Position numbers and translations under genes: made by a program. From Leifsonia sp. fls2-241-R2A-40a (lineage in GTDB: Bacteria; Actinomycetota; Actinomycetes; Actinomycetales; Microbacteriaceae), in the NCBI RefSeq assembly GCF_030209575.1, contig NZ_JARVRS010000001.1:3658001-3722000 (forward strand): DNA of 64,000 nt, read 5' to 3'. The notes under the pieces were generated by a model. The model ran no database searches and was not told the origin of the DNA. It saw only the letters and a list, made by a program, of their open reading frames with translations. Below are positions 1 through 64,000 of the stretch, one piece after another. Position 1 is the first letter of the stretch. The number at the start of each line of letters is the position of its first letter.

Positions 1-2
1 CA

Positions 3-260
3 ACCGAATACGGGATCTGCGCAGAAGCAGACATGGGTCCGAACGAATGCTCGATGGCAGCATCCATGTTCATCGCCTACTATCCGCCCGGTGTCAGCTG
101 GAACTGTGTCCAGGTTGAGGTGATCGGACAGGGCTGGCCGTCGTGCGACCCAGATTTCACGTCGTCGCACGATGTGTCCCAGCCACGTGTAACGATCCTC
201 TACAACCATCAGATGGATCCGCAGTTCCGCGATTCCGAGGCGCTGTACCGGGCGCATTGA
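3..260 (+). CDS. C-terminal part of an unidentified protein (left-truncated)
   Basis: This reading frame is open from the window edge to a TGA at 258-260, giving about 85 residues of the C-terminal end of a longer protein. It contains four cysteines, three of them within motifs EC, NC and SC, and ends in ALYRAH. An internal ATG at 33 exists, but no ribosome binding site precedes it and the frame continues upstream, so a truncated longer gene is the better reading. The spaced cysteines and aromatic-rich composition (IAYYPPG) would suit an exported protein, but I recognise no family. Confidence 0.45.
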   Translation, partial: TEYGICAEADMGPNECSMAASMFIAYYPPGVSWNCVQVEVIGQGWPSCDPDFTSSHDVSQPRVTILYNHQMDPQFRDSEALYRAH

Positions 261-262
261 GT

Positions 263-384
263 ATGGACGGGCACTCAGAGTGTTGTTCACTTCTAGCCGG
301 CCGCCGCGACGAGCTCCTCGCTACGCGGAGAAGGGCTTGACCCTGGCGACGCTCGAGGAGCACATCCGCTCCATGAACGGATAG
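263..384 (+). pseudogene. Possible small gene broken by a 1-base deletion
   Basis: An ATG at 263 opens a frame reading MDGHSECCSLLAGRRDELLA. Near 320 a sensible continuation switches frame to YAEKGLTLATLEEHIRSMNG followed by TAG at 382. Joined, the two pieces would make a coherent peptide of about 40 residues with a charged amphipathic C-terminal half. The join needs one base to be restored around 320-321. Both pieces are short, no family is recognised and the start has no clear ribosome binding site, so this is a weak call. It would be the first of several single-base lesions in the island. Confidence 0.25.
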
Positions 385-489
385 CGACCGGACCGCTTGC
401 AGGCCGGGTTCGAGAAGGTTCCGTTGGACAGGGCTGTTGTCTCGAACGAGGTCACGACCGCCCGGGGTACCAGGCACCGCTCAGCGCGG

Positions 490-948
490 CTACTTCGCAG
501 CCGGGGATTGCCACTTGCAGGTCACGGACGCCCCCGCGCCGGTGGCTGTCCGGGAGTCCTTGACCTCGTTGTTGACAGTGATAGTGCAGCTGATGCTGGG
601 GCTGTCTGCACTACTGACGGCAACGACCGTGAAGAGCCCGGGGTCGCCGACTCCTCCTTGCTGCGTGGCAATCGTTTTCGTCCACGGGAGTGCCAAATCG
701 CTCAGTACCTCGCCCTGACCGCTCGAGTACGTCGTGTAGGTGATGCTTGGCGACGCTCCCGTCCCAGTGACGTCATATTTGATCGTGACGACAACCGACG
801 GGTCGCTAGCCGGGCTGGCCGATTCACCCGCCTCTGTTGTCGCACCATCGGTGGATACTGACGGTCCGACTTGAGACGGGGCGGTCGAACATCCGGTCAG
901 GACGGCGAGCAGAAGCGTAGCGGTGGCGACCAGACGAGGGAGTCTCAC
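490..948 (-). CDS. MmpS-like lipoprotein
   Basis: The protein is a membrane-anchored lipoprotein of about 152 residues. A short basic N-terminus and a hydrophobic stretch end in the lipobox LTGC, followed by a Ser/Thr/Gly-rich linker. The mature domain has the MmpS-family pattern: VTIKYDVTGTG, an SITYTTYSSGQ segment, LPWTKTI, and a C-terminal strand ending in VTCKW, with a cysteine pair (SCTI, TCKW) likely forming a disulfide. In mycobacteria MmpS proteins are accessory subunits of MmpL lipid or siderophore exporters; no MmpL lies nearby, so its partner is unknown. Three consecutive GTG codons occur at the start. I choose the third (948) because TAACCT at 955-960 sits six bases upstream, as expected for a leaderless mRNA; 954 is the alternative. 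Confidence 0.7.
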   Translation of the reverse strand: MRLPRLVATATLLLAVLTGCSTAPSQVGPSVSTDGATTEAGESASPASDPSVVVTIKYDVTGTGASPSITYTTYSSGQGEVLSDLALPWTKTIATQQGGVGDPGLFTVVAVSSADSPSISCTITVNNEVKDSRTATGAGASVTCKWQSPAAK

Positions 949-1201
949 CACCACAGGTTATGGGCACTAATGGCGTTCCGCCTTCCCCACAAGGGGGCGG
1001 CCGTTCGACTGCGCCTCGAACGCATGCCCTAGCGCTGCCCAACGTGAGCTACGCCGCCGCGGCGAGCTAGGGAACGCCAGCGGCGGCGCAGCGGGCCCAT
1101 GCCCGGCCTCTCGCTGCACAGCCGGGAGAGCGGTGCCCTAAGACCAGGGTGATCGGTGATGGGGCCGAGCGATAGGCAGCGCCGCGCTAGCAGCCGGCAC
1201 C

Positions 1202-1534
1202 GTGACGCTCCGCGAGGTGGTCCCTCTTCCACCGGCGAACTGGCGGATGGTGCTCGGGCCGCTCCTGTTCGCGATCGCGTTGAACGCGCCGCAGGTGGGT
1301 CAGCTCGCCGGTGTCGGGTGGCTGATGTTCGCGATGGCGGCGCCGTTCGCATGCTCCGGGATGATGCTGCGCCGGTTCTCGCTCCGCCTAGCGGAGGCGG
1401 CCGGTCCGCTGTGGCGACAGATCATCGAGCTTGCGCTCGTGGTCGCGGGGATCGCTGGCCTGTCGATCGGGTTCGTGCTCGTGAACATGTTCGCGTGGAT
1501 CATGGGACTCGGGCTGCTCACCTCGCCACACTGA
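1202..1534 (+). CDS. Small multi-pass membrane protein, family unknown
   Basis: This gene encodes 110 residues from a GTG start. Three hydrophobic segments are visible: one near residues 15-30 after the tryptophan in ANWRMVLGPLLF, one around 37-55 (VGWLMFAMAAPFACSG) and one around 75-103 (IIELALVVAGIAGLSIGFVLVNMF). Positively charged residues between segments 2 and 3 (LRRFSLRLAE) suggest a cytoplasmic loop. Its codon usage and hydrophobic pattern look genuine, but no family is recognised and there is no informative neighbour. The start is uncertain because no strong ribosome binding site precedes it. Confidence 0.55.
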   Translation: MTLREVVPLPPANWRMVLGPLLFAIALNAPQVGQLAGVGWLMFAMAAPFACSGMMLRRFSLRLAEAAGPLWRQIIELALVVAGIAGLSIGFVLVNMFAWIMGLGLLTSPH

Positions 1535-1548
1535 GGCCCGGCACCAGG

Positions 1549-1772
1549 TCAGTCCCGCGCGGGCTTGCGGGCTCGGGAAATGAACCGTGGGTGCTTCACG
1601 ACGTGGACGCCTCGACGACGGTCCGCGGGCGTCTCGATACCGACGAGGTAGAGTGCGCCTTCCACCGCCCAGCGCACCGTCAGGTCGGGTCCGCCGCCAG
1701 CTCAGCGAGGCGGTGCAGGTCGCGGTCGATACGCGCCTCAGCGACACGATCGAGGACGGAGAGATCGGGCAT
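1549..1772 (-). pseudogene. Small gene with a frameshift (about 75 residues when repaired)
   Basis: An ATG at 1772 is preceded by a good ribosome binding site (GGAAAGGA) and opens the frame MPDLSVLDRVAEARIDRD..., which stops at 1680-1682 just after LAADPT. A second frame continues without a gap as DLTVRWAVEGALYLVGIE, then a basic tail ending FISRARKPARD before TGA at 1549-1551. Restoring one C in the CCC run (GGG on the plus strand, 1687-1689) joins them into a single coherent protein, LAADP-DLTVRWAVEG. The gene is therefore either a recent pseudogene or carries an assembly indel. No family is recognised. It is divergent from the gene starting at 1858. Confidence 0.55.
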
Positions 1773-1857
1773 CCGGGTGGTCCTTTCCTGGTCAGGAAGG
1801 GTGGATGCGGCGGATCGCACCTGGAGGTGTCGCTGTCGCGCTCGCTATGCTTCGCGC

Positions 1858-2340
1858 GTGGGATTCGACGACGAGATGAACAAGCGCATCCGCGCGCGGG
1901 GGGAGGCTGCGCGCCAAGCGCAGGATAACGACCGGGCCCTCAAGCTCAGGATCCCCGCCCAGGCCGCCTATGTGCAGGCGGAGCTTGCTCAGCTGGCCGA
2001 GTACCTCTGGCCGCGGATCGAGGTCGTGCGAGTGAAGCCCGCGAACAGCGGCATCTTCACCAAGAGGACGCCGCCTGGAGTGCACCTTGTCTACGACCAG
2101 GTGCTCCTGCGTGACGGGTCCGTGATGAGTTGGGACAGCACCCCAGTCGATATCGCCTGGGCTCTGTCCGACGACCCCACTGCACCGACTCTGTTCAAGT
2201 ACAGCCTGTGGTCCGTGGGGCCCGGTGAGCGGGATGTGGCCTGCAGGCAGCGGATCCATCCGGACTATGACACGCCAACTCTGGCAGTCCACGACTGGTG
2301 CCTCGAACTGGCCGAGCGCGCCATCGGGGCGGGCGCGTAG
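1858..2340 (+). CDS. Hypothetical protein, 160 aa, leaderless start
   Basis: The predicted protein begins at a GTG with the sequence VGFDDEMNKRIRARGEAAR and has a charged helical N-terminus, followed by what looks like a compact alpha/beta domain with several tryptophans (YLWPRIEVVRVK, VMSWDSTPVDIAWAL, YSLWSVG). It has no signal peptide or membrane segment, so it is probably cytoplasmic. TATGCT at 1846-1851 lies six bases before the GTG, consistent with transcription starting at the start codon and no ribosome binding site; ATG 1876 is the alternative. No family is recognised. The same frame is open much further upstream, but that part is Arg-rich and low in information, and is not credible as coding. 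Confidence 0.6.
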   Translation: MGFDDEMNKRIRARGEAARQAQDNDRALKLRIPAQAAYVQAELAQLAEYLWPRIEVVRVKPANSGIFTKRTPPGVHLVYDQVLLRDGSVMSWDSTPVDIAWALSDDPTAPTLFKYSLWSVGPGERDVACRQRIHPDYDTPTLAVHDWCLELAERAIGAGA

Positions 2341-2465
2341 CCGCACCGTGCTGTGCGGTCACTCGGAACTGCGAGTCCCCCGGCCGCCGGCGGACGGATC
2401 TGCTTGTTCCACGTGCCACCGTCCGTCCGCTAGCGTGGGCCTCCGCCACACCATACGATTCAGCA

Positions 2466-3038
2466 ATGACCGACGTGCGCGTTCACGGGACTGAGACGGC
2501 AGCCTCGGTGGCGACCTTCTCCGCCAAGCTGCCCGATGACCTCTTACTCACCGAGTTCGCCGACCTCACTGAGTCGGTGCAGGTGCTGGCGGCCTCCGCC
2601 AACAAGGGGCTCGAGTCGGAGAGCCCGACCTTTGTTCAGCGTGTCCAGTACGGCAGCGAGTTTCTGATCATCGTCGGGATCGTCACCGCCGTAGTCGCCC
2701 CCTTCCTCACCTTCTCAAAGGGTCTGGACTTCCTTGCATCGGCGGGGCTGAAGAACGAGGAACGCCTCGGCAAACGACAGGAACGATTGGCGCGCAAGCG
2801 CGAGATCAAAGTCGCTGAGGCTAGACTCATCGCGGAGAGACGTAAGGCGCGTGACGCGAAGGTCGACCCGACGGGTGCACCGGCCGTCAGGCGGCAGTAC
2901 GACAGGATCATGCCAGAACAGCAGCGGGACGAACTCGCGGTCGTGATCGGCCGCGAAGCAGCGCAGAACCCAAGGGTGTTGACGGCGCTGGCCACGCTGG
3001 CTGAGTACGGTATCGACATCAGAGTCAGACGGGAGTAG
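2466..3038 (+). CDS. Single-pass membrane protein with a basic coiled-coil segment
   Basis: This gene encodes 190 residues. The N-terminal part is polar and acidic (LPDDLLLTEFADLTESVQVL), one clear transmembrane segment follows near residue 65-85 (FLIIVGIVTAVVAPFLTF), and then a long highly charged helix rich in Arg, Lys and Glu (about 95-135) that should form a coiled coil. The C-terminus is mixed (PEQQRDELAVVIGREAAQNP). TACGAT at 2454-2459 sits six bases before the ATG, again suggesting a leaderless transcript. No family is recognised; the architecture resembles phage or island membrane proteins with a cytoplasmic helical domain, but that comparison is only impressionistic. Confidence 0.6.
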   Translation: MTDVRVHGTETAASVATFSAKLPDDLLLTEFADLTESVQVLAASANKGLESESPTFVQRVQYGSEFLIIVGIVTAVVAPFLTFSKGLDFLASAGLKNEERLGKRQERLARKREIKVAEARLIAERRKARDAKVDPTGAPAVRRQYDRIMPEQQRDELAVVIGREAAQNPRVLTALATLAEYGIDIRVRRE

Positions 3039-3464
3039 ACCTCCTGGTCTACTTGTTCAGTGCCACCGTCCGTCGGCGGCGGTCTTCCCCTAGGTGTAGG
3101 TCTTGTCGGCAGCGCTGACACCCGTGGCTCCCTGCTGGGAGGAGAGCGCGGCCCGGGGTAATCGTCTCGGCCGCCGCGCCAGGCGCTTCTCTGGCGGGCT
3201 GTTCCGGCGTCGGGAAACGGCACTTCGGAGGTTCCCTCCTCGGAGGGGAACTGAAAGTTCCTGAGGGCCCCTCGTGGCCGAAGACGAGGGGCCCTCGCTT
3301 GCGCCGCGGGTTCGGGCCGTGAGCGACACGGGCGCATCGCCGGCGTGACGTCGCGCGGCGTGGACGGGACGCTTGCGCGCGAGGAGCTCCCACCTTGTTT
3401 GGGGGTACGCAGGAGCCTGTGCGGCCCGGAAGCGCTGGATAGCGTGGAACGGCACTTCTACGTC
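3039..3464. other. Non-coding stretch with two hairpins
   Basis: No convincing gene lies in these 426 bases; frames open on either strand are Arg/Pro-rich shadows. Two stable hairpins stand next to each other: GTTCCCTCC/GGAGGGGAAC at 3231-3251 and a 13-bp stem at 3263-3296. The right-hand part presumably holds the promoter of the paralog array; TAGCGT at 3440-3445 is a possible -10 box, but I see no good -35 partner. Confidence 0.5.
3263..3296 (+). terminator. Strong hairpin, likely terminator
   Basis: GAGGGCCCCTCGT (3263-3275) pairs perfectly with ACGAGGGGCCCTC (3284-3296) around an 8-base loop. There is only a weak T-rich tail, as is common in high-GC actinobacteria. It separates the gene ending at 3038 from the paralog array that starts at 3465. 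Confidence 0.6.
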
Positions 3465-4106
3465 ATGGGGGATCTCAGCTTGACCACACGCCGCCGCAAC
3501 TGGGCCATCATCTTCACCCTCCTCGGCGTCATCGCCCTCGCCCTCGCGATCGTCGGAACCCTCACCGTCATCAACTCGATGAACGGCACGCTCCGTGTCG
3601 AAGACGACAAGCCGGCGGCGACACAGGTCACGGCTGCCGCGGAGAAGCCAGCGCCGAAGCCCGGCGACACCGTCGACCAGAAGACCGCGTCCGAGATCCG
3701 CCGCAACGTCGACGGAAACCTCCGCGCCTACCAGATGCCGGACGGGACGTTCGTCGTTCTCGATCGGACGCAGCCGCTTCCCGCGGCAGTGAAGAGCGAC
3801 CTCGAAGCAAAGGCCACAGCTGCACGCATCGCTGCCGGGCAGGACTTCAAGACCGCCGACGTTCCCGGCAAGATCCTCGGTGACCTGAGCTATCAGGCGG
3901 GGAGGCGGGGGATCCTCTGTGTCCAGCTGTGGTCCGGCACCGTCGACGGCACCGACCAGCCCGGGTTCTTCTGGGCGCCCGCGCTGTCACGCCAGTCGGT
4001 CGTTCAGGGGCAGCTGCACAGCGAGGCTGAATGCGTCGCCGCCGCGCAGGCGTACGTCGCATCTCAGCCGGATGCCGCCGACTGGGAAGTCCTGGTGGCC
4101 CACTGA
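3465..4106 (+). CDS. Array protein 1 (type B): single-pass membrane protein of unknown function
   Basis: This is the first of five consecutive homologous genes. Its 213-residue product has a short basic N-terminus, one transmembrane helix at about residues 13-35, the shared post-membrane motif SMNGTLR (39-45), an Ala/Pro/Lys linker, and an exported domain containing RTQPLP (about 101-106). The C-terminus SQPDAADWEVLVAH resembles arrays 3 and 5 (QPDA...VVxQ), which defines type B. Two cysteines (ILCVQ, AECVA) are present only in this copy. ATG 3465 is chosen because homology to the other copies begins just after it; TTG 3480 is possible. The role is unknown. The stop codon overlaps a possible start of the next gene (TGATG), so the array is probably one operon. 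Confidence 0.65.
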   Translation: MGDLSLTTRRRNWAIIFTLLGVIALALAIVGTLTVINSMNGTLRVEDDKPAATQVTAAAEKPAPKPGDTVDQKTASEIRRNVDGNLRAYQMPDGTFVVLDRTQPLPAAVKSDLEAKATAARIAAGQDFKTADVPGKILGDLSYQAGRRGILCVQLWSGTVDGTDQPGFFWAPALSRQSVVQGQLHSEAECVAAAQAYVASQPDAADWEVLVAH

Positions 4107-4120
4107 TGAAGGAACCCCGC

Positions 4121-4762
4121 ATGCTCCGCCGCCGCACCGCCGCGTTCATCGCCATCGGCGCCGTCCTTAGCGTCACAGCTCTCGGTGCCGGCGGCTGGGC
4201 GGTGATGACGTCGATGGACCACTCGTTCACCTTCGCCGCGACCGCTCCGTCGAAGACTCCGACCGCCGCACCCACTCCGGTCGACGAGGAAGAAGCCGCG
4301 AAGCTCGCCGCGGAGAAGGCCGCGAAGGGCCTCACCGTCGGCGCTGTTCTCACCGCGGAGCAGGCGAAGACCATCAGCCACTACTGGCAGGGCAACCTCC
4401 TCCCCTACAAGATGGCCGACGGCACCCAGGTGCTCATCGCCCGCGACCAGCCGCTGCCGGAGAACGTCCGCGAAGACGCAGGCAAGAGGGTCGGGCTCAC
4501 CAACCAGGCGGATGCGGCCGCGAACGACTCCACGCTCATGGGCGTCGCAGCCCTTCAGCGAACCCTGAGGGCCGACACCGGCCACCGCGTCTACATCGTC
4601 TCGCACGCGTACACGTACCTCCTCCCAGATGCCGAAGCGATGGGGTGGACGTGGGTGTCATCAGCGATCGGTGGGCAGGAGCAGTTCCCTGACGCAGCGG
4701 CCGCGGTCGCCGCCAGCCGAGCCAAGGCCGGCCCCGACGCCGAGATCATCGTCAGCCAGTGA
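4121..4762 (+). CDS. Array protein 2 (type A): single-pass membrane protein of unknown function
   Basis: The 213-residue product starts MLRRRTAAF, has a membrane helix at about residues 8-30, then SMDHSFTF, a linker rich in Ala, Pro and Thr, and an exported domain with VLTAEQAKTI, ARDQPLPENV and a C-terminal block ending in DAEIIVSQ. These features define type A, shared with array protein 4 (SRSQPLPENV, GVEIIVSQ). GAAGGA is spaced seven bases from ATG 4121, which favours this start over the overlapping ATG 4106 (MKEPRM...). The segment TWVSSAIGGQEQFPDAAAAV is also conserved in protein 4 (TWLSLALGGQHPF). No known family is recognised; it is probably membrane-anchored with the domain outside the cell. 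Confidence 0.65.
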   Translation: MLRRRTAAFIAIGAVLSVTALGAGGWAVMTSMDHSFTFAATAPSKTPTAAPTPVDEEEAAKLAAEKAAKGLTVGAVLTAEQAKTISHYWQGNLLPYKMADGTQVLIARDQPLPENVREDAGKRVGLTNQADAAANDSTLMGVAALQRTLRADTGHRVYIVSHAYTYLLPDAEAMGWTWVSSAIGGQEQFPDAAAAVAASRAKAGPDAEIIVSQ

Positions 4763-4773
4763 AGGAACCCCGC

Positions 4774-5439
4774 ATGCCCCGCCGCCGCACCACCATCATC
4801 GTGACCTCGATCGGGGTCGTTGCTGTCGCCGCGCTCGGCGTCGGCGCATTCGTCTTCGTCGACTCGATGAACGGCTCGTTCCGCCTGAGCAGCGGCTCTG
4901 CCGCTGCTGCGGAGAAGACGCCGCCCGCTACGTCCACCCCGACGCTGAAGGTGGTGCCGGTCGGTGGCGTTCTGGACGAGGAGACCGCGCTCGACCTTCG
5001 GCGCGAGATGTCAGACAACGGCGACTTCGCCTACAAGCTCCCGGACGGCCGCTGGGTCAAGACCAACCGCTTCCAGCCGCTCCCCGACGCGGTCAAGGCC
5101 GACGCGGATGCCCAAGCGGTGGCGATGCCCCGCACCTCCGGTTCAACGTGGCAGGAAGGCGCAGCAGGCACGAAGAACGCTGACGACACAGCAGGGAGGA
5201 TCCAGTTCGCCACAGGCAAGAAGACGGTCATCATCTCCACACAGCTCAAGGCAGCGGAGGGGATCGGCAACGCGTACAACGTCCCAACCTACGCCGTCAA
5301 CGGCGCCATCACCCCCGGCATGGTGGCGATGAACGGAGCTGGCGGATGGGGCACCGTCGACGAAGCCGTCGCCGCCGTGCAGGCGGACATCGCGGCGCAG
5401 CCCGACGCGAACAACTACCTCCTAGTGGTGCAGCCGTGA
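4774..5439 (+). CDS. Array protein 3 (type B): single-pass membrane protein of unknown function
   Basis: The 221-residue product starts MPRRRTTII, has one membrane helix at about 8-29, then SMNGSFRL, an Ala/Thr/Pro linker, and the type B core VGGVLDEETALDLRREM, GDFAYKLPDGRWVKTNRFQPLP, and a C-terminus reading QPDANNYLLVVQP. It is closest to array protein 5, with long identical stretches in the core. The start is preceded by GAAGGAACCCCGC, the same leader as array gene 2, indicating that the junction itself was duplicated. Its own 3' end overlaps the next start codon as GTGA, implying translational coupling. Confidence 0.65.
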   Translation: MPRRRTTIIVTSIGVVAVAALGVGAFVFVDSMNGSFRLSSGSAAAAEKTPPATSTPTLKVVPVGGVLDEETALDLRREMSDNGDFAYKLPDGRWVKTNRFQPLPDAVKADADAQAVAMPRTSGSTWQEGAAGTKNADDTAGRIQFATGKKTVIISTQLKAAEGIGNAYNVPTYAVNGAITPGMVAMNGAGGWGTVDEAVAAVQADIAAQPDANNYLLVVQP

Positions 5440-6059
5440 ACCGCCGCACTCTCGTCATCACCTCAGCCGCGATCGTCACAGTCGCCGCGCTCGCCTTCGG
5501 AACGTGGGCTGTCCTCGGCTCGATGGACGACTCGTTCCGAGTTGGCGCCTCTGAGCCGACGGCTACGCCGGTAGCGACGCCGATCGACGAGGACACCGGT
5601 CGGAGGACCGCCGCCGAGAAGGCCGTCGCTGGGAAGAGAATCGGTGACGAGCTCACGAAAGAGCAGGCCGACGCAGTCAAGGCGTACTTCGACGGCGATT
5701 CGGTCGACTACACGACGATCGACGGCAAGTCGCTGCTCGTCTCCCGGTCGCAGCCGCTGCCGGAGAACGTGAAAGTGGACGCTGGCAAGAAGGTAGCCGC
5801 GGCCGCGCAGGCGTCCGCCGCCGCGAACGACCCGTCGAACTTGGCGGTCGAGAAAGCACAGCAGACCATCGCGTACGAGACAGGGCGGCCCGTCGTAGTC
5901 GTCGCCCACGTCTACACCGCGAACGCAGCTGGCGACGCGTACGAGTGGACGTGGCTGTCGCTCGCCCTCGGTGGCCAGCACCCTTTCGCAGACGCCGCAT
6001 CCGCTATCGCTGCGACCCAGGCCGCAAAGCCCGGCGTCGAGATCATCGTCAGCCAATGA
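5436..6059 (+). CDS. Array protein 4 (type A): single-pass membrane protein of unknown function
   Basis: The 207-residue product begins at GTG 5436, overlapping the preceding stop codon by GTGA, and reads VNRRTLVITSAAIV. It has a membrane helix at about residues 6-27, SMDDSFRV, a linker, then the type A core (RIGDELTKEQADAVKAYF, SRSQPLPENVKVDAGKK) and the C-terminal block ending PGVEIIVSQ. It is clearly paralogous to array protein 2 and less like its immediate neighbours 3 and 5. There is no strong ribosome binding site, so translation probably depends on coupling to gene 3. Function unknown. Confidence 0.65.
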   Translation: MNRRTLVITSAAIVTVAALAFGTWAVLGSMDDSFRVGASEPTATPVATPIDEDTGRRTAAEKAVAGKRIGDELTKEQADAVKAYFDGDSVDYTTIDGKSLLVSRSQPLPENVKVDAGKKVAAAAQASAAANDPSNLAVEKAQQTIAYETGRPVVVVAHVYTANAAGDAYEWTWLSLALGGQHPFADAASAIAATQAAKPGVEIIVSQ

Positions 6060-6073
6060 CCCAGGAGACCCCC

Positions 6074-6736
6074 GTGCCCCGCCGAACCCGCACCGCTATC
6101 ATCGCCACCTCGATCGCGGTCGTCGTCCTCGCCGCCGTAGGCGTCGGCGGGTGGGCGTTGCTCGACTCGATGAACGGTTCGTTCCGCATCGGTGCCGGGA
6201 AGCCCGCGGCCGCCGCGGTCGAGACGCACACTGCGACGTCGACGCCGACGGTCGTCCCGGTCGGCGGGGTCCTCGACGAGGAGACCGCGCTCGAGCTGCG
6301 ACGCGAGATGCCGGACAACGGCGACTTCGCGTACAAGACGCCCGACGGGCGATGGATCAAGACGAACCGGCACCAGCCGATGCCGGCCGAGGTGATGGCG
6401 GCCGAGCAGGCGCAGCTCGACCAGCTCGCGGTCCCGGCGGGTACCGCGGCCGCCGACGGGCTGGCGGGAGCGAAAGCAGCAACAGCGGCGGCCGGCGCGT
6501 CGAGCTACCGCACCGGCCGTCACGTCCTTCTGATCAGCAAGATCCCGGTGGCAACCAGTTACAGCACGAACGGGCTGAAGTGGGTGATCATGGGAGGCCT
6601 CGAGAAGAGCCTCCCGGCCGGCGTCGGTGGTAACGGCTGGGACGACGAGGCTACCGCTGTCGCGAAGGCGCAGGAGCTCATCGCCGCGCAGCCGGACGCC
6701 GGAGACTGGGACATCGTCGTCGCTCAACAGGGTTGA
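6074..6736 (+). CDS. Array protein 5 (type B): single-pass membrane protein of unknown function
   Basis: The 220-residue product has a membrane helix at about residues 8-30, SMNGSFRI, and the type B core GGVLDEETALELRREM and GDFAYKTPDGRWIKTNRHQP, ending QPDAGDWDIVVAQQG. GTG 6074 is favoured as start because CAGGAGA lies just upstream and the resulting VPRRTRT matches the MPRRR/MLRRR starts of its paralogs; ATG 6056, which overlaps the previous stop, would add six residues. The last 50 bases of this gene are partly duplicated at 7644-7697, on the other side of the GIY-YIG gene. Confidence 0.65.
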   Translation: MPRRTRTAIIATSIAVVVLAAVGVGGWALLDSMNGSFRIGAGKPAAAAVETHTATSTPTVVPVGGVLDEETALELRREMPDNGDFAYKTPDGRWIKTNRHQPMPAEVMAAEQAQLDQLAVPAGTAAADGLAGAKAATAAAGASSYRTGRHVLLISKIPVATSYSTNGLKWVIMGGLEKSLPAGVGGNGWDDEATAVAKAQELIAAQPDAGDWDIVVAQQG

Positions 6737-6763
6737 CCGACCGCCACATAGACAGGAGGAAAC

Positions 6764-7618
6764 ATGATTAAGCTCACCGACCTACTGCCTGTTCCGGAGC
6801 CTGGGCTGACGAAGGTGAAGTTCAACATGCGGGCCGGCGGTGGCGGCGGTGAGGCGTGGGATCTGCTCCTCGACGACCACGAGGAGTGGCTCAATATGAG
6901 CCGGTGGCGGACCCGGCAGACGAACAACAACATGGCTGACGCGCGTTATCTGCTCGCGTTCGCCCAGTACTACCCGTACGGGCCGCAGTACTTCATCTTC
7001 GGCGGGTTCTACGACGTTCAGCCGAAGGTCCCGGAGATGCTCAACGCCTACGGGTACGAGGTGACACCCCTTCCCCAGCATTCCGAGTACGTCAAGCGGC
7101 TCATCATCAAGCTCAACGAGCCGATCGGCCGGAACGTATACCTCCGACGGTACGAGAGCGTGCAGGAGCAGCTTCGGCCGGAGGTGTACGAGCTCGCGCG
7201 TGACACCAAGCTCGGGACGTTCCCCGGGTACCAGAACGTGAAGCTCCGCCATCATGAGCTACAGCGGATCATCGCGAACGACGAGCCCAGCTGGAAGGAT
7301 GCACTCTCCTCCGTGAAGGGCGTCTACGTGATCACCGACCTCACCAGCGGCCGGCTCTACGTGGGTTCGGCGTCGGGTGAGGCGAACGGGCTCTGGCAGC
7401 GGTGGTCCGCGTACGCGAACCTCAGCAACCTCACCGGCGGGAACCGCGAGCTCGAACACCTCCGCGCGGAGCGGGGCGACTCGTTCCTGGTCGAGAACTT
7501 CCAGTACACGATCCTCGAGATCTTCGACCCGAAGACCCGGCCGGAGGTGATTCTGCTGCGGGAGTCGTTCTGGAAGCAGGCGCTGGATACCCGCGCGCAC
7601 GGGATGAACCGAAACTGA
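6764..7618 (+). CDS. GIY-YIG nuclease-domain protein
   Basis: The 284-residue protein carries a GIY-YIG domain in its C-terminal half: GVYVI (186-190), RLYVGSA (197-203), the conserved arginine in WQRW (R213), and a glutamate in RESFWKQAL (E267), the usual metal-binding position. GIY-YIG enzymes cleave DNA in homing endonucleases, repair nucleases and some restriction systems. The N-terminal 180 residues form a separate domain with conserved-looking aromatic stretches (FAQYYPYGPQYFIFGGFY) that I do not recognise; it may bind substrate. AGGAGG is well placed before ATG 6764. It directly follows the membrane-protein array and may be co-transcribed with it. Its target and role are unknown. Confidence 0.75.
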   Translation: MIKLTDLLPVPEPGLTKVKFNMRAGGGGGEAWDLLLDDHEEWLNMSRWRTRQTNNNMADARYLLAFAQYYPYGPQYFIFGGFYDVQPKVPEMLNAYGYEVTPLPQHSEYVKRLIIKLNEPIGRNVYLRRYESVQEQLRPEVYELARDTKLGTFPGYQNVKLRHHELQRIIANDEPSWKDALSSVKGVYVITDLTSGRLYVGSASGEANGLWQRWSAYANLSNLTGGNRELEHLRAERGDSFLVENFQYTILEIFDPKTRPEVILLRESFWKQALDTRAHGMNRN

Positions 7619-7643
7619 TTGATACGGCTGCTGCGGCTTGCCT

Positions 7644-7697
7644 CGGACGCCGGCGACTGGGACATCCTCGTCGCCGCATCAGGGTTGACCGGCCACA
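7644..7697 (+). pseudogene. Remnant of a type B array gene 3' end
   Basis: These 54 bases closely resemble 6693-6749, the 3' end of array gene 5 and its trailer: both read CGGACGCCGG-GACTGGGACATC, then AGGGTTGACCG and CCACAT. The translation SDAGDWDILVA matches the type B C-terminus, but there is an extra base before the stop and no upstream coding sequence. Twenty-six bases further on, ATG 7723 begins MKRRTLAVA, reminiscent of the array gene 4 start (VNRRTLVIT), and then loses similarity. This is best read as debris of at least one more array copy. Confidence 0.6.
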
Positions 7698-7937
7698 TCT
7701 GCGCTGTTGGAATGGGGGATTCATGAAGCGTCGGACTCTGGCCGTCGCCAATAATGCTGGGTGGAAGATCGCGAAGCGGGGGACCCGGATCTCCGCCGGA
7801 GCCTGTCGACCGAGGACGGACACGTGAGACGAATCGGAGCCGCCGCATTCTCCGCGCTTCGCCGGCAAGTGCGTCGCAGCCGAGAAGCGGGCAGTGAAAG
7901 ACTGCTTCACACTCGCATTATTGGAGCAGGTCGCGTC

Positions 7938-9245
7938 GTGGCGCGACTCCAGCGAGACAGTCGCGAGCCGAAAGAGCTCGCTACAGCTTCTGGGAAGCGC
8001 ATCAGACTTCCAGCGCCAGTGAGGCTCTCCACACGCCAAGGTGACGTCCCTGGGGTCCTCAGCTACGACTCCGTCGAGGAGCGCTTCCGTGTCGATTGCG
8101 CCCAGGGCGACCTCTACGACTTAAGGCGTGCGGGCGACTTCACCTTCAAGGTGCGTGGCACGCGAGCAGCCGCTCGCGGCTACGTGGCCATCCGACACGG
8201 CGTGCACTTCCTTGCCCTCCACGAGTTGCGCGTCGGGACGGACAGCCTTCAAGAAGAGTTGCAATCGCTGCGTCTTGCAATCGAGAATGCCTCCCTGGCG
8301 TTCTCTTACCGCTTCGACGACGGTGCCGCGGTAGGCCAGATCGAGATTCCGCTGCCAGCCATCGACGAAGCACCACCCGCGAAACTGACGCTCGAGAACG
8401 GAGACCTGGTTATCACGCCAGCGGACGGCGCTCTGCTGGCCGCACTCCTTCCCCACGTTGCCGCGCTTGAGGACCTCATCACGTTCTGCTGCAACAAGCC
8501 CAGCGCGGTCCAAGCAGTCACCGGGATGACAACCACTGGACGCGAGATCGCGATCCTGGGGCAGACCCGCTACCTTCCGTTCAGGAAACCGGCACCGAAG
8601 GTGTACGACCTTGCAATGCGCCTAGGAAATGCCCGCGCTCCACAGCTCTTTGCGTGGTGGTGGGAGGCTCGGACGGAAGCCCGCCCAGTCACGCAGATAT
8701 TGGCGGGGACGCTATATCAGGGTGGTTTTGTCGAGAGCGGGGCGATAGCTCTGCTCGCCGCCGCAGAGGTCTGGTCACGCAATGCCTTCGAGATCCAGGG
8801 TGCAGCTCCCTTCACCGATAGGCAGCTCGCGCCGATCGTGAAGGCACTGCAGGCCATCCCGGACATGGACAAGGCTCAGAAGTCCTTCGTCCGCCGCGTT
8901 CGCCGGAACAAGCCCGCCGACACCACGCTCGGTGATCATCTGCGCGCCATGCTCGATGACCTTGGCGACCATGTCTCCGAGGCACGGATCGCCCGCGATG
9001 TATTGGTGACACTAGCGCTCCGAGCGCGCAATCAGATCGCGCACGAGGGAGCACCACGCGGGCAAGGCGCGAAGGATGCGATGACGGATGCTGAGCTTCG
9101 CGCAGTACGAGATGCAACGCGTCTTCTCCTCACACTGAGCGTGTGTAAGGCCGCTGGAGTTCCGGCGGCTGCGCTTTCCCTCACAGGTCGGCAACTCGGT
9201 TCGCGCTATGCACAGGCTCACAAGCAATCAGGCATCTTCTTGTAG
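7938..9245 (+). CDS. HEPN-domain protein, ApeA-like, putative defence protein
   Basis: The protein of about 435 residues has an N-terminal beta-rich region (PGVLSYDSVEERFRVD, GYVAIRHGVHFLALHEL) resembling the N-terminal domain of ApeA-type anti-phage proteins, a middle helical part (LFAWWWEARTEARPVTQIL, IALLAAAEVWSRNAF), and a C-terminal HEPN-like domain with RNQIAH (R at about 364, H at 369), matching the RNxxxH catalytic motif of HEPN RNases. Such proteins typically restrict phage by cleaving RNA. The start is uncertain: GTG 7938 has GGAGCAGG upstream; GTG 7824 and ATG 7761 would add residues with poor codon character. No antitoxin is visible next to it. The family call rests on pattern only. 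Confidence 0.6.
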   Translation: MARLQRDSREPKELATASGKRIRLPAPVRLSTRQGDVPGVLSYDSVEERFRVDCAQGDLYDLRRAGDFTFKVRGTRAAARGYVAIRHGVHFLALHELRVGTDSLQEELQSLRLAIENASLAFSYRFDDGAAVGQIEIPLPAIDEAPPAKLTLENGDLVITPADGALLAALLPHVAALEDLITFCCNKPSAVQAVTGMTTTGREIAILGQTRYLPFRKPAPKVYDLAMRLGNARAPQLFAWWWEARTEARPVTQILAGTLYQGGFVESGAIALLAAAEVWSRNAFEIQGAAPFTDRQLAPIVKALQAIPDMDKAQKSFVRRVRRNKPADTTLGDHLRAMLDDLGDHVSEARIARDVLVTLALRARNQIAHEGAPRGQGAKDAMTDAELRAVRDATRLLLTLSVCKAAGVPAAALSLTGRQLGSRYAQAHKQSGIFL

Positions 9246-9420
9246 TGGAGCGCCCCAGTCGCCGACTCGCACTTCGATCCGGCCAGCCGCAAGGCAGGAG
9301 GAGCCGAAGACCGTCCTCGCCGGCTGCGGGCGTCGAGACGCCAAACGGGTCGTCGGCGCCGCAGTGACGCGCGCGAGAAGCGACAGCGACGAGCGCTGGC
9401 CCGCACATAGAGTCAGTGCC

Positions 9421-9579
9421 ATGACGACAACCCCGAACGAGCTCGCCGAAGAACTCGACGTCAGCGCGAAGACCATCCGACGCTTCCTCCGAGAGGAGTT
9501 CGCTGACCACGTCCACGGAACCCGGTGGGAGCTCGATGACGACCAGGCGACCGTCATCCGGGCCCGCTTCTCGGACTGA
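9421..9579 (+). CDS. Small HTH protein (52 aa)
   Basis: This short gene encodes MTTTPNELAEELDVSAKTIR and continues to 52 residues. The segment LAEELDVSAKTIRRFLREE is a clear helix-turn-helix and the rest (RWELDDDQATVIRARF) could form a small wing. TAGAGT at 9408-9413 lies seven bases upstream of the ATG, consistent with a leaderless transcript. It converges on the recombinase gene 9586-10605 with only six bases between the stop codons, so it may act as its recombination directionality factor or as a regulator; this is inferred from size and position only. Confidence 0.6.
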   Translation: MTTTPNELAEELDVSAKTIRRFLREEFADHVHGTRWELDDDQATVIRARFSD

Positions 9580-9585
9580 CAGGAG

Positions 9586-10605
9586 TCAGAGCCCGAGCTC
9601 GCGGGACGTGGTCGCTTCGAAAATGCGCCCCCGGTCGACGTAGCCGGCGAGCACCGAGAGGTTCTTGTGGCGGCTCGTCTTGGCGATCCGCTCCAGCGAC
9701 ACGCCTGCACCGGCCGCGGTCGTGATGTGGCTGCGCCGCGGTGAGTGGCCGGTCAGTGCAGGAAGGTCGACCCCGGCAGCCTCCGCCCGGGCGCGGAGGA
9801 TCAGCGGAACGGACTGACCAGTGAGTGCCTGGTGCAACGCGCGGCCGTTGGACCAGACCCGGACGAACAGGGGCGTGTCGTCGGTGAGGCGCCCCACCTC
9901 GCGACGGCGCTGCTCGACGAGCGCCTCAAGGTGGGCGACCGGGTCGGTGATGCCCGTGCCGCGCGCGATCGCCAGCTCCTCGCCCCTCCCCTGCTGGTCG
10001 GTCTTTGACCGGCTGATGTAGACCAAGACCCCGTCACGGGTGAAGGTGAGGTCACCGACGGTGAGGGCGACGAGCTCACTTCGACGGAGGGCGGCCGCGT
10101 ACGCGGTGAGGATCAACGCCGCATCCCGACGCCCGACCGGGTTGGTGAGGTCGATGGCGGCGACCACCTGCCGCAACTGGTCGGTGGTGAACACGCTCGC
10201 CTTCCGCACACGGTGGCCGGCGAGTTCGCGGCGGGCGCCGGCGATGAAGTCTTGCAGCACCCGGGTCTCGGTGGGATTGGGGAGGCCGAGCTCTCGAGCG
10301 CGGCGCCGGACGGCCGCGAGCAGGATGTCGATGGCAGAACTGGAGATGCCGGTCTTCTTCCCTGACGCGTCGGTGCGCTCGTCCAGGGCCCAGGTCAGGA
10401 ACGACGCGATCGTCGCCGGGAAGTTGGGGTCCCAGCCATGCTCGTCCGCGAACCGGTCCAACTGGCGCAGCGAACTCGCGTATGCGCGGCGGGTGTTCGG
10501 GCTGAGGGCCGACTCGACCCTCTGGGCGATGCCGGGAAGGTAGGCGGCCGGGTCGGTCGGTGTTGCGAGCTCGGCGGAGTCCGACAGCTCGACGGGAACG
10601 GTCAT
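9586..10605 (-). CDS. Tyrosine recombinase/integrase
   Basis: The 339-residue protein has an N-terminal SAM-like DNA-binding domain (SPNTRRAYASSLRQLDRF) and a C-terminal catalytic domain. Numbering from ATG 10605, the catalytic set is R174 (ALRRSEL), K201 (SKTD), H287-x-x-R290 (HSPR), H313 (SRHKN) and nucleophile Y322 (AGYVD), so it looks active. It cuts and rejoins DNA through a phosphotyrosine link. It is not next to a tRNA and is distinct from the integrase at 16.4-17.6 kb. A GTG at 10617 is an alternative start; ATG 10605 has GGAAGGTGG upstream. A dyad at 10646-10675, just before its start, has the layout of a recombination core site. Confidence 0.9.
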   Translation of the reverse strand: MTVPVELSDSAELATPTDPAAYLPGIAQRVESALSPNTRRAYASSLRQLDRFADEHGWDPNFPATIASFLTWALDERTDASGKKTGISSSAIDILLAAVRRRARELGLPNPTETRVLQDFIAGARRELAGHRVRKASVFTTDQLRQVVAAIDLTNPVGRRDAALILTAYAAALRRSELVALTVGDLTFTRDGVLVYISRSKTDQQGRGEELAIARGTGITDPVAHLEALVEQRRREVGRLTDDTPLFVRVWSNGRALHQALTGQSVPLILRARAEAAGVDLPALTGHSPRRSHITTAAGAGVSLERIAKTSRHKNLSVLAGYVDRGRIFEATTSRELGL

Positions 10606-10645
10606 CTCGGGGTCCACCTTCCACCTATGCGCGGGATGGTCCCTT

Positions 10646-10675
10646 CACTAGCGATAAGCGGCCTAAGCACTAGTG
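10646..10675. promoter_or_regulatory. 30-bp imperfect dyad, candidate recombinase core site
   Basis: The left arm CACTAGCGATA (10646-10656) and the inverted right arm AAGCACTAGTG (10665-10675) match at 8 of 11 positions, flanking an 8-base spacer. The 11-8-11 layout is that of Xer/lox-type crossover sites. It sits 41 bases upstream of the recombinase start. It could instead be an operator controlling that gene. Confidence 0.35.
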
Positions 10676-10685
10676 GGGCGCTACT

Positions 10686-11230
10686 TCACACCGAATCCGG
10701 CCTAGTTCTGGTGCGCCGCTTGAACTCACGGATCTGGCGAAGATGACCTGGGAGCAGCCCCGTGGTCGGGGGCGGGGCGAGCAACAGGCGATCGCGGCTG
10801 CGGTCGGCCGCCCAGCTCGGGTCGAGAGCCCGCATCGCCCGGAGGTTGTCGTCAATCCAGAGGAGGGCGACGCTCGAAGGGAGCTCCCGCTCGAGCCGCT
10901 TCACCGCGTTCAACTTCCACGTCAGGTCGGGCGTGGCACGCACCGCTTGTCCGGGCAGGATCCACCCTCCGGCGAACGGCCGGCGAGGCAGTCGCTGTAG
11001 AACACCGGCAAGGTCGTAAGGGATGGCCGCCCAGGAGGTCAGCCATGCGAGCTCCACCCCGGCCTCAGAGCCATCTTCGATCGCGACGTCCAGCTCCTCC
11101 AAGCGATCGAACCGTCCAGGTCGTACACGCGGCCTTCGGCGTCCTCGTACTGCGGGTGCTTCACATGGGGACGCGGCGGCTGACGCAGCACGACACCATC
11201 GACATCGAGGATCGTGAGGACGTTGACCAT
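10686..11230 (-). pseudogene. HAD-superfamily hydrolase broken by a frameshift
   Basis: The first part, from ATG 11230, reads MVNVLTILDVDGVVLRQPP with HAD motif I (DVDGV), continuing to GRVYDLDGS near 11125. The frame then stays open with an unrelated sequence, while the expected continuation lies in another frame: FDRLEELDVAIEDG, then ELAWLTSWAAIP (motif II, TSW), KLNAVKR (motif III lysine) and LLWIDDN (motif IV), ending at TGA 10686. One base lost near 11118-11124 (GACGGTTCGATC) would explain it. A repaired protein would be about 180 residues, typical of small HAD domains found with RNA-repair or phage genes. ATG 11296 is an alternative start. Either a pseudogene or an assembly indel. Confidence 0.6.
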
Positions 11231-11447
11231 GGCGAGGCGGTCAGCTGACGGCTGCTTCTGGATTCCGTCTGCGATGAAGTCGGGGCGTGTGCTCATGGGG
11301 CTGATGTTGCGACGCGTGCCCGACATCGAAGGAGGGCTACGACCCCGCTGGCGCTCCCAGGAACTCTCAGTGACGTCGACGGCTCGTTCGCTGAGCGCGC
11401 CGATCAGCTGCTTCATCTTCTGCTCGGCGGACTCGACTGCGCGTGGA

Positions 11448-12905
11448 TTAGTTGTAACCCCAGATGCCCGTCGCTTTGATGAGGTCGTGGACCGTGATGG
11501 GAAGGGCGGTGGGCGAGCTCGCGATCCAGGTGACGCCCATCGACCCGGCCTTGCTCAAGGTCTTCAGTGCTGGGAAACCGCTGGTGCCGAGGTCCAGGAC
11601 CGGATTGTTGCTGAAGTTCAGGTACCCGGCGGATTTCAAAGCGGGGAAGCGCGCGCTCATAAGGGACTTGTTCTGCTGCACGTAGAGGTCTTCTGCGCTG
11701 GTCAGCGCGCTGAAGTCGACGGAGGCGAGCCCAGTTCCCTTAATCGTTACCGCGCTGCCCGGGCCGCCGTCGAACGCGGTGAGCTTCGGCACCTCGAGTG
11801 ACGCCAGCGACGCACCACCGAGGGACATGCTGCCCGCCTGGGTCAGAGACGGGAGCGACAAGTCGGTCACCCCTGTGCCTTGCAGGAAGATCCCCACGGT
11901 GGCGGTGCTGAGCGCGCTTAGGTCGAGCGTCTTGAGAGCGGTGGCGGGCGTGGCCGCGGAGAGGGCGCTGATCGAGCCGACGGTGCTGAGGGATGGTGCC
12001 TTGATCGCCGTGATGGCGGAGGAGGTCACGTTGATCACGTTCGTGACCGATTTGAGAGCCGGCGCCGAGAGCTCTGTGACACCGTCACCGTCGCGGACCT
12101 GGATCGACGTCACGGAGGTGAAAGGGAGAGAGATCGCGCCCTTGACGCTGTTGAAGTAGACCGTACCGGCCGACGTGATGTTGCCCAGTCCATTCTCGGA
12201 CTTGAGCGTCACCGCCCCGACGCCCAGCTTTGTGACGCCCTTCGCGAGCTCGAGACCGGAGAGGTCGACGCCTGAGGTGGCTCCCTTGATGGCGGTGAGC
12301 AGCGGCCCGTCGTTCGAGTCGGCCAGCGTGGCCGCGTGGCTGAGCAGGAGCGGCTGGGAGGCGTCGAGGCCGAGGCTGGCGCGGACCCCGGCGGCGACGA
12401 CAGCGTCCGGGACCGCCCACGTCGGCGCTGGGTCAGAGGTCTCCTCGGCGGCGGTGATCGGCGCGCAGGGGGTGTTCTGTCCGTCAGTGAGGATCGTTGG
12501 GTTAGTGTCGCCGGACCAGGCCATGTAGGTTTTGCCGGCGGCCGTGGCGGTGGCAACCCAGCATCGCCCGCTGGCGTCTGTCGCAACATGGAGGTCGGAG
12601 GCCGGGAGGAGCTTGGCCGCTTGCAACCCGGCGGAGTCCGTGTACGTGCCGCCGCTGTTGATCCGGGCGATCGCCTGCGCGTCGACGACGCCGCGCAACG
12701 ACGACTGGGCGGCCTGCTGCTGTGCCCAGGGGACGACCCCGACGATGGTGGCTGCGATGACGCCGGCGATGATTCCGATGACCAGGATGCCGACCATGAT
12801 CGAGGCGAGGTCGACGACACCGCTCTCGGCGGTGAACAAGGTGGAGCGTTCGCTGCGTAACCGGGCGATAGCGCTGCGGACACGGCTGCTGATGATGGTG
12901 TGCAT
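11448..12905 (-). CDS. Prepilin-like protein with a C-terminal beta-solenoid domain
   Basis: The 485-residue protein begins with a basic stretch followed by a pilin-like helix: ESGVVDLASIMVGILVIG at about 27-44, continuing hydrophobic to about 58, then an amphipathic helix (QQQAAQSSLRGVVDAQ). It lacks the usual Glu at +5 after the glycine. Two cysteines (SGRCWVA, NTPCAPI) may pair. From about residue 165, VVAAGVRASLGLDASQ starts a domain also found in the lipoprotein at 13828-15150, followed by roughly 20-24-residue repeats rich in L, S and T with LPxLxxxGS-type motifs, like a leucine-rich or beta-helical solenoid. A surface adhesin mounted on a pilin-type anchor is the likely picture. A shared upstream element lies at 12963-12988. 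Confidence 0.7.
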   Translation of the reverse strand: MHTIISSRVRSAIARLRSERSTLFTAESGVVDLASIMVGILVIGIIAGVIAATIVGVVPWAQQQAAQSSLRGVVDAQAIARINSGGTYTDSAGLQAAKLLPASDLHVATDASGRCWVATATAAGKTYMAWSGDTNPTILTDGQNTPCAPITAAEETSDPAPTWAVPDAVVAAGVRASLGLDASQPLLLSHAATLADSNDGPLLTAIKGATSGVDLSGLELAKGVTKLGVGAVTLKSENGLGNITSAGTVYFNSVKGAISLPFTSVTSIQVRDGDGVTELSAPALKSVTNVINVTSSAITAIKAPSLSTVGSISALSAATPATALKTLDLSALSTATVGIFLQGTGVTDLSLPSLTQAGSMSLGGASLASLEVPKLTAFDGGPGSAVTIKGTGLASVDFSALTSAEDLYVQQNKSLMSARFPALKSAGYLNFSNNPVLDLGTSGFPALKTLSKAGSMGVTWIASSPTALPITVHDLIKATGIWGYN

Positions 12906-12962
12906 GGTGGTGGTTTCTCCCTACGGCGGGGAGCTTCCTTCACAGCTCCCCTCTCGTGGGGG

Positions 12963-12988
12963 ATGTGGTCGGCAAGCGGCTCACCCTC
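12963..12988 (-). promoter_or_regulatory. Shared cassette element, copy C
   Basis: On the minus strand this reads GAGGGT, nine bases, GCCGACCACAT. Identical fixed residues and spacing occur at 15505-15530 and 15760-15785. Its end lies 57 bases before the prepilin-like start at 12905. Between them a hairpin GGGGAGCT/AGCTCCCC occurs, followed by the ribosome binding site, so the element may be a promoter or part of a structured 5' leader. Confidence 0.6.
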
Positions 12989-13079
12989 CCGCGCTTCGGC
13001 CAGAGGGACGGACGGTTTCCACTCCGGCGCATCTGTACACGGTGAGGGTCGTTCGGCCGTCGCGACTTGAGGAGGGTCG

Positions 13080-13769
13080 ATGCAGACATCAGCAACCACC
13101 GCAGGGCGCCGCGCCCGCGTCTCCACAGTGGCAAAGCGGATCCGGGAGTGTCTTGTCCGCGACGACGGAGCCACCTTGCCGGAGACGATTATCGCCGTCG
13201 TCGTTTCCGCCACGATGATGGGCGCGATCAGCACGGGCGTGATCGCGCTGACGACGCTGAATCACAGCGTCGCCGCCACGGCCGCGTCCATCCGCGACGT
13301 CACGACGACAGACATGCGCTGGCGCGAGAGCGTCCGGCAGGCCGTCCAGATCACCCCCGCCGACGACCACACCGTCACGATGACCGTGCCGGCAGCGACC
13401 GGGTGCCGGACCGACAGCTGGACGTTCGACAGGGCCTCCGGGCTCCGAGTTGCCACCACGGTCTACCCGACGCTCACCGGGACGTCTTGCGCGGGCACGG
13501 CGCTGGCGCCGGCCGCCACGGAAACGTTGCTGCCCGGCAACTCCGGGGTCAGTTTCCACTATCGCAACCTCGGCGGGCGCGACGTCACCTACACCGCCGG
13601 GTCACCCACGTTGGCGCCAGGGACCGCACCAGCCGAGGTGGCTAGTACGGGTTGGACATCCACCACGGTCGGTAGTGCTTACTTGGACGGCACGGTGATC
13701 ACCCCTGGCCGCGCGCAGGGGCGCCTCATCCACAGCAGTCAGATTGCCAACAACATCGTCGGCCCCTGA
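13080..13769 (+). CDS. Prepilin-like (type IV pilin/pseudopilin) protein
   Basis: The 229-residue protein has a basic leader, then DDGATLPETIIAVVV: a prepilin peptidase site at G30 with the characteristic Glu at +5 (E35) and a hydrophobic helix to about residue 60. The remainder is a beta-rich, Thr-rich globular domain with two cysteines (ATGCRTD, GTSCAGT) that could form a disulfide. It would be processed by a prepilin peptidase and assembled into, or seeded on, a pilus-like structure; no peptidase, ATPase or platform gene is in the window, so it probably relies on a host system. GAGGAGGG precedes ATG 13080. It is divergent from the gene at 11448-12905 and convergent with the collagen-like lipoprotein. 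Confidence 0.75.
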   Translation: MQTSATTAGRRARVSTVAKRIRECLVRDDGATLPETIIAVVVSATMMGAISTGVIALTTLNHSVAATAASIRDVTTTDMRWRESVRQAVQITPADDHTVTMTVPAATGCRTDSWTFDRASGLRVATTVYPTLTGTSCAGTALAPAATETLLPGNSGVSFHYRNLGGRDVTYTAGSPTLAPGTAPAEVASTGWTSTTVGSAYLDGTVITPGRAQGRLIHSSQIANNIVGP

Positions 13770-13782
13770 ACGCAGGAACGCG

Positions 13783-13815
13783 AAAAGGCCCGAGAGCGGT
13801 GAGCTCGGGCCTTTT
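13783..13815. terminator. Bidirectional terminator
   Basis: AAAAGGCCCGAG (13783-13794) pairs with CTCGGGCCTTTT (13804-13815) around a 9-base loop. The A run on one side and T run on the other allow termination in both directions, fitting the convergent genes ending at 13769 and 13828. Confidence 0.85.
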
Positions 13816-13827
13816 CGGTGCCAGGGG

Positions 13828-15150
13828 CTAGTTGGCGGCGAGGTACGCCTGCAGCGTCGTCGGCAGATCCGTGACCGGCCAGTCCGGCAGGTAGGAACTG
13901 AATCCCGCCGGTGCTGGCCCGACCAGGGATGGGAAGCCGTTGGGGTCCCAGATGAGGCTTGGGTCAGCCCACATGCCTGCACTCTGCGAGATGGTCGTGA
14001 GCGCATTTGCTCGCAGCGACTGGAGAAGAGGGTTGTTGAACACGGCGAACTGCCCGACCTGCCTCAGAACGGGCAGCTCAAGGTCAGTGATGCGGGTGCC
14101 GCTGACAGACAGGGCTCCTGCGGTTTCAAGCGACGGAACGCCGATGCTGGTGGCGGACGGCGAGTCCAAGAATGAGAGGGTGCCAGTGGACTCCAACGAC
14201 GGGAGCTCGAGAGTGGTGAGGGACGGGCATCCCATGACGCCAACTGCTCCAGCGGCCTCCCGAAGAGCCGACAGGTCGACGTTGGTGATCCCCGTGTTGC
14301 CGTTGCAGTAGATCACCACGTCGCCGAGACCTTGGATCAGGGCGGGTAGCGAGATGTCCCCGGTCTGAGGTCCGGCGCCGATCATCATCTGGCCGATCGA
14401 GGTCAGGTTGGGAAGGCTCACATCGCCCACGGCGCCACTCGATTCCAGGTCACCGATGTAGCGGATGTTCTCTAGGCCGTCGAAGGGGGTCGGACCGGAG
14501 GTGTAGACGGTGTCGAGCTGCGTGACGTTCGTCGCCGCCTCCAGGCCCCGGTATTCGTACGTCGCCGCGCCCCCGGCCATCGAAGCGTACTTCCGAACCG
14601 GCGCGTCATTGTTGTCATTGAGACGCGCAGCGTCGTCTAGCGTGAGCTGGGCCGAGTCAGGAAGCCCGAGGGAGACGCGAATAGCCGTGGCCAACGTCGG
14701 GTCGGCGATATTCCACGGCGTGGTGTCACGTACCGGCGGGTTGCCGCCGTTGTCATCGCCGCCTGACGGGCCCGCGGGGCCTGCTGGGCCCGCCTGGCCT
14801 GGCTGGCCTGGCTGGCCGTCGTTCCCGGGGCTCCCCACACCAGGTGCGCCGGTGGCTCCGCGCGCGCCGGTGGCTCCGCGGGGGCCCTGGATGGTCTGGA
14901 TGACGGGGGTGGAGATCACCGGCTGCTGCACGACCGGTGGGGTGAAGGTCTGCAGCGGAGTCTGCTGCGCAGGGTGCTGCTTCGTCTCGGCGGTCTTCGG
15001 TGCTGCGGATGCTGTGGTGTGCGGCTGCTGCGCCGCAATCGGCGCCTGCTGCTGCGTAGTGCAACCGGCAGCGCCGAAGGCGACGCTGGCGATGATGACA
15101 CCAGCTGCGAGCCGGACGGCGTTGGAGCGGCGGTTGGATCGGTTGGTCAT
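13828..15150 (-). CDS. Collagen-like lipoprotein with a beta-solenoid domain
   Basis: The 440-residue protein starts MTNRSNRRSN, with a hydrophobic signal ending in a lipobox (GAAGC, Cys30), then a Gln/Thr/Pro-rich stalk to about residue 87. Residues 89-130 are collagen-like Gly-X-Y triplets: five, a two-residue break (GV), then eight more. From about 148, LATAIRVSLGLPDSAQL is homologous to VVAAGVRASLGLDASQ in the protein at 11448-12905, and both continue LxDxND(A/G)P into L/S/T-rich repeats of about 20 residues. The likely product is a lipid-anchored surface adhesin on a stiff stalk. AAAGGA precedes the start. It lies downstream of two tiny membrane-protein genes on the same strand, probably in their transcript. 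Confidence 0.75.
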   Translation of the reverse strand: MTNRSNRRSNAVRLAAGVIIASVAFGAAGCTTQQQAPIAAQQPHTTASAAPKTAETKQHPAQQTPLQTFTPPVVQQPVISTPVIQTIQGPRGATGARGATGAPGVGSPGNDGQPGQPGQAGPAGPAGPSGGDDNGGNPPVRDTTPWNIADPTLATAIRVSLGLPDSAQLTLDDAARLNDNNDAPVRKYASMAGGAATYEYRGLEAATNVTQLDTVYTSGPTPFDGLENIRYIGDLESSGAVGDVSLPNLTSIGQMMIGAGPQTGDISLPALIQGLGDVVIYCNGNTGITNVDLSALREAAGAVGVMGCPSLTTLELPSLESTGTLSFLDSPSATSIGVPSLETAGALSVSGTRITDLELPVLRQVGQFAVFNNPLLQSLRANALTTISQSAGMWADPSLIWDPNGFPSLVGPAPAGFSSYLPDWPVTDLPTTLQAYLAAN

Positions 15151-15236
15151 GCGGTGCTGTGGTCCTTTCGGGTGATGTGGTGATGGGTGTCTACTGCTGG
15201 GTTTCGTTGATGAAGATGCGGCTGCTCGTCCTCCCG

Positions 15237-15452
15237 TCAGTTGTCGCCGGAGGCTCGCGCTGGAAGGTGGACCCTCCGGGTGAGCTCGACGACTGTCGTC
15301 GAGGACTGGTGCGCTGCGCCCTCCTGGCAAGAGACGACGTGGTCGAAGACCAGCGCGCTGGTCACGACAGGCGCGACGGCGATACTGACGGCGATCGCAA
15401 GGACGGCCCGGCGGCGGAGTCCTGTCCTTGCCACGGCGAGTACTGCGGTCAT
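15237..15452 (-). CDS. Small exported or membrane protein (71 aa)
   Basis: The product has a basic N-terminal segment (RTGLRRR), then a hydrophobic helix at about residues 16-35 (VLAIAVSIAVAPVVTSALVF) and a hydrophilic tail with one cysteine (VVSCQEG). It may be a minor pilin-like or accessory protein of the surface cassette. An AGAGGA lies upstream of ATG 15452, and the conserved 26-bp element (copy B) is exactly 52 bases further upstream, which supports the gene being real. No family recognised. Confidence 0.55.
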   Translation of the reverse strand: MTAVLAVARTGLRRRAVLAIAVSIAVAPVVTSALVFDHVVSCQEGAAHQSSTTVVELTRRVHLPARASGDN

Positions 15453-15504
15453 GTTCTGCGAGTCCTCTCACTCGTCTCCGGGGCGGCTTCTCCGCCCTGT
15501 CACC

Positions 15505-15530
15505 ATGTGGTCGGCGCAGGCGGCACCCTC
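15505..15530 (-). promoter_or_regulatory. Shared cassette element, copy B
   Basis: The minus strand reads GAGGGT, nine bases, GCCGACCACAT, as in copies A and C. Fifty-two bases separate it from the start at 15452, the same distance as for copy A. A hairpin GGGCGG/CCGCCC follows it before the gene. Confidence 0.6.
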
Positions 15531-15560
15531 CCACAGTCGGTTCGCGGGCTCCCTGTTCGC

Positions 15561-15707
15561 TTACCGCGACTGGGCGACGCTGTGGGTGGCGGCGGCCGCG
15601 TAGACGGAGTTGACGTAGGAGAAGGTGCCGAAGATGCCGGCGACTCCGATGCTGATGGCGATGGCGGCGCCGATGACCTGGCCCTTGGTGGCCTGAATGC
15701 TGATCAT
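15561..15707 (-). CDS. Tiny membrane protein (48 aa), possibly pilin-like
   Basis: From ATG 15707, preceded by GGAAGGA with 8-base spacing, this gene encodes a 48-residue peptide starting MISIQATKGQVIGAAIAISI. A single hydrophobic segment runs from about residue 10 to 38 and ends in a polar tail (ATHSVAQSR). Its size recalls small pilins that are little more than one helix, but it lacks a recognisable peptidase site. The conserved element (copy A) lies 52 bases upstream. It is the first gene of the leftward cassette; the 71-residue gene and the collagen-like lipoprotein follow. Confidence 0.6.
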   Translation of the reverse strand: MISIQATKGQVIGAAIAISIGVAGIFGTFSYVNSVYAAAATHSVAQSR

Positions 15708-15759
15708 GGTGGGGTCCTTCCGGAGACCTGTGTGGACGCACTGTGCGCCTGCGCTGAAG

Positions 15760-15785
15760 ATGTGGTCGGCGCGGCCAGGACCCTC
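15760..15785 (-). promoter_or_regulatory. Shared cassette element, copy A
   Basis: The minus strand reads GAGGGT, nine bases, GCCGACCACAT, identical in fixed bases and spacing to the copies at 15505 and 12963. It ends 52 bases before ATG 15707. An imperfect small hairpin (around GGCGCAC-AG-TGCGTCC) lies between the element and the ribosome binding site. Confidence 0.6.
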
Positions 15786-16156
15786 ACACGCGGTGTCGGA
15801 CTGGCTATACCGATGATGCGGTTAAGGTGGCGGCTCGTCTGCGGACAGTCGCCTTCTGCTACTCCCGCTTCATCCCTGCAACAGACTGCGGCTGTGGTGA
15901 GCGTGCGCCTCGGCGCACGGTGCGCCAGGCGGGGCGGCGTGGAGTCATTGCCCGCCGAGCGCTACCAGCGATCTCCATATGTCCCCGCATCGGAGACGGC
16001 GCTCCGCCGATGGCTCACACCCGACCGGCCGATCCCGCGCATAGCAGTGTTGAGCCCGAGTGATCCCGGATGATCGCTTCCGCTCCAGAGCACCAAGCTC
16101 AACGGTCGCCTCGCCCGCCTCGGAGACGACCGGCCTCTTGCGGGAGAGAGAACCAC
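15786..16156. other. Non-coding stretch upstream of the excisionase/integrase genes
   Basis: These 371 bases separate the leftward surface cassette from the rightward excisionase-integrase pair. The open frames here are Arg/Pro-rich with no ribosome binding sites, and I do not accept them. The stretch must contain the excisionase promoter and could contain integrase arm-binding sites, but I could not identify repeats that would mark them. Confidence 0.4.
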
Positions 16157-16369
16157 ATGAGCGACAAGACCACGAAGAAGACCTTGCGAGTCGACCGGCT
16201 CTGGACGACGGACGACATCGCGGCATACCTCCAGGTTGCGGTCGGCACCGTCCGCAACATGTCCTCCCGAGGACAGCTTCCCGTGCCGGTGGACAACATC
16301 GGGCGGTCTCGGCGGTGGCGCCCTGACGACGTGATCGCCTTCTTCGGCCCGCGTCGGAGCGCCCGATGA
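16157..16369 (+). CDS. Excisionase-like HTH protein
   Basis: The 70-residue protein has a basic N-terminus and a MerR/AlpA-type helix-turn-helix: LWTTDDIAAYLQVAVGTVRN at about 15-34, followed by a wing (GRSRRWRPDDVIAFF). Such proteins bend DNA at attachment sites and set the direction of recombination (Xis) or activate integrase genes. GGGAGAGAG precedes the ATG. It overlaps the integrase start by four bases (ATGA), so the two are translationally coupled, which strongly supports a role in excision of the island. Confidence 0.8.
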   Translation: MSDKTTKKTLRVDRLWTTDDIAAYLQVAVGTVRNMSSRGQLPVPVDNIGRSRRWRPDDVIAFFGPRRSAR

Positions 16370-17589
16370 CTGGCCGCCCGCGCACCTCACTGGGAACGTG
16401 GGGCAAACTCGCCTACACGACACTCGCTGACGGCCGCGTCCGGGTGAGCGGTGCATACCGAGACCCGTGGGGAACCACCCATCGCATACAGCGGACGGGC
16501 GGCTCCCGTGCTGCCGCGGACAAGCTACGTCTCAATGCCGCCCAGAAGATCAACGGCCGCCGGACCGGCAGCAGCATGTCGACGCTCACATCCGAGTCCA
16601 CAATCCGCGAGCTGGCGGAACTCGTCCTCAGGGAGTACGAGCAAAGCGCCGACCTGGCGACGCAGACGGTGAGCCGTTACCGGGCTTCCATCCGCAACCA
16701 CATCATCCCGACCATCGGTGATCTCCTCCTCGATGAGGTCGACGGACACCTCCTCGGCGAGTTCCTCACGACCCTCAACTCGAAGCACCCCAGCGAGGCC
16801 CGTAGCTGCCGCACCATCATCCGCAAGATGCACACGAAGGGAGGCAGGGCGATTCGAGACGACTGGATCTCGGGCCTCCCCAAGCGCCTCATCCGGCGTC
16901 GCGGCGAGGTCCGCGCCCTGTCCGCTAACTCGGTCAAGGCGCTATTCACGATGCTGGAGTCCGACAGTCAGCGTCCTCGCGGCGGCCCCAAGTCCCGGCG
17001 CGCTCACGACACGCTTCGGGACGTGCTGACCGTGCAACTCGGAACCGGCCTACGAGTGAGCGAAGTCGCGGCGTTCCGTGCCGAAGACGTGGTCCTGCGG
17101 CCCGACGGACGCGTACAAGTCAGCGTCCACGGCGCCGTGGTGTACAGGGAAGCGAGTGGCACGAGAACTACCGTGCCCGGACGAAAGCGGCCGGTCTACG
17201 AGACTCCTGGGCGATACATCATCCAAGAGCACATCAAGACGAACCAGAAGCGTCTGGTGTGGGCAGATGAGTGGGCGGCGGCTGTACTACTTCGGCGCGC
17301 CGGTGCCACCGAATCAGGGCTCCTGTTCGCGACGGAAACCGGTCAGCCGCTGAACCTCAACAACCTGCGACGGACTCTTCGCGAGGTTATCGGTGGCTCC
17401 GACTTCGAAGGCTGGCTCTCCACGCACACGATGCGGAGGACTGTCGGCAACGCGGTCGCTCGGGAGCACGGCGAAGAGGCAGCGGCTGCAGCTCTCGGGC
17501 ACGCCTCGGTCGCGACCACCAGGGAGTCGTATATCGAGCGGGTTCAGATGGCACCCGACGTCTCGAGTGTGACCAGCCAGCTTCGCTGA
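16366..17589 (+). CDS. Tyrosine integrase of the island
   Basis: The 407-residue protein has an arm-binding N-terminal region (GRVRVSGAYRDPWG), a core-binding SAM-like domain (about 75-160) and a C-terminal catalytic domain with R230 (GTGLRVSE), H354-x-x-R357 (HTMR), H379 (LGHAS) and nucleophile Y389 (RESYI). The catalytic lysine probably lies in the beta-hairpin near residue 270. It would integrate and, with the excisionase, excise the island at the 3' end of tRNA-Gln, 239 bases downstream. The gene starts within the excisionase stop and is followed by a terminator at 17605-17631. Confidence 0.92.
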   Translation: MTGRPRTSLGTWGKLAYTTLADGRVRVSGAYRDPWGTTHRIQRTGGSRAAADKLRLNAAQKINGRRTGSSMSTLTSESTIRELAELVLREYEQSADLATQTVSRYRASIRNHIIPTIGDLLLDEVDGHLLGEFLTTLNSKHPSEARSCRTIIRKMHTKGGRAIRDDWISGLPKRLIRRRGEVRALSANSVKALFTMLESDSQRPRGGPKSRRAHDTLRDVLTVQLGTGLRVSEVAAFRAEDVVLRPDGRVQVSVHGAVVYREASGTRTTVPGRKRPVYETPGRYIIQEHIKTNQKRLVWADEWAAAVLLRRAGATESGLLFATETGQPLNLNNLRRTLREVIGGSDFEGWLSTHTMRRTVGNAVAREHGEEAAAAALGHASVATTRESYIERVQMAPDVSSVTSQLR

Positions 17590-17604
17590 GGCTTCGACCA
17601 CTGG

Positions 17605-17631
17605 ATGCCCCCGTCGACCCGGCGGGGGCAT
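17605..17631 (+). terminator. Integrase terminator
   Basis: ATGCCCCCG (17605-17613) pairs with CGGGGGCAT (17623-17631), followed by TTCTGCT. It stands 16 bases after the integrase stop codon. Confidence 0.8.
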
Positions 17632-17788
17632 TTCTGCTGTGCCGGTGGTCGTTCAGAGTTGCAGAAAAGTCGCAGAAAACTGGAACAACTTGGGGTGATC
17701 TGCAATGACCAGCGATGATTTCGAGAAGAAGAAACTCCGCGGGCGCCGGGCGCGGCGGGCGACGCGAAATGGCCGATCACGAACGGAA

Positions 17789-17812
17789 AAAGGCCCGGAT
17801 TTCCGGGCCTTT
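17789..17812 (-). terminator. tRNA-Gln terminator
   Basis: AAAGGCCCGGA (17789-17799) pairs with TCCGGGCCTTT (17802-17812). Read on the minus strand it ends in a T run, 17 bases after the tRNA, so it should terminate the tRNA transcript and shield the island from it. Confidence 0.8.
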
Positions 17813-17828
17813 CGACGTCATATCACTG

Positions 17829-17900
17829 CTGGGGTACCTGGACTCGAACCAAGAACAACTGAACCAGAATCAGCCGTGTTGCCAATTACACCATACCCCA
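17829..17900 (-). tRNA. tRNA-Gln (anticodon CUG)
   Basis: The minus strand folds as a tRNA: a 7-bp acceptor stem TGGGGTA (17894-17900) with TACCCCA (17830-17836), an anticodon stem GCTGA/TCAGT around the loop TTCTGGT with anticodon CTG (17865-17867), and a T arm containing GGTTCGAGTCC. CCA is not encoded. Its 3' end points at the integrase gene, making it the likely attachment site of the island; the gene is left intact. Confidence 0.95.
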
Positions 17901-17957
17901 CTGCTCCGAACCGTGGCCCGGGCACGAGAACCAACTCTAGCCTACCCGCGGGCCGGA

Positions 17958-18917
17958 CTACAAAACGGCGGCGTCCTCCAGAGAGAGGCCGATGAGGTCC
18001 CTGTTGACGGCCGCCGCGACCACTGCGCCCGACCCCGCGGCCACGATCAGCTGCTGCGGTCCGGGGGCCGTCGTCTCGCCCGCGGCGTACACGCCCGGCA
18101 GCGAGGTGCGACCGCTGGCGTCGGTGAGGAGGTACCCCTCTGCGTCGCGGTCGAGGTCCAGCGTCTCGGCGAACGACAGCGCCGGCGACCAAACCGGGCG
18201 GACGAATCCGCCGGCCCGCTCGACGACCGTGCCGTCCTCCAGACGGACGCCGGTCATCACGCCCTTCTCGCCCACCACATCCTCGATCCGGCGGCGCTCC
18301 ACGGAGACACCGAGCCGCGCCAGGGCGCGCTCCTCGTCCGTCCCGACGGTCTCGGCGCCATTGGTGAAGACGATGAGGTCGTCGGTCCACTGGGTGAGGA
18401 GCAGAGCGCGCTCGGCGAGGTCCGGGGTCTCCCCGATCAACGCCAGCGGCTTGCCCGACGATTCGAACCCGTCGCACTCGATGCAGCTATGCAGCTGGGT
18501 TCCGTAGAACGCACGCAGGCTCGGGATGGCGGGCATCGCCTCCGTGACACCGGTGGCGATCAGGACGGTGTCGGTCCGCACATCCACGTCCGCGCCCCCG
18601 CGCACGCCGCGGCCCGTCACCCGGAAGCCGTCGTCCTCGACCCCGACGCCGCCGACCTGGGCGAACACCACCGTCGCGTTGTCGTACGCGTCGACCTCCT
18701 CGCGGCCCATCCGGCGCAGCTCGAGCGGCGAGATGCCGTCGCGGGTCAGGAAGCCGTGGGCGAGCAGGGTCGCTGCGTGGCGCGGACGGTTACCGTCCAC
18801 CACCAGCACCTTCCGGCGCGCCCGCGCGAGGTTCAGCGCGGCCGACAGCCCGGCGGGGCCGCCGCCGATGACGACGACCTCGTACGACGACTCCACGCCT
18901 GCAGCGTCCCCGGCCAT
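17958..18917 (-). CDS. FAD/NAD(P)-dependent oxidoreductase, thioredoxin-reductase-like
   Basis: The 319-residue flavoprotein has an N-terminal FAD-binding motif (VVVIGGGPAGLSAALNLARA), a second-domain redox pair in HSCIECDGFE (CxxC, as in thioredoxin reductase), an NAD(P) region (PLALIGETPDLAERALLL) and the C-terminal FAD motif GVYAAGETT. Members reduce a disulfide partner or small molecule with NAD(P)H. Its NAD(P)-binding site lacks the classical GxGxxA and the substrate is unknown, so I avoid calling it trxB. ATG 18917 begins five bases after the gltX stop, so it is probably co-transcribed with gltX. It is the first chromosomal gene beside the island. Confidence 0.85.
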   Translation of the reverse strand: MAGDAAGVESSYEVVVIGGGPAGLSAALNLARARRKVLVVDGNRPRHAATLLAHGFLTRDGISPLELRRMGREEVDAYDNATVVFAQVGGVGVEDDGFRVTGRGVRGGADVDVRTDTVLIATGVTEAMPAIPSLRAFYGTQLHSCIECDGFESSGKPLALIGETPDLAERALLLTQWTDDLIVFTNGAETVGTDEERALARLGVSVERRRIEDVVGEKGVMTGVRLEDGTVVERAGGFVRPVWSPALSFAETLDLDRDAEGYLLTDASGRTSLPGVYAAGETTAPGPQQLIVAAGSGAVVAAAVNRDLIGLSLEDAAVL

Positions 18918-18922
18918 ATCGG

Positions 18923-20440
18923 TTATCCCAGCGACGCCGACAAGCGGTCGAGCCGGGCGATCGTCTCCGCCTTGCCGAGGATCTCCATCGACTCGAACAG
19001 CGGCGGCGACACCCGGCGACCGGACAGCGCCACGCGGAGCGGACCGAACGCGACGCGCGGCTTCAGCCCGAGTCCCTCGATCAAGGCATCGCGCAGCGCG
19101 GACTCGATGGCGTCGTGCGTCCACTCGGATTCGGGCACCAGCTCGAGTGCACCGAGCGAGGCCGCGAGGATCTCACCGGCGTTGGCGGGAAGCGACGCGC
19201 GCGCGTCGTCCTCCACCACGAGCGATGCGGCATCGGTGAACAGGAAGCCCAGCATCCCCGGGGTCTCCCCCAGCAGCTGCACGCGCTCTTGAACCAGCGG
19301 CGCCGCCTTCGTGAGCACCTCGTGCTGGGCGGGCGTCAACGGCTCCTGGACGACACCGGCCGCCACCAGGTACGGGATGGTGCGCTCGGCGAAGTCGGAC
19401 ACGTCGAGAAGCCGGATGTGGTCACCGTTGATCGACTCGGCCTTCTTCAGGTCGAAACGTGCGGGGTTCGGGTTCACGTCCTTCACGTCGAAGGCGGCCA
19501 CCATCTCCTCGAGCGAGAACACGTCGCGGTCGTGGGTGAGTGACCAGCCGAGCAGCGCCAGGTAGTTCACCAGGCCCTCGGGGATGAACCCGCGGTCGCG
19601 GTGGTGGAACAGGTTCGACTCCGGGTCACGCTTCGACAGCTTCTTGTTGCCCTCGCCCATCACGTAGGGCAGGTGGCCGAAGCGCGGCACGAAGGTGGTC
19701 ACGCCCGCGTCGATCAATGCGTGGTACAGCGCGATCTGGCGCGGGGTGGAGGACAGGAGGTCCTCGCCGCGGAGCACGTGCGTGATGCCCATGAGCGCGT
19801 CGTCCACCGGGTTCACGAACGTGTACAGCGGGTGGCCGTTCGGGCGCACGACGACGAAGTCGCTGAACGATCCGGCCTTGAAGGTGATCTCGCCGCGCAC
19901 CAGGTCGTCGAAGCTGAGGTCGTCGTCCGGGACGCGCAGTCGCAGGGCCGGCTCACGGCCCTGCGCGCGGTACGCGGCCTTCTGCTCGTCGGTGAGGTCG
20001 CGCTCGAAGTTGTCGTAGCCGAGCTTCGGGTCGCGTCCCAGCGAGACGTTGCGCGCCTCGATCTCCTCGGCCGTCGCGAAGCTTTCGTAGATGTGGCCGG
20101 ATGCGCGGAGCCGCTCGATCAGGTCGCGGTAGATGCCGTACCGCTGCGACTGCCGGTACGGGCCGTCAGGGCCGCCGACATCGATGCCCTCGTCCCAGTC
20201 GAGGCGCAGCCAGCGGAGCGCCTCCAGGATCAGCTGGTAGCTCTCCTCGCTGTCGCGGGCCGCATCGGTGTCTTCGATGCGGAAGATCAGCTTGCCGCCG
20301 GTGTGGCGGGCGTACGCCCAGTTGAAGAGGGCGGTGCGGATCAGGCCGACGTGCGGCGTACCCGTCGGAGACGGGCAGAAGCGCACGCGCACATCGGCGC
20401 CCTGGGCGGAGGAGAACGGGTGAGCGATCGAGTCAGACAT
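18923..20440 (-). CDS. gltX: Glutamyl-tRNA synthetase
   Basis: The 505-residue class I synthetase charges tRNA-Glu with glutamate. The HIGH-type motif appears as [10 protein letters not shown] (about 23-32), the KMSKS-type loop as KLSKRD, and [15 protein letters not shown] and YRQSQR are typical GltX signatures. The C-terminal anticodon-binding region is complete (ends DRLSASLG). Length fits the family. Some bacteria use one non-discriminating enzyme for both Glu and Gln tRNAs; sequence alone does not settle that here. Confidence 0.97.
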
Positions 20441-20464
20441 ACGTCTTCGATCCTACCGGGAGGC

Positions 20465-21250
20465 CTACTTCGGGGCGCGCACCGGATTCACCAGCGAACC
20501 GAGGCCGTCGATCTCCACCTCGACCGTGTCGCCCGCCTTCATGGGGCCGATTCCAGACGGCGTTCCGGTCAGGATGACGTCCCCGGGGAGGAGGGTGAAG
20601 ACGCTGGAGGCGTAGGCGACGATCGACGGGATGTCGTGCACCATGTCCGAGATCGGCGCCTCCTGCTTCAGCTCGCCGTTCAGGCGCGTCCGCAGCACCG
20701 CATCCGGAGCCAGCTCCGTCTCGATGACCGGGCCGAGCGGGCAGAAGGTGTCGAAGCCCTTCGCGCGCGTCCACTGGCCGTCCTTCTCCTGCAGGTCGCG
20801 GGCGGTCACGTCGTTCGCCACCGTGTAGCCGAAGATGTGCTCCGCGGCGTCCTCGGGACGGATGTTGCGGGCGATCTTCCCGATCACGACGGCGAGCTCG
20901 CCCTCATAGTCGACGCGCTCCGACTGCGGAGGGATGATGATCGCGTCGCCGAGGCCGATCACCGCGGTGTTCGGCTTGAGGAACAGCAGGGGCTCCCCCG
21001 GCGCCTCGCCGCCCATCTCGGCGGCGTGCTCGCGGTAGTTCTTGCCGACCGCGACGACCTTCGACCGCGGGATGACCGGGGCCAGCAGCGAGCCGACCTT
21101 GCCGAGCGGCACGCGCTCGCCGGTCGTGTCGAAGCCGGTGAACATCGGATCGCCGGAGAGCACCACCAGCGCGTCGTCGTCGACGATCCCGTAGTCGATG
21201 GCCGGAGAGCTGGAACCGTCGCGGGTGTGGCTGAAACGTGCGATCTTCAC
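20465..21250 (-). CDS. Fumarylacetoacetate hydrolase family protein
   Basis: The 261-residue protein starts at GTG (VKIARFSH). It has the FAH fold signatures: AVGKNYREHAAEMG, then SERVDYEGELAVVIGK with the metal-binding acidic residues, NDVTARDLQ, KGFDTFCPLGP and the C-terminal GDVILTGTPSGIGP. Members cleave or decarboxylate beta-diketo acids (fumarylpyruvate, oxaloacetate, 2-oxohept-3-enedioate) with a divalent metal. The exact substrate cannot be told. Its start overlaps the stop of the PanE-like gene (GTGA), so the two are coupled and may act in one pathway. Confidence 0.9.
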   Translation of the reverse strand: MKIARFSHTRDGSSSPAIDYGIVDDDALVVLSGDPMFTGFDTTGERVPLGKVGSLLAPVIPRSKVVAVGKNYREHAAEMGGEAPGEPLLFLKPNTAVIGLGDAIIIPPQSERVDYEGELAVVIGKIARNIRPEDAAEHIFGYTVANDVTARDLQEKDGQWTRAKGFDTFCPLGPVIETELAPDAVLRTRLNGELKQEAPISDMVHDIPSIVAYASSVFTLLPGDVILTGTPSGIGPMKAGDTVEVEIDGLGSLVNPVRAPK

Positions 21251-22143
21251 GCGTTCGAGCCTAGCGCCGTGAGGATGCGCGAGAGAGCCGGAGTGGGGAT
21301 CCCGTGCCGCTCACCGACGCGGATCAGCGCACCACCGAGCGCGTCCAGTTCGCTGGGCGCCCCCGCAGCGAGGTCCTCCTGCAGGGAGGTCCGCATCCCG
21401 CCCGGGACGCTTCGCAGGGCGCGGACCAGGTCGAGTTCCGACGCCGGAACGCCCTCGGCGGTGGAGCACGCCACGACTTCGGAGACGACCGCCTCGGTGA
21501 GCTCCGGATCCTCGCTGAGGGCGGCGCCCGCGGGCTGCCGCCAGTACGAGGTGAGCAACGCGAGCGAGGCGAGGAGCCGGAACTTCGCCCACAGCACCTC
21601 CGCCTCGCTGCCGCCGACCCGGACGCTCGGTCCCGCATCCGTCAGCGCACGCACCGACGCGAACCCGGCCGCCGCCTCCGGAGCTTCGATGCGGACGAAC
21701 GGACTGCGGTGGTCGATCACCGTGGTGGATGCGCGCAGCGCCGACACCGCGATGGATGCGCCGGCGACCGGGACGCCCGGAAGCGCGTCGCGCAGCGGCG
21801 CCATGTGCTCGATGCCGTTGAGGAACGAGACGACCTCGGAGGGCCGCGAGGCGACGATTCCCGGGAGCACGTCGTCCAGTCCGTACGCCTTGGTCGCCAC
21901 GATCACGCTCGCGCCGGCCGGGACCTCGGTGACGGCGCGCACCCGCTCCACGCCGTCGCCGAACAGCTCGCTGCGCACCTCGAGTCCGTCGCGGTTGATC
22001 GCGTCGACGGTCGCCGGGCGTCCGACGGCGACGACGTCGTGACCGGCGCGCTGCAGCAGCCACGCGAGCAGGCCGCCGACCGCCCCCGGTCCGACCACCG
22101 CGAACACTGTTCCGTCCGCGTCCGTCCCGCTACCGTCCGTCAC
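21247..22143 (-). CDS. 2-dehydropantoate 2-reductase family protein (PanE/ApbA-like)
   Basis: The 298-residue NADPH-dependent reductase begins with the Rossmann motif VFAVVGPGAVGGLLAWLLQRAG, with VGR (about residue 40) for NADP(H) recognition. SFLNGIEHMAPLRDALPG matches the conserved QNG-type region, and the catalytic lysine is in EVLWAKFRLLASLALLT. PanE makes pantoate for coenzyme A; paralogs reduce other 2-oxo acids. Since it is coupled to an FAH-family gene rather than to panB/panC, a different substrate is quite possible, so I give no symbol. It starts at GTG 22143. Confidence 0.85.
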   Translation of the reverse strand: MTDGSGTDADGTVFAVVGPGAVGGLLAWLLQRAGHDVVAVGRPATVDAINRDGLEVRSELFGDGVERVRAVTEVPAGASVIVATKAYGLDDVLPGIVASRPSEVVSFLNGIEHMAPLRDALPGVPVAGASIAVSALRASTTVIDHRSPFVRIEAPEAAAGFASVRALTDAGPSVRVGGSEAEVLWAKFRLLASLALLTSYWRQPAGAALSEDPELTEAVVSEVVACSTAEGVPASELDLVRALRSVPGGMRTSLQEDLAAGAPSELDALGGALIRVGERHGIPTPALSRILTALGSNA

Positions 22144-22166
22144 GCTGCGCTCCCCTCATCGAACGG

Positions 22167-22230
22167 CGCCGAGGTGCTCGTCGTTGCAGCGGCACACGGC
22201 GTGTCGGGCGCAACGGCGAGCACCTCGGCG
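22167..22230 (-). terminator. Long structured inverted repeat after ilvE
   Basis: CGCCGAGGTGCTCG (22167-22180) pairs perfectly with CGAGCACCTCGGCG (22217-22230), and the enclosed segment holds a further CGTTGC/GCAACG pair and ACACG/CGTGT. It lies between the ilvE stop (22237) and the next gene start (22143) on the same strand. No T tract follows, so it is probably a GC-rich terminator or mRNA-stabilising structure. Confidence 0.6.
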
Positions 22231-22236
22231 AAAGGC

Positions 22237-23367
22237 CTACGCGTCGAGGCGGTACATCCAGTTGTGACGGTCGCGCTCGCGGCCGTACTGGATGTCGGTC
22301 AGCTCCTGGCGCAGCGACATGGTCAGCTCGCCGGGAGGCGCCGTGATGTCGCCGACCGTGAAGGTGTCCGACTTGAGCTCGCCGATCGGGGTGATCACCG
22401 CAGCCGTGCCGCAGGCGAAGACCTCGACGATGTCGCCGGACTCCACGCCGTCGCGCCACTCGTCGAGCGTCACCTTGCGGCGCTCGACCTTGTGGCCGCG
22501 GTCGCGTGCCAGCTGCAGCACCGAGTCGAGCGTGATGCCCTCGAGGATGCTGTCGGACTCCGGGGTGACCAGGGTGCCGTCCTTGTAGACGAGCACCACG
22601 TTCATCCCGCCGAGCTCCTCGAGGTACTTGCCCTCGACCGAGTCGAGGAAGAGCACCTGGGCGCAACCGTGCTCGTATGCCTCCGACTGCGGCAGCAGGC
22701 TGGAGGCGTAGTTGCCGCCGGTCTTCGCGGCACCCGTTCCGCCCTTGCCTGCGCGCGACCAGCGGTCGGACAGCCAGATCGAAACCGGCGCCACGCCGCT
22801 CGGGAAGTACGCCCCGGCCGGACTGGCGATCAGATAGTACGCGACCTTATTGGCCGGACGGACGCCGAGGAACGCCTCCTTGGCGAACATGAACGGCCGG
22901 AGGTAGAGGCTCGTCTCTGCGGCATCCGGCACCCAGTCGCCGTCCACCGCGATGAGCTGCTTGATCGAGTCGAGGAAGTGCTCGACCGGCAGCTCCGGAA
23001 GCGCAAGACGGTACGCCGAGCGCTGCATGCGGGCGGCGTTCGCCTCGGGGCGGAAGCCCCAGATCGAGCCGTCCGCGTGCCGGTAGGCCTTCAGCCCCTC
23101 GAAGATCTCCTGCGCATAGTGGAACACCGCGGCCGACGGCTCCAGCTGGATGGGTCCGTACGGCGAGACGCGCGGCCGGTGCCACCCGCCCTTCGCCGAC
23201 CAGCAGATGTCGACCATGTGGTCGGTGAAGTAGTTGCCGAAGCCCGGGTCCGCGAGGATCTCCGCGCGGGCGGCCGCATCGCGCGCGGCCTCGTTGCGGG
23301 AGACGTTCCAGAGCAGGCCCGAGGTCTCGGTCGGTCCGCTGGTGAGAGAGATGCTGGTCGAGGTCAT
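22237..23367 (-). CDS. ilvE: Branched-chain amino acid aminotransferase
   Basis: The 376-residue PLP-dependent class IV aminotransferase catalyses the last step of valine, leucine and isoleucine synthesis, with glutamate as donor. The PLP lysine is in GAAKTGGNYASSLLPQ; YLEELGGMNV and VFACGTAAVITPIG match the conserved pocket and phosphate-binding loop; AQEIFEGLKAY is the usual N-terminal signature. Length fits the long (about 360-370) actinobacterial form. leuB lies just upstream on the same strand with a 25-base gap, so the two are probably one transcript. Confidence 0.96.
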   Translation of the reverse strand: MTSTSISLTSGPTETSGLLWNVSRNEAARDAAARAEILADPGFGNYFTDHMVDICWSAKGGWHRPRVSPYGPIQLEPSAAVFHYAQEIFEGLKAYRHADGSIWGFRPEANAARMQRSAYRLALPELPVEHFLDSIKQLIAVDGDWVPDAAETSLYLRPFMFAKEAFLGVRPANKVAYYLIASPAGAYFPSGVAPVSIWLSDRWSRAGKGGTGAAKTGGNYASSLLPQSEAYEHGCAQVLFLDSVEGKYLEELGGMNVVLVYKDGTLVTPESDSILEGITLDSVLQLARDRGHKVERRKVTLDEWRDGVESGDIVEVFACGTAAVITPIGELKSDTFTVGDITAPPGELTMSLRQELTDIQYGRERDRHNWMYRLDA

Positions 23368-23392
23368 GACAGGTCCTTTACGCGACGGTGAT

Positions 23393-24448
23393 TCAATTCT
23401 GCGCCACTCGTGCGGCGATCGCGTCGCCGATCTCGGCGGTTGTTCGCGACGCGCCCGTGCGGGCGGCGAGGTCGGCGGTCACCGCCTGCTCGACACGCTC
23501 GGCGAGCTCCTTCTCGCCGAGGTGGCGGAGCAGGAGCGCCGTGGAGAGGATCGCGGCGGTGGGGTCGGCCTTCTGCTGGCCGGCGATGTCCGGAGCCGAT
23601 CCGTGAACCGGTTCGAACATGCTCGGGAAGGCCCCGGCGGGGTTGATGTTGCCCGAGGCCGCCAGCCCGATGCCGCCGCTGATCGCGGCCGCGAGGTCGG
23701 TGAGGATGTCGCCGAAGAGGTTGTCCGTGACGATCACATCGAATCTAGCAGGATCCGTGACGAGGAAGATGGTGGCGGCGTCGACGTGGAGGTAGTCGAC
23801 GGTGACCTCGGGATGTTCGGCCGCGACCGCATCCACGATCCGCTTCCACAGGCCGCCGGCGAAGGTGAGGACGTTCGTCTTGTGCACCAGTGTCAGTTTC
23901 CGGCGGCGCTGCTCGGCCTGCTCGAAGGCGAAACGCACGACGCGCTCGACGCCGTACGCGGTGTTCACCGAGACCTCGTTGGCGATCTCATGCTCCGTGC
24001 CCTGCCGGATCGCGCCGCCGTTGCCGACGTACGGGCCTTCCGTGCCCTCGCGGACGACGACGAAGTCGACGTCGCCCGGGTTCGCCAGCGGGCTGGCGAT
24101 GCCGGGGAAGAGCGTCGTCGGGCGGAGGTTCACGTAATGGTCCAGCGAGAACCGCAGCTTCAGCAGCAGGCCGCGCTCGATGTTCGCGCCGGCCAGTCGC
24201 GGGTCGCCGGGCCGGCCTCCGACGGCGCCGAGCAGGATGGCGTCGTGAGCGGTGATCGCCTGCAGGTCGTCATCGGTCAGCACGTCGCCGGTCGCCAGGT
24301 AGCGGTCGGCGCCCAGCGAGAAGTGCGTCTTCTCGAACGCCAGGTCGCTGCCGTCGACCACCGCATCGAGCACCTTCACCGCCTCGCCGATGACATCGGG
24401 ACCGATTCCGTCCCCGGGGATGACGGCGAGTTTGACGGATCGGGACAT
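23393..24448 (-). CDS. leuB: 3-isopropylmalate dehydrogenase
   Basis: The 351-residue enzyme oxidises and decarboxylates 3-isopropylmalate with NAD in leucine synthesis. Signatures are [15 protein letters not shown] at the N-terminus, [34 protein letters not shown] and [16 protein letters not shown] with the metal-binding aspartates, and [14 protein letters not shown] strong AGGAG precedes ATG 24448, which is preferred over an upstream in-frame start giving an Arg/Pro extension. It is transcribed into ilvE. Confidence 0.95.
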
Positions 24449-24520
24449 GGCACTCCTGCGCTGATCGATGGGCGGAATCGGTAGTGCCACCCTATCGCCG
24501 CCCCGCGACATCGCGGGCCG

Positions 24521-26053
24521 TCAGGAGCGGACGTGACGGAGGGTCACCAGAGCGACCACGGCGGCGATCGCGACCAGCGCGATGCCGATGACCGCGGTGA
24601 GGCCGACGCCGCTGTCGAAGGCCGAACGTGCCGAGGCGAGCAGCTGCTCGGCCAGTGGACCGGGCAGACCGCGGGCGACCGTCACCGCACCGCCGAGGGT
24701 CTCCCCCGCCGCGCCGGCCTGGGCGGCCGTCAGACCGTTCGGGATGACGAGCGCCGAGCGGTACGACGCCGTGATCAGCGTTCCGAGCGTGGCCGTGCCC
24801 AGCACGGCGCCTAGCTCGTACGCGGTCTCGGAGACGGCGGACGCCGCTCCCGCCTTCGCCGCGGGCGCTGTCGAGATCACGAGCTCGTTGGAGACCGTCT
24901 CGGCCGCCCCGATGCCCGCCCCGAGGAGGACGAAGGCCGCGAGCAGCACGCTCCACGGCGCACCGCCGCCGGTCAGCGCGACAAGCAGATACCCCGTCGC
25001 CGACAGCGTCAGTCCGCCGGCGATCACCACACCGGGCCGGATGCGTCGCGCGATCGGCACGACGACCAGCCCCGCGACGATCATCGTGAGCAGCCCCGGA
25101 AGGAGCACCATCCCCGACTGCAGCGGCGTGAGTCCGATGACCAGCTGCAGGTGCTGCGACACGAAGAACAGGAAGCCGACGAGGGACACCACGCTCAGCA
25201 GGTTCACGACCACGGCGCCGCTGAAGGCCGGCCGTGTGAACAGGCGCATGTCGAGCATCGGAACCGGACGGCGCAGCTGACGGCGGACGAACAGAGCACC
25301 GCATCCCACGCCGACCGCGATCGCGACGACGGCGACGAGCGAGAAGCCGTCGACCGCGAGCGCCTTGATGCCGTAGACGATCGGCGCCATGGTGAGCAGC
25401 GAGAGCACGATGCCGAGCACGTCGACCGGCCCGGGAGCCGGGTCGCGCGACTCCCGCACCAGCAACGGCGCGAGCACGAGCAGCGGGATGAGGACGGGCA
25501 CGGCCAGGAGGAACACCGAGCCCCACCAGAAGTGCTCGAGCAGGACGCCGCCCACGATCGGGCCGAGGGCCGAACCGGCCGCGAAGCCCGACGCCCAGAT
25601 CGCGATCGCCAGGCGGCGCTGCTCCCGGTCGGCGAAGATGCTGCGCAGCAGGGAGAGCGTCGACGGCATGAGCATGGCGCCGAAGACGCCGAGGGCGGCC
25701 CGCGATGCGATCAGGAGCTCGGCGGTCGGCGCGAAGGCCGCGACGACGGAGACCGCCGCGAAGCCGGTGGCCCCGATCAGCAGGAGACGCCGGCGGCCGA
25801 TGCGGTCGCCGAGGCTTCCCATCGCGACAAGCAGCCCGGCGAGAACGAGCGGGTAGACGTCGACGATCCACAGCATCCCCGTCGATGAGGGCTTCAGCGC
25901 TTCGGAGATCGACGGGAGCGCGAAGCTCAGCACCGTGTTGTCGACCGAGACCAGCAGGGTCGGGAGCATGAGCACCGCGAGCGCCACCCACGCGCGACGG
26001 CCGGCCCGGGGCGGGACGGCGACGGGCAGGCGTGTGCCGGCGGTGAGGGACAT
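24521..26053 (-). CDS. MFS drug exporter, DHA2 (EmrB/QacA) family
   Basis: The 510-residue protein has about 14 hydrophobic segments. Motif A between helices 2 and 3 reads GSLGDRIGRRRLLLIG, motif B region RAALGVFGAMLMPSTLSLLR, and SGFAAGSALGPIVGGVLLE is the DHA2 motif C. These proton antiporters export cationic dyes, antiseptics and antibiotics. A divergent TetR gene starts 58 bases away and the intergenic gap holds a perfect 28-bp palindrome, so the exporter is very likely substrate-inducible. TACAGT (26060-26065) is six bases before ATG 26053, implying a leaderless mRNA with the operator over its promoter. Confidence 0.93.
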   Translation of the reverse strand: MSLTAGTRLPVAVPPRAGRRAWVALAVLMLPTLLVSVDNTVLSFALPSISEALKPSSTGMLWIVDVYPLVLAGLLVAMGSLGDRIGRRRLLLIGATGFAAVSVVAAFAPTAELLIASRAALGVFGAMLMPSTLSLLRSIFADREQRRLAIAIWASGFAAGSALGPIVGGVLLEHFWWGSVFLLAVPVLIPLLVLAPLLVRESRDPAPGPVDVLGIVLSLLTMAPIVYGIKALAVDGFSLVAVVAIAVGVGCGALFVRRQLRRPVPMLDMRLFTRPAFSGAVVVNLLSVVSLVGFLFFVSQHLQLVIGLTPLQSGMVLLPGLLTMIVAGLVVVPIARRIRPGVVIAGGLTLSATGYLLVALTGGGAPWSVLLAAFVLLGAGIGAAETVSNELVISTAPAAKAGAASAVSETAYELGAVLGTATLGTLITASYRSALVIPNGLTAAQAGAAGETLGGAVTVARGLPGPLAEQLLASARSAFDSGVGLTAVIGIALVAIAAVVALVTLRHVRS

Positions 26054-26057
26054 GCGA

Positions 26058-26085
26058 CTACTGTACCGTCTGGACGGTACAGTAG
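26058..26085. promoter_or_regulatory. Palindromic TetR operator
   Basis: CTACTGTACCGTC (26058-26070), two bases TG, then GACGGTACAGTAG (26073-26085): a perfect 13-bp inverted repeat. It overlaps the -10 box of the exporter and lies just before the regulator gene, so repressor bound here would block both directions. Confidence 0.88.
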
Positions 26086-26111
26086 CAAGCTCCCCCGGCT
26101 AGCATGTGGTC

Positions 26112-26681
26112 ATGCCGAGCGACGCATCCACCGCCCCCTCCTCGTCCCGCTCTGCGCGCGATCGCGTGCTCGACGCGTTCGAGGAGCTGCTGGCCGAGCA
26201 GAGCGAGCGCGCGGCCACACTCGACGCGGTGGCGGCCCGCGCCGGCGTGTCCAAGGGCGGCTTGCTGTACCACTTCGCCTCCAAGGAGGCGCTGGTCGCC
26301 GGCGTGCTGGACCGGTTCGCCGCCCTGGTGGCGGAAGACGTCGAGCGGATGCGCACAGCCGAAGCGGGGCCGGTCGACTACTTCCTGCGCACGTCCATCC
26401 CCACCGACTCCCGCTTCGAGCGGGCGGTCGTCGCCGTCGCCCGGCTCGCGCAGGCCGCCGACCCGCGGGCGCGCGACGCCCTCGCCGACGCCCAGCGGCT
26501 CTGGCTGGGTGTGCTGGAGGAGGCGGTCGGCGACCCGCTGGCGGCGCGCATGGTCATGCTGATCGGCGACGGGATGTACTACAACACCGCGCTGCTGCCG
26601 GCTGCGAACACCGTGCTGCGCGACGAGACCGACGTCGACGAGCTGATCGCGTTGGTGCGCGGAATCGCGGCGGACCGGTAG
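26112..26681 (+). CDS. TetR-family repressor of the MFS exporter
   Basis: The 189-residue regulator has a TetR HTH: SARDRVLDAFEELLAEQ, LDAVAARAGVSKGGLLYHFASKEALVAGVLDRF. The C-terminal part is helical and variable, as expected for a ligand-binding and dimerisation domain. It presumably binds the palindrome at 26058-26085 and represses the divergent exporter and itself. TAGCAT (26100-26105) precedes ATG 26112 by six bases; GTG 26106 is an alternative start within the putative leader. Confidence 0.92.
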   Translation: MPSDASTAPSSSRSARDRVLDAFEELLAEQSERAATLDAVAARAGVSKGGLLYHFASKEALVAGVLDRFAALVAEDVERMRTAEAGPVDYFLRTSIPTDSRFERAVVAVARLAQAADPRARDALADAQRLWLGVLEEAVGDPLAARMVMLIGDGMYYNTALLPAANTVLRDETDVDELIALVRGIAADR

Positions 26682-26722
26682 CGGTCCCGCCTCCGCCGGC
26701 CCACCACCCCACCGCCCGGACC

Positions 26723-26775
26723 ATTCGTCACGAATCGCGACGATTCGTCACGAATGCGCGCCGTTCGTCACGAAT
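26723..26775. repeat. Three 20-bp tandem repeats with an internal palindrome
   Basis: ATTCGTCACGAAT occurs at 26723-26735 and 26743-26755, and GTTCGTCACGAAT at 26763-26775, exactly 20 bases apart (two helical turns). Each unit is a small inverted repeat (ATTCG-TCA-CGAAT). They lie between the 3' ends of two convergent genes, not before a start codon. Confidence 0.85.
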
Positions 26776-26803
26776 GTCGCGCGGCAGGCACGCGACGGCG
26801 GCG

Positions 26804-28051
26804 TCAGCGGACCTCGGCGAGCAGCCGCTCCAGCGAGCGGGCCGTGCGGTCGTCCCGGGCGCTCCGGATCGCCGCCCGGAACGCCTCCGCAGCCTCCTCG
26901 TCCCTCCCCGCCAGGAGCAGCAGGTCCGCCCGGGCGGCGTACGCCTCGGCCGCCAGCACGCCGGAGGTCAGCGCGGGATCGGCGTCCAGCGCCGCCAGCG
27001 CGACCTCGGGGCCCGCATCCGGGCTGTGACCGAGCGCGACCGCCCTCCCCAACCGCGCGGACGGGCTCGGCCACTGCCTCACCAGGCCCTCGTAGAGGCG
27101 CGCGATCGCGGGCCAGTCCGTCGCCTCCCACGTCGGCGCGACAGCGTGCAGGCCGGCGATGCCCGCCTGCAGCGCGTAGCGTCCGCCGCCCGCCAGAGCC
27201 ACCGTCGCGAGCGCCTCGCCCTCGGCCATGAGCGCCACATCCCACCGCCGTCGGTCCGCCTCGCGGAGGGTGGCGAACTCGTCCGCTTCGGTCAGCCGCG
27301 TCGGCTGCCGCGCCTCCGTGAGCAGGAGCAGCGCCAGCAGCCCCGCGCTCTCGGCCTCGCCTGCGACACGGTGGGCGTCGCGGGCGAGCTCGATGGCGTC
27401 CCGGCGCAGGGCCGCATCCACCGTCTGGTGGCCCACCGTGTACAGCAGGTAGATCGTGGTCAGCGCATCGGGCATGCGCGCGGCCACCGCGGCGGGGTCG
27501 TCGAGCACGAGCCGCAGCCGGGCGTCGTGGATGCGCTTCTTGGCCCGGGTGAGCCGCGCCGCCATCGTGGGCTCGGAGACCAGGAACACCTCGGCGATGC
27601 CCGCGGTCGGAACCCCGCAGACGAAGCGGAGCGCGAGCTCCACCCGCGCCTCGGGAGAGAGGTCCGGGTGGGCGACGACCAGGATCAGCTCCAGCCGCTC
27701 GTCCCCGGTGAACACGAACTCCTCCTCCCCCTCGTCGGCGGCTTCCGCCGCCCGGGCGGCCTCCATCGCGCGGGCCGTCTCCGCCGCGAGAGCGGGCGCC
27801 GCGAGCGCAGCCGTCCGCTCCCGGCGCATCGCGTCGAGCGCGATCCGCCGGGCGACCGTCGTCACCCACGCCGCCGGATTGGCGGGCGCCCGCCCGCGGT
27901 CGGCCTCGACGACGGCGCGCGCGAGCGCCTCCTGCACCGCGTCCTCTGCGAGCAGGAGGTCGCCCGTCGTGCGTGCGACGGCGCCCAGGATGCGCGGCGA
28001 CTCGTCGCGCCACGCCCGTTCGAGGGCGAGGCGGCCGGCCTCCGCGGTCAC
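26804..28051 (-). CDS. ECF sigma factor with C-terminal extension (ECF42-like)
   Basis: The 415-residue protein has sigma region 2 (LLLAEDAVQEALARAVVEAD, PAAWVTTVARRIALDAMRRE) and region 4 (ARVELALRFVCGVPTAGIAEVFLVSEPTMAARLTRAKKRI), followed by a helical extension of about 200 residues (DALTTIYLLYTVG..., ending in repeated Ala/Leu helices like TPR). This architecture and the upstream YCII/DGPF-family gene are typical of the ECF42 group. GTG 28051 is taken as start because it begins at VTAEAGRLALERAW, 14 bases after the YCII stop. It should direct RNA polymerase to its own operon promoter. Confidence 0.88.
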   Translation of the reverse strand: MTAEAGRLALERAWRDESPRILGAVARTTGDLLLAEDAVQEALARAVVEADRGRAPANPAAWVTTVARRIALDAMRRERTAALAAPALAAETARAMEAARAAEAADEGEEEFVFTGDERLELILVVAHPDLSPEARVELALRFVCGVPTAGIAEVFLVSEPTMAARLTRAKKRIHDARLRLVLDDPAAVAARMPDALTTIYLLYTVGHQTVDAALRRDAIELARDAHRVAGEAESAGLLALLLLTEARQPTRLTEADEFATLREADRRRWDVALMAEGEALATVALAGGGRYALQAGIAGLHAVAPTWEATDWPAIARLYEGLVRQWPSPSARLGRAVALGHSPDAGPEVALAALDADPALTSGVLAAEAYAARADLLLLAGRDEEAAEAFRAAIRSARDDRTARSLERLLAEVR

Positions 28052-28065
28052 GCGACCGCCGTCAC

Positions 28066-28428
28066 TCAGCGCACCGCATCCAGCACCAGCACCGGGTACA
28101 GCTCGATCGTGCCCTGGGTCGGGCACAGCGCCGCCAGCTCGCGCGCCTGCTCGGGAGTGGACGCCGTGAAGCTGTAGAAACCGGTGATCGCCTCGCTCGT
28201 CTCGCCGAACGGACCACTGGTGAAGACCGGCCCGTCGGCGCCGGGCGTGATGCGGGTGGCGCGCGCAGCCTCCTGGAGGGCGCTGCTTGCGACGATGCGC
28301 TCGCCGGCGGCGGCGACCGCCTCCTGGAAGGCCGCGTGACCGGCCATTCCGGCCTGCCAGTCCTCGGCGGTCATGGCTGCGGGGTCCCAGTTGGGCTCGC
28401 GGATGAGCAGGACGTACTCGTCGGACAT
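28066..28428 (-). CDS. YCII/DGPF-family protein
   Basis: The 120-residue protein starts MSDEYVLLIREPNWDP after AAGGAG. YCII-related proteins form a small ferredoxin-like fold with a conserved His/Asp site; their reaction is unknown. The family DGPF motif appears in altered form, ADGPVFTSGPFGET, followed by AITGFYSFTASTPEQARELA, the usual second half. Its operon partner is the ECF42-like sigma factor immediately downstream. A TGTCGA-N17-CGTC promoter-like signature lies upstream (28468-28494). Confidence 0.88.
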   Translation of the reverse strand: MSDEYVLLIREPNWDPAAMTAEDWQAGMAGHAAFQEAVAAAGERIVASSALQEAARATRITPGADGPVFTSGPFGETSEAITGFYSFTASTPEQARELAALCPTQGTIELYPVLVLDAVR

Positions 28429-28467
28429 GGTGTCTCCTTGCGTTCGTAGGGATATCGACACCCCTAC

Positions 28468-28494
28468 GACGCAAGTCAACCGCCGGAATCGACA
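28468..28494 (-). promoter_or_regulatory. Putative ECF42-type promoter
   Basis: On the minus strand TGTCGA (28489-28494) is followed by 17 bases and CGTC (28468-28471), 39 bases before the YCII start. The same TGTCGA-N17-CGT arrangement precedes the second YCII gene (61704-61730). From memory, ECF42 promoters have TGTCGA at -35. A second TGTCGA occurs at 28455-28460. Confidence 0.55.
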
Positions 28495-28526
28495 GCCGGG
28501 AAGAGAATTCTTTTCCCGGCGTCGCG

Positions 28527-30119
28527 TCAGGACTCCGTGATGTCGATCTCCTGCATGAGGTCGGCGTCGATCGCGATGCGCACCTTCTCGAGCAGTCCGT
28601 CGGGCACGCGCGAGTCGACGGTCAGCACGCTGAGCGCCTTGCCGCCGGCCGAGGTCCGGGCGATCTGCATGCCGGCGATGTTGATCGCCGCCTCACCGAA
28701 CTCGCGGCCGTAGACCGCGACGATGCCGGGACGGTCGTCATAGACCATGACCACCAGGTGCTCGGCGACCGGGACCTCGACGTCGTAGCCGTTGATGCCG
28801 ACGATCTTCTCGATCTGCTTGGGACCGGTCAGCGTGCCGGAGACCGAGATCTGCGATCCGTCGCTCAGCGCGCCGCGCAGCGTGATGAGGTTGCGGTACT
28901 CCTCGCTGACCGAGTCGGTGATGAGGCGCACCTCGATACCGCGCTGGTCCGCAAGCAGCGGCGCGTTCACGTACGACACCGTCTCACTGACGATGTTGGT
29001 GAAGATGCCCTTGAGGGCGGCGAGCTTCAGGACGCTCACGTCGTAGTCGGCGAGCTCGCCGCGGACCTCCACGTCGACGCTCGTGACCGGGCTGCCGGCG
29101 AGGCCGGAGAAGACCTGGCCGAGCTTCTCGACCAGCGGGATGCCCGGGCGCACGTACGGGTCGATGACACCGCCGGCGACGTTGACCGCATCCGGCACCA
29201 GCTCGCCGGAGAGCGCCAGGCGCACCGAACGGGCGACCGAGACGCCGGCCTTCTCCTGGGCCTCGTCGGTCGAGGCGCCGAGGTGCGGGGTGACGACGAC
29301 GTTGGGGAGTTCGAGGAGCGGCGACTCCTGGGGCGGCTCCGACACGAACACGTCGAGGCCGGCGCCGGCGATCGTGCCGGTGGTGAGGGCGCGGTACAGC
29401 GCATCCTCGTCGATCAGGCCGCCGCGGGCGACGTTGACGATGAACGCCGTGCTCTTCATCAGCGCCAGCTGGTCGTCGGAGATCATGCCGGTGGTCTCGG
29501 GCGTCTTCGGCATGTGGATGGTGACGAAGTCGGCCTGCGCGAGCAGTTCGTCCAGGGTCACCAGCTGTACGCCGAGCTGCTGGGCCCGGGCGCTCGTCAC
29601 GTACGGGTCGTAGGCGATCACGTTCGTGCCGAACGCCTGGAGACGCGCGGTGATGAGCGCGCCGATGCGGCCGAGGCCGATGATGCCGATCGTCTTCTCG
29701 TACAGCTCGACGCCGGTGTACTTCGAGCGCTTCCACTGACCCTGCGCCAACGCGCCGTGCGCCGCCGGGATGTGGCGGGCGAGGCTCAGGATGTGGCCGA
29801 CGGTGAGCTCGGCGGCCGAGATGATGTTGGAGGTCGGCGCGTTGACGACCATGACGCCCGCGTTGGTCGCGGACTTGATGTCGACGTTGTCGAGCCCCAC
29901 GCCGGCGCGCGCGATGACCTTGAGGACGGGTGCGGCGGCGATCACCTCGGCGTCGACCTTGGTCGCGGAGCGCACCAGGATGGCGTCCGCGTCGGCGACA
30001 GCGGAGAGCAGCGCCGGCCGGTCGGTGCCGTCCACCGATCGGACCTCGAAGTCCGGCCCGAGGGCGTCGACGGTGGCGGGCGAGAGTTCTTCGGCGATCA
30101 GGACGACCGGCTTTGTCAC
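28527..30119 (-). CDS. serA: D-3-phosphoglycerate dehydrogenase
   Basis: The 530-residue enzyme oxidises 3-phosphoglycerate to 3-phosphohydroxypyruvate, the first step of serine synthesis. The NAD motif is IGIIGLGRIGALITARLQAFG; ARGGLIDEDALYRAL and VVTPHLGASTDEAQEKAG carry the catalytic Arg/Glu/His region. The C-terminal intervening and ACT domains (VYDDRPGIVAVYGREFGEAAINIAGM) give serine feedback control in actinobacteria. GTG 30119 (VTKPVVLIAEE) has GAAGGAA upstream and gives the typical length; an upstream in-frame start would add an untypical tail. Confidence 0.96.
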   Translation of the reverse strand: MTKPVVLIAEELSPATVDALGPDFEVRSVDGTDRPALLSAVADADAILVRSATKVDAEVIAAAPVLKVIARAGVGLDNVDIKSATNAGVMVVNAPTSNIISAAELTVGHILSLARHIPAAHGALAQGQWKRSKYTGVELYEKTIGIIGLGRIGALITARLQAFGTNVIAYDPYVTSARAQQLGVQLVTLDELLAQADFVTIHMPKTPETTGMISDDQLALMKSTAFIVNVARGGLIDEDALYRALTTGTIAGAGLDVFVSEPPQESPLLELPNVVVTPHLGASTDEAQEKAGVSVARSVRLALSGELVPDAVNVAGGVIDPYVRPGIPLVEKLGQVFSGLAGSPVTSVDVEVRGELADYDVSVLKLAALKGIFTNIVSETVSYVNAPLLADQRGIEVRLITDSVSEEYRNLITLRGALSDGSQISVSGTLTGPKQIEKIVGINGYDVEVPVAEHLVVMVYDDRPGIVAVYGREFGEAAINIAGMQIARTSAGGKALSVLTVDSRVPDGLLEKVRIAIDADLMQEIDITES

Positions 30120-30266
30120 GTGGCAGTTCCTTCGAGGTGCGAGGGCTGGCTTGGGAAGGTGCGCCACGGTCGATGGGGCGCGGAACGGGTTAACTCTAGC
30201 GGGCGGTCACGCGCGCCTTTCGCTGCGTTACGACGGCTGTGGACAGTCTCGGGAGAGGATGGGCTG

Positions 30267-30647
30267 GTGACGCTTTTCGAGATCGCCCAGCTGATCGTGC
30301 GCATCCTGCTCGCGGTGGTGTTCGTCGGGATGGGTGCTCTGCACTTCGTCCCCGGACCTTCGCGCGGGATGGCGGCGATGATCCCGCCGGCGCTGCGCCT
30401 CGCACCGCCGGCCGTGCTGGTCGCGGTCACCGGCCTGTGCGAACTCGCGGGCGGTATCGGGCTGCTGATACCGGCGACGCGGGTGGCTGCGGCGATCTGC
30501 CTGGCGGTGTTCCTGGTGGCCGTGTTCCCGGCGAACGCCTACGCCGCCGGGAAGACGGACCGGTTCGGCGCGTTCGCCACACCGCTCGTGCCGCGTCTGG
30601 TTCTCCAGATCGTGCTGATCGCGCTCTGCGTCTTCTGCGCGTTGTGA
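30267..30647 (+). CDS. DoxX-family membrane protein
   Basis: The 126-residue protein has four hydrophobic segments: LIVRILLAVVFVGMGALHF, PAVLVAVTGLCELAGGIGLLI, VAAAICLAVFLVAVFPANAY and a C-terminal LVLQIVLIALCVFCAL. The pattern VxxGxLHF...G..EL.gGigLL is that of the DoxX-like family, small quinone-associated or uncharacterised membrane proteins. It starts at GTG 30267 with GAGAGGA upstream. It stands between divergent serA and convergent cutC and gives no pathway hint. Confidence 0.8.
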   Translation: MTLFEIAQLIVRILLAVVFVGMGALHFVPGPSRGMAAMIPPALRLAPPAVLVAVTGLCELAGGIGLLIPATRVAAAICLAVFLVAVFPANAYAAGKTDRFGAFATPLVPRLVLQIVLIALCVFCAL

Positions 30648-30657
30648 CCGACGCGGG

Positions 30658-31389
30658 TCAGCGCACCCTCGCGACCGCTACGACGGCCGCGCGGACCGCC
30701 GACGGGTCGGTGATGTCGTAGGCAGCGTCGCCTCCGCCGGGGCCGCTGGGCGCGCCGAGCACCGTGTCGCGGGCGGAGAGGTGCACGGCGTCGATTCCGG
30801 TGCGCGACAGAGCCTGGATGTCGTCGGCCCGCACTCCCCCGCCCGCCATGATCTGCAGGCGGCCGTGGAGGCGCTCGACGAGGGACCGCAGCCCAGCGAC
30901 CCCGTCGATGCTGCGAGCCGCCCCGCCGGAGGTCAGCACCCGGGTCACGCCGAGCGCAGCGAGCTCTTCGGCCAGGCCCACAGGGTCGGTCGCGATGTCG
31001 ATGGCGCGGTGGAAGGTGACCTCGAGCGGCCCGGCCTCGGCGACGATGCTGCGCACCGCGTCGCCATCGACCGCGCCCGCCTCGGTGAGTGCGCCGATCA
31101 CCACCCCGGCTGCTCCCGTCTCGCGGGCGAACCGCACATCCCCCAGCGTCGTCCGCAGCTCGTCGGCGTCGTAGACGAAACCGCCTCCGCGAGGCCGCAC
31201 CAGGACGTGCACGTATGCGTTCCGGCCCGCGGACCGCGCTTCCGCGACCGCCGCCCGGAGGAGCGCGGCCGAGGGGGTGAGACCGCCCATGCCGAGCGCG
31301 CTGCAGAGCTCGACCCGGTCGGCGCCCTCGGCGAGGGCGACGCGCACACCGGTGACGTCCTGGACGGCGATCTCGACGGCGATGCCCAT
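30658..31389 (-). CDS. cutC: CutC-family protein
   Basis: The 243-residue protein folds as a TIM barrel in this family. Signatures are EIAVQDVTGVRVALAEGADRVELC, GGLTPS, VHVLVRPRGGGFVY, TFHRAID and ILTSGG-like RVLTSGGAARS, with IMAGGGV near the C-terminus. CutC was named for copper tolerance but its biochemical role remains unclear. It has no copper-related neighbours here. The 243-residue length is normal. Confidence 0.92.
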   Translation of the reverse strand: MGIAVEIAVQDVTGVRVALAEGADRVELCSALGMGGLTPSAALLRAAVAEARSAGRNAYVHVLVRPRGGGFVYDADELRTTLGDVRFARETGAAGVVIGALTEAGAVDGDAVRSIVAEAGPLEVTFHRAIDIATDPVGLAEELAALGVTRVLTSGGAARSIDGVAGLRSLVERLHGRLQIMAGGGVRADDIQALSRTGIDAVHLSARDTVLGAPSGPGGGDAAYDITDPSAVRAAVVAVARVR

Positions 31390-31408
31390 GCGGCTCCTGA
31401 CGCGGAAA

Positions 31409-31439
31409 GGGGTGCCGCACGCGACGCGTGCGGCACCCC
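31409..31439 (-). terminator. Terminator after ilvC
   Basis: GGGGTGCCGCACGCG (31409-31423) and CGCGTGCGGCACCCC (31425-31439) are perfect complements; about 12 bp can form around a small loop. It lies 27 bases beyond the ilvC stop and ends the ilv transcript before cutC. Confidence 0.85.
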
Positions 31440-31466
31440 GAGACTAGTGCGCGATGCGGACCGAGG

Positions 31467-32522
<1,056 letters not shown>

Positions 32523-32555
32523 TCAGAGTGAGTTCGTGCGCCGCCCGGAGGCGGG

Positions 32556-33065
32556 TCAGTTCTTGAAGACGCGCTCGGTGATGGACTTCGAGCCACGGCC
32601 GATCGCGAGCAGCCCGGACTGGGCCATCTCCTTGATCCCGTACGGTTCGAGCACCTTGAGCAGCGCCTGGGTCTTGCCGCTGTCGCCGGTGACCTCGATC
32701 ACGAGCGCATCGGTGGCGACGTCGACGACGCGGGCACGGAAGAGGTTGACCGCCTCCAGCACCTGCGAGCGGGTGGAGTTGTCGACGCGCACCTTGATGA
32801 GCAGGTGCTCGCGCTGCACCGACTGGGCCGCATCCAGCTCGACGATCTTGATGACGTTGATCAGCTTGTTGAGCTGCTTGGTCACCTGCTCGAGCGGGAG
32901 CTCCTCCACGTCGACGACGACGGTGATGCGCGAGAGTCCGTCGACCTCGCTCGTCCCCACCGCCAGCGAGTGGATGTTGAACCCGCGGCGGGCGAACAGC
33001 CCCGCCACACGAGTCAGCAGACCGGGTTTGTCCTCGACGAGGAGGCTCAGAACGTGCGTGCTCAT
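32556..33065 (-). CDS. ilvN: Acetolactate synthase small (regulatory) subunit
   Basis: The 169-residue protein has an N-terminal ACT domain (HVLSLLVEDKPGLLTRVAGLFARRGFNI split over 4-31) and the usual C-terminal domain (LIKVRVDNSTRSQVLEAVNLFRARVVD). It activates IlvB and confers valine inhibition. ATG 33065 begins two bases after the ilvB stop, so translation of the two subunits is coupled. Confidence 0.97.
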   Translation of the reverse strand: MSTHVLSLLVEDKPGLLTRVAGLFARRGFNIHSLAVGTSEVDGLSRITVVVDVEELPLEQVTKQLNKLINVIKIVELDAAQSVQREHLLIKVRVDNSTRSQVLEAVNLFRARVVDVATDALVIEVTGDSGKTQALLKVLEPYGIKEMAQSGLLAIGRGSKSITERVFKN

Positions 33066-33067
33066 GG

Positions 33068-34876
33068 TCACTCCCCTCCGAACGACGGGCTGTGGTCGCG
33101 GGCGTATTGGACGTAGCTGTTGCTGACGCCCTGCGGGACCATCGGCCACACCATCGCGTCAGCGCTCACCACGAAGTCGATGACGACCGGGCGGTCGTTG
33201 GTCTCGAGCGCGAGCTTGATCGCCGCATCCACCTCTTCCTCCTTCGTGACGCGGATGCCGAGAGCGCCGTACGCCTCGGCCAGCTTCACGAAGTCCGGGA
33301 CGCGGACGGTGTCGTGCCCCGTGTTCAGGTCGGTGTTGGAGTAGCGGCCGTCGTAGAACAGCGTCTGCCACTGGCGCACCATCCCGAGCGACGAGTTGTT
33401 GATGATCGCCACCTTGATCGGGATGTTGTTGATCGTGCAGGTGGCGAGCTCCTGATTGGTCATCTGGAAGCAGCCGTCGCCGTCGATCGCCCACACCACG
33501 CGGTCCGGCTGCGACACTTTCGCACCCATCGCCGCGGGAACCGCATAGCCCATCGTTCCGGCGCCGCCGGAGTTGAGCCACGAGTTCGGACGCTCGTACT
33601 TGATGAACTGGGCGGCCCACATCTGGTGCTGGCCGACGCCGGCGGCGTACACGCCCTCCGGACCGGTCAGCTCGCCGATCCGCTGGATCACGTACTGCGG
33701 CGCCAGCAGGCCGTCGGTGGTCGGCGTGTAGCCGAGCGGGAACTCCTCGCGAAGCCCGTTCAGGTACGTCCACCACTCGATGGTGTCGGGCGCGGTCGCG
33801 CGCGATGCGTCCTGGTAGGCGGCGGTCAGATCGACGATGACGTCCTTGGCATCGCCGACGATGGGGACATCGGCGATGCGGATCTTAGAGATCTCGGCGG
33901 GGTCGACGTCGACGTGCACGATCTTCGCGTTGGGCGCGAACAGGGAGGTGTTCCCGGTCACGCGGTCGTCGAACCGCGCACCGAGCGAGATGATCAGATC
34001 GGCCTCCTGCAGCGACAGCACCGCGGGCACCGTGCCGTGCATGCCGGGCATGCCGAGGTGCTGCTTGTGGGTGTCGGGGAAGGCGCCGCGCGCGGTCAGC
34101 GTGGTGACGACGGGAGCACCCGTGGTCTCGGCGAGCTCGAGGAGCTCCTGCGAGGCCCGCGCCCGGATCACGCCGCCGCCCACGTAGAGGACCGGCTTCT
34201 TGGCCTCCGCGAGCAGCTGGGCCGCTGCGAGCACCTGCTTGCCGTGCGCCTTGGTGATCGGGCGGTACCCGGGAAGGTCGACCTTCGGCGGCCACACGAA
34301 CGGCGCCGTGTTCTGCTGCGCGTCCTTCGTGATGTCGACGAGCACCGGCCCCGGACGGCCGGTGCCGGCGATGTGGTACGCCGCCGCGATCGTCGAGGGG
34401 ATGTCTTCGACGCTCTTCACGAGGAAGGAGTGCTTCGTGATCGGCATCGTGATGCCGACGATGTCAGCCTCCTGGAACGCGTCCGTGCCCATGAGGGTGG
34501 AGAACACCTGTCCGGTGATGAACACGACCGGGACCGAGTCCATGTGCGCGTCCATGATCGCGGTGACGAGGTTGGTCGCCCCCGGGCCGGAGGTCGCCAT
34601 GGCGACGCCGACCTTGTTGCCCGCGACCGCGTAGCCTTCGGCGGCGTGGCCGCCGCCCTGCTCGTGGCGGACGAGGATGTGACGGATCCGGGTGGAGTCC
34701 ATGATCGCGTCGTAGATGGGGAGGATGGCACCGCCGGGGAGCCCGAAGACGTCGGTGACGCCGAGAAGCTCGAGGGTGCGGACGACCGACTGCGAGCCGG
34801 TCAGATTCTCGGGCGACGCCGCTCTGCTGGGCGCCGCGGACGGCAACACACTGCTGGGGGTTGCATCCGTGGACAT
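33068..34876 (-). CDS. ilvB: Acetolactate synthase large (catalytic) subunit
   Basis: The 602-residue ThDP enzyme condenses pyruvate to acetolactate. [15 protein letters not shown] and [14 protein letters not shown] contain the conserved ThDP glutamate; the FAD-binding central domain has LGMPGMHGT and [10 protein letters not shown]; the C-terminal ThDP motif is [16 protein letters not shown] with [16 protein letters not shown]. The N-terminal 25 residues are a low-complexity lead typical for actinobacteria. A 50-base gap follows ilvD on the same strand; I see no attenuator-like leader peptide there. Confidence 0.97.
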
Positions 34877-34926
34877 GCCTGTTTCAGTCCTTACGTACGG
34901 TGGTGGTTTCTGGTGCCGGCGCGAGC

Positions 34927-36621
34927 TCAGCCCGTGACCGCTCCTTCTGCTGCGGAGCGCACGAGTTTGGAGAACTTCGCGAGAACGCCACGGGTATAGC
35001 GCGGAGGAAGAGGCGCCCAGCCTTCACGGCGGGCGGTCAGCTCTGACTCGTCGACAAGTAGGTCGAGGGAGCGAGCCGCGATATCGACCCGTATCAGATC
35101 ACCATCGCGCACGAAGGCGATGGGACCTGCGTCCACCGCTTCGGGTGCTATGTGGCCGATGCACAGGCCGGTTGTGCCGCCTGAGAATCGTCCGTCCGTC
35201 AATAGTAGTACATCCTTGCCGAGGCCTGCGCCCTTGATAGCAGCCGTGATGGCGAGCATCTCGCGCATCCCGGGGCCGCCCTTCGGGCCCTCGTACCGGA
35301 TGATGACGACATCGCCGGCGTAGATGCGCCCTTCGGTCAGCGCATCCATCGCCTCGCGCTCGCGCTCGAAGACGCGGGCGGGGCCCTCGAAGACTTCGGC
35401 GTCGAAGCCGGCCGTCTTGACGACCGCGCCGTCCGGAGCCAGCGAACCCTTGAGGATGGTGATCCCGCCCGTGGGGTGGATGGGGTTGTCGAGCGACCGC
35501 ATGACCTCGCCGTCCGGCGCGGGCGGGTTGATCTCGGCCAGGTTCTCGGCCACCGTCTTGCCGGTCACGGTCAGGCAGTCGCCGTGCAGGAGGCCCGCAT
35601 CGAGCAGGGCCTTCATCACGACGGGCACGCCGCCGTGGCGGTCGACGTCGTTCATCACGTACTTGCCGAAGGGCTTGAGGTCGCCGATGTGCGGCACCTT
35701 GTCGCCGATGCGGTTGAAGTCGTCGATGGTGAGGTCGACCTCCGCCTCGTGCGCGATCGCCAGCAGGTGGAGCACGACGTTGGTCGAGCCACCGAACGCC
35801 ATGGCGACGGCGATGGCGTTCTCGAACGCCTTCTTGGTCAGGATGTCGCGCGCGGTGATGCCCTTCTTGAGCAGGTTCACCACGGCCTCGCCGGAGCGGT
35901 GCGCGTAGTAGTCGCGGCGACGGTCGGCCGAGGGCGGCGCGGCGGAGCCCGGGAGGCTCATGCCCAGCGCCTCGGCGACGGAGGCCATCGTGTTCGCGGT
36001 GTACATGCCGCCGCAGGCGCCCTCGCCCGGGGCGATGGCGCACTCGATGCGCTTGAGGTCTTCCTCGCTCATCTTGCCGGCCTTGCACGCACCGACCGCC
36101 TCGAAGGAGTCGATGATCGTGACGTCCTTCTCCGTGCCGTCGGAGAGCTTCACCCATCCGGGCGCGATGGATCCGGCGTAGAGGAACACAGCGGAGAGAT
36201 CGAGCCGGGCCGCTGCCATCAGCATGCCGGGGAGCGACTTGTCGCACCCGGCGAGCAGGACGGTGCCGTCGAGGCGCTCGGCCATCATGACCGTCTCGAC
36301 CGAGTCGGCGATGACCTCGCGCGACACGAGAGAGAAGTGCATGCCCTCGTGGCCCATCGAGATGCCGTCGGAGACGGAGATGGTGCCGAACTGGAGCGGA
36401 TAGCCGCCCCCGGAGTGCACGCCCTCCTTCGCCCCCTGCGCGAGACGGTCGAGCGAGAGGTTGCAGGGGGTGATCTCGTTCCACGAGCTGGCGATGCCGA
36501 TCTGCGGCTTCTCCCAGTCTTCGTCACCCATGCCGACCGCGCGGAGCATACCGCGGCTGGTGGTGGCTTCGATCCCGTCCGTGACGACGCGCGAACGCGG
36601 CTTCCAATCGACTTCTGGCAT
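34927..36621 (-). CDS. ilvD: Dihydroxy-acid dehydratase
   Basis: The 564-residue iron-sulfur enzyme dehydrates dihydroxyisovalerate and its homolog. Cluster cysteines lie in [26 protein letters not shown] and [35 protein letters not shown] is the C-terminal signature. It is the first gene of the leftward ilv run (D, B, N, C), which together with ilvE and leuB nearby covers most of valine synthesis and part of leucine synthesis. Confidence 0.97.
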
Positions 36622-36693
36622 AGGTCAACTCTAGGACGTCTCGAATGCCGCTCGGACCATGTGTCAGGCACTCGTGGAGAGCCCCGGAGGTGG

Positions 36694-37518
36694 TCAGTCT
36701 GTGGACGACTTCAGGTGCGCCTCGCGCGCCTGGGCCAGCAGGCCCAGCAGGGTGGCGATGGCGCGCTCGTCGGCGACGCGGTACTGTGCCGCCGTCTCGC
36801 CTTCTCCCACCTTGATGCCGACGTCGCCCTGCGCGGGGCGCAGCACGGAGAAGCCGTCCTCGTCGGTCACGTCGTCGCCCGCGAACAGCACGGCGGTCGC
36901 CTTCGTGTACTCGCGCAGCCGCTCGACGCCGTCGCCCTTGTGCGCCTCGCGCACCGAGAACTCGATGATGTCCTTGCCATCGCGGATGGTCAGGTCCGGG
37001 CTCACCGCCGCGGCGGCCTCGCGGGCGCGGGCGCGCACCTCGTCGCCGCGCTCCTCCGCCACCTGCCGGTAGTGCACGCCGAACCCCACGGGCTTGATCT
37101 CGAGCTTGGTCCCCGGGACGCTGTCGACGAGCGCCTGCAGCGCCTCCCCGAGCCGGGCGAGCGTGTTCTGCTCCTCCGCCGTGAGGTCGAGCGAGACGCC
37201 GTCGCGCCCGAAGCGGATCTCGACCCCGTGGGAGCCGATGAGCAGCGCATCCTCGTCGGCCTCGGTCACGGTCTCGAGGCTCGACAGCGGCCGTCCGGAC
37301 ACGTACGCGACCCAGGTGTCCGGCAGGTGCTCCAGCCGGTCGAGCGCCGCCTTCGACTCCGGGAGCGCGCGGGCTCCGCGAGGGACGTCGACGAAGGGCG
37401 CAAGCGTGCCGTCGAAGTCGAGGGCGAGCAGCAGCCGGTCGGTCCGCGCGAGCTCCTGCAGCGCGGAGGCGAGGGCGACGGCGGAGGCGGGCGGGCGGTG
37501 CGAAGCGGTGTCTGTCAT
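36694..37518 (-). CDS. otsB: Trehalose-6-phosphate phosphatase
   Basis: The 274-residue HAD phosphatase converts trehalose 6-phosphate to trehalose. Motif I is LLLALDFDGTLAPFVD, motif II VAYVSGRPLSSLE, and motif IV VLFAGDDVTDEDGF; LIGSHGVEIRFG is typical of the OtsB cap region. It follows otsA on the same strand after 36 bases, so the two steps of trehalose synthesis are co-expressed. Confidence 0.95.
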   Translation of the reverse strand: MTDTASHRPPASAVALASALQELARTDRLLLALDFDGTLAPFVDVPRGARALPESKAALDRLEHLPDTWVAYVSGRPLSSLETVTEADEDALLIGSHGVEIRFGRDGVSLDLTAEEQNTLARLGEALQALVDSVPGTKLEIKPVGFGVHYRQVAEERGDEVRARAREAAAAVSPDLTIRDGKDIIEFSVREAHKGDGVERLREYTKATAVLFAGDDVTDEDGFSVLRPAQGDVGIKVGEGETAAQYRVADERAIATLLGLLAQAREAHLKSSTD

Positions 37519-37554
37519 GGGTCTTTCAGAGGGAGGAGGACAGCAGGATGCGCG

Positions 37555-39027
<1,473 letters not shown>

Positions 39028-39208
39028 GATGACCAGGTCGTAGGTTTCTGTGTCGTCGTCGGTCGCGTTCGTCGTCGTCGAGTCAGGCGTCGTGGTGATG
39101 GTGGGTCAACTCCCTCGAGGGGTCGCGGTGGACACCAGCCAGGGTACCAGCGTCCTCCAAGCCCCCTCCCGGTCCGCACCGAGGGATCGCCCGAGCGGGC
39201 GAGCCGGG

Positions 39209-40114
39209 CTAGTGCCCCTTCCCGAGCAGCTGGATGAGTCGGCTCGCGTACTCGGCGTATCCCTCCGCGGTCGGGTGGAAGACGTCGGCGCCCGTCGTGT
39301 TGAGCCACGGTCTGCGATCGCCGATCGCATGCCCGGCGAAGGCGACGGGCAGGTACATCATCGGCTTGCCGGCGTCCCGCTGCTCCTCGACCGCCTGGCG
39401 GATGACCTCGTTGAGTCCGAGCGTCGCCGCGTTGATCGCCGCCGCCGTCTGGAAGTCGGGGGCGCTGGGGTCGGACGCGTCGTAGAGGGGGGCGTAGCCG
39501 GTCACGACGATCCGTGCGTTCGGGGCAGCCTGCGCGACTGCGCTGTAGACCGTGTCGAGGCGATCGGGCAGCACGTTGAGCAGCGACAGCGCGGCGGTGA
39601 CCTCGTTCCGGCAGGCGGTCGCCTTGCCGGCAGCGCAGTCGCCCGCGATGGCGGCGACGCCGAGGTCGTTGCCGCCGATGCTGAGCGTGACGAGATCCGT
39701 CCGGTCGTCGAGCGCGATCAGCTGGTGCTTCAGGAGGTCGGAGGTGGTCGCTCCGGCGCACGCGGCGTTGACGACCAGGTCGACGCCGGTCTTGCGGGCG
39801 AACGTCGACGGGTAGCTGTTGGGGCTGAGCCTGCATTTGCCCTGCTCGTCGCCTCCCCCGAGGCCCGCCGCGAACGAGTCGCCGAGGGCGACGTAGCGGG
39901 TCGATGCGGTGACGGGCTCCGTGGGGAACGGATCCGGGGTCGCCGTCGGCGCGGGAGCGGCGGTGGATGCGGCGCGCGGAGTCTCGGCGCTGGTCGGGGC
40001 GCCGGAACAGGCGGTCAGCAGGGCGAGGAGGGCGGCCGACGCGAGCACGCCGGCAGCACCGAGCGCGCGCCGGGTTCGGCGAGCGCGCGGGTTCGGGGAT
40101 GCTTCGGGTCGCAT
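39209..40114 (-). CDS. SGNH/GDSL hydrolase lipoprotein
   Basis: The 301-residue protein has a signal peptide with lipobox LLTAC, an Ala/Pro/Thr linker and an SGNH hydrolase domain: block I VALGDSFAAGLGG (nucleophile Ser), block III SIGGNDLG, and block V DVFHPTAEGYAEY with the catalytic Asp and His. Six cysteines (KCRLS, NAACAG, GDCAAG, TACRNE and others) are arranged as in secreted actinobacterial lipases such as the S. coelicolor type. It probably hydrolyses ester or lipid substrates outside the cell. Confidence 0.9.
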   Translation of the reverse strand: MRPEASPNPRARRTRRALGAAGVLASAALLALLTACSGAPTSAETPRAASTAAPAPTATPDPFPTEPVTASTRYVALGDSFAAGLGGGDEQGKCRLSPNSYPSTFARKTGVDLVVNAACAGATTSDLLKHQLIALDDRTDLVTLSIGGNDLGVAAIAGDCAAGKATACRNEVTAALSLLNVLPDRLDTVYSAVAQAAPNARIVVTGYAPLYDASDPSAPDFQTAAAINAATLGLNEVIRQAVEEQRDAGKPMMYLPVAFAGHAIGDRRPWLNTTGADVFHPTAEGYAEYASRLIQLLGKGH

Positions 40115-40149
40115 CCCTCAGACAGTAGTGGTCGACGCTTGGCGAACGC

Positions 40150-40836
40150 TCAAACGCGCTCGGTCAAGGCAAGCAGGATGGCCGGCACCGACTCGGAGAG
40201 ACGCTCCGGGAACGTGCGCTCGTCCCCCGCGAGCACGGCGCGGGCCTCCTCGCTCGCGCAGAGCTCGGCGATGACGCGCACCGCCTCCTCCGCCTTGATC
40301 GTGAAGCGGCGGCCGGCGCTGGTGAGCGCCTCGACGACGATCTCGGTGAGGTCGGAGAAGAACTCGTCTTGGTAGCGGAGGTAATCGGCGGCGATGGAGT
40401 GGTCACGCAGCGCCATGAGCTGGAACTCCGCCTGCACGAGCCACCAGCGCCGATCGTCGGTCTGCAGTTCGAGGATGCGCGTGATCGTCTGCAGGACGTC
40501 CTGGTCGCCGAGGTCAGGGACGCCGTCGCTCACCAGGGGCGCGAGGAATTGCGCGACGCCCGAGTTCAGCTGCTCCAGCCGCATTGTCTTCTCGCGCTCC
40601 ATGAGCGCGAAGAACAGCTCCTCCTTGCTGGAGAAGTTGGAGTAGAACGCACCACGCGTGAAGCCCGCCGCCTCCGCAATGGTCTCGACGCTGGCGGCGC
40701 GCACGCCGTGTTCGGCGAACACGTCGAACGCGGCGTCCAGGAGGCGGGCGCGCGTGCGCTGGCGGCGCGCTGACTCGGCCGGCGCCTCCTCGCGCTGGTC
40801 CGTCGTCACGTCGTCACTGAGAGTCGTGCTGTCCAA
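40150..40836 (-). CDS. TetR-family regulator of the MMPL operon
   Basis: The 228-residue regulator starts at TTG 40836, with AGGAAGG upstream. Its HTH is TRARLLDAAFDVFAEHG...VETIAEAAGFTRGAFYSNFSSKEELFFALM split over about 28-75. The C-terminal domain is helical. It is divergent from the MMPL gene; two copies of GATACA-N4-TGTATC (40864-40879, 40897-40912) lie between them and are the obvious operators. Confidence 0.92.
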   Translation of the reverse strand: MDSTTLSDDVTTDQREEAPAESARRQRTRARLLDAAFDVFAEHGVRAASVETIAEAAGFTRGAFYSNFSSKEELFFALMEREKTMRLEQLNSGVAQFLAPLVSDGVPDLGDQDVLQTITRILELQTDDRRWWLVQAEFQLMALRDHSIAADYLRYQDEFFSDLTEIVVEALTSAGRRFTIKAEEAVRVIAELCASEEARAVLAGDERTFPERLSESVPAILLALTERV

Positions 40837-40863
40837 GCTGAAACCTTCCTGAATCCAACTTTC

Positions 40864-40912
40864 GATACAGAAGTGTATCGGATACGGTCATGCATGGATA
40901 CAACGGTGTATC
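40864..40912. promoter_or_regulatory. Twin TetR operators
   Basis: GATACA-GAAG-TGTATC (40864-40879) and GATACA-ACGG-TGTATC (40897-40912) are two perfect 6-bp inverted repeats whose starts are 33 bases apart, about three helical turns. Position between divergent regulator and transporter genes indicates repression of both. The second site falls inside the reading frame that would open at ATG 40890, which argues for the downstream MMPL start. Confidence 0.88.
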
Positions 40913-40955
40913 GAACATCCACCATCGCTTTCGGTACTCACCCACGGGAGAACGC

Positions 40956-43859
40956 GTGTCCTCGCTTCTGTATTCGATCGGCCGGTGGGCCTTTCGCGCC
41001 CGCAGGCTGGTCGTCATCATCTGGATCGCCATCCTCGCCCTGCTCGGTGGCGGCGCACTGCTCTTCAACCAGGGCACCGACAACAGCTTCAGCATCCCGG
41101 GCACCGAGTCGCAGGAGGCGCTCGACACGCTGAGCCGGACCTTCCCCCAGGTCAGCGGGACCAGCGCCCAGATCGTGGTCGTCGCGCCCGACGGGCAGAC
41201 GGTCGACGACACGGCCATCAAGCAGCCGGTCGAGGATGCGGTCGCTGCGATCAAGGACATCGACGGTGTCTCCGGCGTCAGCTCCCCCTACTCGGCTCAG
41301 GTCAAGAACCTCATCTCGGACGATCGCTCGGCGGCGATCGTCACGGTGCAGCTGAAGGGTCAGATGACCACCGTGACCGCCGACACCAAGACGGCGCTCA
41401 AGGAGGCTGGCGCGGACCTCGCGAAACAGCTGCCCGAGGGCTCTCAGTCGGCCGTCGGCGGTCAGCTGTTCTCGCAGAACCTGCCCACCCTGTCGCTCAT
41501 CGAGCTGATCGGCGTCGGAGTCGCGCTGGTCGTCCTGATCCTGACGTTCGGGTCGTTCCTGGCCGCGGGGATGCCACTGCTCACCGCGATCCTGGGCGTC
41601 GCGATCTCGATGTGCCTGATCTTCATCGCGACGCTGTTCGGATCGATCTCGTCGACCACGCCGATGCTGGCGCTCATGCTCGGGCTCGCGGTCGGGATCG
41701 ACTACTCGCTGTTCATCATCTCCCGGCATCAGGCGCAGCTGAAGGCGGGCGTTCCCCCGGAGGAATCGACGGCACGCGCGGTGGCGACCGCCGGCTCCGC
41801 GGTGCTGTTCGCGGGGATCACCGTGATCATCGCGCTGGCCGGGCTCGCCGTGGCGAACATCCCCTTCCTGACGACCATGGGGCTCGCCGCCTCGGTGGCG
41901 GTGGCGGTGGCGGTGCTCGTGGCGCTGACGCTGACGCCTGCGCTGCTCGGGTTCGCCGGGGCCCGGCTGACGCCGGGGCGTCGCAAGGCGGCGCGGGCCG
42001 CGAAGGGCGCGAAGAGCTCGCAGGCGACGGAGGGCGCGCCGGCAGTGCAGGCCGAGTCGCTCGACCCCGCGCCCACACCGGCACCCGCATCCTCACCGTC
42101 GATCGCGCACGCCGCGACCGCAGAGATCCCGCCGGGCTTCTTCCGCGGCTGGGTCCGCGCGGTCATCCGCTTCCCGATCGTGACGGTCGTGGCGGTCGTC
42201 GTCGCGCTCGGCATCGCCGCGCTTCCGGCGCTGCAACTGCGCCTGGCCCTGCCCGACGCCGGTTCGCAGCCGGAAGGCGCCCCCGCGCGCGTCGCCTACG
42301 ACCTGGTGTCCGACCACTTCGGCCCCGGCTACAACGGCCCGCTGATCGTGACCGGCTCGATCATCTCCAGCAACGACCCGGTCGGGCTCATGAAGAAGAT
42401 CGGCGCCGAGATCGCCGACCTCCCGGGCGTGGCCTCCGTGCCGCTCGCCACCCCGAACGCGACGGCGGACACCGGCATCGTCCAGGTCGTGCCCACCACC
42501 GGCCCGGATGACGCCAAGACCGCCGAGCTCGTCTCCGAGATCCGGGCGAAGCACCAGCACTTCCTCGACGAGTACGGCGTCGACCTCAAGGTGACTGGCA
42601 ACACGGCGGCGCAGATCGACGTATCCACCCGGCTGGGCGGCGCGCTGCTGCCGTTCGGCGTCCTCGTGGTCGGCCTCTCTCTGATCCTGCTGACCATGGT
42701 GTTCCGGTCGATCGCGGTCCCGATCAAGGCCGCGCTCGGCTACCTGCTGTCGGTCGGCGCCGCCTTCGGAGCGGTGACGGTCGTGTTCGAATGGGGCTGG
42801 CTGTCGGATGCGCTGCACGTCGACAAGACGGGACCGATCATCTCGTTCATGCCGATCATCCTGATGGGCGTGCTGTTCGGCCTGGCGATGGACTACGAGG
42901 TGTTCCTGGTCAGCCGCATCCGCGAGGACTATGTCCACGGCGGGAACGCCCGCCGTGCCATCCAGAGCGGGTTCGTCAGCTCGGCGAAGGTCGTGACGGC
43001 TGCGGCGATCATCATGATCTCGGTGTTCGCCGCCTTCGTCCCGGAGGGGGACGCGTCGATCAAGCCCATCGCCCTCGGACTCGCGGTCGGCGTCTTCGTC
43101 GACGCCTTCATCGTGCGCATGACCCTCGTGCCCGCGGTGCTGCAACTGCTCGGCGACAAGGCCTGGTGGATGCCGCGATGGCTCGACCGCATCCTCCCCT
43201 CGTTCGACGTGGAGGGCGACGGCCTGCAGAAGGAGCTCGAGCTCGCAGACTGGCCGGAGGCCGGCGCCGGGATCGTTGCGGCGGCCGACGGGCTGGGCGT
43301 GAGCGCACGCAGACGGCGCCTGGTCGGCGACGTCTCATTCCGGCTCGGTGACGGCGAAGTGCTCGTCGTGCACGGCGGCGACCGCACGGCGGCGCTCGCC
43401 GTCCTGATGGCGGTCACCGGGCACACGCGGGTGGACGCCGGGACGGTCAAGGTCGCCGGGTTCGTGCTCCCGACGCGCGGAGCGGCGGTGCGTTCCCGCA
43501 CCTCCCTGGTCCGGTTGGATGCGGCCGAAACGCCCGTGGACGACATCCGGCTCGCCCTCGCCAGCCGCCCGCAGCTGCTCGCCCTGGACAGCGTCGACTC
43601 GGTCACCGACCCCGGCGAGCGCCGCCGCATCCGCGGCGAACTCGCCGCCGCTCTCACCCGTGCCCGGGTGGAGGAACGACCGTTCGCCCTCGTCGTCAGC
43701 TGCGTGGAGCCGTCGGCGCTCGACGACCTGCTCCCCGACGGAGCGGAGCCGACCGCCGTCGACCTCGACGCGGCCTCGCATCCACGCACCACACCCGACT
43801 TCACCGACATCGAACGCGCCGACCACGGCGCCCACCGTGAGAAGGCCGACGCCCGATGA
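40956..43859 (+). CDS. MMPL-family transporter fused to a degenerate ABC-ATPase-like domain
   Basis: The 967-residue protein starts at GTG 40956 with GGGAGAA upstream. Residues to about 750 are an RND/MMPL exporter: N-terminal helix, large periplasmic-type loops, and two blocks of membrane helices (LSLIELIGVGVALVVLI, GLAVGIDYSLFIISRHQ; GVLFGLAMDYEVFLVSRIRED). From about 770 a domain resembling an ABC ATPase follows: GDVSFRLGDGEVLVVHGGDRT then DAGTVKVAGFVLP, and LLALDSVDSVTDPGERRRI in the Walker B/D-loop position. The Walker A Gly-Lys-Thr and catalytic Glu are absent, so it cannot hydrolyse ATP and may be regulatory. Overlap with the YhgE/Pip gene (ATGA) couples them. Confidence 0.88.
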   Translation: MSSLLYSIGRWAFRARRLVVIIWIAILALLGGGALLFNQGTDNSFSIPGTESQEALDTLSRTFPQVSGTSAQIVVVAPDGQTVDDTAIKQPVEDAVAAIKDIDGVSGVSSPYSAQVKNLISDDRSAAIVTVQLKGQMTTVTADTKTALKEAGADLAKQLPEGSQSAVGGQLFSQNLPTLSLIELIGVGVALVVLILTFGSFLAAGMPLLTAILGVAISMCLIFIATLFGSISSTTPMLALMLGLAVGIDYSLFIISRHQAQLKAGVPPEESTARAVATAGSAVLFAGITVIIALAGLAVANIPFLTTMGLAASVAVAVAVLVALTLTPALLGFAGARLTPGRRKAARAAKGAKSSQATEGAPAVQAESLDPAPTPAPASSPSIAHAATAEIPPGFFRGWVRAVIRFPIVTVVAVVVALGIAALPALQLRLALPDAGSQPEGAPARVAYDLVSDHFGPGYNGPLIVTGSIISSNDPVGLMKKIGAEIADLPGVASVPLATPNATADTGIVQVVPTTGPDDAKTAELVSEIRAKHQHFLDEYGVDLKVTGNTAAQIDVSTRLGGALLPFGVLVVGLSLILLTMVFRSIAVPIKAALGYLLSVGAAFGAVTVVFEWGWLSDALHVDKTGPIISFMPIILMGVLFGLAMDYEVFLVSRIREDYVHGGNARRAIQSGFVSSAKVVTAAAIIMISVFAAFVPEGDASIKPIALGLAVGVFVDAFIVRMTLVPAVLQLLGDKAWWMPRWLDRILPSFDVEGDGLQKELELADWPEAGAGIVAAADGLGVSARRRRLVGDVSFRLGDGEVLVVHGGDRTAALAVLMAVTGHTRVDAGTVKVAGFVLPTRGAAVRSRTSLVRLDAAETPVDDIRLALASRPQLLALDSVDSVTDPGERRRIRGELAAALTRARVEERPFALVVSCVEPSALDDLLPDGAEPTAVDLDAASHPRTTPDFTDIERADHGAHREKADAR

Positions 43860-45832
43860 CCATCCCCCGCTCTCCCCTGCGCCGCCCGGGTTCCCTGTTC
43901 TCGCTGGAGCGGATGCGCTCCGACAAGCGGGTCACGTGGCTGACCGTCGTCGGGATCCTTCTCGTCCCCATCGTGATCGGCGGCCTGCTCGTCTGGGCGC
44001 TGTGGAACCCGACCGAGCGCCTCGGCGACGTCAAGGCGGCCGTGGTCAACCTCGACCAGCCGGTGAAGGTGAACGGGCAGACCGTCCCGCTCGGCCGGCA
44101 GCTGGCCGGTGGCCTCCTCGACACCAAGAACGACAACTTCGACTGGGTGCTGACCGACAAGAAGGATGCCGACAAGGGCATCGCCTCCGGGGAGTACGTG
44201 GCCGTGGTCACCATCCCTGAGAACTTCTCGAAGGCCGCCACCTCGACCGCCGGAGCCGCAGCGGACGCGACGCAGGCGACGATCGATGTGCGCACGAGCC
44301 GGCAGTCGAAGCTGGTGGATCCGGCCATCAGCCAGGCCGTGACGAGCACCGCGACGTCCGTCCTCAACAAGCAGCTGACGTCGACGTACATCGCGAACGT
44401 CTATGTCGGGTTCAATACGCTCGGCGAACAGCTCGGAAAGGCCGCGACCGGAGCGGACGGCCTGTCCGGCGGCCTGACGAAGCTCGCGGGCGGGACCCAT
44501 CAGCTCGCCGACGGAGCCGCCCAGCTCGCGACCGGCGCCTCCTCGCTCGCCGGCGGAGTCTCCCAGCTCTCGGACGGCACGTCGCAGCTGTCCGACGGAC
44601 TCGGGCAGCTGTCGGGCGGCGCATCCTCTCTCGCCGGTGGTCTGCAGACGCTGCAGCAGAACACCTCCTCGCTCCCTGCTCAGACGCAACAGCTCGCGGC
44701 CGGGTCGGCCGGGGTGTCGACCGGCGTGCAGAAGACGGCCGACGGCCTCGGCGGCCTGTACACGCAGTGCGTCGCGCTGCACACGGCCGCGGATCCGACG
44801 TGCCAGGGCATCGCCGCGACGCGCGCGGGCATGACCACGGGGCAGGGTGGACAGCCCAGCCTCACAGGCTTGGCGTCCACGGTCGCCGGCGGCACGTCGC
44901 AGCTGGCCGCCGGGATGCCGGCGCTGGTCGACGGCATCGCGCAGTCGGCGGGAGGCGCATCCCAGCTGTCCGGCGGTGTGGCGCAGTCGGCGTCCGGCGC
45001 ATCGCAGCTGGCGTCCGGGGCCTCCCAGTCGGCGGACGGCGCACAGCAGTTCGCCGCCGGAGTGCAGCAGCTGAGCGACGGCATCCCCGCCCTCGCCTCG
45101 GGCGCCGACCAGTCCGCAGCGGGCGCGGCTTCGCTCGCGACCGGTCTCCACACCGCGGTCAAGCAACTGCCGAGCTACGACAGCGGAGAGCGGACCAGCC
45201 TCGCGGACGTCGCCGCCCAGCCCGTCACCCAGAAGACCGCCGGCGAGACGGCGTTCGGCACGTCCAGCATCCCGCTCTTCGCCTCGGTGGCCTTGTGGCT
45301 CGGCGCGTTGGCGACCTTCCTGGTGCTGCAGGCCCTCTCGCGGCGCGCGCTGCTGACCTCCCGGGCCGCCGGCCGGATCGCCCTGGACGGATTCCTCCCG
45401 GCCGCCGCGCTCGGCGTGGTCCAGGGCGTCTTGGTCGCCGGCATCATGACGCGGGCCCTCTCGCTCGACGTCGGCCAGTGGTTCGGCTTCGCCGCTCTCG
45501 CGGCCGCCTCGGGCGTCGCCTTCGCCGCCGTCAACCACGGCCTGGTCGCGTTGCTCGGGGGCGTCGGACGATTCCTGTCGATGCTCGTCGTGGTGGTGAC
45601 CCTCGCCTCCGGGATCGTGTCGACCGCGCCCGGATTCTTCGGGGCGGCCGTGCCGTGGCTGCCGACCGCTCCCGCGATCACGGCGATGCAGGGCGCGATC
45701 GACGGGTCGGCGGATGCCTGGCGCGGACTGGGCGGGCTGCTCCTGTGGGCGGCGTTCGGCTTCGCGCTCGCGCTGATCGCGGTCGCCCGCCGCCGCGTCG
45801 TCAATGCCGCGCAACTGCTCCCCGCCGAGTAG
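43856..45832 (+). CDS. YhgE/Pip family membrane protein
   Basis: The 658-residue protein has one N-terminal membrane helix (LTVVGILLVPIVIGGLLVWALW), a long extracellular region with the family core (VVNLDQPVKVNGQTVPLGRQL, DWVLTDKKDADKGIASGEYVAVV), a stretch of about 20 heptad-like repeats of the type QLADGAAQLATGASSL, a gap segment with two cysteines (YTQCVAL, DPTCQGI), more repeats, and about five C-terminal membrane helices resembling an ABC-2 permease. The ABC-2-like end next to a dead ABC domain in the preceding gene suggests a surface complex or protein-secretion role; the family also includes phage infection protein Pip. Confidence 0.9.
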   Translation: MTIPRSPLRRPGSLFSLERMRSDKRVTWLTVVGILLVPIVIGGLLVWALWNPTERLGDVKAAVVNLDQPVKVNGQTVPLGRQLAGGLLDTKNDNFDWVLTDKKDADKGIASGEYVAVVTIPENFSKAATSTAGAAADATQATIDVRTSRQSKLVDPAISQAVTSTATSVLNKQLTSTYIANVYVGFNTLGEQLGKAATGADGLSGGLTKLAGGTHQLADGAAQLATGASSLAGGVSQLSDGTSQLSDGLGQLSGGASSLAGGLQTLQQNTSSLPAQTQQLAAGSAGVSTGVQKTADGLGGLYTQCVALHTAADPTCQGIAATRAGMTTGQGGQPSLTGLASTVAGGTSQLAAGMPALVDGIAQSAGGASQLSGGVAQSASGASQLASGASQSADGAQQFAAGVQQLSDGIPALASGADQSAAGAASLATGLHTAVKQLPSYDSGERTSLADVAAQPVTQKTAGETAFGTSSIPLFASVALWLGALATFLVLQALSRRALLTSRAAGRIALDGFLPAAALGVVQGVLVAGIMTRALSLDVGQWFGFAALAAASGVAFAAVNHGLVALLGGVGRFLSMLVVVVTLASGIVSTAPGFFGAAVPWLPTAPAITAMQGAIDGSADAWRGLGGLLLWAAFGFALALIAVARRRVVNAAQLLPAE

Positions 45833-45866
45833 CCGCCGGGCCCGTCACCGCCGCATCCAGTTGTCA

Positions 45867-45904
45867 CAACACGCCGTCACGGCACCCCGCCGGGCGGCGT
45901 GTTG
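45867..45904. terminator. Bidirectional terminator
   Basis: CAACACGCCG (45867-45876) pairs with CGGCGTGTTG (45895-45904), and the flanking bases extend the stem with mismatches. It sits between the convergent YhgE/Pip gene and the ArsB/NhaD-type gene. Confidence 0.75.
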
Positions 45905-45910
45905 CGCCAA

Positions 45911-47065
45911 CTAGGTGGTCGCGGCGAGCGCGAGCGTGGCGAGCACCACCGTGACGGGCGCGACGATCAGCCCCAGGAGCATGTAGCGGCTCCAGCGGAT
46001 CTCCACGTCGAAGGACGTCAGCCGCTGGTGCCAGAGGAGGGTCGCGAGCGACGCCCACGGCGTGATCAGCGGCCCGGCGTTCACGCCGATCAGCAGCGCC
46101 GCCAGACGGGCGGGGCTGTTCGCCACCGGCTCGAGCGCCAGGTACGCCGGAAGGTTGTCGATCGCGTTCGCGCCAACGAGGCCGGTCAGCGAAAGCCGGA
46201 GCAGTGCCAGCGGCGACTCCCCCGAGCCGGAGATCGTGGCCATGAGCACGCCCAGGCCGACGGCGTGCAGCGCCTCGATGAAGAGGAACAAGCCGGACGC
46301 GAGGAGCACCAGCTGCCAGGGCAGCAGGCCGAACCGCAGCACCCCGCGCTTGCGGAACAGGAACACAACGCCGAGCGCTACGGCGGCGATGGTCGTCGGC
46401 AGCCACACCGGCAGCCCGGAGACGAGGAGCGGGATGAGCGCCACCACGACCGCGCCCGACACCCAGAACAGCACCGGGTCCTCGATGCCGTCCTCCTCGC
46501 CCGTCTCGTACCGGACGAGCAGCGAACGCCGGGCGATCAGGAACACGACCACCATCGGGACGATCATCGCGACCAGCGCGGGAGCGAGCATGAGGGACGC
46601 GAACGCGGCGGGAGACGGATCGCCCATCGCGTGCTGGGCCAGCAGGTTGGTCAGGTTCGAGACCGGCAGCAGCAGGGAGCCCGCGTTCGCCATCCACACG
46701 GTCGTCAGCGCGAAGGGCAGCGGATTCAGGCCGGCGTGCCGCGCCATCACGATCACCACGGGCGTGAGCAGCACCGCGGTGGTGTCGAGGGACAGGAAGA
46801 TCGTGCTGAGGGCGGCGACGACCACGACGAGCAGCCACAGCACCCACGCGCGGCCGCGGCCCCAGCGCGCGGTCTGCTGCGCCAGCACGGTGAACACGCC
46901 GGCCTCGGCCGCGAGTTCCGTCACGACGGTGATGGCCACGACGAACAGCAGGATGGGCCAGACACGGTCCCACAGCTCGACCGCCTCCGAGGCGGGCAGC
47001 AGGCCCGTCGCCACGGCGATCCCACCGAGCACGAGGAGCACGGCGCCGACGATTGCGGTGCGCAT
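45911..47065 (-). CDS. ArsB/NhaD-type ion transporter (SLC13/IT superfamily)
   Basis: The 384-residue membrane protein has about 10-11 hydrophobic segments. FVVAITVVTELAAEAGVF, LVVVVAALSTIFLSLDTTAVLLTPVV split across 77-103 and VWMANAGSLLLPVSNLTNLLA are the paired hairpin signatures of the ion-transporter superfamily (arsenite pump ArsB, NhaD, citrate carriers). A matching second half has GLVGANAIDNLPAYLAL and VNAGPLITPWASLATLLWH. Without arsR or arsC nearby the substrate cannot be assigned. Confidence 0.85.
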   Translation of the reverse strand: MRTAIVGAVLLVLGGIAVATGLLPASEAVELWDRVWPILLFVVAITVVTELAAEAGVFTVLAQQTARWGRGRAWVLWLLVVVVAALSTIFLSLDTTAVLLTPVVIVMARHAGLNPLPFALTTVWMANAGSLLLPVSNLTNLLAQHAMGDPSPAAFASLMLAPALVAMIVPMVVVFLIARRSLLVRYETGEEDGIEDPVLFWVSGAVVVALIPLLVSGLPVWLPTTIAAVALGVVFLFRKRGVLRFGLLPWQLVLLASGLFLFIEALHAVGLGVLMATISGSGESPLALLRLSLTGLVGANAIDNLPAYLALEPVANSPARLAALLIGVNAGPLITPWASLATLLWHQRLTSFDVEIRWSRYMLLGLIVAPVTVVLATLALAATT

Positions 47066-47127
47066 CCTCCTCCTCCCGGTCCGGACTTTGGAAGCGTACG
47101 CTACGGGGCGACATCGAAAGGAACAGG

Positions 47128-47346
47128 ATGCGCAAGTACCTCTTCAACGGCGCGATCATCAGCGCGGCGTTCGGCCTGTGGACCACGGTCCAGTCATCGA
47201 GGAACGGCGTCCGCGACTGGCGCGTGCCCCTCATGTGGATCAACGCCGGGATCTCGCTCGCGCTGGCCGTCGGAGCGGTCATCCAGGAGTCGCGGGAGGC
47301 GTCCGAGCGCGAATCCAACCCCGTCGGAGCCCGAAAGGGCCGTTGA
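47128..47346 (+). CDS. Small membrane protein (72 aa)
   Basis: From ATG 47128 (AAAGGAACAGG upstream) the product begins MRKYLFNGAIISAAFGLWTT and has two hydrophobic segments, the second around VPLMWINAGISLALAVGAVI, ending in a charged tail (ESREASERESNP). It resembles small actinobacterial membrane proteins of unknown function. It is divergent from the ion-transporter gene. Confidence 0.7.
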   Translation: MRKYLFNGAIISAAFGLWTTVQSSRNGVRDWRVPLMWINAGISLALAVGAVIQESREASERESNPVGARKGR

Positions 47347-47444
47347 CCCGCTGATTTCCGCCGAATCTCTCGGCGTGTCCAGCAGGTTCGTTGCGTATCC
47401 GTCCAGGACACTTGTATTCAGGTGAACCTGGAAGGGGTTGCGCG

Positions 47445-47936
47445 ATGTTTGGTCGTAGGCGGCACGCCGCCGTAGTTCCGGCGGCTCCAGTCCCTCAATT
47501 GACGGACGCCCAGATCCTCGAGCTCGTGCACACCAAGGTGGCGGAGCTGATCGGCGTGAACGGCGAGTGGACGGTCATCCGCCGCGCACACGACGACACC
47601 GACACCATCTTCCACTCGATCCTCGCGCAGTCGGTCTCGGTCGGGATCGCCGCTGCCCTCGCCGAGGCGCGTCGCCGCCTCGAGGCGGGAGAAGCGCTCT
47701 CCGAGCCGCAGCACCTCGCCCCGTCGGTCGCCGACGCCCCTGTCAGCGGCGAAGAGCAGCCGACGGCCTCTGCGCTCGCCGACGAACCGTCGACCGCTGT
47801 GACCGAGACCGTCCCCGAGGCGGAGCTCGAGCCTGCCGCGTTCGGCTGGGAGCCCGCTCCGATCACCCAGTGGACGGACCTGCGGAAGCCGGTGACCGGC
47901 GAGTTCCCGGTCGTCTCGCACCGCACCGCCGCCTGA
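47445..47936 (+). CDS. Hypothetical protein, 163 aa
   Basis: The product starts MFGRRRHAAV and has a short structured region (QILELVHTKVAELIGVNGEW, ILAQSVSVGIAAALAEARRR) followed by an acidic, Pro/Ala/Glu-rich low-complexity region and a conserved-looking C-terminus (AAFGWEPAPITQWTDLRKPV). There is no signal peptide or membrane segment. GAAGGGG precedes the start, and TTGCGT ... TATTCA (about 47392-47421) is a plausible promoter. I recognise no family; such proteins are common in Microbacteriaceae. Confidence 0.7.
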   Translation: MFGRRRHAAVVPAAPVPQLTDAQILELVHTKVAELIGVNGEWTVIRRAHDDTDTIFHSILAQSVSVGIAAALAEARRRLEAGEALSEPQHLAPSVADAPVSGEEQPTASALADEPSTAVTETVPEAELEPAAFGWEPAPITQWTDLRKPVTGEFPVVSHRTAA

Positions 47937-47971
47937 TCTCCCTCCCGCCTAGAGCGGATCAGGGGTCGGCG

Positions 47972-49348
47972 TCAGCCGAGTTCCTTCCACCCCTCCGGAC
48001 CTTCCGAGCCGGCCGGGTACTCCTCGATGGGCACGCGCCCGTGATGCCATGCCGTGAGCACCGGCTCGACGATGCGCCAGCACTCGACAGCGGTATCCGC
48101 CCGCACCGACAGCGTGGGGTCGCCGTCGAGGATGCCCTCGAGCACCTCCGCGTAGGCCAGTAGCTCGCCGGGGCCGAAATCAGCGGTGAGGGAGGCGCGC
48201 TCCAGTTCGTACGGATCGTTGGACCCGTTGATGTTGATCTCGAACGACATCGAGTCGGGGGCGAACATCAGGCGCAGCTTGGCCGGCTCCGTCCTCCCGG
48301 TCAACCCCGTCGGGATGTGCCGGGCCGGCGCGAACGTGATCACCATCTCCCGGCGGCGACTGCCGAGCGCCTTCCCCGAGCGCAGCGTGAAGGGCACGCC
48401 CTTCCACCGCCACGTGTCGACCTCCAGGGTCACTTCCGCCAGCGTCTCCGTCTCGCGCGAGGGGTCGACGCCCTCCTCGTCGGTGTACGCGGGGAGCTTC
48501 TTGCCGTCGATCTCGCCCGCCGCATACCGCGCCCGGCGGCTCGCGGTGACCGGGTCGTCGTTCCACACCCGGGTCGCGCGCAGCACGAGCTGCTTGGCAT
48601 CGCGCAGGTCCGCTGCGCCCAGGGTCGAGGGCGGCTCCATCGCGAGAACCGCCATGACCTGCAGCAGGTGGCTCTGGATCATGTCCATCAGCGCGCCTGC
48701 GCCGTCGTAGTAGCGCGCCCGGCCCTCGAGAGCGAGCGTCTCGTCGTAGATGACGTCGACGCGCTCGATGTGCAGGCCGTCCCAGATCGGCTCCAGGATG
48801 CTGTTGGCGAAGCGCACTCCCAGGATGTTGAACACGCTGGAGCGGCCCAGGAAATGGTCTACCCGGTGGATCTGGTCCTCCGGGACGAGCCGGGCGAGCT
48901 GTTCGTTGAGCCGGATGGCGCTCTCGCGATCCGTGCCGAACGGCTTCTCGAGGGCGAGCGTCAGCCCCTTCGGCAGGTCGAACGTCCCCAGGGCCTCGCA
49001 CGCCTTCGCGGTGACCGCGGGCGGCAGCGCGAAGTACAGCGCGGGCACGCCCTTCGTCTCCGACAGCAGCTTCTTCAGGTCGTCCGCGCTGGTGGCGTCG
49101 GCCTTCACGTAGCGGGTCTCCTTCAGCAGCCGCTCGACCGCCTCCCCCTTCGCGTCCACCGTCGCGAAGGACTTCTCGACGACGGAGCGCCACCCGTCGT
49201 CGTCGAGACCGTCGCTGCTCGAGCCGATCAACGTGAAAGCCCGGTCCGGCTTGTCGGTCAGCAGCTGGCCGATGGCAGGGAGGAGGAGCCGTGACGTGAG
49301 GTCGCCGGATGCTCCGAGAATCACAAGAGTGTCCACGGACTGCGTCAT
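47972..49348 (-). CDS. zwf: Glucose-6-phosphate dehydrogenase
   Basis: The 458-residue enzyme oxidises glucose 6-phosphate with NAD(P). The N-terminal nucleotide motif is VILGASGDLTSRLLLPA; the substrate region is IHRVDHFLGRSSVFNIL (the usual RIDHYLGKE in variant form), LALEKPFGTDRESA, YYDGAGALMDMIQSHLLQ. It is shorter than the common 490-510-residue form and carries the RVDHFLGR variant, so it belongs to the shorter actinobacterial subgroup that is sometimes a second copy. ATG 49348 (MTQSVD) is preferred to GTG 49357. It is divergent from the GH15 gene. Confidence 0.9.
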   Translation of the reverse strand: MTQSVDTLVILGASGDLTSRLLLPAIGQLLTDKPDRAFTLIGSSSDGLDDDGWRSVVEKSFATVDAKGEAVERLLKETRYVKADATSADDLKKLLSETKGVPALYFALPPAVTAKACEALGTFDLPKGLTLALEKPFGTDRESAIRLNEQLARLVPEDQIHRVDHFLGRSSVFNILGVRFANSILEPIWDGLHIERVDVIYDETLALEGRARYYDGAGALMDMIQSHLLQVMAVLAMEPPSTLGAADLRDAKQLVLRATRVWNDDPVTASRRARYAAGEIDGKKLPAYTDEEGVDPSRETETLAEVTLEVDTWRWKGVPFTLRSGKALGSRRREMVITFAPARHIPTGLTGRTEPAKLRLMFAPDSMSFEININGSNDPYELERASLTADFGPGELLAYAEVLEGILDGDPTLSVRADTAVECWRIVEPVLTAWHHGRVPIEEYPAGSEGPEGWKELG

Positions 49349-49377
49349 GCCGATCACAGTACGTCCATACTGGGAAT

Positions 49378-51153
49378 ATGTCGCTCCCCATCGAGGATTA
49401 CGCCCTGATCAGTGACTGCTTCACCGGGGCCCTCGTCGGGAAGGACGGAAGCATCGACTGGCTGTGCCTTCCGCGCTACGACTCGCGCTCCACCTTCGGC
49501 GCGCTCCTCGGCACCGAGGACCACGGGCGCTGGCTGCTCGCCCCGAGCGACGCGTCGGCGACCAGCAGCCGCCGGTACGAGCAGGACACGATGATCCTCG
49601 TGACCAGGTGGCGCACCGACGAGGGCGAGGTCGAAGTCGTCGACGCCATGCCGATGGACGACCACCGCGCGGACATCGTCCGCCGCGTGCGCGGAGTCAG
49701 CGGCACGGTGCGGATGCGCCAGGATCTGCGCATCCGCTTCGGCTACGCGGACGCCATGCCCTGGGTGCGCCAGGAGAAGACCAAGCACCCCCACACGCTG
49801 ATCGCGGTGGCCGGGCCCGACGCGATCGTCGTGCGGGGCGCCCAGCTCCACCCGGCCAATCACTCGCACCAGGGCGAGTTCACGGTGCGGGCCGGCGAGA
49901 CGGTCGACATCACCATGACCTGGTTCCCGTCGCACCGGGATGCCCCGGCCGCACTCGATGTCGAGACCGCGCTGCAGCACACGCGCGAGTGGTGGACGGA
50001 CTGGGCCAGGGGATGCGCCCACCAGGGGCCCTACCACGACGAAGTCGTCCGCTCGTTGATCATCCTGCGCGCCCTCTCGCACCTGGAGACCGGCGGCATC
50101 GTGGCCGCGGCCACCACCTCCCTTCCGGAGGCGTTCGGCGGCGAGCGCAACTGGGACTACCGCTACGTGTGGCTGCGGGACGCATCCCTCACCATCGGAG
50201 TGCTCCTCTCCCACGGCTACAACGACTACGTCGACCACTGGCGCGACTGGCTGCTGCGCGCGATCGCGGGCGACCCGGGCGATGTGCAGATCATGTACGG
50301 CCTCGCCGGTGAGCGCGACCTGAGCGAGCGGATCATCGACAGCCTCCCCGGCTACCAGGGGGCGCATCCGGTCCGGGTGGGCAACGACGCCTCGCACCAG
50401 TTCCAGGCCGACGTCATCGGCGAGGTCATGCTGGGACTCGACCACGGCCGTCGCGCCGGCAACGCCGAGACGCGGTTCTCCTGGGCGCTGCAGCGGGCGC
50501 TCATGGGCTACCTGGAGGCGCACTGGCGCGAGCCGGACCACGGCATCTGGGAGATCCGCGACCAACCGCAGCAGTTCACGCACTCCCGCGCCCTGGTGTG
50601 GGCGGCCTTCGACTGCGCCATCCGCGGCGTCGAAGAGTTCGGCCTCGACGGACCGGTCGAGCGCTGGAAGCGCGAGCGCGAAGCGATCCGCGCCGACATC
50701 GAGGCGAACGGGTGGGATGCGCACCGCGGCACGTACGTGCAGCACTACGGCACCACCGAGGTGGATGCGTCACTCCTGCAGCTCTCCCAGGTCGGCTACG
50801 TCGACGCCGACGACCCACGGATGCTGGGGACCGTCCGCGCGCTCGAGGAGGACCTCCTGCGCGACGGCCTGCTGCTCCGCTACCGCACCGAGAGCGGGGT
50901 GGACGGCCTGCCGCCGGGCGAGCATCCCTTCCTCGCCTGCTCGTTCTGGCTGGTGGAGCAGTACGCCACCTCGGGTCGTCACGACGATGCCGTGCGGCTG
51001 ATGGACCGGCTGGTCGGGCTGGCGAACGACGTCGGTATGCTCTCCGAGGAATATGACGTCGAGGCCCGCTCCCATGCGGGCAACACCCCGCAGGCGCTCA
51101 CGCATCTCGCGCTGGTCCGCGCGGCCGACGCGATCGCCGGGGCGCAGCTGTGA
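49378..51153 (+). CDS. Glycoside hydrolase family 15 protein (trehalase/glucoamylase type)
   Basis: The 591-residue enzyme has the GH15 layout: an N-terminal beta domain (MSLPIEDYALISDCFTGALV, DGSIDWLCLPRYDS, WLLAP), then an (alpha/alpha)6 barrel with RNWDYRYVWLRDASLT and the catalytic-type glutamates in HGIWEIRDQPQQFTHSRALVW and LLSEEYD. Bacterial members of this type are trehalases or glucoamylases; the presence of otsAB in the same region suggests trehalose, but that is circumstantial. There is no signal peptide, so it is cytoplasmic. CATACT (49366-49371) is six bases before the ATG, consistent with a leaderless mRNA. Confidence 0.9.
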   Translation: MSLPIEDYALISDCFTGALVGKDGSIDWLCLPRYDSRSTFGALLGTEDHGRWLLAPSDASATSSRRYEQDTMILVTRWRTDEGEVEVVDAMPMDDHRADIVRRVRGVSGTVRMRQDLRIRFGYADAMPWVRQEKTKHPHTLIAVAGPDAIVVRGAQLHPANHSHQGEFTVRAGETVDITMTWFPSHRDAPAALDVETALQHTREWWTDWARGCAHQGPYHDEVVRSLIILRALSHLETGGIVAAATTSLPEAFGGERNWDYRYVWLRDASLTIGVLLSHGYNDYVDHWRDWLLRAIAGDPGDVQIMYGLAGERDLSERIIDSLPGYQGAHPVRVGNDASHQFQADVIGEVMLGLDHGRRAGNAETRFSWALQRALMGYLEAHWREPDHGIWEIRDQPQQFTHSRALVWAAFDCAIRGVEEFGLDGPVERWKREREAIRADIEANGWDAHRGTYVQHYGTTEVDASLLQLSQVGYVDADDPRMLGTVRALEEDLLRDGLLLRYRTESGVDGLPPGEHPFLACSFWLVEQYATSGRHDDAVRLMDRLVGLANDVGMLSEEYDVEARSHAGNTPQALTHLALVRAADAIAGAQL

Positions 51154-51473
51154 CCCTCGTCGTGAACGCCGGCCCGGGCACCCTGCAGCAGCCCGGCATC
51201 GCGGAGGAGACGAGCACCGAGGACCTCCTCCAGCTCGGCTCCCCGTGGGTCACGATCGTGTGGAACGACCCCGTCAACCTGATGAGCTACGTCACCTACG
51301 TGTTCCAGACGTACTTCGGGTTCCCCCGGCCCGAGGCCGAGCGCCGGATGATGCTCGTCCACACGGAGGGCCGGGCCGTGGTGGCGACGGGGACGCGGGA
51401 GGAGATGGAACGCCACGTGGAGGCGATGCACGAGTACGGGCTGTGGGCGACCCTGACCAAGGCGGACGCGTGA
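51150..51473 (+). CDS. clpS: ATP-dependent Clp protease adaptor ClpS
   Basis: The 107-residue adaptor starts at GTG 51150, overlapping the previous stop. The ClpS core is WVTIVWNDPVNLMSYVTYVF, followed by AERRMMLVHTEGRAVVATGT and AMHEYGLWATL. ClpS delivers N-degron substrates to ClpA/ClpC. The NDPVN motif and the HTEG binding loop are intact. The next gene, DUF2017, overlaps it by four bases, a pairing common in actinobacteria. Confidence 0.95.
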   Translation: MTLVVNAGPGTLQQPGIAEETSTEDLLQLGSPWVTIVWNDPVNLMSYVTYVFQTYFGFPRPEAERRMMLVHTEGRAVVATGTREEMERHVEAMHEYGLWATLTKADA

Positions 51474-51973
51474 TCCCGTTCCGCCGCCGCCGGGACGGCA
51501 CGGTCGCGGCGACGTTCTCGCGCGACGAGGCCCGGCTGCTGCTCTCGCTCGCCGAGGAGGCGGTCGAGCTGGCACGCGCGGCGGCCGCACCGGAGAACCA
51601 CGTCACCGACCCGGCGCTCGGCAGGCTCCTCCCGGACGCCTACCCGGACGACCCGGAGGCATCCGCCGAGTTCCGGCGGTTCACCGCGGCGGGACTGGCC
51701 GACCGCAAGGAGCTCAACGCCCGCGCGCTGATCGACAGTCTCTCGCAGCCGTCGACCGGCTCGGTCAAGGTCGTGCTCGACCAGGCCCAGGCGACCGCGT
51801 GGCTGCGGACGATCACCGACCTGCGCCTCGTGCTCGCCGCCCGCCTCGGCATCCGTGAGGACGGCGACGAGGGGGACGTGCACGACGACGAGTCGGCGAT
51901 GCAGCGGGCGGTCTACGACTGGCTGGCCGGCGTGCAGGAATTGCTGGTGCTGGCCGTCCGTCCGCGCCGGTAG
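51470..51973 (+). CDS. DUF2017 family protein
   Basis: The 167-residue protein starts at GTG 51470 inside the clpS stop (GTGA) and begins VIPFRRRRDGTVAATFS. It is largely helical (EARLLLSLAEEAVELARA, PEASAEFRRFTAAGL, ATAWLRTITDLRLVLAARL, YDWLAGVQELLVLAV), matching the DUF2017 proteins that follow clpS in actinobacteria. Its function is unknown; the conserved coupling suggests a role in Clp-dependent proteolysis. Confidence 0.85.
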   Translation: MIPFRRRRDGTVAATFSRDEARLLLSLAEEAVELARAAAAPENHVTDPALGRLLPDAYPDDPEASAEFRRFTAAGLADRKELNARALIDSLSQPSTGSVKVVLDQAQATAWLRTITDLRLVLAARLGIREDGDEGDVHDDESAMQRAVYDWLAGVQELLVLAVRPRR

Positions 51974-51987
51974 CTCCCCGCGCTCGA

Positions 51988-53109
51988 CTAGACCGGGTAC
52001 CGCACGGCGGCGGCCGCCGCTCCCCCGCCCGGGACGTCCTCGGCACGCAGCGCATAGACCTTGGCCTTGGACCCGAGCGCACGGCGGAGGATCTCGTCCA
52101 CGACGCCATACTCTCCCGGCTCGTCGTCGTCGCCGAACTCGATCACACCGGTTTCGTCGTCGACCGCGCCCGGCACGCGGCGGTCGATGTCGATGACGAG
52201 CGACTCGACGGCTCCGAACGTGGCCGCGCGGGCGATGTCGCTGAGGTCGACGAGCGCGGTCCCCGCCGCGATGCGGGCCTCGTACGCCTCGCGGAGGTCC
52301 GCGACCTTGCTCGCGTAGAGGCGGTCGAGCACGCCCCGCGCGGCGGCGGCGAGCTCCTCATCCGTCTTGTCCTCCGGGTTTCCGCTGATCGTCTCGGCGA
52401 CGAGCCGGGGATGCTCGCCGGCACCGCGAAAGATGCCCGCGAGCGGTTCCGCCGCGGCAAGGATCAAGGGCTCGGTGGAGTTGACCAGCACGGGGTGCAG
52501 CACGCGCTCGATGGCCTGGACGTACTCGAGCATCCGCACCTTGTGACCCTCGGACCCCTGGATCCGCCCGTCCGGCGACCGGCCGCTCACGGAGTCCAGC
52601 CCCACCGCATCGGCGACGTTCCGCGGCATTCCGGGCACGTCGATCCGCTCCGGCGGGCGGTCGGGTGTGATGTGCAGCAACCGTACCGAGTTGCCCGCGA
52701 GCGCCAGGATCATCGCGGACTGGGGGAAGGTCAGCGCGCGCAGCAGCGGCTTGATGTAGAACCGGTCGGCGATCTCGCACGCCGTCGTCAGACGGTTGGG
52801 CAGGCGGAAGGTCTGCGCGAGGTCGCCGTCGAGGAAGACCGCGAGGGAGCGGGACTGATATCGCCAGAAGTCGCGGTCCTCGAGGATGAGCTCCCCTTCG
52901 GCCTGCACGGCCTGGATGCGATCCCGCGGCACCGAAAGCTTCTCGAGTGCTCGCACGGCGCTGGCGAGGTGGTTCTTCAGTTCGATCCGGGCCCGGTCCG
53001 CCTCCGGCGGGGTGGTGCCGGTCGGAAGGTAGATGCTCACGCAGCCGGCTTGCCGCATCGCGGCGAACCCTTCGACGTCGGCTTTGGTGGGAATGTCCTT
53101 GTACTCCAC
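51988..53109 (-). CDS. baeRF-type (archaeo-eukaryotic release-factor-like) protein
   Basis: The 373-residue protein has an N-terminal domain with CVSIYLPTGTTPPEADRARIELKN, a central SLAVFLDGDLAQTFRLPNRL and FYIKPLLRALTFPQSAMILALAGNSVRLLHI split over about 115-155, then a C-terminal release-factor-like domain (PLILAAAEPLAGIFRGAGEH). baeRF proteins are predicted ribosome-associated factors, of unproven function. GTG 53109 (VEYKDIPTKADV) has AGGAGGAG upstream and is preferred to the in-frame extension. It is divergent from the carbohydrate operon. Confidence 0.75.
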   Translation of the reverse strand: MEYKDIPTKADVEGFAAMRQAGCVSIYLPTGTTPPEADRARIELKNHLASAVRALEKLSVPRDRIQAVQAEGELILEDRDFWRYQSRSLAVFLDGDLAQTFRLPNRLTTACEIADRFYIKPLLRALTFPQSAMILALAGNSVRLLHITPDRPPERIDVPGMPRNVADAVGLDSVSGRSPDGRIQGSEGHKVRMLEYVQAIERVLHPVLVNSTEPLILAAAEPLAGIFRGAGEHPRLVAETISGNPEDKTDEELAAAARGVLDRLYASKVADLREAYEARIAAGTALVDLSDIARAATFGAVESLVIDIDRRVPGAVDDETGVIEFGDDDEPGEYGVVDEILRRALGSKAKVYALRAEDVPGGGAAAAAVRYPV

Positions 53110-53197
53110 GGAAGCTCCTCCTGCCCCATCGGTGCGGCGTCGTCGGTCGCGGTGCGGCCAGTCTGGTCGTGCGACCGGGCGCTTCACAAGACTCACG

Positions 53198-53242
53198 TTG
53201 ACTTTCTCGATACGAAGGCATACCGTCCTTTAAACCGGTTTA
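53198..53242 (+). promoter_or_regulatory. Operon promoter with LacI operator
   Basis: TTGACT (53198-53203), 17 bases, TACCGT (53221-53226) form a near-consensus housekeeping promoter. The perfect palindrome TAAACCGGTTTA (53231-53242), a typical LacI-family operator with a central CG, covers the expected transcription start, so the LacI protein of the operon should repress it and itself. Confidence 0.85.
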
Positions 53243-53288
53243 GATGACGGCTCCGATCGGAGCCGCCCCATTCCATGAGGGGTACGCA

Positions 53289-55388
53289 ATGATGCGCAAC
53301 CGACAACTGACGATGCCGTGGGCGGCGCTCGCTCTCGCCCTGGGCGCCGCACTCGCGGTGACGGCCACGGGCCTGCCGGCGCAGGCCGCTGAGGCCGCCG
53401 CCCGCACAGGAACCGCGCCGGCCGCCGGCGCTGCCGCGACTCCATCGCCTCAGCCGAAGCTGACGAATCTGGCGCACCTCGACTTCCTGCTCGACGACGA
53501 CCCGCTGCTCCCGGGCGTCGCCGGACACACCACCTACCGCGTCGCGGAGGAACCCGTGGCCCGCGCCCCGTGGGTGTACGCCGACCGCCAGTCCGACGGC
53601 ACCTTCCACCGTGTGGGCGGCGGACCGATCACCGACGCGGCCCGCGGCTGGTACGCCCAGGGCGCCTACGACGCCGACGACATCTCGCGCGCCGCGGTCG
53701 TCTACCTCCGCGACTGGAAGCAGAACGGCACCGCGACGAGCCGAACCAGCGCGTACCAGCTCCTGCGCTCCCTGACCTACCTGCAGACCGCGGACGGACC
53801 GAACGCCGGCAACGTTGTGCTGTGGCAGCAGCACGACGGCACGCTGAACCCGTCCGCCATCCCGAAGGAACTGCCCGACCCGTCCGATTCGGCCGAGTCG
53901 TTCTGGCTGGCGCGCACGGTGTGGGCCCTCGGCGAGGGCTACGCCGGCTTCCGGACCGCGGATCCGGCCTTCGCGTCCTTCCTGGCCGACCGGATGGACC
54001 TGGCGCTCGCCGCGCTCGGCCGTCAGTCGCTCGCCCAGTACCCGCAGACCCAGGTGGCCAACGGCGTCACCGTCCCCGGCTGGCTGATCGTCGGCAGTGC
54101 CGGCGCGACAGCGGAGGCGGTGCTCGGGCTGAGCGCCTACGCCGCCGCACGGCCGTCCGACACCGCGGCTCGAACCGCGCTCGCCAACTACTCCGCGGGC
54201 ATCGCCAAGCTGCAGAGCGGCGGGATCGGTCAGTGGCCGTTCGGCGCCCTGCTCCCCGAGGCGAACTCCCCGACCTTCTGGCACGCCTGGGCCGGGATGG
54301 AGCCGGCGGCTCTGACCGCCGCCGCCACCGTGCTCGGCGATTCCTCGCTGCAGCGCGCCGCCACTACGGACCTCGCCCAGTTCACCGCGCAACTGCTCGC
54401 CACCGGCGGACCCGACAACGGATGGACGCCCACCCCGGCCGACCGGACCCAGATCGCCTACGGCGTCGACTCGCGGCTCGAAGGCCTGGTCGCCGCGTCC
54501 GACGCGACCGGCGCAACCGGTCTCGCGGCCCTCGCCGGAGCACAGGGCGCCTGGTACTTCGGCGCCAACCGCGCCGGGACGCCCGCCTACGACCCGGCGA
54601 CCGGTGTCTGCGTCGACGGCATCGCCGCCGACGGCACGGTCAACCGCAACTGCGGCGCCGAGTCCGTCATCCACACGCAGCTGAGCATGTTGGCGCTGGA
54701 TGCGCATCCCGCCATCGCCCGCGCCGCGACCGCCCTCACCCGCACCACCGCGACGGTCGGGCTGACCGTGGCCGAGGCGGAGACCGGCACCACGACCGGG
54801 CCCGCGACCGTCGTGACCCCGCCGTCCGCATGGACCGGCTCGGCCAACTGGTCCGGGGGTGCCTACCTGCAGGCCGGCAACGGGTCGACGGTGACGATCG
54901 CGCTCCCCGCGGGTCACCCGGCCGCGCGCATCCTGCCGATCGCCGACCTCGGTCCCGGCGGCTCGGGCACCACCAACTGGACCGCCTCCGTCGGCCGCTT
55001 CACCCTCCCGCTCGGACGCACCGACAACGTGCGCCCCGGCGCGCAGGGCATCGCGCCCAGCCCGGTGTTCCTGCTGCCGCAGACCCTCCCCGTCCCGGTC
55101 CCCGCGCAGGCCACGTCGGTGACAGCCCGCGTGTCGGGCACAGCGCGCCTCGACGCGCTGCTCGTGCAGCCGGTCGTCTCGCACCTCGGACTCGCGGGAA
55201 GCACGTCGCTCGACGTCTACGTCAACGCGACCCGGCTGCCGGTGCCGCAGAAGCTCGACGCGGCCGGCCCCGTGACCGTGACCCGGTACGACTCGACCGG
55301 ACACCAGGTCGGACGCGCCCAGACCGTCGGCTCCCGCGGCATCGTGCTCGTCCAGCCGGGAGGCTTCACCACGGTGAGCCCGCGATGA
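53289..55388 (+). CDS. Large secreted protein, probable carbohydrate-active enzyme
   Basis: The 699-residue protein has a signal peptide (MMRNRQLTMPWAALALALGA ... GLPAQAAEA). Residues about 45-480 are rich in paired helices with motifs such as ARGWYAQGAYDADDISRAAV, FWLARTVWALGEGYAGF, FWHAWAGMEPAALTAAATV and GPDNGWTPTPADRTQIAYG, as in an (alpha/alpha)6-barrel glycosidase or lyase. From about 500 a beta-rich C-terminal domain follows (SANWSGGAYLQAGNGSTVTI), like a carbohydrate-binding jelly roll. I recognise no specific family. It is the first gene after the LacI-controlled promoter and probably acts on the polymer whose oligosaccharides the downstream transporter imports. ATG 53289 is favoured by GAGGGG upstream. 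Confidence 0.75.
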   Translation: MMRNRQLTMPWAALALALGAALAVTATGLPAQAAEAAARTGTAPAAGAAATPSPQPKLTNLAHLDFLLDDDPLLPGVAGHTTYRVAEEPVARAPWVYADRQSDGTFHRVGGGPITDAARGWYAQGAYDADDISRAAVVYLRDWKQNGTATSRTSAYQLLRSLTYLQTADGPNAGNVVLWQQHDGTLNPSAIPKELPDPSDSAESFWLARTVWALGEGYAGFRTADPAFASFLADRMDLALAALGRQSLAQYPQTQVANGVTVPGWLIVGSAGATAEAVLGLSAYAAARPSDTAARTALANYSAGIAKLQSGGIGQWPFGALLPEANSPTFWHAWAGMEPAALTAAATVLGDSSLQRAATTDLAQFTAQLLATGGPDNGWTPTPADRTQIAYGVDSRLEGLVAASDATGATGLAALAGAQGAWYFGANRAGTPAYDPATGVCVDGIAADGTVNRNCGAESVIHTQLSMLALDAHPAIARAATALTRTTATVGLTVAEAETGTTTGPATVVTPPSAWTGSANWSGGAYLQAGNGSTVTIALPAGHPAARILPIADLGPGGSGTTNWTASVGRFTLPLGRTDNVRPGAQGIAPSPVFLLPQTLPVPVPAQATSVTARVSGTARLDALLVQPVVSHLGLAGSTSLDVYVNATRLPVPQKLDAAGPVTVTRYDSTGHQVGRAQTVGSRGIVLVQPGGFTTVSPR

Positions 55389-56407
55389 GTCCGGCCAACG
55401 TCACGATCAACGACGTCGCCCGCGCCGCGGGCGTCAGCAAGTCGCTCGTGTCGCTGACCCTCAACTCGCGTCCGGGGGTGGCGACGGAGACGCGGGAACG
55501 CATCCTGCAGACGGCGCGCGACCTCGGCTGGACCCCGCATCCCGGCGCCCGGGGACTGACCACCCGGCGCGCGTACGCCCTCGGGCTCGTGCTCCGGCGC
55601 GAACCCCGGACGATCGAGGTGGACCCGTTCTTCGCCGCATTCATCGCCGGTGTCGAGACGGTGCTGTCGGAACGCGGTCACGTGCTGGTCCTCACCGTCG
55701 TGCCCGACCGTGAGGCGGAGGAGCGCGCCTACGAGCGGCTCGTCGCCGACAAGCGGGTCGACGGCTTCCTGCTCACCGACCTCCGCTCGGCGGATGAGCG
55801 CATCCCGCTCATCGCCCGGCTCGCCTCGTACGCCGTCTCGCTCGGCGCTCCCCCGGGCGGCAGCCCGTTCCCGGTCATCACCCGCGACTACGACGCGGGC
55901 ATCGACGAGCTCGTCGCCCACCTCGTTGGGCTGGGCCACCGGCGCATCGCCCACGTCTCCGGCGACGAGCGGATGCTGCACGGGCTCCGCCGGCGCGAGC
56001 GCTTCGAGAGCGCGGCCCGTGCCGCCGGGATCTCGCCCGTCATCCTCACCACCGACTTCTCCCCCGAGCAGGGCGCCGAGGCAACCAAGGCCCTGCTCGA
56101 TCGGGAGGACCACCCGACCGCGATCGTCTACGGGAACGACCCCATGGCGATCGCCGGTATGGGCGTCGCCCACGAGCGGGGACTCGACCTTCCGGCCGAG
56201 CTCTCGGTCACCGGACTGGACGGCTCGCACATCGGGTCGTTCATCTACCCCTCCCTCACCACCCTCGACAACGACCCGGCCGGCTGGGGCACCGCCGCCG
56301 CCACCGCGCTGCTGCGGCTGGCGGACCACGGCGAAGCGGACGACGTCGCACTCCCCCCGGCACGGCTGGTGGTGCGCGCCTCCACGGCGCCGCCGGCCAA
56401 CAGCTGA
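55385..56407 (+). CDS. LacI-family transcriptional regulator
   Basis: The 340-residue regulator has the LacI HTH and hinge helix (VTINDVARAAGVSKSLVSLT, LNSRPGVATETRERIL) and a periplasmic-binding-protein-like ligand domain (YALGLVLRREPRT, VDGFLLTDLRSADERI, ALLDREDHPTAIVYGNDPMA, LSVTGLDGSHIGSFIYPSLT). It overlaps the preceding stop codon by four bases (ATGA). It should bind TAAACCGGTTTA at 53231-53242 and be released by an imported sugar. Confidence 0.94.
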   Translation: MSPANVTINDVARAAGVSKSLVSLTLNSRPGVATETRERILQTARDLGWTPHPGARGLTTRRAYALGLVLRREPRTIEVDPFFAAFIAGVETVLSERGHVLVLTVVPDREAEERAYERLVADKRVDGFLLTDLRSADERIPLIARLASYAVSLGAPPGGSPFPVITRDYDAGIDELVAHLVGLGHRRIAHVSGDERMLHGLRRRERFESAARAAGISPVILTTDFSPEQGAEATKALLDREDHPTAIVYGNDPMAIAGMGVAHERGLDLPAELSVTGLDGSHIGSFIYPSLTTLDNDPAGWGTAAATALLRLADHGEADDVALPPARLVVRASTAPPANS

Positions 56408-56435
56408 ACACCCTCACAACCCGGAAAGGCTCACC

Positions 56436-57728
56436 ATGCGACAGCGCAGAATCGCCGTCTCCCTCGTTACCGCCGGCCTGATCGCCGGCACCCTCGCCGC
56501 CTGCGGCTCGAGCGGAGGCGGGTCCAGCGACGCCATGAAGGCGCACGGACCGATCACCATCTGGTACTCCAACAACACCCAGGAGGTGCAATGGGGGAAG
56601 TCGATGGTCTCGGCCTGGAACTCGGCGCACCCGAAGGAGCAGATCAAGGCTCAGGAGGTGCCGGCCGGTAAAAGCACCGAAGAGGTGATCGGCGCCGCCA
56701 TCACCGCCGGCACGACGCCGTGCCTGGTCTTCAACAACCTCCCCGCAGCCACCGGCCAGTGGCAGAAGCAGGGCGGCCTCGTCGACCTGTCCAAGTTCTC
56801 GGACGGCGCCAAGTACATCGAGGCGCGCAGCGGCGACGCGGCGAAGCAGTACAAGTCGGCCGACGGCGACTACTACCAGATGCCGTGGAAGCAGAACCCG
56901 GTGATGATCTTCTACAACAAGGCCATCTTCCAGAAGGCCGGACTCGACCCGGAGAAGCCGGACCTGTCGACCTACGACAAGTTCCTGGCCGCCGCCCAGA
57001 AGATCAAGTCCTCGGGCGCTGCGCCGTACGCCGTCTACCCGGCGCCGACCAGCGAGTTCTTCCAGGTGAACTTCGACTACCTGCCGCTCCTCGCCGCTCA
57101 GACCGGCGGCAAGACGTTCATCGAGGACGGCAAGGCCACCATCACCGGTCAGGACTCGCTCGACGTCGCCAACTTCTGGAAGACGATCTACAGCGACGGC
57201 CTGGCGGGCAAGGAGCAGTACCAGGGCGACGCGTTCCAGGACGGCAAGGCCGCGATGGCGATCGTCGGACCGTGGGCCATCGCCTATTACGGCGACAAGG
57301 TCCAGTGGGGCTCCGTCCCCGTCCCGACCAAGGACGGCAAGTCGGCCGATGAGACCTACACCTTCCCGGACGCCAAGAACATCGGGATGTACACCTCGTG
57401 CAAGAACCAGGGCACGGCGTGGGATGTGCTCAAGTTCGCGACCAGCAAGGAGCAGGACGGCAAGCTGCTCGACGTCAGCGGCCAGATGCCCATCCGTTCC
57501 GACCTGGCGACCACCTACGCCTCGTACTTCTCGTCGCACCCCGCGTACAAGGAGTTCGGCGCGCAGAGCGCCCGCACGGTCGACGACCCGACCGGCACCA
57601 ACACGATCGCGCAGATGCAGGCTCTCCGTGACGCCTACACCAAGGCGGTCGTGAACGGCAGCGGCTCGGTGGAGGACGCCTTCAAGACGGCCGCCCAGAA
57701 GATCGACAAGCTGCAGGCCCAGAAGTAA
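56436..57728 (+). CDS. Sugar ABC transporter substrate-binding lipoprotein
   Basis: The 430-residue lipoprotein has a signal with lipobox LAAC (about residue 22), then a family 1 solute-binding fold: ITIWYSNNTQEVQWGKSMVS, LVFNNLPAATGQWQKQGGLVDL, YYQMPWKQNPVMIFYNKAIFQKAGLDP split over about 145-172, and GKAAMAIVGPWAIAYYG. Aromatic residues in the cleft suggest an oligosaccharide ligand. GGAAAGG precedes ATG 56436. The two permease genes follow after two bases. Confidence 0.93.
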   Translation: MRQRRIAVSLVTAGLIAGTLAACGSSGGGSSDAMKAHGPITIWYSNNTQEVQWGKSMVSAWNSAHPKEQIKAQEVPAGKSTEEVIGAAITAGTTPCLVFNNLPAATGQWQKQGGLVDLSKFSDGAKYIEARSGDAAKQYKSADGDYYQMPWKQNPVMIFYNKAIFQKAGLDPEKPDLSTYDKFLAAAQKIKSSGAAPYAVYPAPTSEFFQVNFDYLPLLAAQTGGKTFIEDGKATITGQDSLDVANFWKTIYSDGLAGKEQYQGDAFQDGKAAMAIVGPWAIAYYGDKVQWGSVPVPTKDGKSADETYTFPDAKNIGMYTSCKNQGTAWDVLKFATSKEQDGKLLDVSGQMPIRSDLATTYASYFSSHPAYKEFGAQSARTVDDPTGTNTIAQMQALRDAYTKAVVNGSGSVEDAFKTAAQKIDKLQAQK

Positions 57729-57730
57729 CC

Positions 57731-58708
57731 ATGAGCACCTCCGTTCGCGGCCAGACGGCTGCACGACCGGCGGCGGGTGGACCATCCGCCGCCGGTCAGG
57801 GGCGCAAGCACAAGGCGCCGCTCATCCAGCGCATCCTGGGCGCCAACCCGCTGGGCTGGCTGTTCAGCGCACCGTACCTGGTGTTCGTGATCGCGATCTT
57901 CGCGTTCCCGCTGGCCTTCTCGGTCTACATGTCGTTCTTCGACTACTTCTTCGCCGCCCCCGGTGCGAATGTGGACCGGCCGTTCGTCGGCCTCGACAAC
58001 TACGTCCAGGCGTTCACCGACCCGGCGGTGCTGCAGTCGTTCGTCAACGTCGGCATCTTCCTGATCATCAACGTCCCGCTGACCGTCATCCTGTCGCTGC
58101 TGCTGGCGTCGGGGCTGAACAGCATCGTCCGGTTCCGCACGTTCCTGCGCGTCAGCTACTACGTGCCCTACGTGACCGCGAGTGTGGCGACGATCGCCGT
58201 GTGGCTGTTCCTCTTCGGGCAGAACGGACTCGTCAACCAGATCCTCGGATCGCTGGCGCCGAGCCCGAGCTGGCTGTCCAGTCCGACTCTGGCCATGCCG
58301 TCCATCGCGATCTACGTGACGTGGAAGGGGCTGGGGTTCTACATCCTGCTCTACCTCGCTGCGCTGCAGAACGTGCCGACCGAGCTGTACGAGTCGGCGG
58401 CCACGGACGGCGCGGGCAAGGTTCGGCAGTTCTTCTCGGTGACCGTGCCGGGGGTCCGGCCCGCCACCGTCCTGGTCCTGCTGCTCGCCACGATCACGGG
58501 AGCGAACCTCTTCACCGAGCCGTACCTCCTCACCGGGGGCGGCGGACCGGACGGACGCTCGGCGTCGCCGGTGCTGCTGATCTATCAACAGGGCATCCAG
58601 CAGGGGCACCCCGGGTACGCGGCCGCGATCGGCGTCGTGCTCGTGATCGGCGTGCTCATCATCGGCTGGTTGCAGAACCGCTTCGTCGGAGGGAGGGACC
58701 AGTCATGA
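57731..58708 (+). CDS. Sugar ABC transporter permease (MalF-type)
   Basis: The 325-residue permease has six predicted membrane helices and the EAA loop that contacts the ATPase, PTELYESAATDGAGKVRQFF, followed by VTVPGVRPATVLVLLLATI. It is a CUT1-family component. It overlaps the second permease by four bases. The operon contains no ATP-binding gene, so it probably uses a shared MsiK-type ATPase encoded elsewhere. Confidence 0.94.
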   Translation: MSTSVRGQTAARPAAGGPSAAGQGRKHKAPLIQRILGANPLGWLFSAPYLVFVIAIFAFPLAFSVYMSFFDYFFAAPGANVDRPFVGLDNYVQAFTDPAVLQSFVNVGIFLIINVPLTVILSLLLASGLNSIVRFRTFLRVSYYVPYVTASVATIAVWLFLFGQNGLVNQILGSLAPSPSWLSSPTLAMPSIAIYVTWKGLGFYILLYLAALQNVPTELYESAATDGAGKVRQFFSVTVPGVRPATVLVLLLATITGANLFTEPYLLTGGGGPDGRSASPVLLIYQQGIQQGHPGYAAAIGVVLVIGVLIIGWLQNRFVGGRDQS

Positions 58709-59616
58709 CCACGGAGACGACACCGCGGCCGGCGCCCAAGGTGCGGACGCGCCGCCGGAAGGATCTCGGAACGCCGAGGCGCCTCAGCCGGGGCCAGGCC
58801 ATCCTGCAGGGGATCGTGCTGGCCCTCGGGGCGATCGCGTTCCTGTTCCCCTTCTATTACATGCTGGTCGGGTCGTTGCAGACCGCGCCGGATACCTCCA
58901 TCGCGGGCGCCTTTCCGAATCCCGGGAACCTGACCCTGCAGAACTATGCGGAGATCAACTCCCGCATCAACCTGGTGACCGGCCTGGTGAACTCCGGCAT
59001 CTTCACCGGCGGCGTCCTCCTCGGGACGACCGTGTTCGGAGTGCTCGCGGGGTACTCGCTCGCGGTGCTGCAGTGGCGCGGACGCGGCGTGACGTTCGCG
59101 CTGGCGCTGCTGGTGCAGACCATCCCGTTCCAGCTGCTGATGATCCCGCTGTATGTGCTCATCGCACGTAACTACGGGCTCGCCGACAACTACCTCGGGA
59201 TGATCCTGCCGTTCGCGATCAACTCGGCTGCGGTGCTCATCTTCCGGCAGTACTTCCTGCAGCTGCCGCGTGAGCTGTTCGACGCGGCCCGCATCGACGG
59301 CGCCGGCGAGTTCCGTCTGCTGTGGCGGGTCGCGCTGCCGTTGGTCCGGCCCGCGCTGGTGACCGTGCTGCTGCTGACGTTCATCGGGCCGTGGAACGAG
59401 TTCCTCTGGCCGTTCCTGATCACCAAGGAGGCGAGCCTGCAGCCGCTGGCCGTCTCGCTGGCGAACTACATCTCGACGGTCGCGGGTTCCACCGCCAACC
59501 CGTACGGCGCCATCCTCTCCGGCGCCGTCGTGCTGGCCGCTCCCGTCGTGGTGCTGTTCATCGTGTTCCAGCGCTACTTCACCTCGACCGACCTGGGCTC
59601 GTCCGTCAAGGGATGA
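58705..59616 (+). CDS. Sugar ABC transporter permease (MalG-type)
   Basis: The 303-residue permease has a basic N-terminal tail and six membrane helices, with the EAA loop PRELFDAARIDGAGEFRLLW and VALPLVRPALVTVLLLTFIG. FLFPFYYMLVGSLQT and FIGPWNEFLWPFLITKE are typical MalG-like signatures. It partners the MalF-type permease just upstream. Confidence 0.95.
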   Translation: MTTETTPRPAPKVRTRRRKDLGTPRRLSRGQAILQGIVLALGAIAFLFPFYYMLVGSLQTAPDTSIAGAFPNPGNLTLQNYAEINSRINLVTGLVNSGIFTGGVLLGTTVFGVLAGYSLAVLQWRGRGVTFALALLVQTIPFQLLMIPLYVLIARNYGLADNYLGMILPFAINSAAVLIFRQYFLQLPRELFDAARIDGAGEFRLLWRVALPLVRPALVTVLLLTFIGPWNEFLWPFLITKEASLQPLAVSLANYISTVAGSTANPYGAILSGAVVLAAPVVVLFIVFQRYFTSTDLGSSVKG

Positions 59617-59633
59617 GCGGACCGAAGGAGACC

Positions 59634-60659
59634 ATGGACATCGACCGCATCCCTCTCGCGGACCACGACGCGCTGCTGGAGAGCTACCGCGAGGCGCTCG
59701 CGCACACGAACGCGCTCACGGACCGCATCTCGACGGACCAGTTCTCGGCGCACTACCCCACGCGCCCGGGCTGGGCGATCGGACCGTTCGCCCGCGACGA
59801 GGAGCTGACCTTCCGGCTGGAGGGGCAGTGGGACGACCCGACCGGGGTGGGATGGACGAGCGACTCGATCTTCAACCCGACGGTGATCGAGCGCGGCGAC
59901 GAGCTGCACCTGTTCTACCGGGCGTCGCCGCGGAAGGAGTCGACGGCCAGCCGGATCGGGCACGCCGTCCGGCGGGACGGCGTGTGGCACGATTCGCCGC
60001 TCAACCCGGTGATCTACCCGACGTTCGAGAACGAGACGCTCGGCTGCGAGGATCCCAAGATCTACGCGCTCGACGACGGGTACGTGCTGTTCTACAACGC
60101 GATCTGGCGGCGCGAGGACGGCTCGGTCGCGGTCGACATCATGTCGGCCGTGTCGGACGACCTCGATCACTGGGAGAAGCGCGGGCTCGTCGTCCCGTAC
60201 GACGTGTCCGAGTACTGGGCCAAGGGCGCCGTGATTCCGCGCGACGAGCGGGGTCGCGCTGTGCGCATCGGCGGCGAGTACCTCATGTTCCTCTCGGAGG
60301 GATGCGGCGGCCGCCCCACGGTCGGACGCAGCCGGGACGGCCTCGACTGGTCGTTCGAGGCGCAGCCGTACCTCGACCTGACGACGCTGCACGGCTCCCT
60401 CTTCGAGGTCGCCTGCGCAGTGGTCGACGGGGACGACCTCGTGCTCGACTTCTTCTACGCGGACGCCGACGGCGACTTCGCCGCCGCCCAGGCGCTGTAC
60501 CGGGTCGACGACCCGTTCACCCAGTTGGAGCTGAACCGCGGCGGCTCGCTCGCCTGGGGCGGCCTCCAGAAGCTGGGCGGCCGGTGGTCCTTCGCCCAGG
60601 GCTGGGATGCGCCCGCCGGTGTCCGTGAACTGTACTTCTACCGGGAGGTGGACGCGTGA
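59634..60659 (+). CDS. GH130-like glycoside phosphorylase, first copy
   Basis: The 341-residue protein appears to be a five-bladed beta-propeller enzyme: DSIFNPTVIERGDELHLFYR, ETLGCEDPKIYALDDGYVLF, KGAVIPRDERGRAVRIGGEY and HGSLFEVACAVVDGDDLVL. The conserved acidic residues in these blades suit GH130 phosphorylases or related GH43/62-type hydrolases, which split beta-mannosides with phosphate. ATG 59634 has GAAGGAGA upstream and is preferred to ATG 59613. It forms a tandem with the next gene, overlapping it as GTGA; the two differ substantially in sequence, so they may act on different linkages or chain lengths. Confidence 0.75.
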   Translation: MDIDRIPLADHDALLESYREALAHTNALTDRISTDQFSAHYPTRPGWAIGPFARDEELTFRLEGQWDDPTGVGWTSDSIFNPTVIERGDELHLFYRASPRKESTASRIGHAVRRDGVWHDSPLNPVIYPTFENETLGCEDPKIYALDDGYVLFYNAIWRREDGSVAVDIMSAVSDDLDHWEKRGLVVPYDVSEYWAKGAVIPRDERGRAVRIGGEYLMFLSEGCGGRPTVGRSRDGLDWSFEAQPYLDLTTLHGSLFEVACAVVDGDDLVLDFFYADADGDFAAAQALYRVDDPFTQLELNRGGSLAWGGLQKLGGRWSFAQGWDAPAGVRELYFYREVDA

Positions 60660-61714
60660 GCGCGTTTCCGTATCGACTGTCTCGCGCCGACGTCGTGATG
60701 ACGCCGGTCGCGGGCGACCCGCTTGAGGCGGAGGGGGTGCTCAACCCGGCGTCGGGCCGGGGCCCGGACGGCGAGCTGTATCTGCTCCCCAGGCTCGTGG
60801 CCGAGGGCAACGTGTCGCGCGTCGGCCTCGCCCGCGTTGTCGTGGAGGACGGGACCCCGGTCGGGGTCGAGCGGGAGGGCGTGGTCCTCGAACCCGACCG
60901 GCCGTTCGAACGCGGCCGGTCGAATGCGGGCGTCGAGGATCCGCGGGTCACGTTCATCCCGTCGCTCGGCCTCCACGTCATGACCTACGTCGCGTACGGC
61001 CCGCTCGGCCCGCGCACCGCCGTCGCGGTGTCGGAGGACCTGCGCGCCTGGCGGCGGCTCGGCCCGGTGTCGTTCGAGTACGACGACACTCTCGGGATCG
61101 ACCTGGCCCTGTTCATCAACAAGGACACCGTGTTCTTCCCCGAGCCGGTCACGGCTCCCGACGGCACTCCCAGCCTCGCGGTGCTGCACCGGCCGGTCTG
61201 GGATCTGGGCGACATCCGGCCCGGCGAGGGCGAGCATCCACCCGCCGGCGAGACCCGTCCCAGCATCTGGATCGCCTTCATCCCGCTCGAGGCGGTGCAG
61301 CGCGACCTCGGGGAGCTGGCACGCTGGCGCCAGAACCGCTTCCTCGCCGGACCGGAGTTCCCGTTCGAGGAGCTCAAGATCGGTGCAGGACCCGCGCCGA
61401 TCCGCGTCCCCGAGGGCTGGCTGCTGCTTCACCACGGCGTGACCGGCCGGCTGGAGTCGGGCGTCGCCCAGCAGAAGAACGTCAACTACGCGGCCGGCGC
61501 CATGATCCTCGACGCCGACGAACCCTGGCGCGTCATCGACCGAACGAGCGAGCCGCTGCTGTCGGCGGAGACAGAGGACGAGCGCAGCGGGATCGTGCCG
61601 AACGTCGTCTTCCCGACTGCCATCGAAGAGGTCGACGGTCGCACCTGGGTCTTCTACGGGATGGCGGATTCGAAGATCGGGGTGGCGCTGCTGGAGCACG
61701 ACGTGTCGAAATAG
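60656..61714 (+). CDS. GH130-like glycoside phosphorylase, second copy
   Basis: The 352-residue protein starts at GTG 60656. The propeller motifs are GVLNPASGRGPDGELYLLPR, GVEDPRVTFIPSLGLHVM, KDTVFFPEPVTAPDG, PSIWIAFIP, EGWLLLHHGVTGR and IVPNVVFPTAIEEVDGRTWV, matching GH130 mannoside phosphorylases (the catalytic Asp lies in GVEDPR). It probably splits an imported beta-mannooligosaccharide using phosphate, saving ATP. Its last codons contain the -35 box of the next operon (61704-61709). Confidence 0.82.
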   Translation: MSAFPYRLSRADVVMTPVAGDPLEAEGVLNPASGRGPDGELYLLPRLVAEGNVSRVGLARVVVEDGTPVGVEREGVVLEPDRPFERGRSNAGVEDPRVTFIPSLGLHVMTYVAYGPLGPRTAVAVSEDLRAWRRLGPVSFEYDDTLGIDLALFINKDTVFFPEPVTAPDGTPSLAVLHRPVWDLGDIRPGEGEHPPAGETRPSIWIAFIPLEAVQRDLGELARWRQNRFLAGPEFPFEELKIGAGPAPIRVPEGWLLLHHGVTGRLESGVAQQKNVNYAAGAMILDADEPWRVIDRTSEPLLSAETEDERSGIVPNVVFPTAIEEVDGRTWVFYGMADSKIGVALLEHDVSK

Positions 61715-61730
61715 GGGCAGCCTGTTCGTG
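61704..61730 (+). promoter_or_regulatory. Putative ECF42-type promoter, second operon
   Basis: TGTCGA (61704-61709) is followed by 17 bases and CGTG (61727-61730), 50 bases before the YCII start at 61781. The same spacing occurs at 28468-28494. The -35 box is embedded in the 3' end of the GH130-like gene. Confidence 0.5.
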
Positions 61731-61780
61731 TAGACGGTGAGAGCGCCGTCCATCCCGGCGGCGCGGAGAGGATCAGGATC

Positions 61781-62122
61781 ATGACCCAGTACCTGCTCAG
61801 CGTCTACGAGCCCGACGGCCCCATCCCGGAGCCGGAGGTGCTGTCCCGGATCATGCGCGACGTGGACGCGGTGAACGCCGACATGCGCTCCGCCGGAGTG
61901 TGGGTGTTCTCGGACGGGCTGCTGCCGCCGTCGTCCGCGACGATGCTGCGGCCGCGCGACGGGGAAGTGCTCGTCACCGACGGTCCGTTCGCCGAGGGCA
62001 AGGAGCACCTGGGCGGCTTGACCATCGTCTACGTGCCCGACCTGGATGCGGCGCTCGAGTGGGGCCGCCGGGTGGCGCTCGCCACGACGCTGCCCATCGA
62101 GGTGCGGCCCTTCCGGGACTGA
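61781..62122 (+). CDS. YCII/DGPF-family protein
   Basis: The 113-residue protein starts MTQYLLSVYEPDGPIPEPEV. The DGPF motif is intact in VLVTDGPFAEGKEHLGGLTI, followed by the usual ALEWGRRVALATTLPIEVRPF. It is a YCII-fold protein of unknown reaction, here paired with the ECF sigma gene five bases downstream. It is a distant paralog of the protein at 28066-28428. Confidence 0.9.
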   Translation: MTQYLLSVYEPDGPIPEPEVLSRIMRDVDAVNADMRSAGVWVFSDGLLPPSSATMLRPRDGEVLVTDGPFAEGKEHLGGLTIVYVPDLDAALEWGRRVALATTLPIEVRPFRD

Positions 62123-62126
62123 CCGG

Positions 62127-63353
62127 ATGGACGAGGCCGCGATCGCGCTCGTGTTCCGCGAGCAGTTCGGCCGCGCCGTCTCCGTCCTGTACCGCGTGCT
62201 CGGTGACCTCGACCGCGCCGAGGACGCGGTGCAGGAGGCGTTCGCCGTCGCCGTAGCCCGCTGGCCTCGCGACGGCGTGCCGCCGGCGCCCGCCGGCTGG
62301 ATCATCACCACCGCCCGCCGCCGCGCGATCGACCGGATGCGGCGGGACGCGATCGGCCGCGACAGGGAGCGCGAGGCTGCGCTGCTCGCGGAGCTCACCG
62401 CCGGCGGCGAGGAGGATGCGGGCACGGACATCCCGGACGACCGCCTCCGCCTGATCTTCACCTGCTGCCACCCGGCGTTGTCGCCCGAGGCGCGGGTCGC
62501 CCTGACGCTTCGTCTGCTCGGCGGCCTGACGACGGCGGAGATCGCTCGCGCCTTCCTGGTTCCCGAGCCGACCATGGCGCAGCGGATCTCGCGCGCGAAG
62601 GCGAAGATCCGCGATGCGCGCATCCCGTACCGAATCCCGTCGGCGGGCGACCTCCCGGCACGGCTCGGCTCGGTGCTCGCGGTGCTGTACCTCGTGTTCA
62701 GCGAGGGCTATGCACCGAGCACCGGCGATCGGCTGGTGCGCGAGGAGCTGTGCGACGAGGCGATCCGTCTGGCGCGCGAACTGCGCTCGCTGCTGCCGGA
62801 CGAGGAGGAGGTGCTCGGTCTCCTCGCCCTGCTCCTGCTGGTGGATGCGCGCCGCGAGGCCCGCGTGGATGCGGTGGGAGCGATGGTCCCGCTCCCCGAG
62901 CAGGACCGCTCCCGGTGGGACGCCGGCCGGATCGACGAGGGCCACGAACTGGTGCGGGCGTGCCTGCTGCGCGGCCGGCCGGGACCGTACCAGCTGCAGG
63001 CGGCCATCCAGGCGGTGCACGACGACGCGTCCACCGCCGAGGAGACCGACTGGGCGCAGATCGTCGCGCTGTACGACCAGCTGCTGCGAGCCTCCCCGAC
63101 CCCGGTCGTCGCCCTCAACCGCGCGGTCGCCGTCGCCGAAGTCGACGGACCGGACGCCGGACTCGCGGCCGTCGAACCGGTGCGGCAGTCGCTGGGCGGC
63201 TTCTACCTGCTCCACGGCGTACGGGCGGGGCTGCTGCTGCGATCCGGGCGCACGGCGGAGGCGGCCGCGGAGTACGGCGAGGCCGCGTCGCTGTGCGGCG
63301 GGGAGCAGGAGCGCGCGTTCCTGCTGCGACGACGGGATGCGCTGACCGGCTGA
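62127..63353 (+). CDS. ECF sigma factor with C-terminal extension (ECF42-like)
   Basis: The 408-residue protein has sigma region 2 (DLDRAEDAVQEAFAVAVARW, PAGWIITTARRRAIDRMRRD), region 4 (ARVALTLRLLGGLTTAEIAR, PEPTMAQRISRAKAKIRD) and a long helical extension of about 200 residues (GSVLAVLYLVFSEGYAPSTG, HGVRAGLLLRSGRTAEAAAEY) like ECF42 TPR domains. FTCCHPALSPEAR is a family hallmark. It follows the YCII gene by five bases. With the pair at 26.8-28.4 kb, this is the second such system in the window. Confidence 0.92.
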   Translation: MDEAAIALVFREQFGRAVSVLYRVLGDLDRAEDAVQEAFAVAVARWPRDGVPPAPAGWIITTARRRAIDRMRRDAIGRDREREAALLAELTAGGEEDAGTDIPDDRLRLIFTCCHPALSPEARVALTLRLLGGLTTAEIARAFLVPEPTMAQRISRAKAKIRDARIPYRIPSAGDLPARLGSVLAVLYLVFSEGYAPSTGDRLVREELCDEAIRLARELRSLLPDEEEVLGLLALLLLVDARREARVDAVGAMVPLPEQDRSRWDAGRIDEGHELVRACLLRGRPGPYQLQAAIQAVHDDASTAEETDWAQIVALYDQLLRASPTPVVALNRAVAVAEVDGPDAGLAAVEPVRQSLGGFYLLHGVRAGLLLRSGRTAEAAAEYGEAASLCGGEQERAFLLRRRDALTG

Positions 63354-63393
63354 GCCCCTTCCGCGAGTGCGCACCGAGGCGCACAGTGGAGGC

Positions 63394-64000
63394 ATGGATA
63401 TCGCCTTCCTCGGCCTCGGACGCATGGGCCGCGAGCTCGTCACCCACCTCATCGACGGAGGGCACCGGGTCACCGCCTGGAACCGCTCTCCCGAACCCGC
63501 CGAGGCCGTGGGCCGGCGAGGCGCACGCATCGCGCCATCCCCTGCGGAAGCGGTGGAGGGTGCGGAGGCGGTCATCACGGTGCTGTTCGGTCCGGACGCC
63601 GTCCGCGAGACCGTGATCGACCCGTCCCTCGCCATTCCCTCCGGTGCGCTGTGGATCGACATCACCACCGTCGCGCCCTCCGACGCGGACGACTTCGCCT
63701 CCTGGGCGTCGTCGGCAGGCGTCCGGTACGTGCACTCGCCCGTGGTCGGATCCCTGGCGCCCGCTCGGGCCGGGAGCCTCGCGGTCCTCATCGGAGGCGA
63801 GCACGACGCGGCTCGCCAGGCCCGCAACATCGTGTCCCTGTGGGCCGACCCCGACAAGATCCGCGGCTTCGATTCCCCCGCCAAGGCGGCTGCCGCGAAG
63901 CTCGTCGCCAACCTCGCGCTGGCCATCTCGATGGAGGCGCTGAGCGAATCCCTCCGCCTGGGCACCGCCGGCGGCCTGTCCACCGAGGAAGCACTCTCCG
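63394..64000 (+). CDS. Beta-hydroxyacid dehydrogenase (3-hydroxyisobutyrate dehydrogenase type), right-truncated
   Basis: The 202 visible residues begin MDIAFLGLGRMGRELVTHLI, an N-terminal GxGxxG NAD(P)-binding motif, with WNRSPEPA (consistent with NADP binding), then DITTVAPSDADDFASWA and the catalytic lysine region FDSPAKAAAAKLVANLALAI. Members oxidise 3-hydroxyacids or reduce semialdehydes. The gene continues beyond the window. GTGGAGG precedes the ATG. Confidence 0.88.
   Translation, partial: MDIAFLGLGRMGRELVTHLIDGGHRVTAWNRSPEPAEAVGRRGARIAPSPAEAVEGAEAVITVLFGPDAVRETVIDPSLAIPSGALWIDITTVAPSDADDFASWASSAGVRYVHSPVVGSLAPARAGSLAVLIGGEHDAARQARNIVSLWADPDKIRGFDSPAKAAAAKLVANLALAISMEALSESLRLGTAGGLSTEEALS

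Follow-up and report, generated by a model that had tools for sequence, protein, structure and literature searches.

Five adjacent genes in the Leifsonia sp. fls2-241-R2A-40a genome are paralogues of an undescribed envelope-protein family, and they are the cargo of what looks, from its sequence, like a mobile element. We consider it somewhat likelier than its negation, at a probability of roughly 55%, that these genes are element cargo in which recombination adds, deletes and swaps domains, that the domains bind partners in the envelope or ones arriving from outside, and that the alternation of domain types along the array is a relic that does not point to a heteromer. The work defines an unannotated envelope-protein family that partly rides mobile DNA and appears to diversify by module exchange.

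Results

The array occupies positions 3465-6736 of the plus strand of the window, by which we mean the whole 64,000-nucleotide stretch that was analysed, and all five frames are open. As first described from the letters alone, the genes encode single-pass membrane proteins: every copy contains a single hydrophobic helix, preceded by more K/R than D/E residues and followed by no equally hydrophobic segment (5/5). Counted from the outermost starts, copies 1-5 are 213, 218, 226, 207 and 226 aa long, and likelier starts were chosen from Shine-Dalgarno-like sequence judged by eye and from the database proteins P0006, P0007, P0016 and P0017. Copy 1 (P0001, 3465..4106; likelier start TTG 3480, as in P0006) joins a TM anchor to a QPLP domain of a third type, C (~3657-4103), and copy 2 (P0002, 4106..4762; likelier start ATG 4121) carries a TM anchor, a PVDEEEAAK linker and a type A domain (~4334-4759). 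Copy 3 (P0003, 4759..5439; likelier start ATG 4774) and copy 5 (P0005, 6056..6736; likelier start GTG 6074) share a TM anchor of the MPRRRT group and have type B domains (~4957-5436 and ~6257-6733, respectively). Copy 4 (P0004, 5436..6059; start 5436 unchanged) has a TM anchor and a type A domain (~5637-6056). The motifs quoted earlier all occur in the translations, namely RTQPLP, RDQPLP, NRFQPLP, RSQPLP and NRHQPMP in copies 1-5, EIIVSQ at the C-terminus of copies 2 and 4, and QPDA in the tails of copies 1, 3 and 5. In the predicted layout, a short tail in the cytoplasm is followed by a single membrane helix, then by a linker and an alpha/beta domain of ~140 residues that would lie outside the membrane. 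For the copy 2 domain, AlphaFold2 modelling of the protein read from 4121 (P0007) gives a mean pLDDT of 94-98 in each ten-residue block from model residue 61. Some relatives have a lipobox (pattern in 9/34 family rows, P0021 among them doubtful), which is absent from all five window copies, where a TM anchor is found instead.

A search of copy 3 against its own genome at E up to 1 returned itself and the other four copies only (E 2e-54 to 3e-9), and by sequence comparison the homology among the five is well beyond chance. Copies 2 and 4 are 48% identical and copies 3 and 5 are 49-51% identical, compared with 23-25% between A and B over the domain alone, which agrees with the earlier observation that the A copies are more like each other than like their neighbours; the other copies are 25-34% identical to copy 1. 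Profile searches of Pfam, NCBIfam and PHROG found no family that accounts for the five proteins, in line with the first reading, and PADLOC likewise gave no match to them. Family members occur sporadically across Microbacteriaceae and related families. Two lie on plasmids typed as non-mobilizable, one from Curtobacterium (NZ_CP126274.1) and one from Glaciihabitans (NZ_CP043654.1). Single members in G097, G698 and G725 adjoin genes that look like housekeeping genes by eye, and the family is therefore not limited to mobile elements.

Phylogenetic trees with relatives (31 rows for the whole protein and 33 for the domain only, omitting G116, G251, G299, G302, G362:C18, G511, G610, G698, G725, P0025 and helix-only matches) place copies 2 and 4 in domain type A and copies 3 and 5 in type B. 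In the whole-protein tree, A has support of 98/96, the six B rows have 86/86, and A rows separate from B rows with 98/96. In the domain-only tree, A has support of 98/98, and the Curtobacterium and G149 rows fall within the B rows. The preliminary description had assigned copy 1 to B as well, and this part of its two-type scheme did not hold: copy 1 groups with P0018 (92/96 whole protein, 82/87 domain only) and belongs with the third type, C. Its placement inside B has p 0.054 for the whole protein and 0.041 for the domain only, and its likeness to B lies mainly in the QPDA tail, a kind of tail also seen in relatives outside A and B.

The array is a tandem set of paralogues, as had been proposed, but the accompanying claim that it grew by local duplication of an A-B pair fared poorly. 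Relative to other family members, copies 2 and 4 are rejected as sisters (AU p 0.00017 whole protein, 0.002 domain only), and Leifsonia sp. TF02-11 supplies the sister of copy 4, a lone A gene (99/96). For copies 3 and 5, the result is mixed (AU p 0.018 whole protein, 0.063 domain only).

The strict alternation had also been taken to suggest that A and B work together, for example as a heteromer. An obligate heteromeric surface complex, with alternation keeping its stoichiometry, would fit the A-B-A-B order of copies 2-5 and the A and B genes of Leifsonia sp. NPDC058292, which have consecutive locus tags (ACFVWR_07070 and _07065) and are apparently adjacent. It is also favoured by the match of both window A-B junctions to an A-A junction of TF02-11 as far as the start of the second domain. 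However, in the 99% complete genome of TF02-11, three A genes occur without any B gene, and two A genes appear to lie on one 11,072-bp contig. Leifsonia aquatica has B alone among its matches, and several other sources gave A alone or B alone in searches that were not exhaustive; 8000 candidates were scored in each search, and these absences are therefore soft. Strict pairing is thus contradicted, and we regard the obligate heteromer as improbable.

Comparison of anchors with outer domains points to module exchange. The two phylogenies differ (anchor tree, 15 Leifsonia-type rows and one stub; domain counterpart, 15 rows): the nine A rows form one clade on domains (100/99), whereas this clade is rejected on anchors (p 0.0005), where the comparison covers only ~46 residues, with one starred branch, an unsettled bootstrap and groups named after the data were seen. 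P0010 is an example, being 74% identical to copy 1 in the anchor and 27% in the domain, and 82% identical to P0014 in the domain and 22% in the anchor. Two window blocks that cross a gene boundary align with the A-A junction of TF02-11. One runs from the copy 2 A domain into the copy 3 anchor and linker (4238..4928, plus strand; 73% identity, 707 alignment columns), and the other from the copy 4 A domain into the copy 5 anchor (5569..6191, plus strand; 67% over 628 alignment columns). In these two blocks, compared with this one other strain, the homology unit crosses from the C-terminal part of one gene into the N-terminal part of the next.

A 35-bp sequence from a tRNA-Gln gene occurs on both sides of the array, with 74.6 kb between its two copies. 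The right attachment-like repeat (17828..17862) lies in the 3′ part of this gene (17828-17900, minus strand), and its identical copy lies outside the window at G000:C1:3601285-3601319; within 122 kb, the next longest match is 15 bp. A tyrosine integrase gene adjoins the tRNA at the right element end (16366..17589, plus strand; Phage_integrase 5.9e-12), so that two marks of an integrative element are present, a sequence directly repeated at the 3′ end of a tRNA gene and an integrase next to it. Inside the boundaries is also an FtsK/SpoIIIE-type DNA translocase (L058:2542-4308; PF01580 6.2e-11, above cut-off). These features resemble those of the actinobacterial integrating conjugative elements, which PMC3218068 describes as carrying direct repeats and an FtsK/SpoIIIE-type protein, with a tyrosine integrase placed at the 3′ end of a tRNA gene. 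Unlike those elements as described there, no replication initiator, relaxase or T4SS gene was identified among the scanned part of the element's proteins, nor any conjugation protein other than FtsK-type ones.

Discussion

In the reading we favour, recombination in the similar anchor and linker DNA would add, delete and swap domains, and the unit of change would therefore be the domain of gene n plus the anchor of gene n+1. The A/B alternation would then be a remnant of an old A-B order and would not speak for a heteromer. The most tentative part of this reading is that the domains may bind envelope or incoming partners, acting for example as exclusion or phage-recognition proteins, and that the array may hold several specificities simultaneously. 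A more specific proposal is combinatorial surface display from a mobile element, in which no fewer than three anchor groups and three types of outer domain would be shuffled at the linker and the resulting strain-specific set of surface specificities would decide phage or element entry; we think this unlikely.

The closest parallel that we discuss is found in the tandem lipoprotein-like (lpl) clusters of the Staphylococcus aureus genomic island nuSa-alpha. These are tandem membrane-anchored paralogues, for which PMC5187369 gives as the most likely origin multiple recombination in a conserved region that shuffled the variable regions. The unit there spans two adjacent genes, according to the title of Tsuru and Kobayashi 2008 as cited in PMC5187369. 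Both systems, on these accounts, are tandem membrane-anchored paralogues on an island or mobile-looking element, and in both a homology unit crosses a gene boundary (in the window, two blocks and one other strain). The window copies differ in having a TM anchor and no lipobox, in that the exchanged parts are the anchor and the outer domain, and in their Leifsonia-type actinobacterial host. Pfam contains an lpl model, and membership of the lpl protein family was rejected since none of the five window proteins (0/5) matches any Pfam family above cut-off. If such arrays control cell entry, the known diversifying lipoprotein clusters would have a counterpart in actinobacteria, one that would tie mobile elements to variation of the cell surface and to the entry of phages or plasmids.

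The array may have a role in surface recognition or exclusion. In one version, the anchored domains would act at the envelope to keep out further copies of the same element or of related ones. The location of the array on an element, the predicted envelope anchoring, the two plasmid-borne members and the diversified domain types are consistent with such entry or surface exclusion, but the proteins showed no homology to known exclusion proteins and single chromosomal copies occur (G698, G725), and we hold this version to be rather unlikely.

It is also doubtful, and about as much so as the heteromer, that the array proteins are accessories of element-borne prepilin-like surface proteins that possibly use the type IV pilus machine of the host. 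By eye, prepilin-like N-termini lie near the family in four of the 12 loci of at least ~20 kb (the window, G260, G149 and G236), but the same reading found none in the other eight. The window protein at 11448-12905 is related to the G236 protein (1.6e-12), whereas the G149 surface protein occurs in 1/150 genomes, its own, and no Pfam pilin family was matched by the scanned proteins. ATPases of the PilB/PilT type (PF00437) are present in 6/6 genomes searched, including three in G000, none of them within the element.

Finally, a gene for a UzuA-like GIY-YIG protein (6764..7618, plus strand; GIY-YIG 1.1e-4) is a neighbour, and no conserved companion, of the array family. UzuA belongs to the Uzume defence system of PADLOC-DB, which resembles this locus through the neighbour gene and differs from it in that UzuA occurs elsewhere without the array family: at 21 other UzuA loci, the flanks examined (≤1.5 kb) contain no family member (0/21). 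A single-sequence search with the window UzuA also matched nothing else in the family contexts examined, although this search is weak because it missed the L025 UzuA-type gene found by the PADLOC profile. That the array proteins are envelope sensors or partners of this defence gene is therefore very improbable, despite its position only 27 nt downstream on the same strand, its match to the UzuA profile (6.3e-52) and the two further UzuA-type genes that the same element carries.

The array and its family

The array occupies positions 3465-6736 of the forward strand as five head-to-tail genes, with neighbours overlapping or separated by a few bases. From their outermost starts, copies 1 to 5 encode 213, 218, 226, 207 and 226 residues. 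For copies 1, 2, 3 and 5, the proteins in the database (P0006, P0007, P0017 and P0016) start a few residues downstream, and a Shine-Dalgarno-like sequence is seen by eye upstream of the later starts in these four. Every copy carries positive residues and one hydrophobic helix, with no second segment comparably hydrophobic, and the motifs quoted in the preliminary description are correct in all five. Across 33 rows, G79, Y101, G106, P116, L117, P118, V121, G159 and W183 (numbering of copy 2, P0002) are fixed or nearly fixed. A lipobox pattern occurs in 9 of 34 rows, one of them doubtful, so the same domain is probably lipid-anchored in several relatives.

Searching the strain's own genome with copy 3 (E up to 1) returned exactly the five copies. 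No Pfam or NCBIfam family matched any copy above its cut-off, and a PHROG search of the copies gave nothing better than 0.003, in agreement with the initial reading that no known family was recognisable. Searches of open-licence papers, none of them by sequence, listed nothing on the family, which may nonetheless be described in print. Within the genus, 2 of 28 genomes, its own among them, matched a five-copy profile over the full length, or 8 of 28 if short helix-region matches count. At family level it matched 15 of 398 genomes at 1e-5, own included, three of which (G015, G238 and G367) match by the helix region only. A B-centred profile matched 8 of 396 genomes at order level, again including its own, with G744 matching by the helix region only. 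The named sources of relatives are Leifsonia, Curtobacterium, Glaciihabitans and unclassified Microbacteriaceae.

Domain types and history of the copies

In a whole-protein tree of 31 rows, the ten A rows (98/96) and six B rows (86/86) each form a clade, and the split between A and B rows is supported at 98/96. In a domain-only tree of 33 rows, A is retained (98/98) and B is less sharply bounded, because rows from Curtobacterium and G149 are interspersed with its own. Copy 1, originally assigned to B, instead groups with the relative P0018 outside B (92/96 in the 31-row tree, 82/87 for the domain only); forcing it into B gives AU p values of 0.054 (whole protein) and 0.041 (domain only).

The array had been proposed to grow by duplication of an A-B pair. 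Among the five copies alone, pairwise identity does place 2 nearest 4 and 3 nearest 5, as first described. As sisters, copies 2 and 4 are rejected (AU p 0.00017; 0.002 domain only), and copies 3 and 5 give a mixed result (0.018; 0.063). The sister of copy 4 is the lone A gene carried by Leifsonia sp. TF02-11, a strain in the genus group of the window (99/96, 31-row tree); by domain, copy 4 groups with that gene and its near-copy P0026 (98/91). Copy 5 is sister to ACFVWR_07065 of Leifsonia sp. NPDC058292, at 98/84 for the whole protein but just 96/47 for the domain, and copy 3 to the B protein P0022 (87/82 and 88/59). These tests and placements put copies 2 and 4 in lineages that separated before residing in different strains; exchange between arrays could yield the same picture. 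The same split is likely, but not firm, for copies 3 and 5.

Strict alternation had been taken to suggest that the two types work together. Strict A-B pairing is broken by TF02-11, in which two A genes stand in tandem and a third stands alone; there, a B-profile search found only these three and one anchor-only stub, and no B. In genome G008 (contig C8, ~64289-64375; L114, L121), the site that in TF02-11 holds the lone A gene lacks ~690 bp, leaving the last 27-29 codons of an A gene between two conserved genes. Profile search found no B match in G008; the A gene was thus lost without any B in sight. In NPDC058292, ACFVWR_07070 is A and ACFVWR_07065 is B; both have a longest contig of 121,149, and their apparent adjacency is judged from the locus tags. 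P0013 and P0027, both A, apparently share one 11,072-bp contig. The sources of P0012, P0014, P0015 and P0026 returned A alone and those of P0020, P0022 and P0023 returned B alone, in searches limited to 8000 scored candidates apiece, which failed to recover some known members.

Proposed exchange of anchors and domains

The anchors and domains of the same rows yield conflicting trees. In the anchor tree, built on ~46 residues per row, a single clade of the nine A rows is rejected (p 0.0005) and one of the five B rows has p 0.039, whereas the domains of these rows recover A at 100/99 and B at 98/96. The anchor tree joins copy 1 to the A protein P0010 (100/100), a pairing the domains reject (p 0.0005). 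P0010 shares 74% identity with copy 1 in the anchor but 27% in the domain, and 82% with P0014 in the domain but 22% in the anchor. By alignment score, the second A gene of TF02-11 has its anchor nearest those of B genes, a placement left unresolved in the anchor tree, and the B gene of Leifsonia aquatica has its anchor nearest two A genes (87/82 in the anchor tree).

At the DNA level, TF02-11 stretch L022 aligns with the window in two blocks, 10802-10118 with 4238-4928 (73%) and 10774-10158 with 5569-6191 (67%). Starting from an A domain, each crosses the stop codon into the anchor of the following gene and stops before the B domain. Recombination within anchor/linker DNA would be the simplest account of the blocks and of the anchor/domain conflict, and the A-A order of TF02-11 may derive from an A-B order. 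A similar unit is reported for the S. aureus lpl genes in PMC5187369; as there, the homology unit of the array crosses a gene boundary, here seen against one strain.

A putative integrative element and its cargo

A 35-bp tRNA-Gln sequence (17828-17862) is repeated exactly at 3601285-3601319 of the same contig, 74.6 kb from one copy to the other; the second-longest match in 122 kb is only 15 bp. A tyrosine integrase adjoins the tRNA-Gln gene, and the region encodes an FtsK/SpoIIIE-family protein. These features match actinobacterial elements as described in PMC3218068, and the region fits a putative integrative element of this type. No replication initiator, relaxase or T4SS was identified among the element proteins scanned. 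A second tyrosine recombinase, with an N-terminal SAM-like domain, lies inside (9586-10617, reverse strand).

Proteins that recognise variable partners are typically anchored outside the membrane, carried on mobile DNA, present in tandem copies and subject to module exchange, as here. From these features we infer entry exclusion or phage recognition as our preferred function, at low probability.

The gene 27 nt 3′ of the array (6764-7618) encodes a GIY-YIG protein matching UzuA (PADLOC, 6.3e-52), and two further UzuA-type GIY-YIG genes lie on the same element, at L025:2621-3391 (reverse strand; PADLOC 7e-86) and L057:17107-17790 (PADLOC 7e-77). A survey of 299 genomes gave 22 UzuA loci in 19 of them; apart from the locus in the window, none has a family member in the examined flanks of at most 1.5 kb, so the link between UzuA and the array is one of neighbouring cargo. 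Beside the UzuA-like gene, 7938-9245 (forward strand) weakly matches a Cas13-ApeA (HEPN) profile (E 0.0012); the two possibly form a small defence cluster.

Prepilin-like N-termini were noted by eye on large surface proteins near family members, at 11448-12905 (reverse strand) and 13080-13769 (forward strand) and in stretches L045, L046 and L047; their presence beside some members is a lead only. The host PF00437 (PilB/PilT-type) ATPases are chromosomal and outside the element, which has no PF00437 match. A lipoprotein-like protein with collagen-like GXX repeats (13828-15150, reverse strand; Collagen 5e-4, below cut-off) is homologous to the prepilin-like protein next to it (8.8e-19).

Elsewhere, family members lie on the Curtobacterium plasmid NZ_CP126274.1 and the Glaciihabitans plasmid NZ_CP043654.1 (100% identity over the 209-residue query), both typed non-mobilizable. 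Others resemble single chromosomal genes, next to dxr-like (G097) or pfkA-like (G698, G725) neighbours named by eye. On NZ_CP126274.1, PLSDB carries a 102-bp NDM-19 resistance prediction (489657-489758), whose length suggests a prediction artefact.
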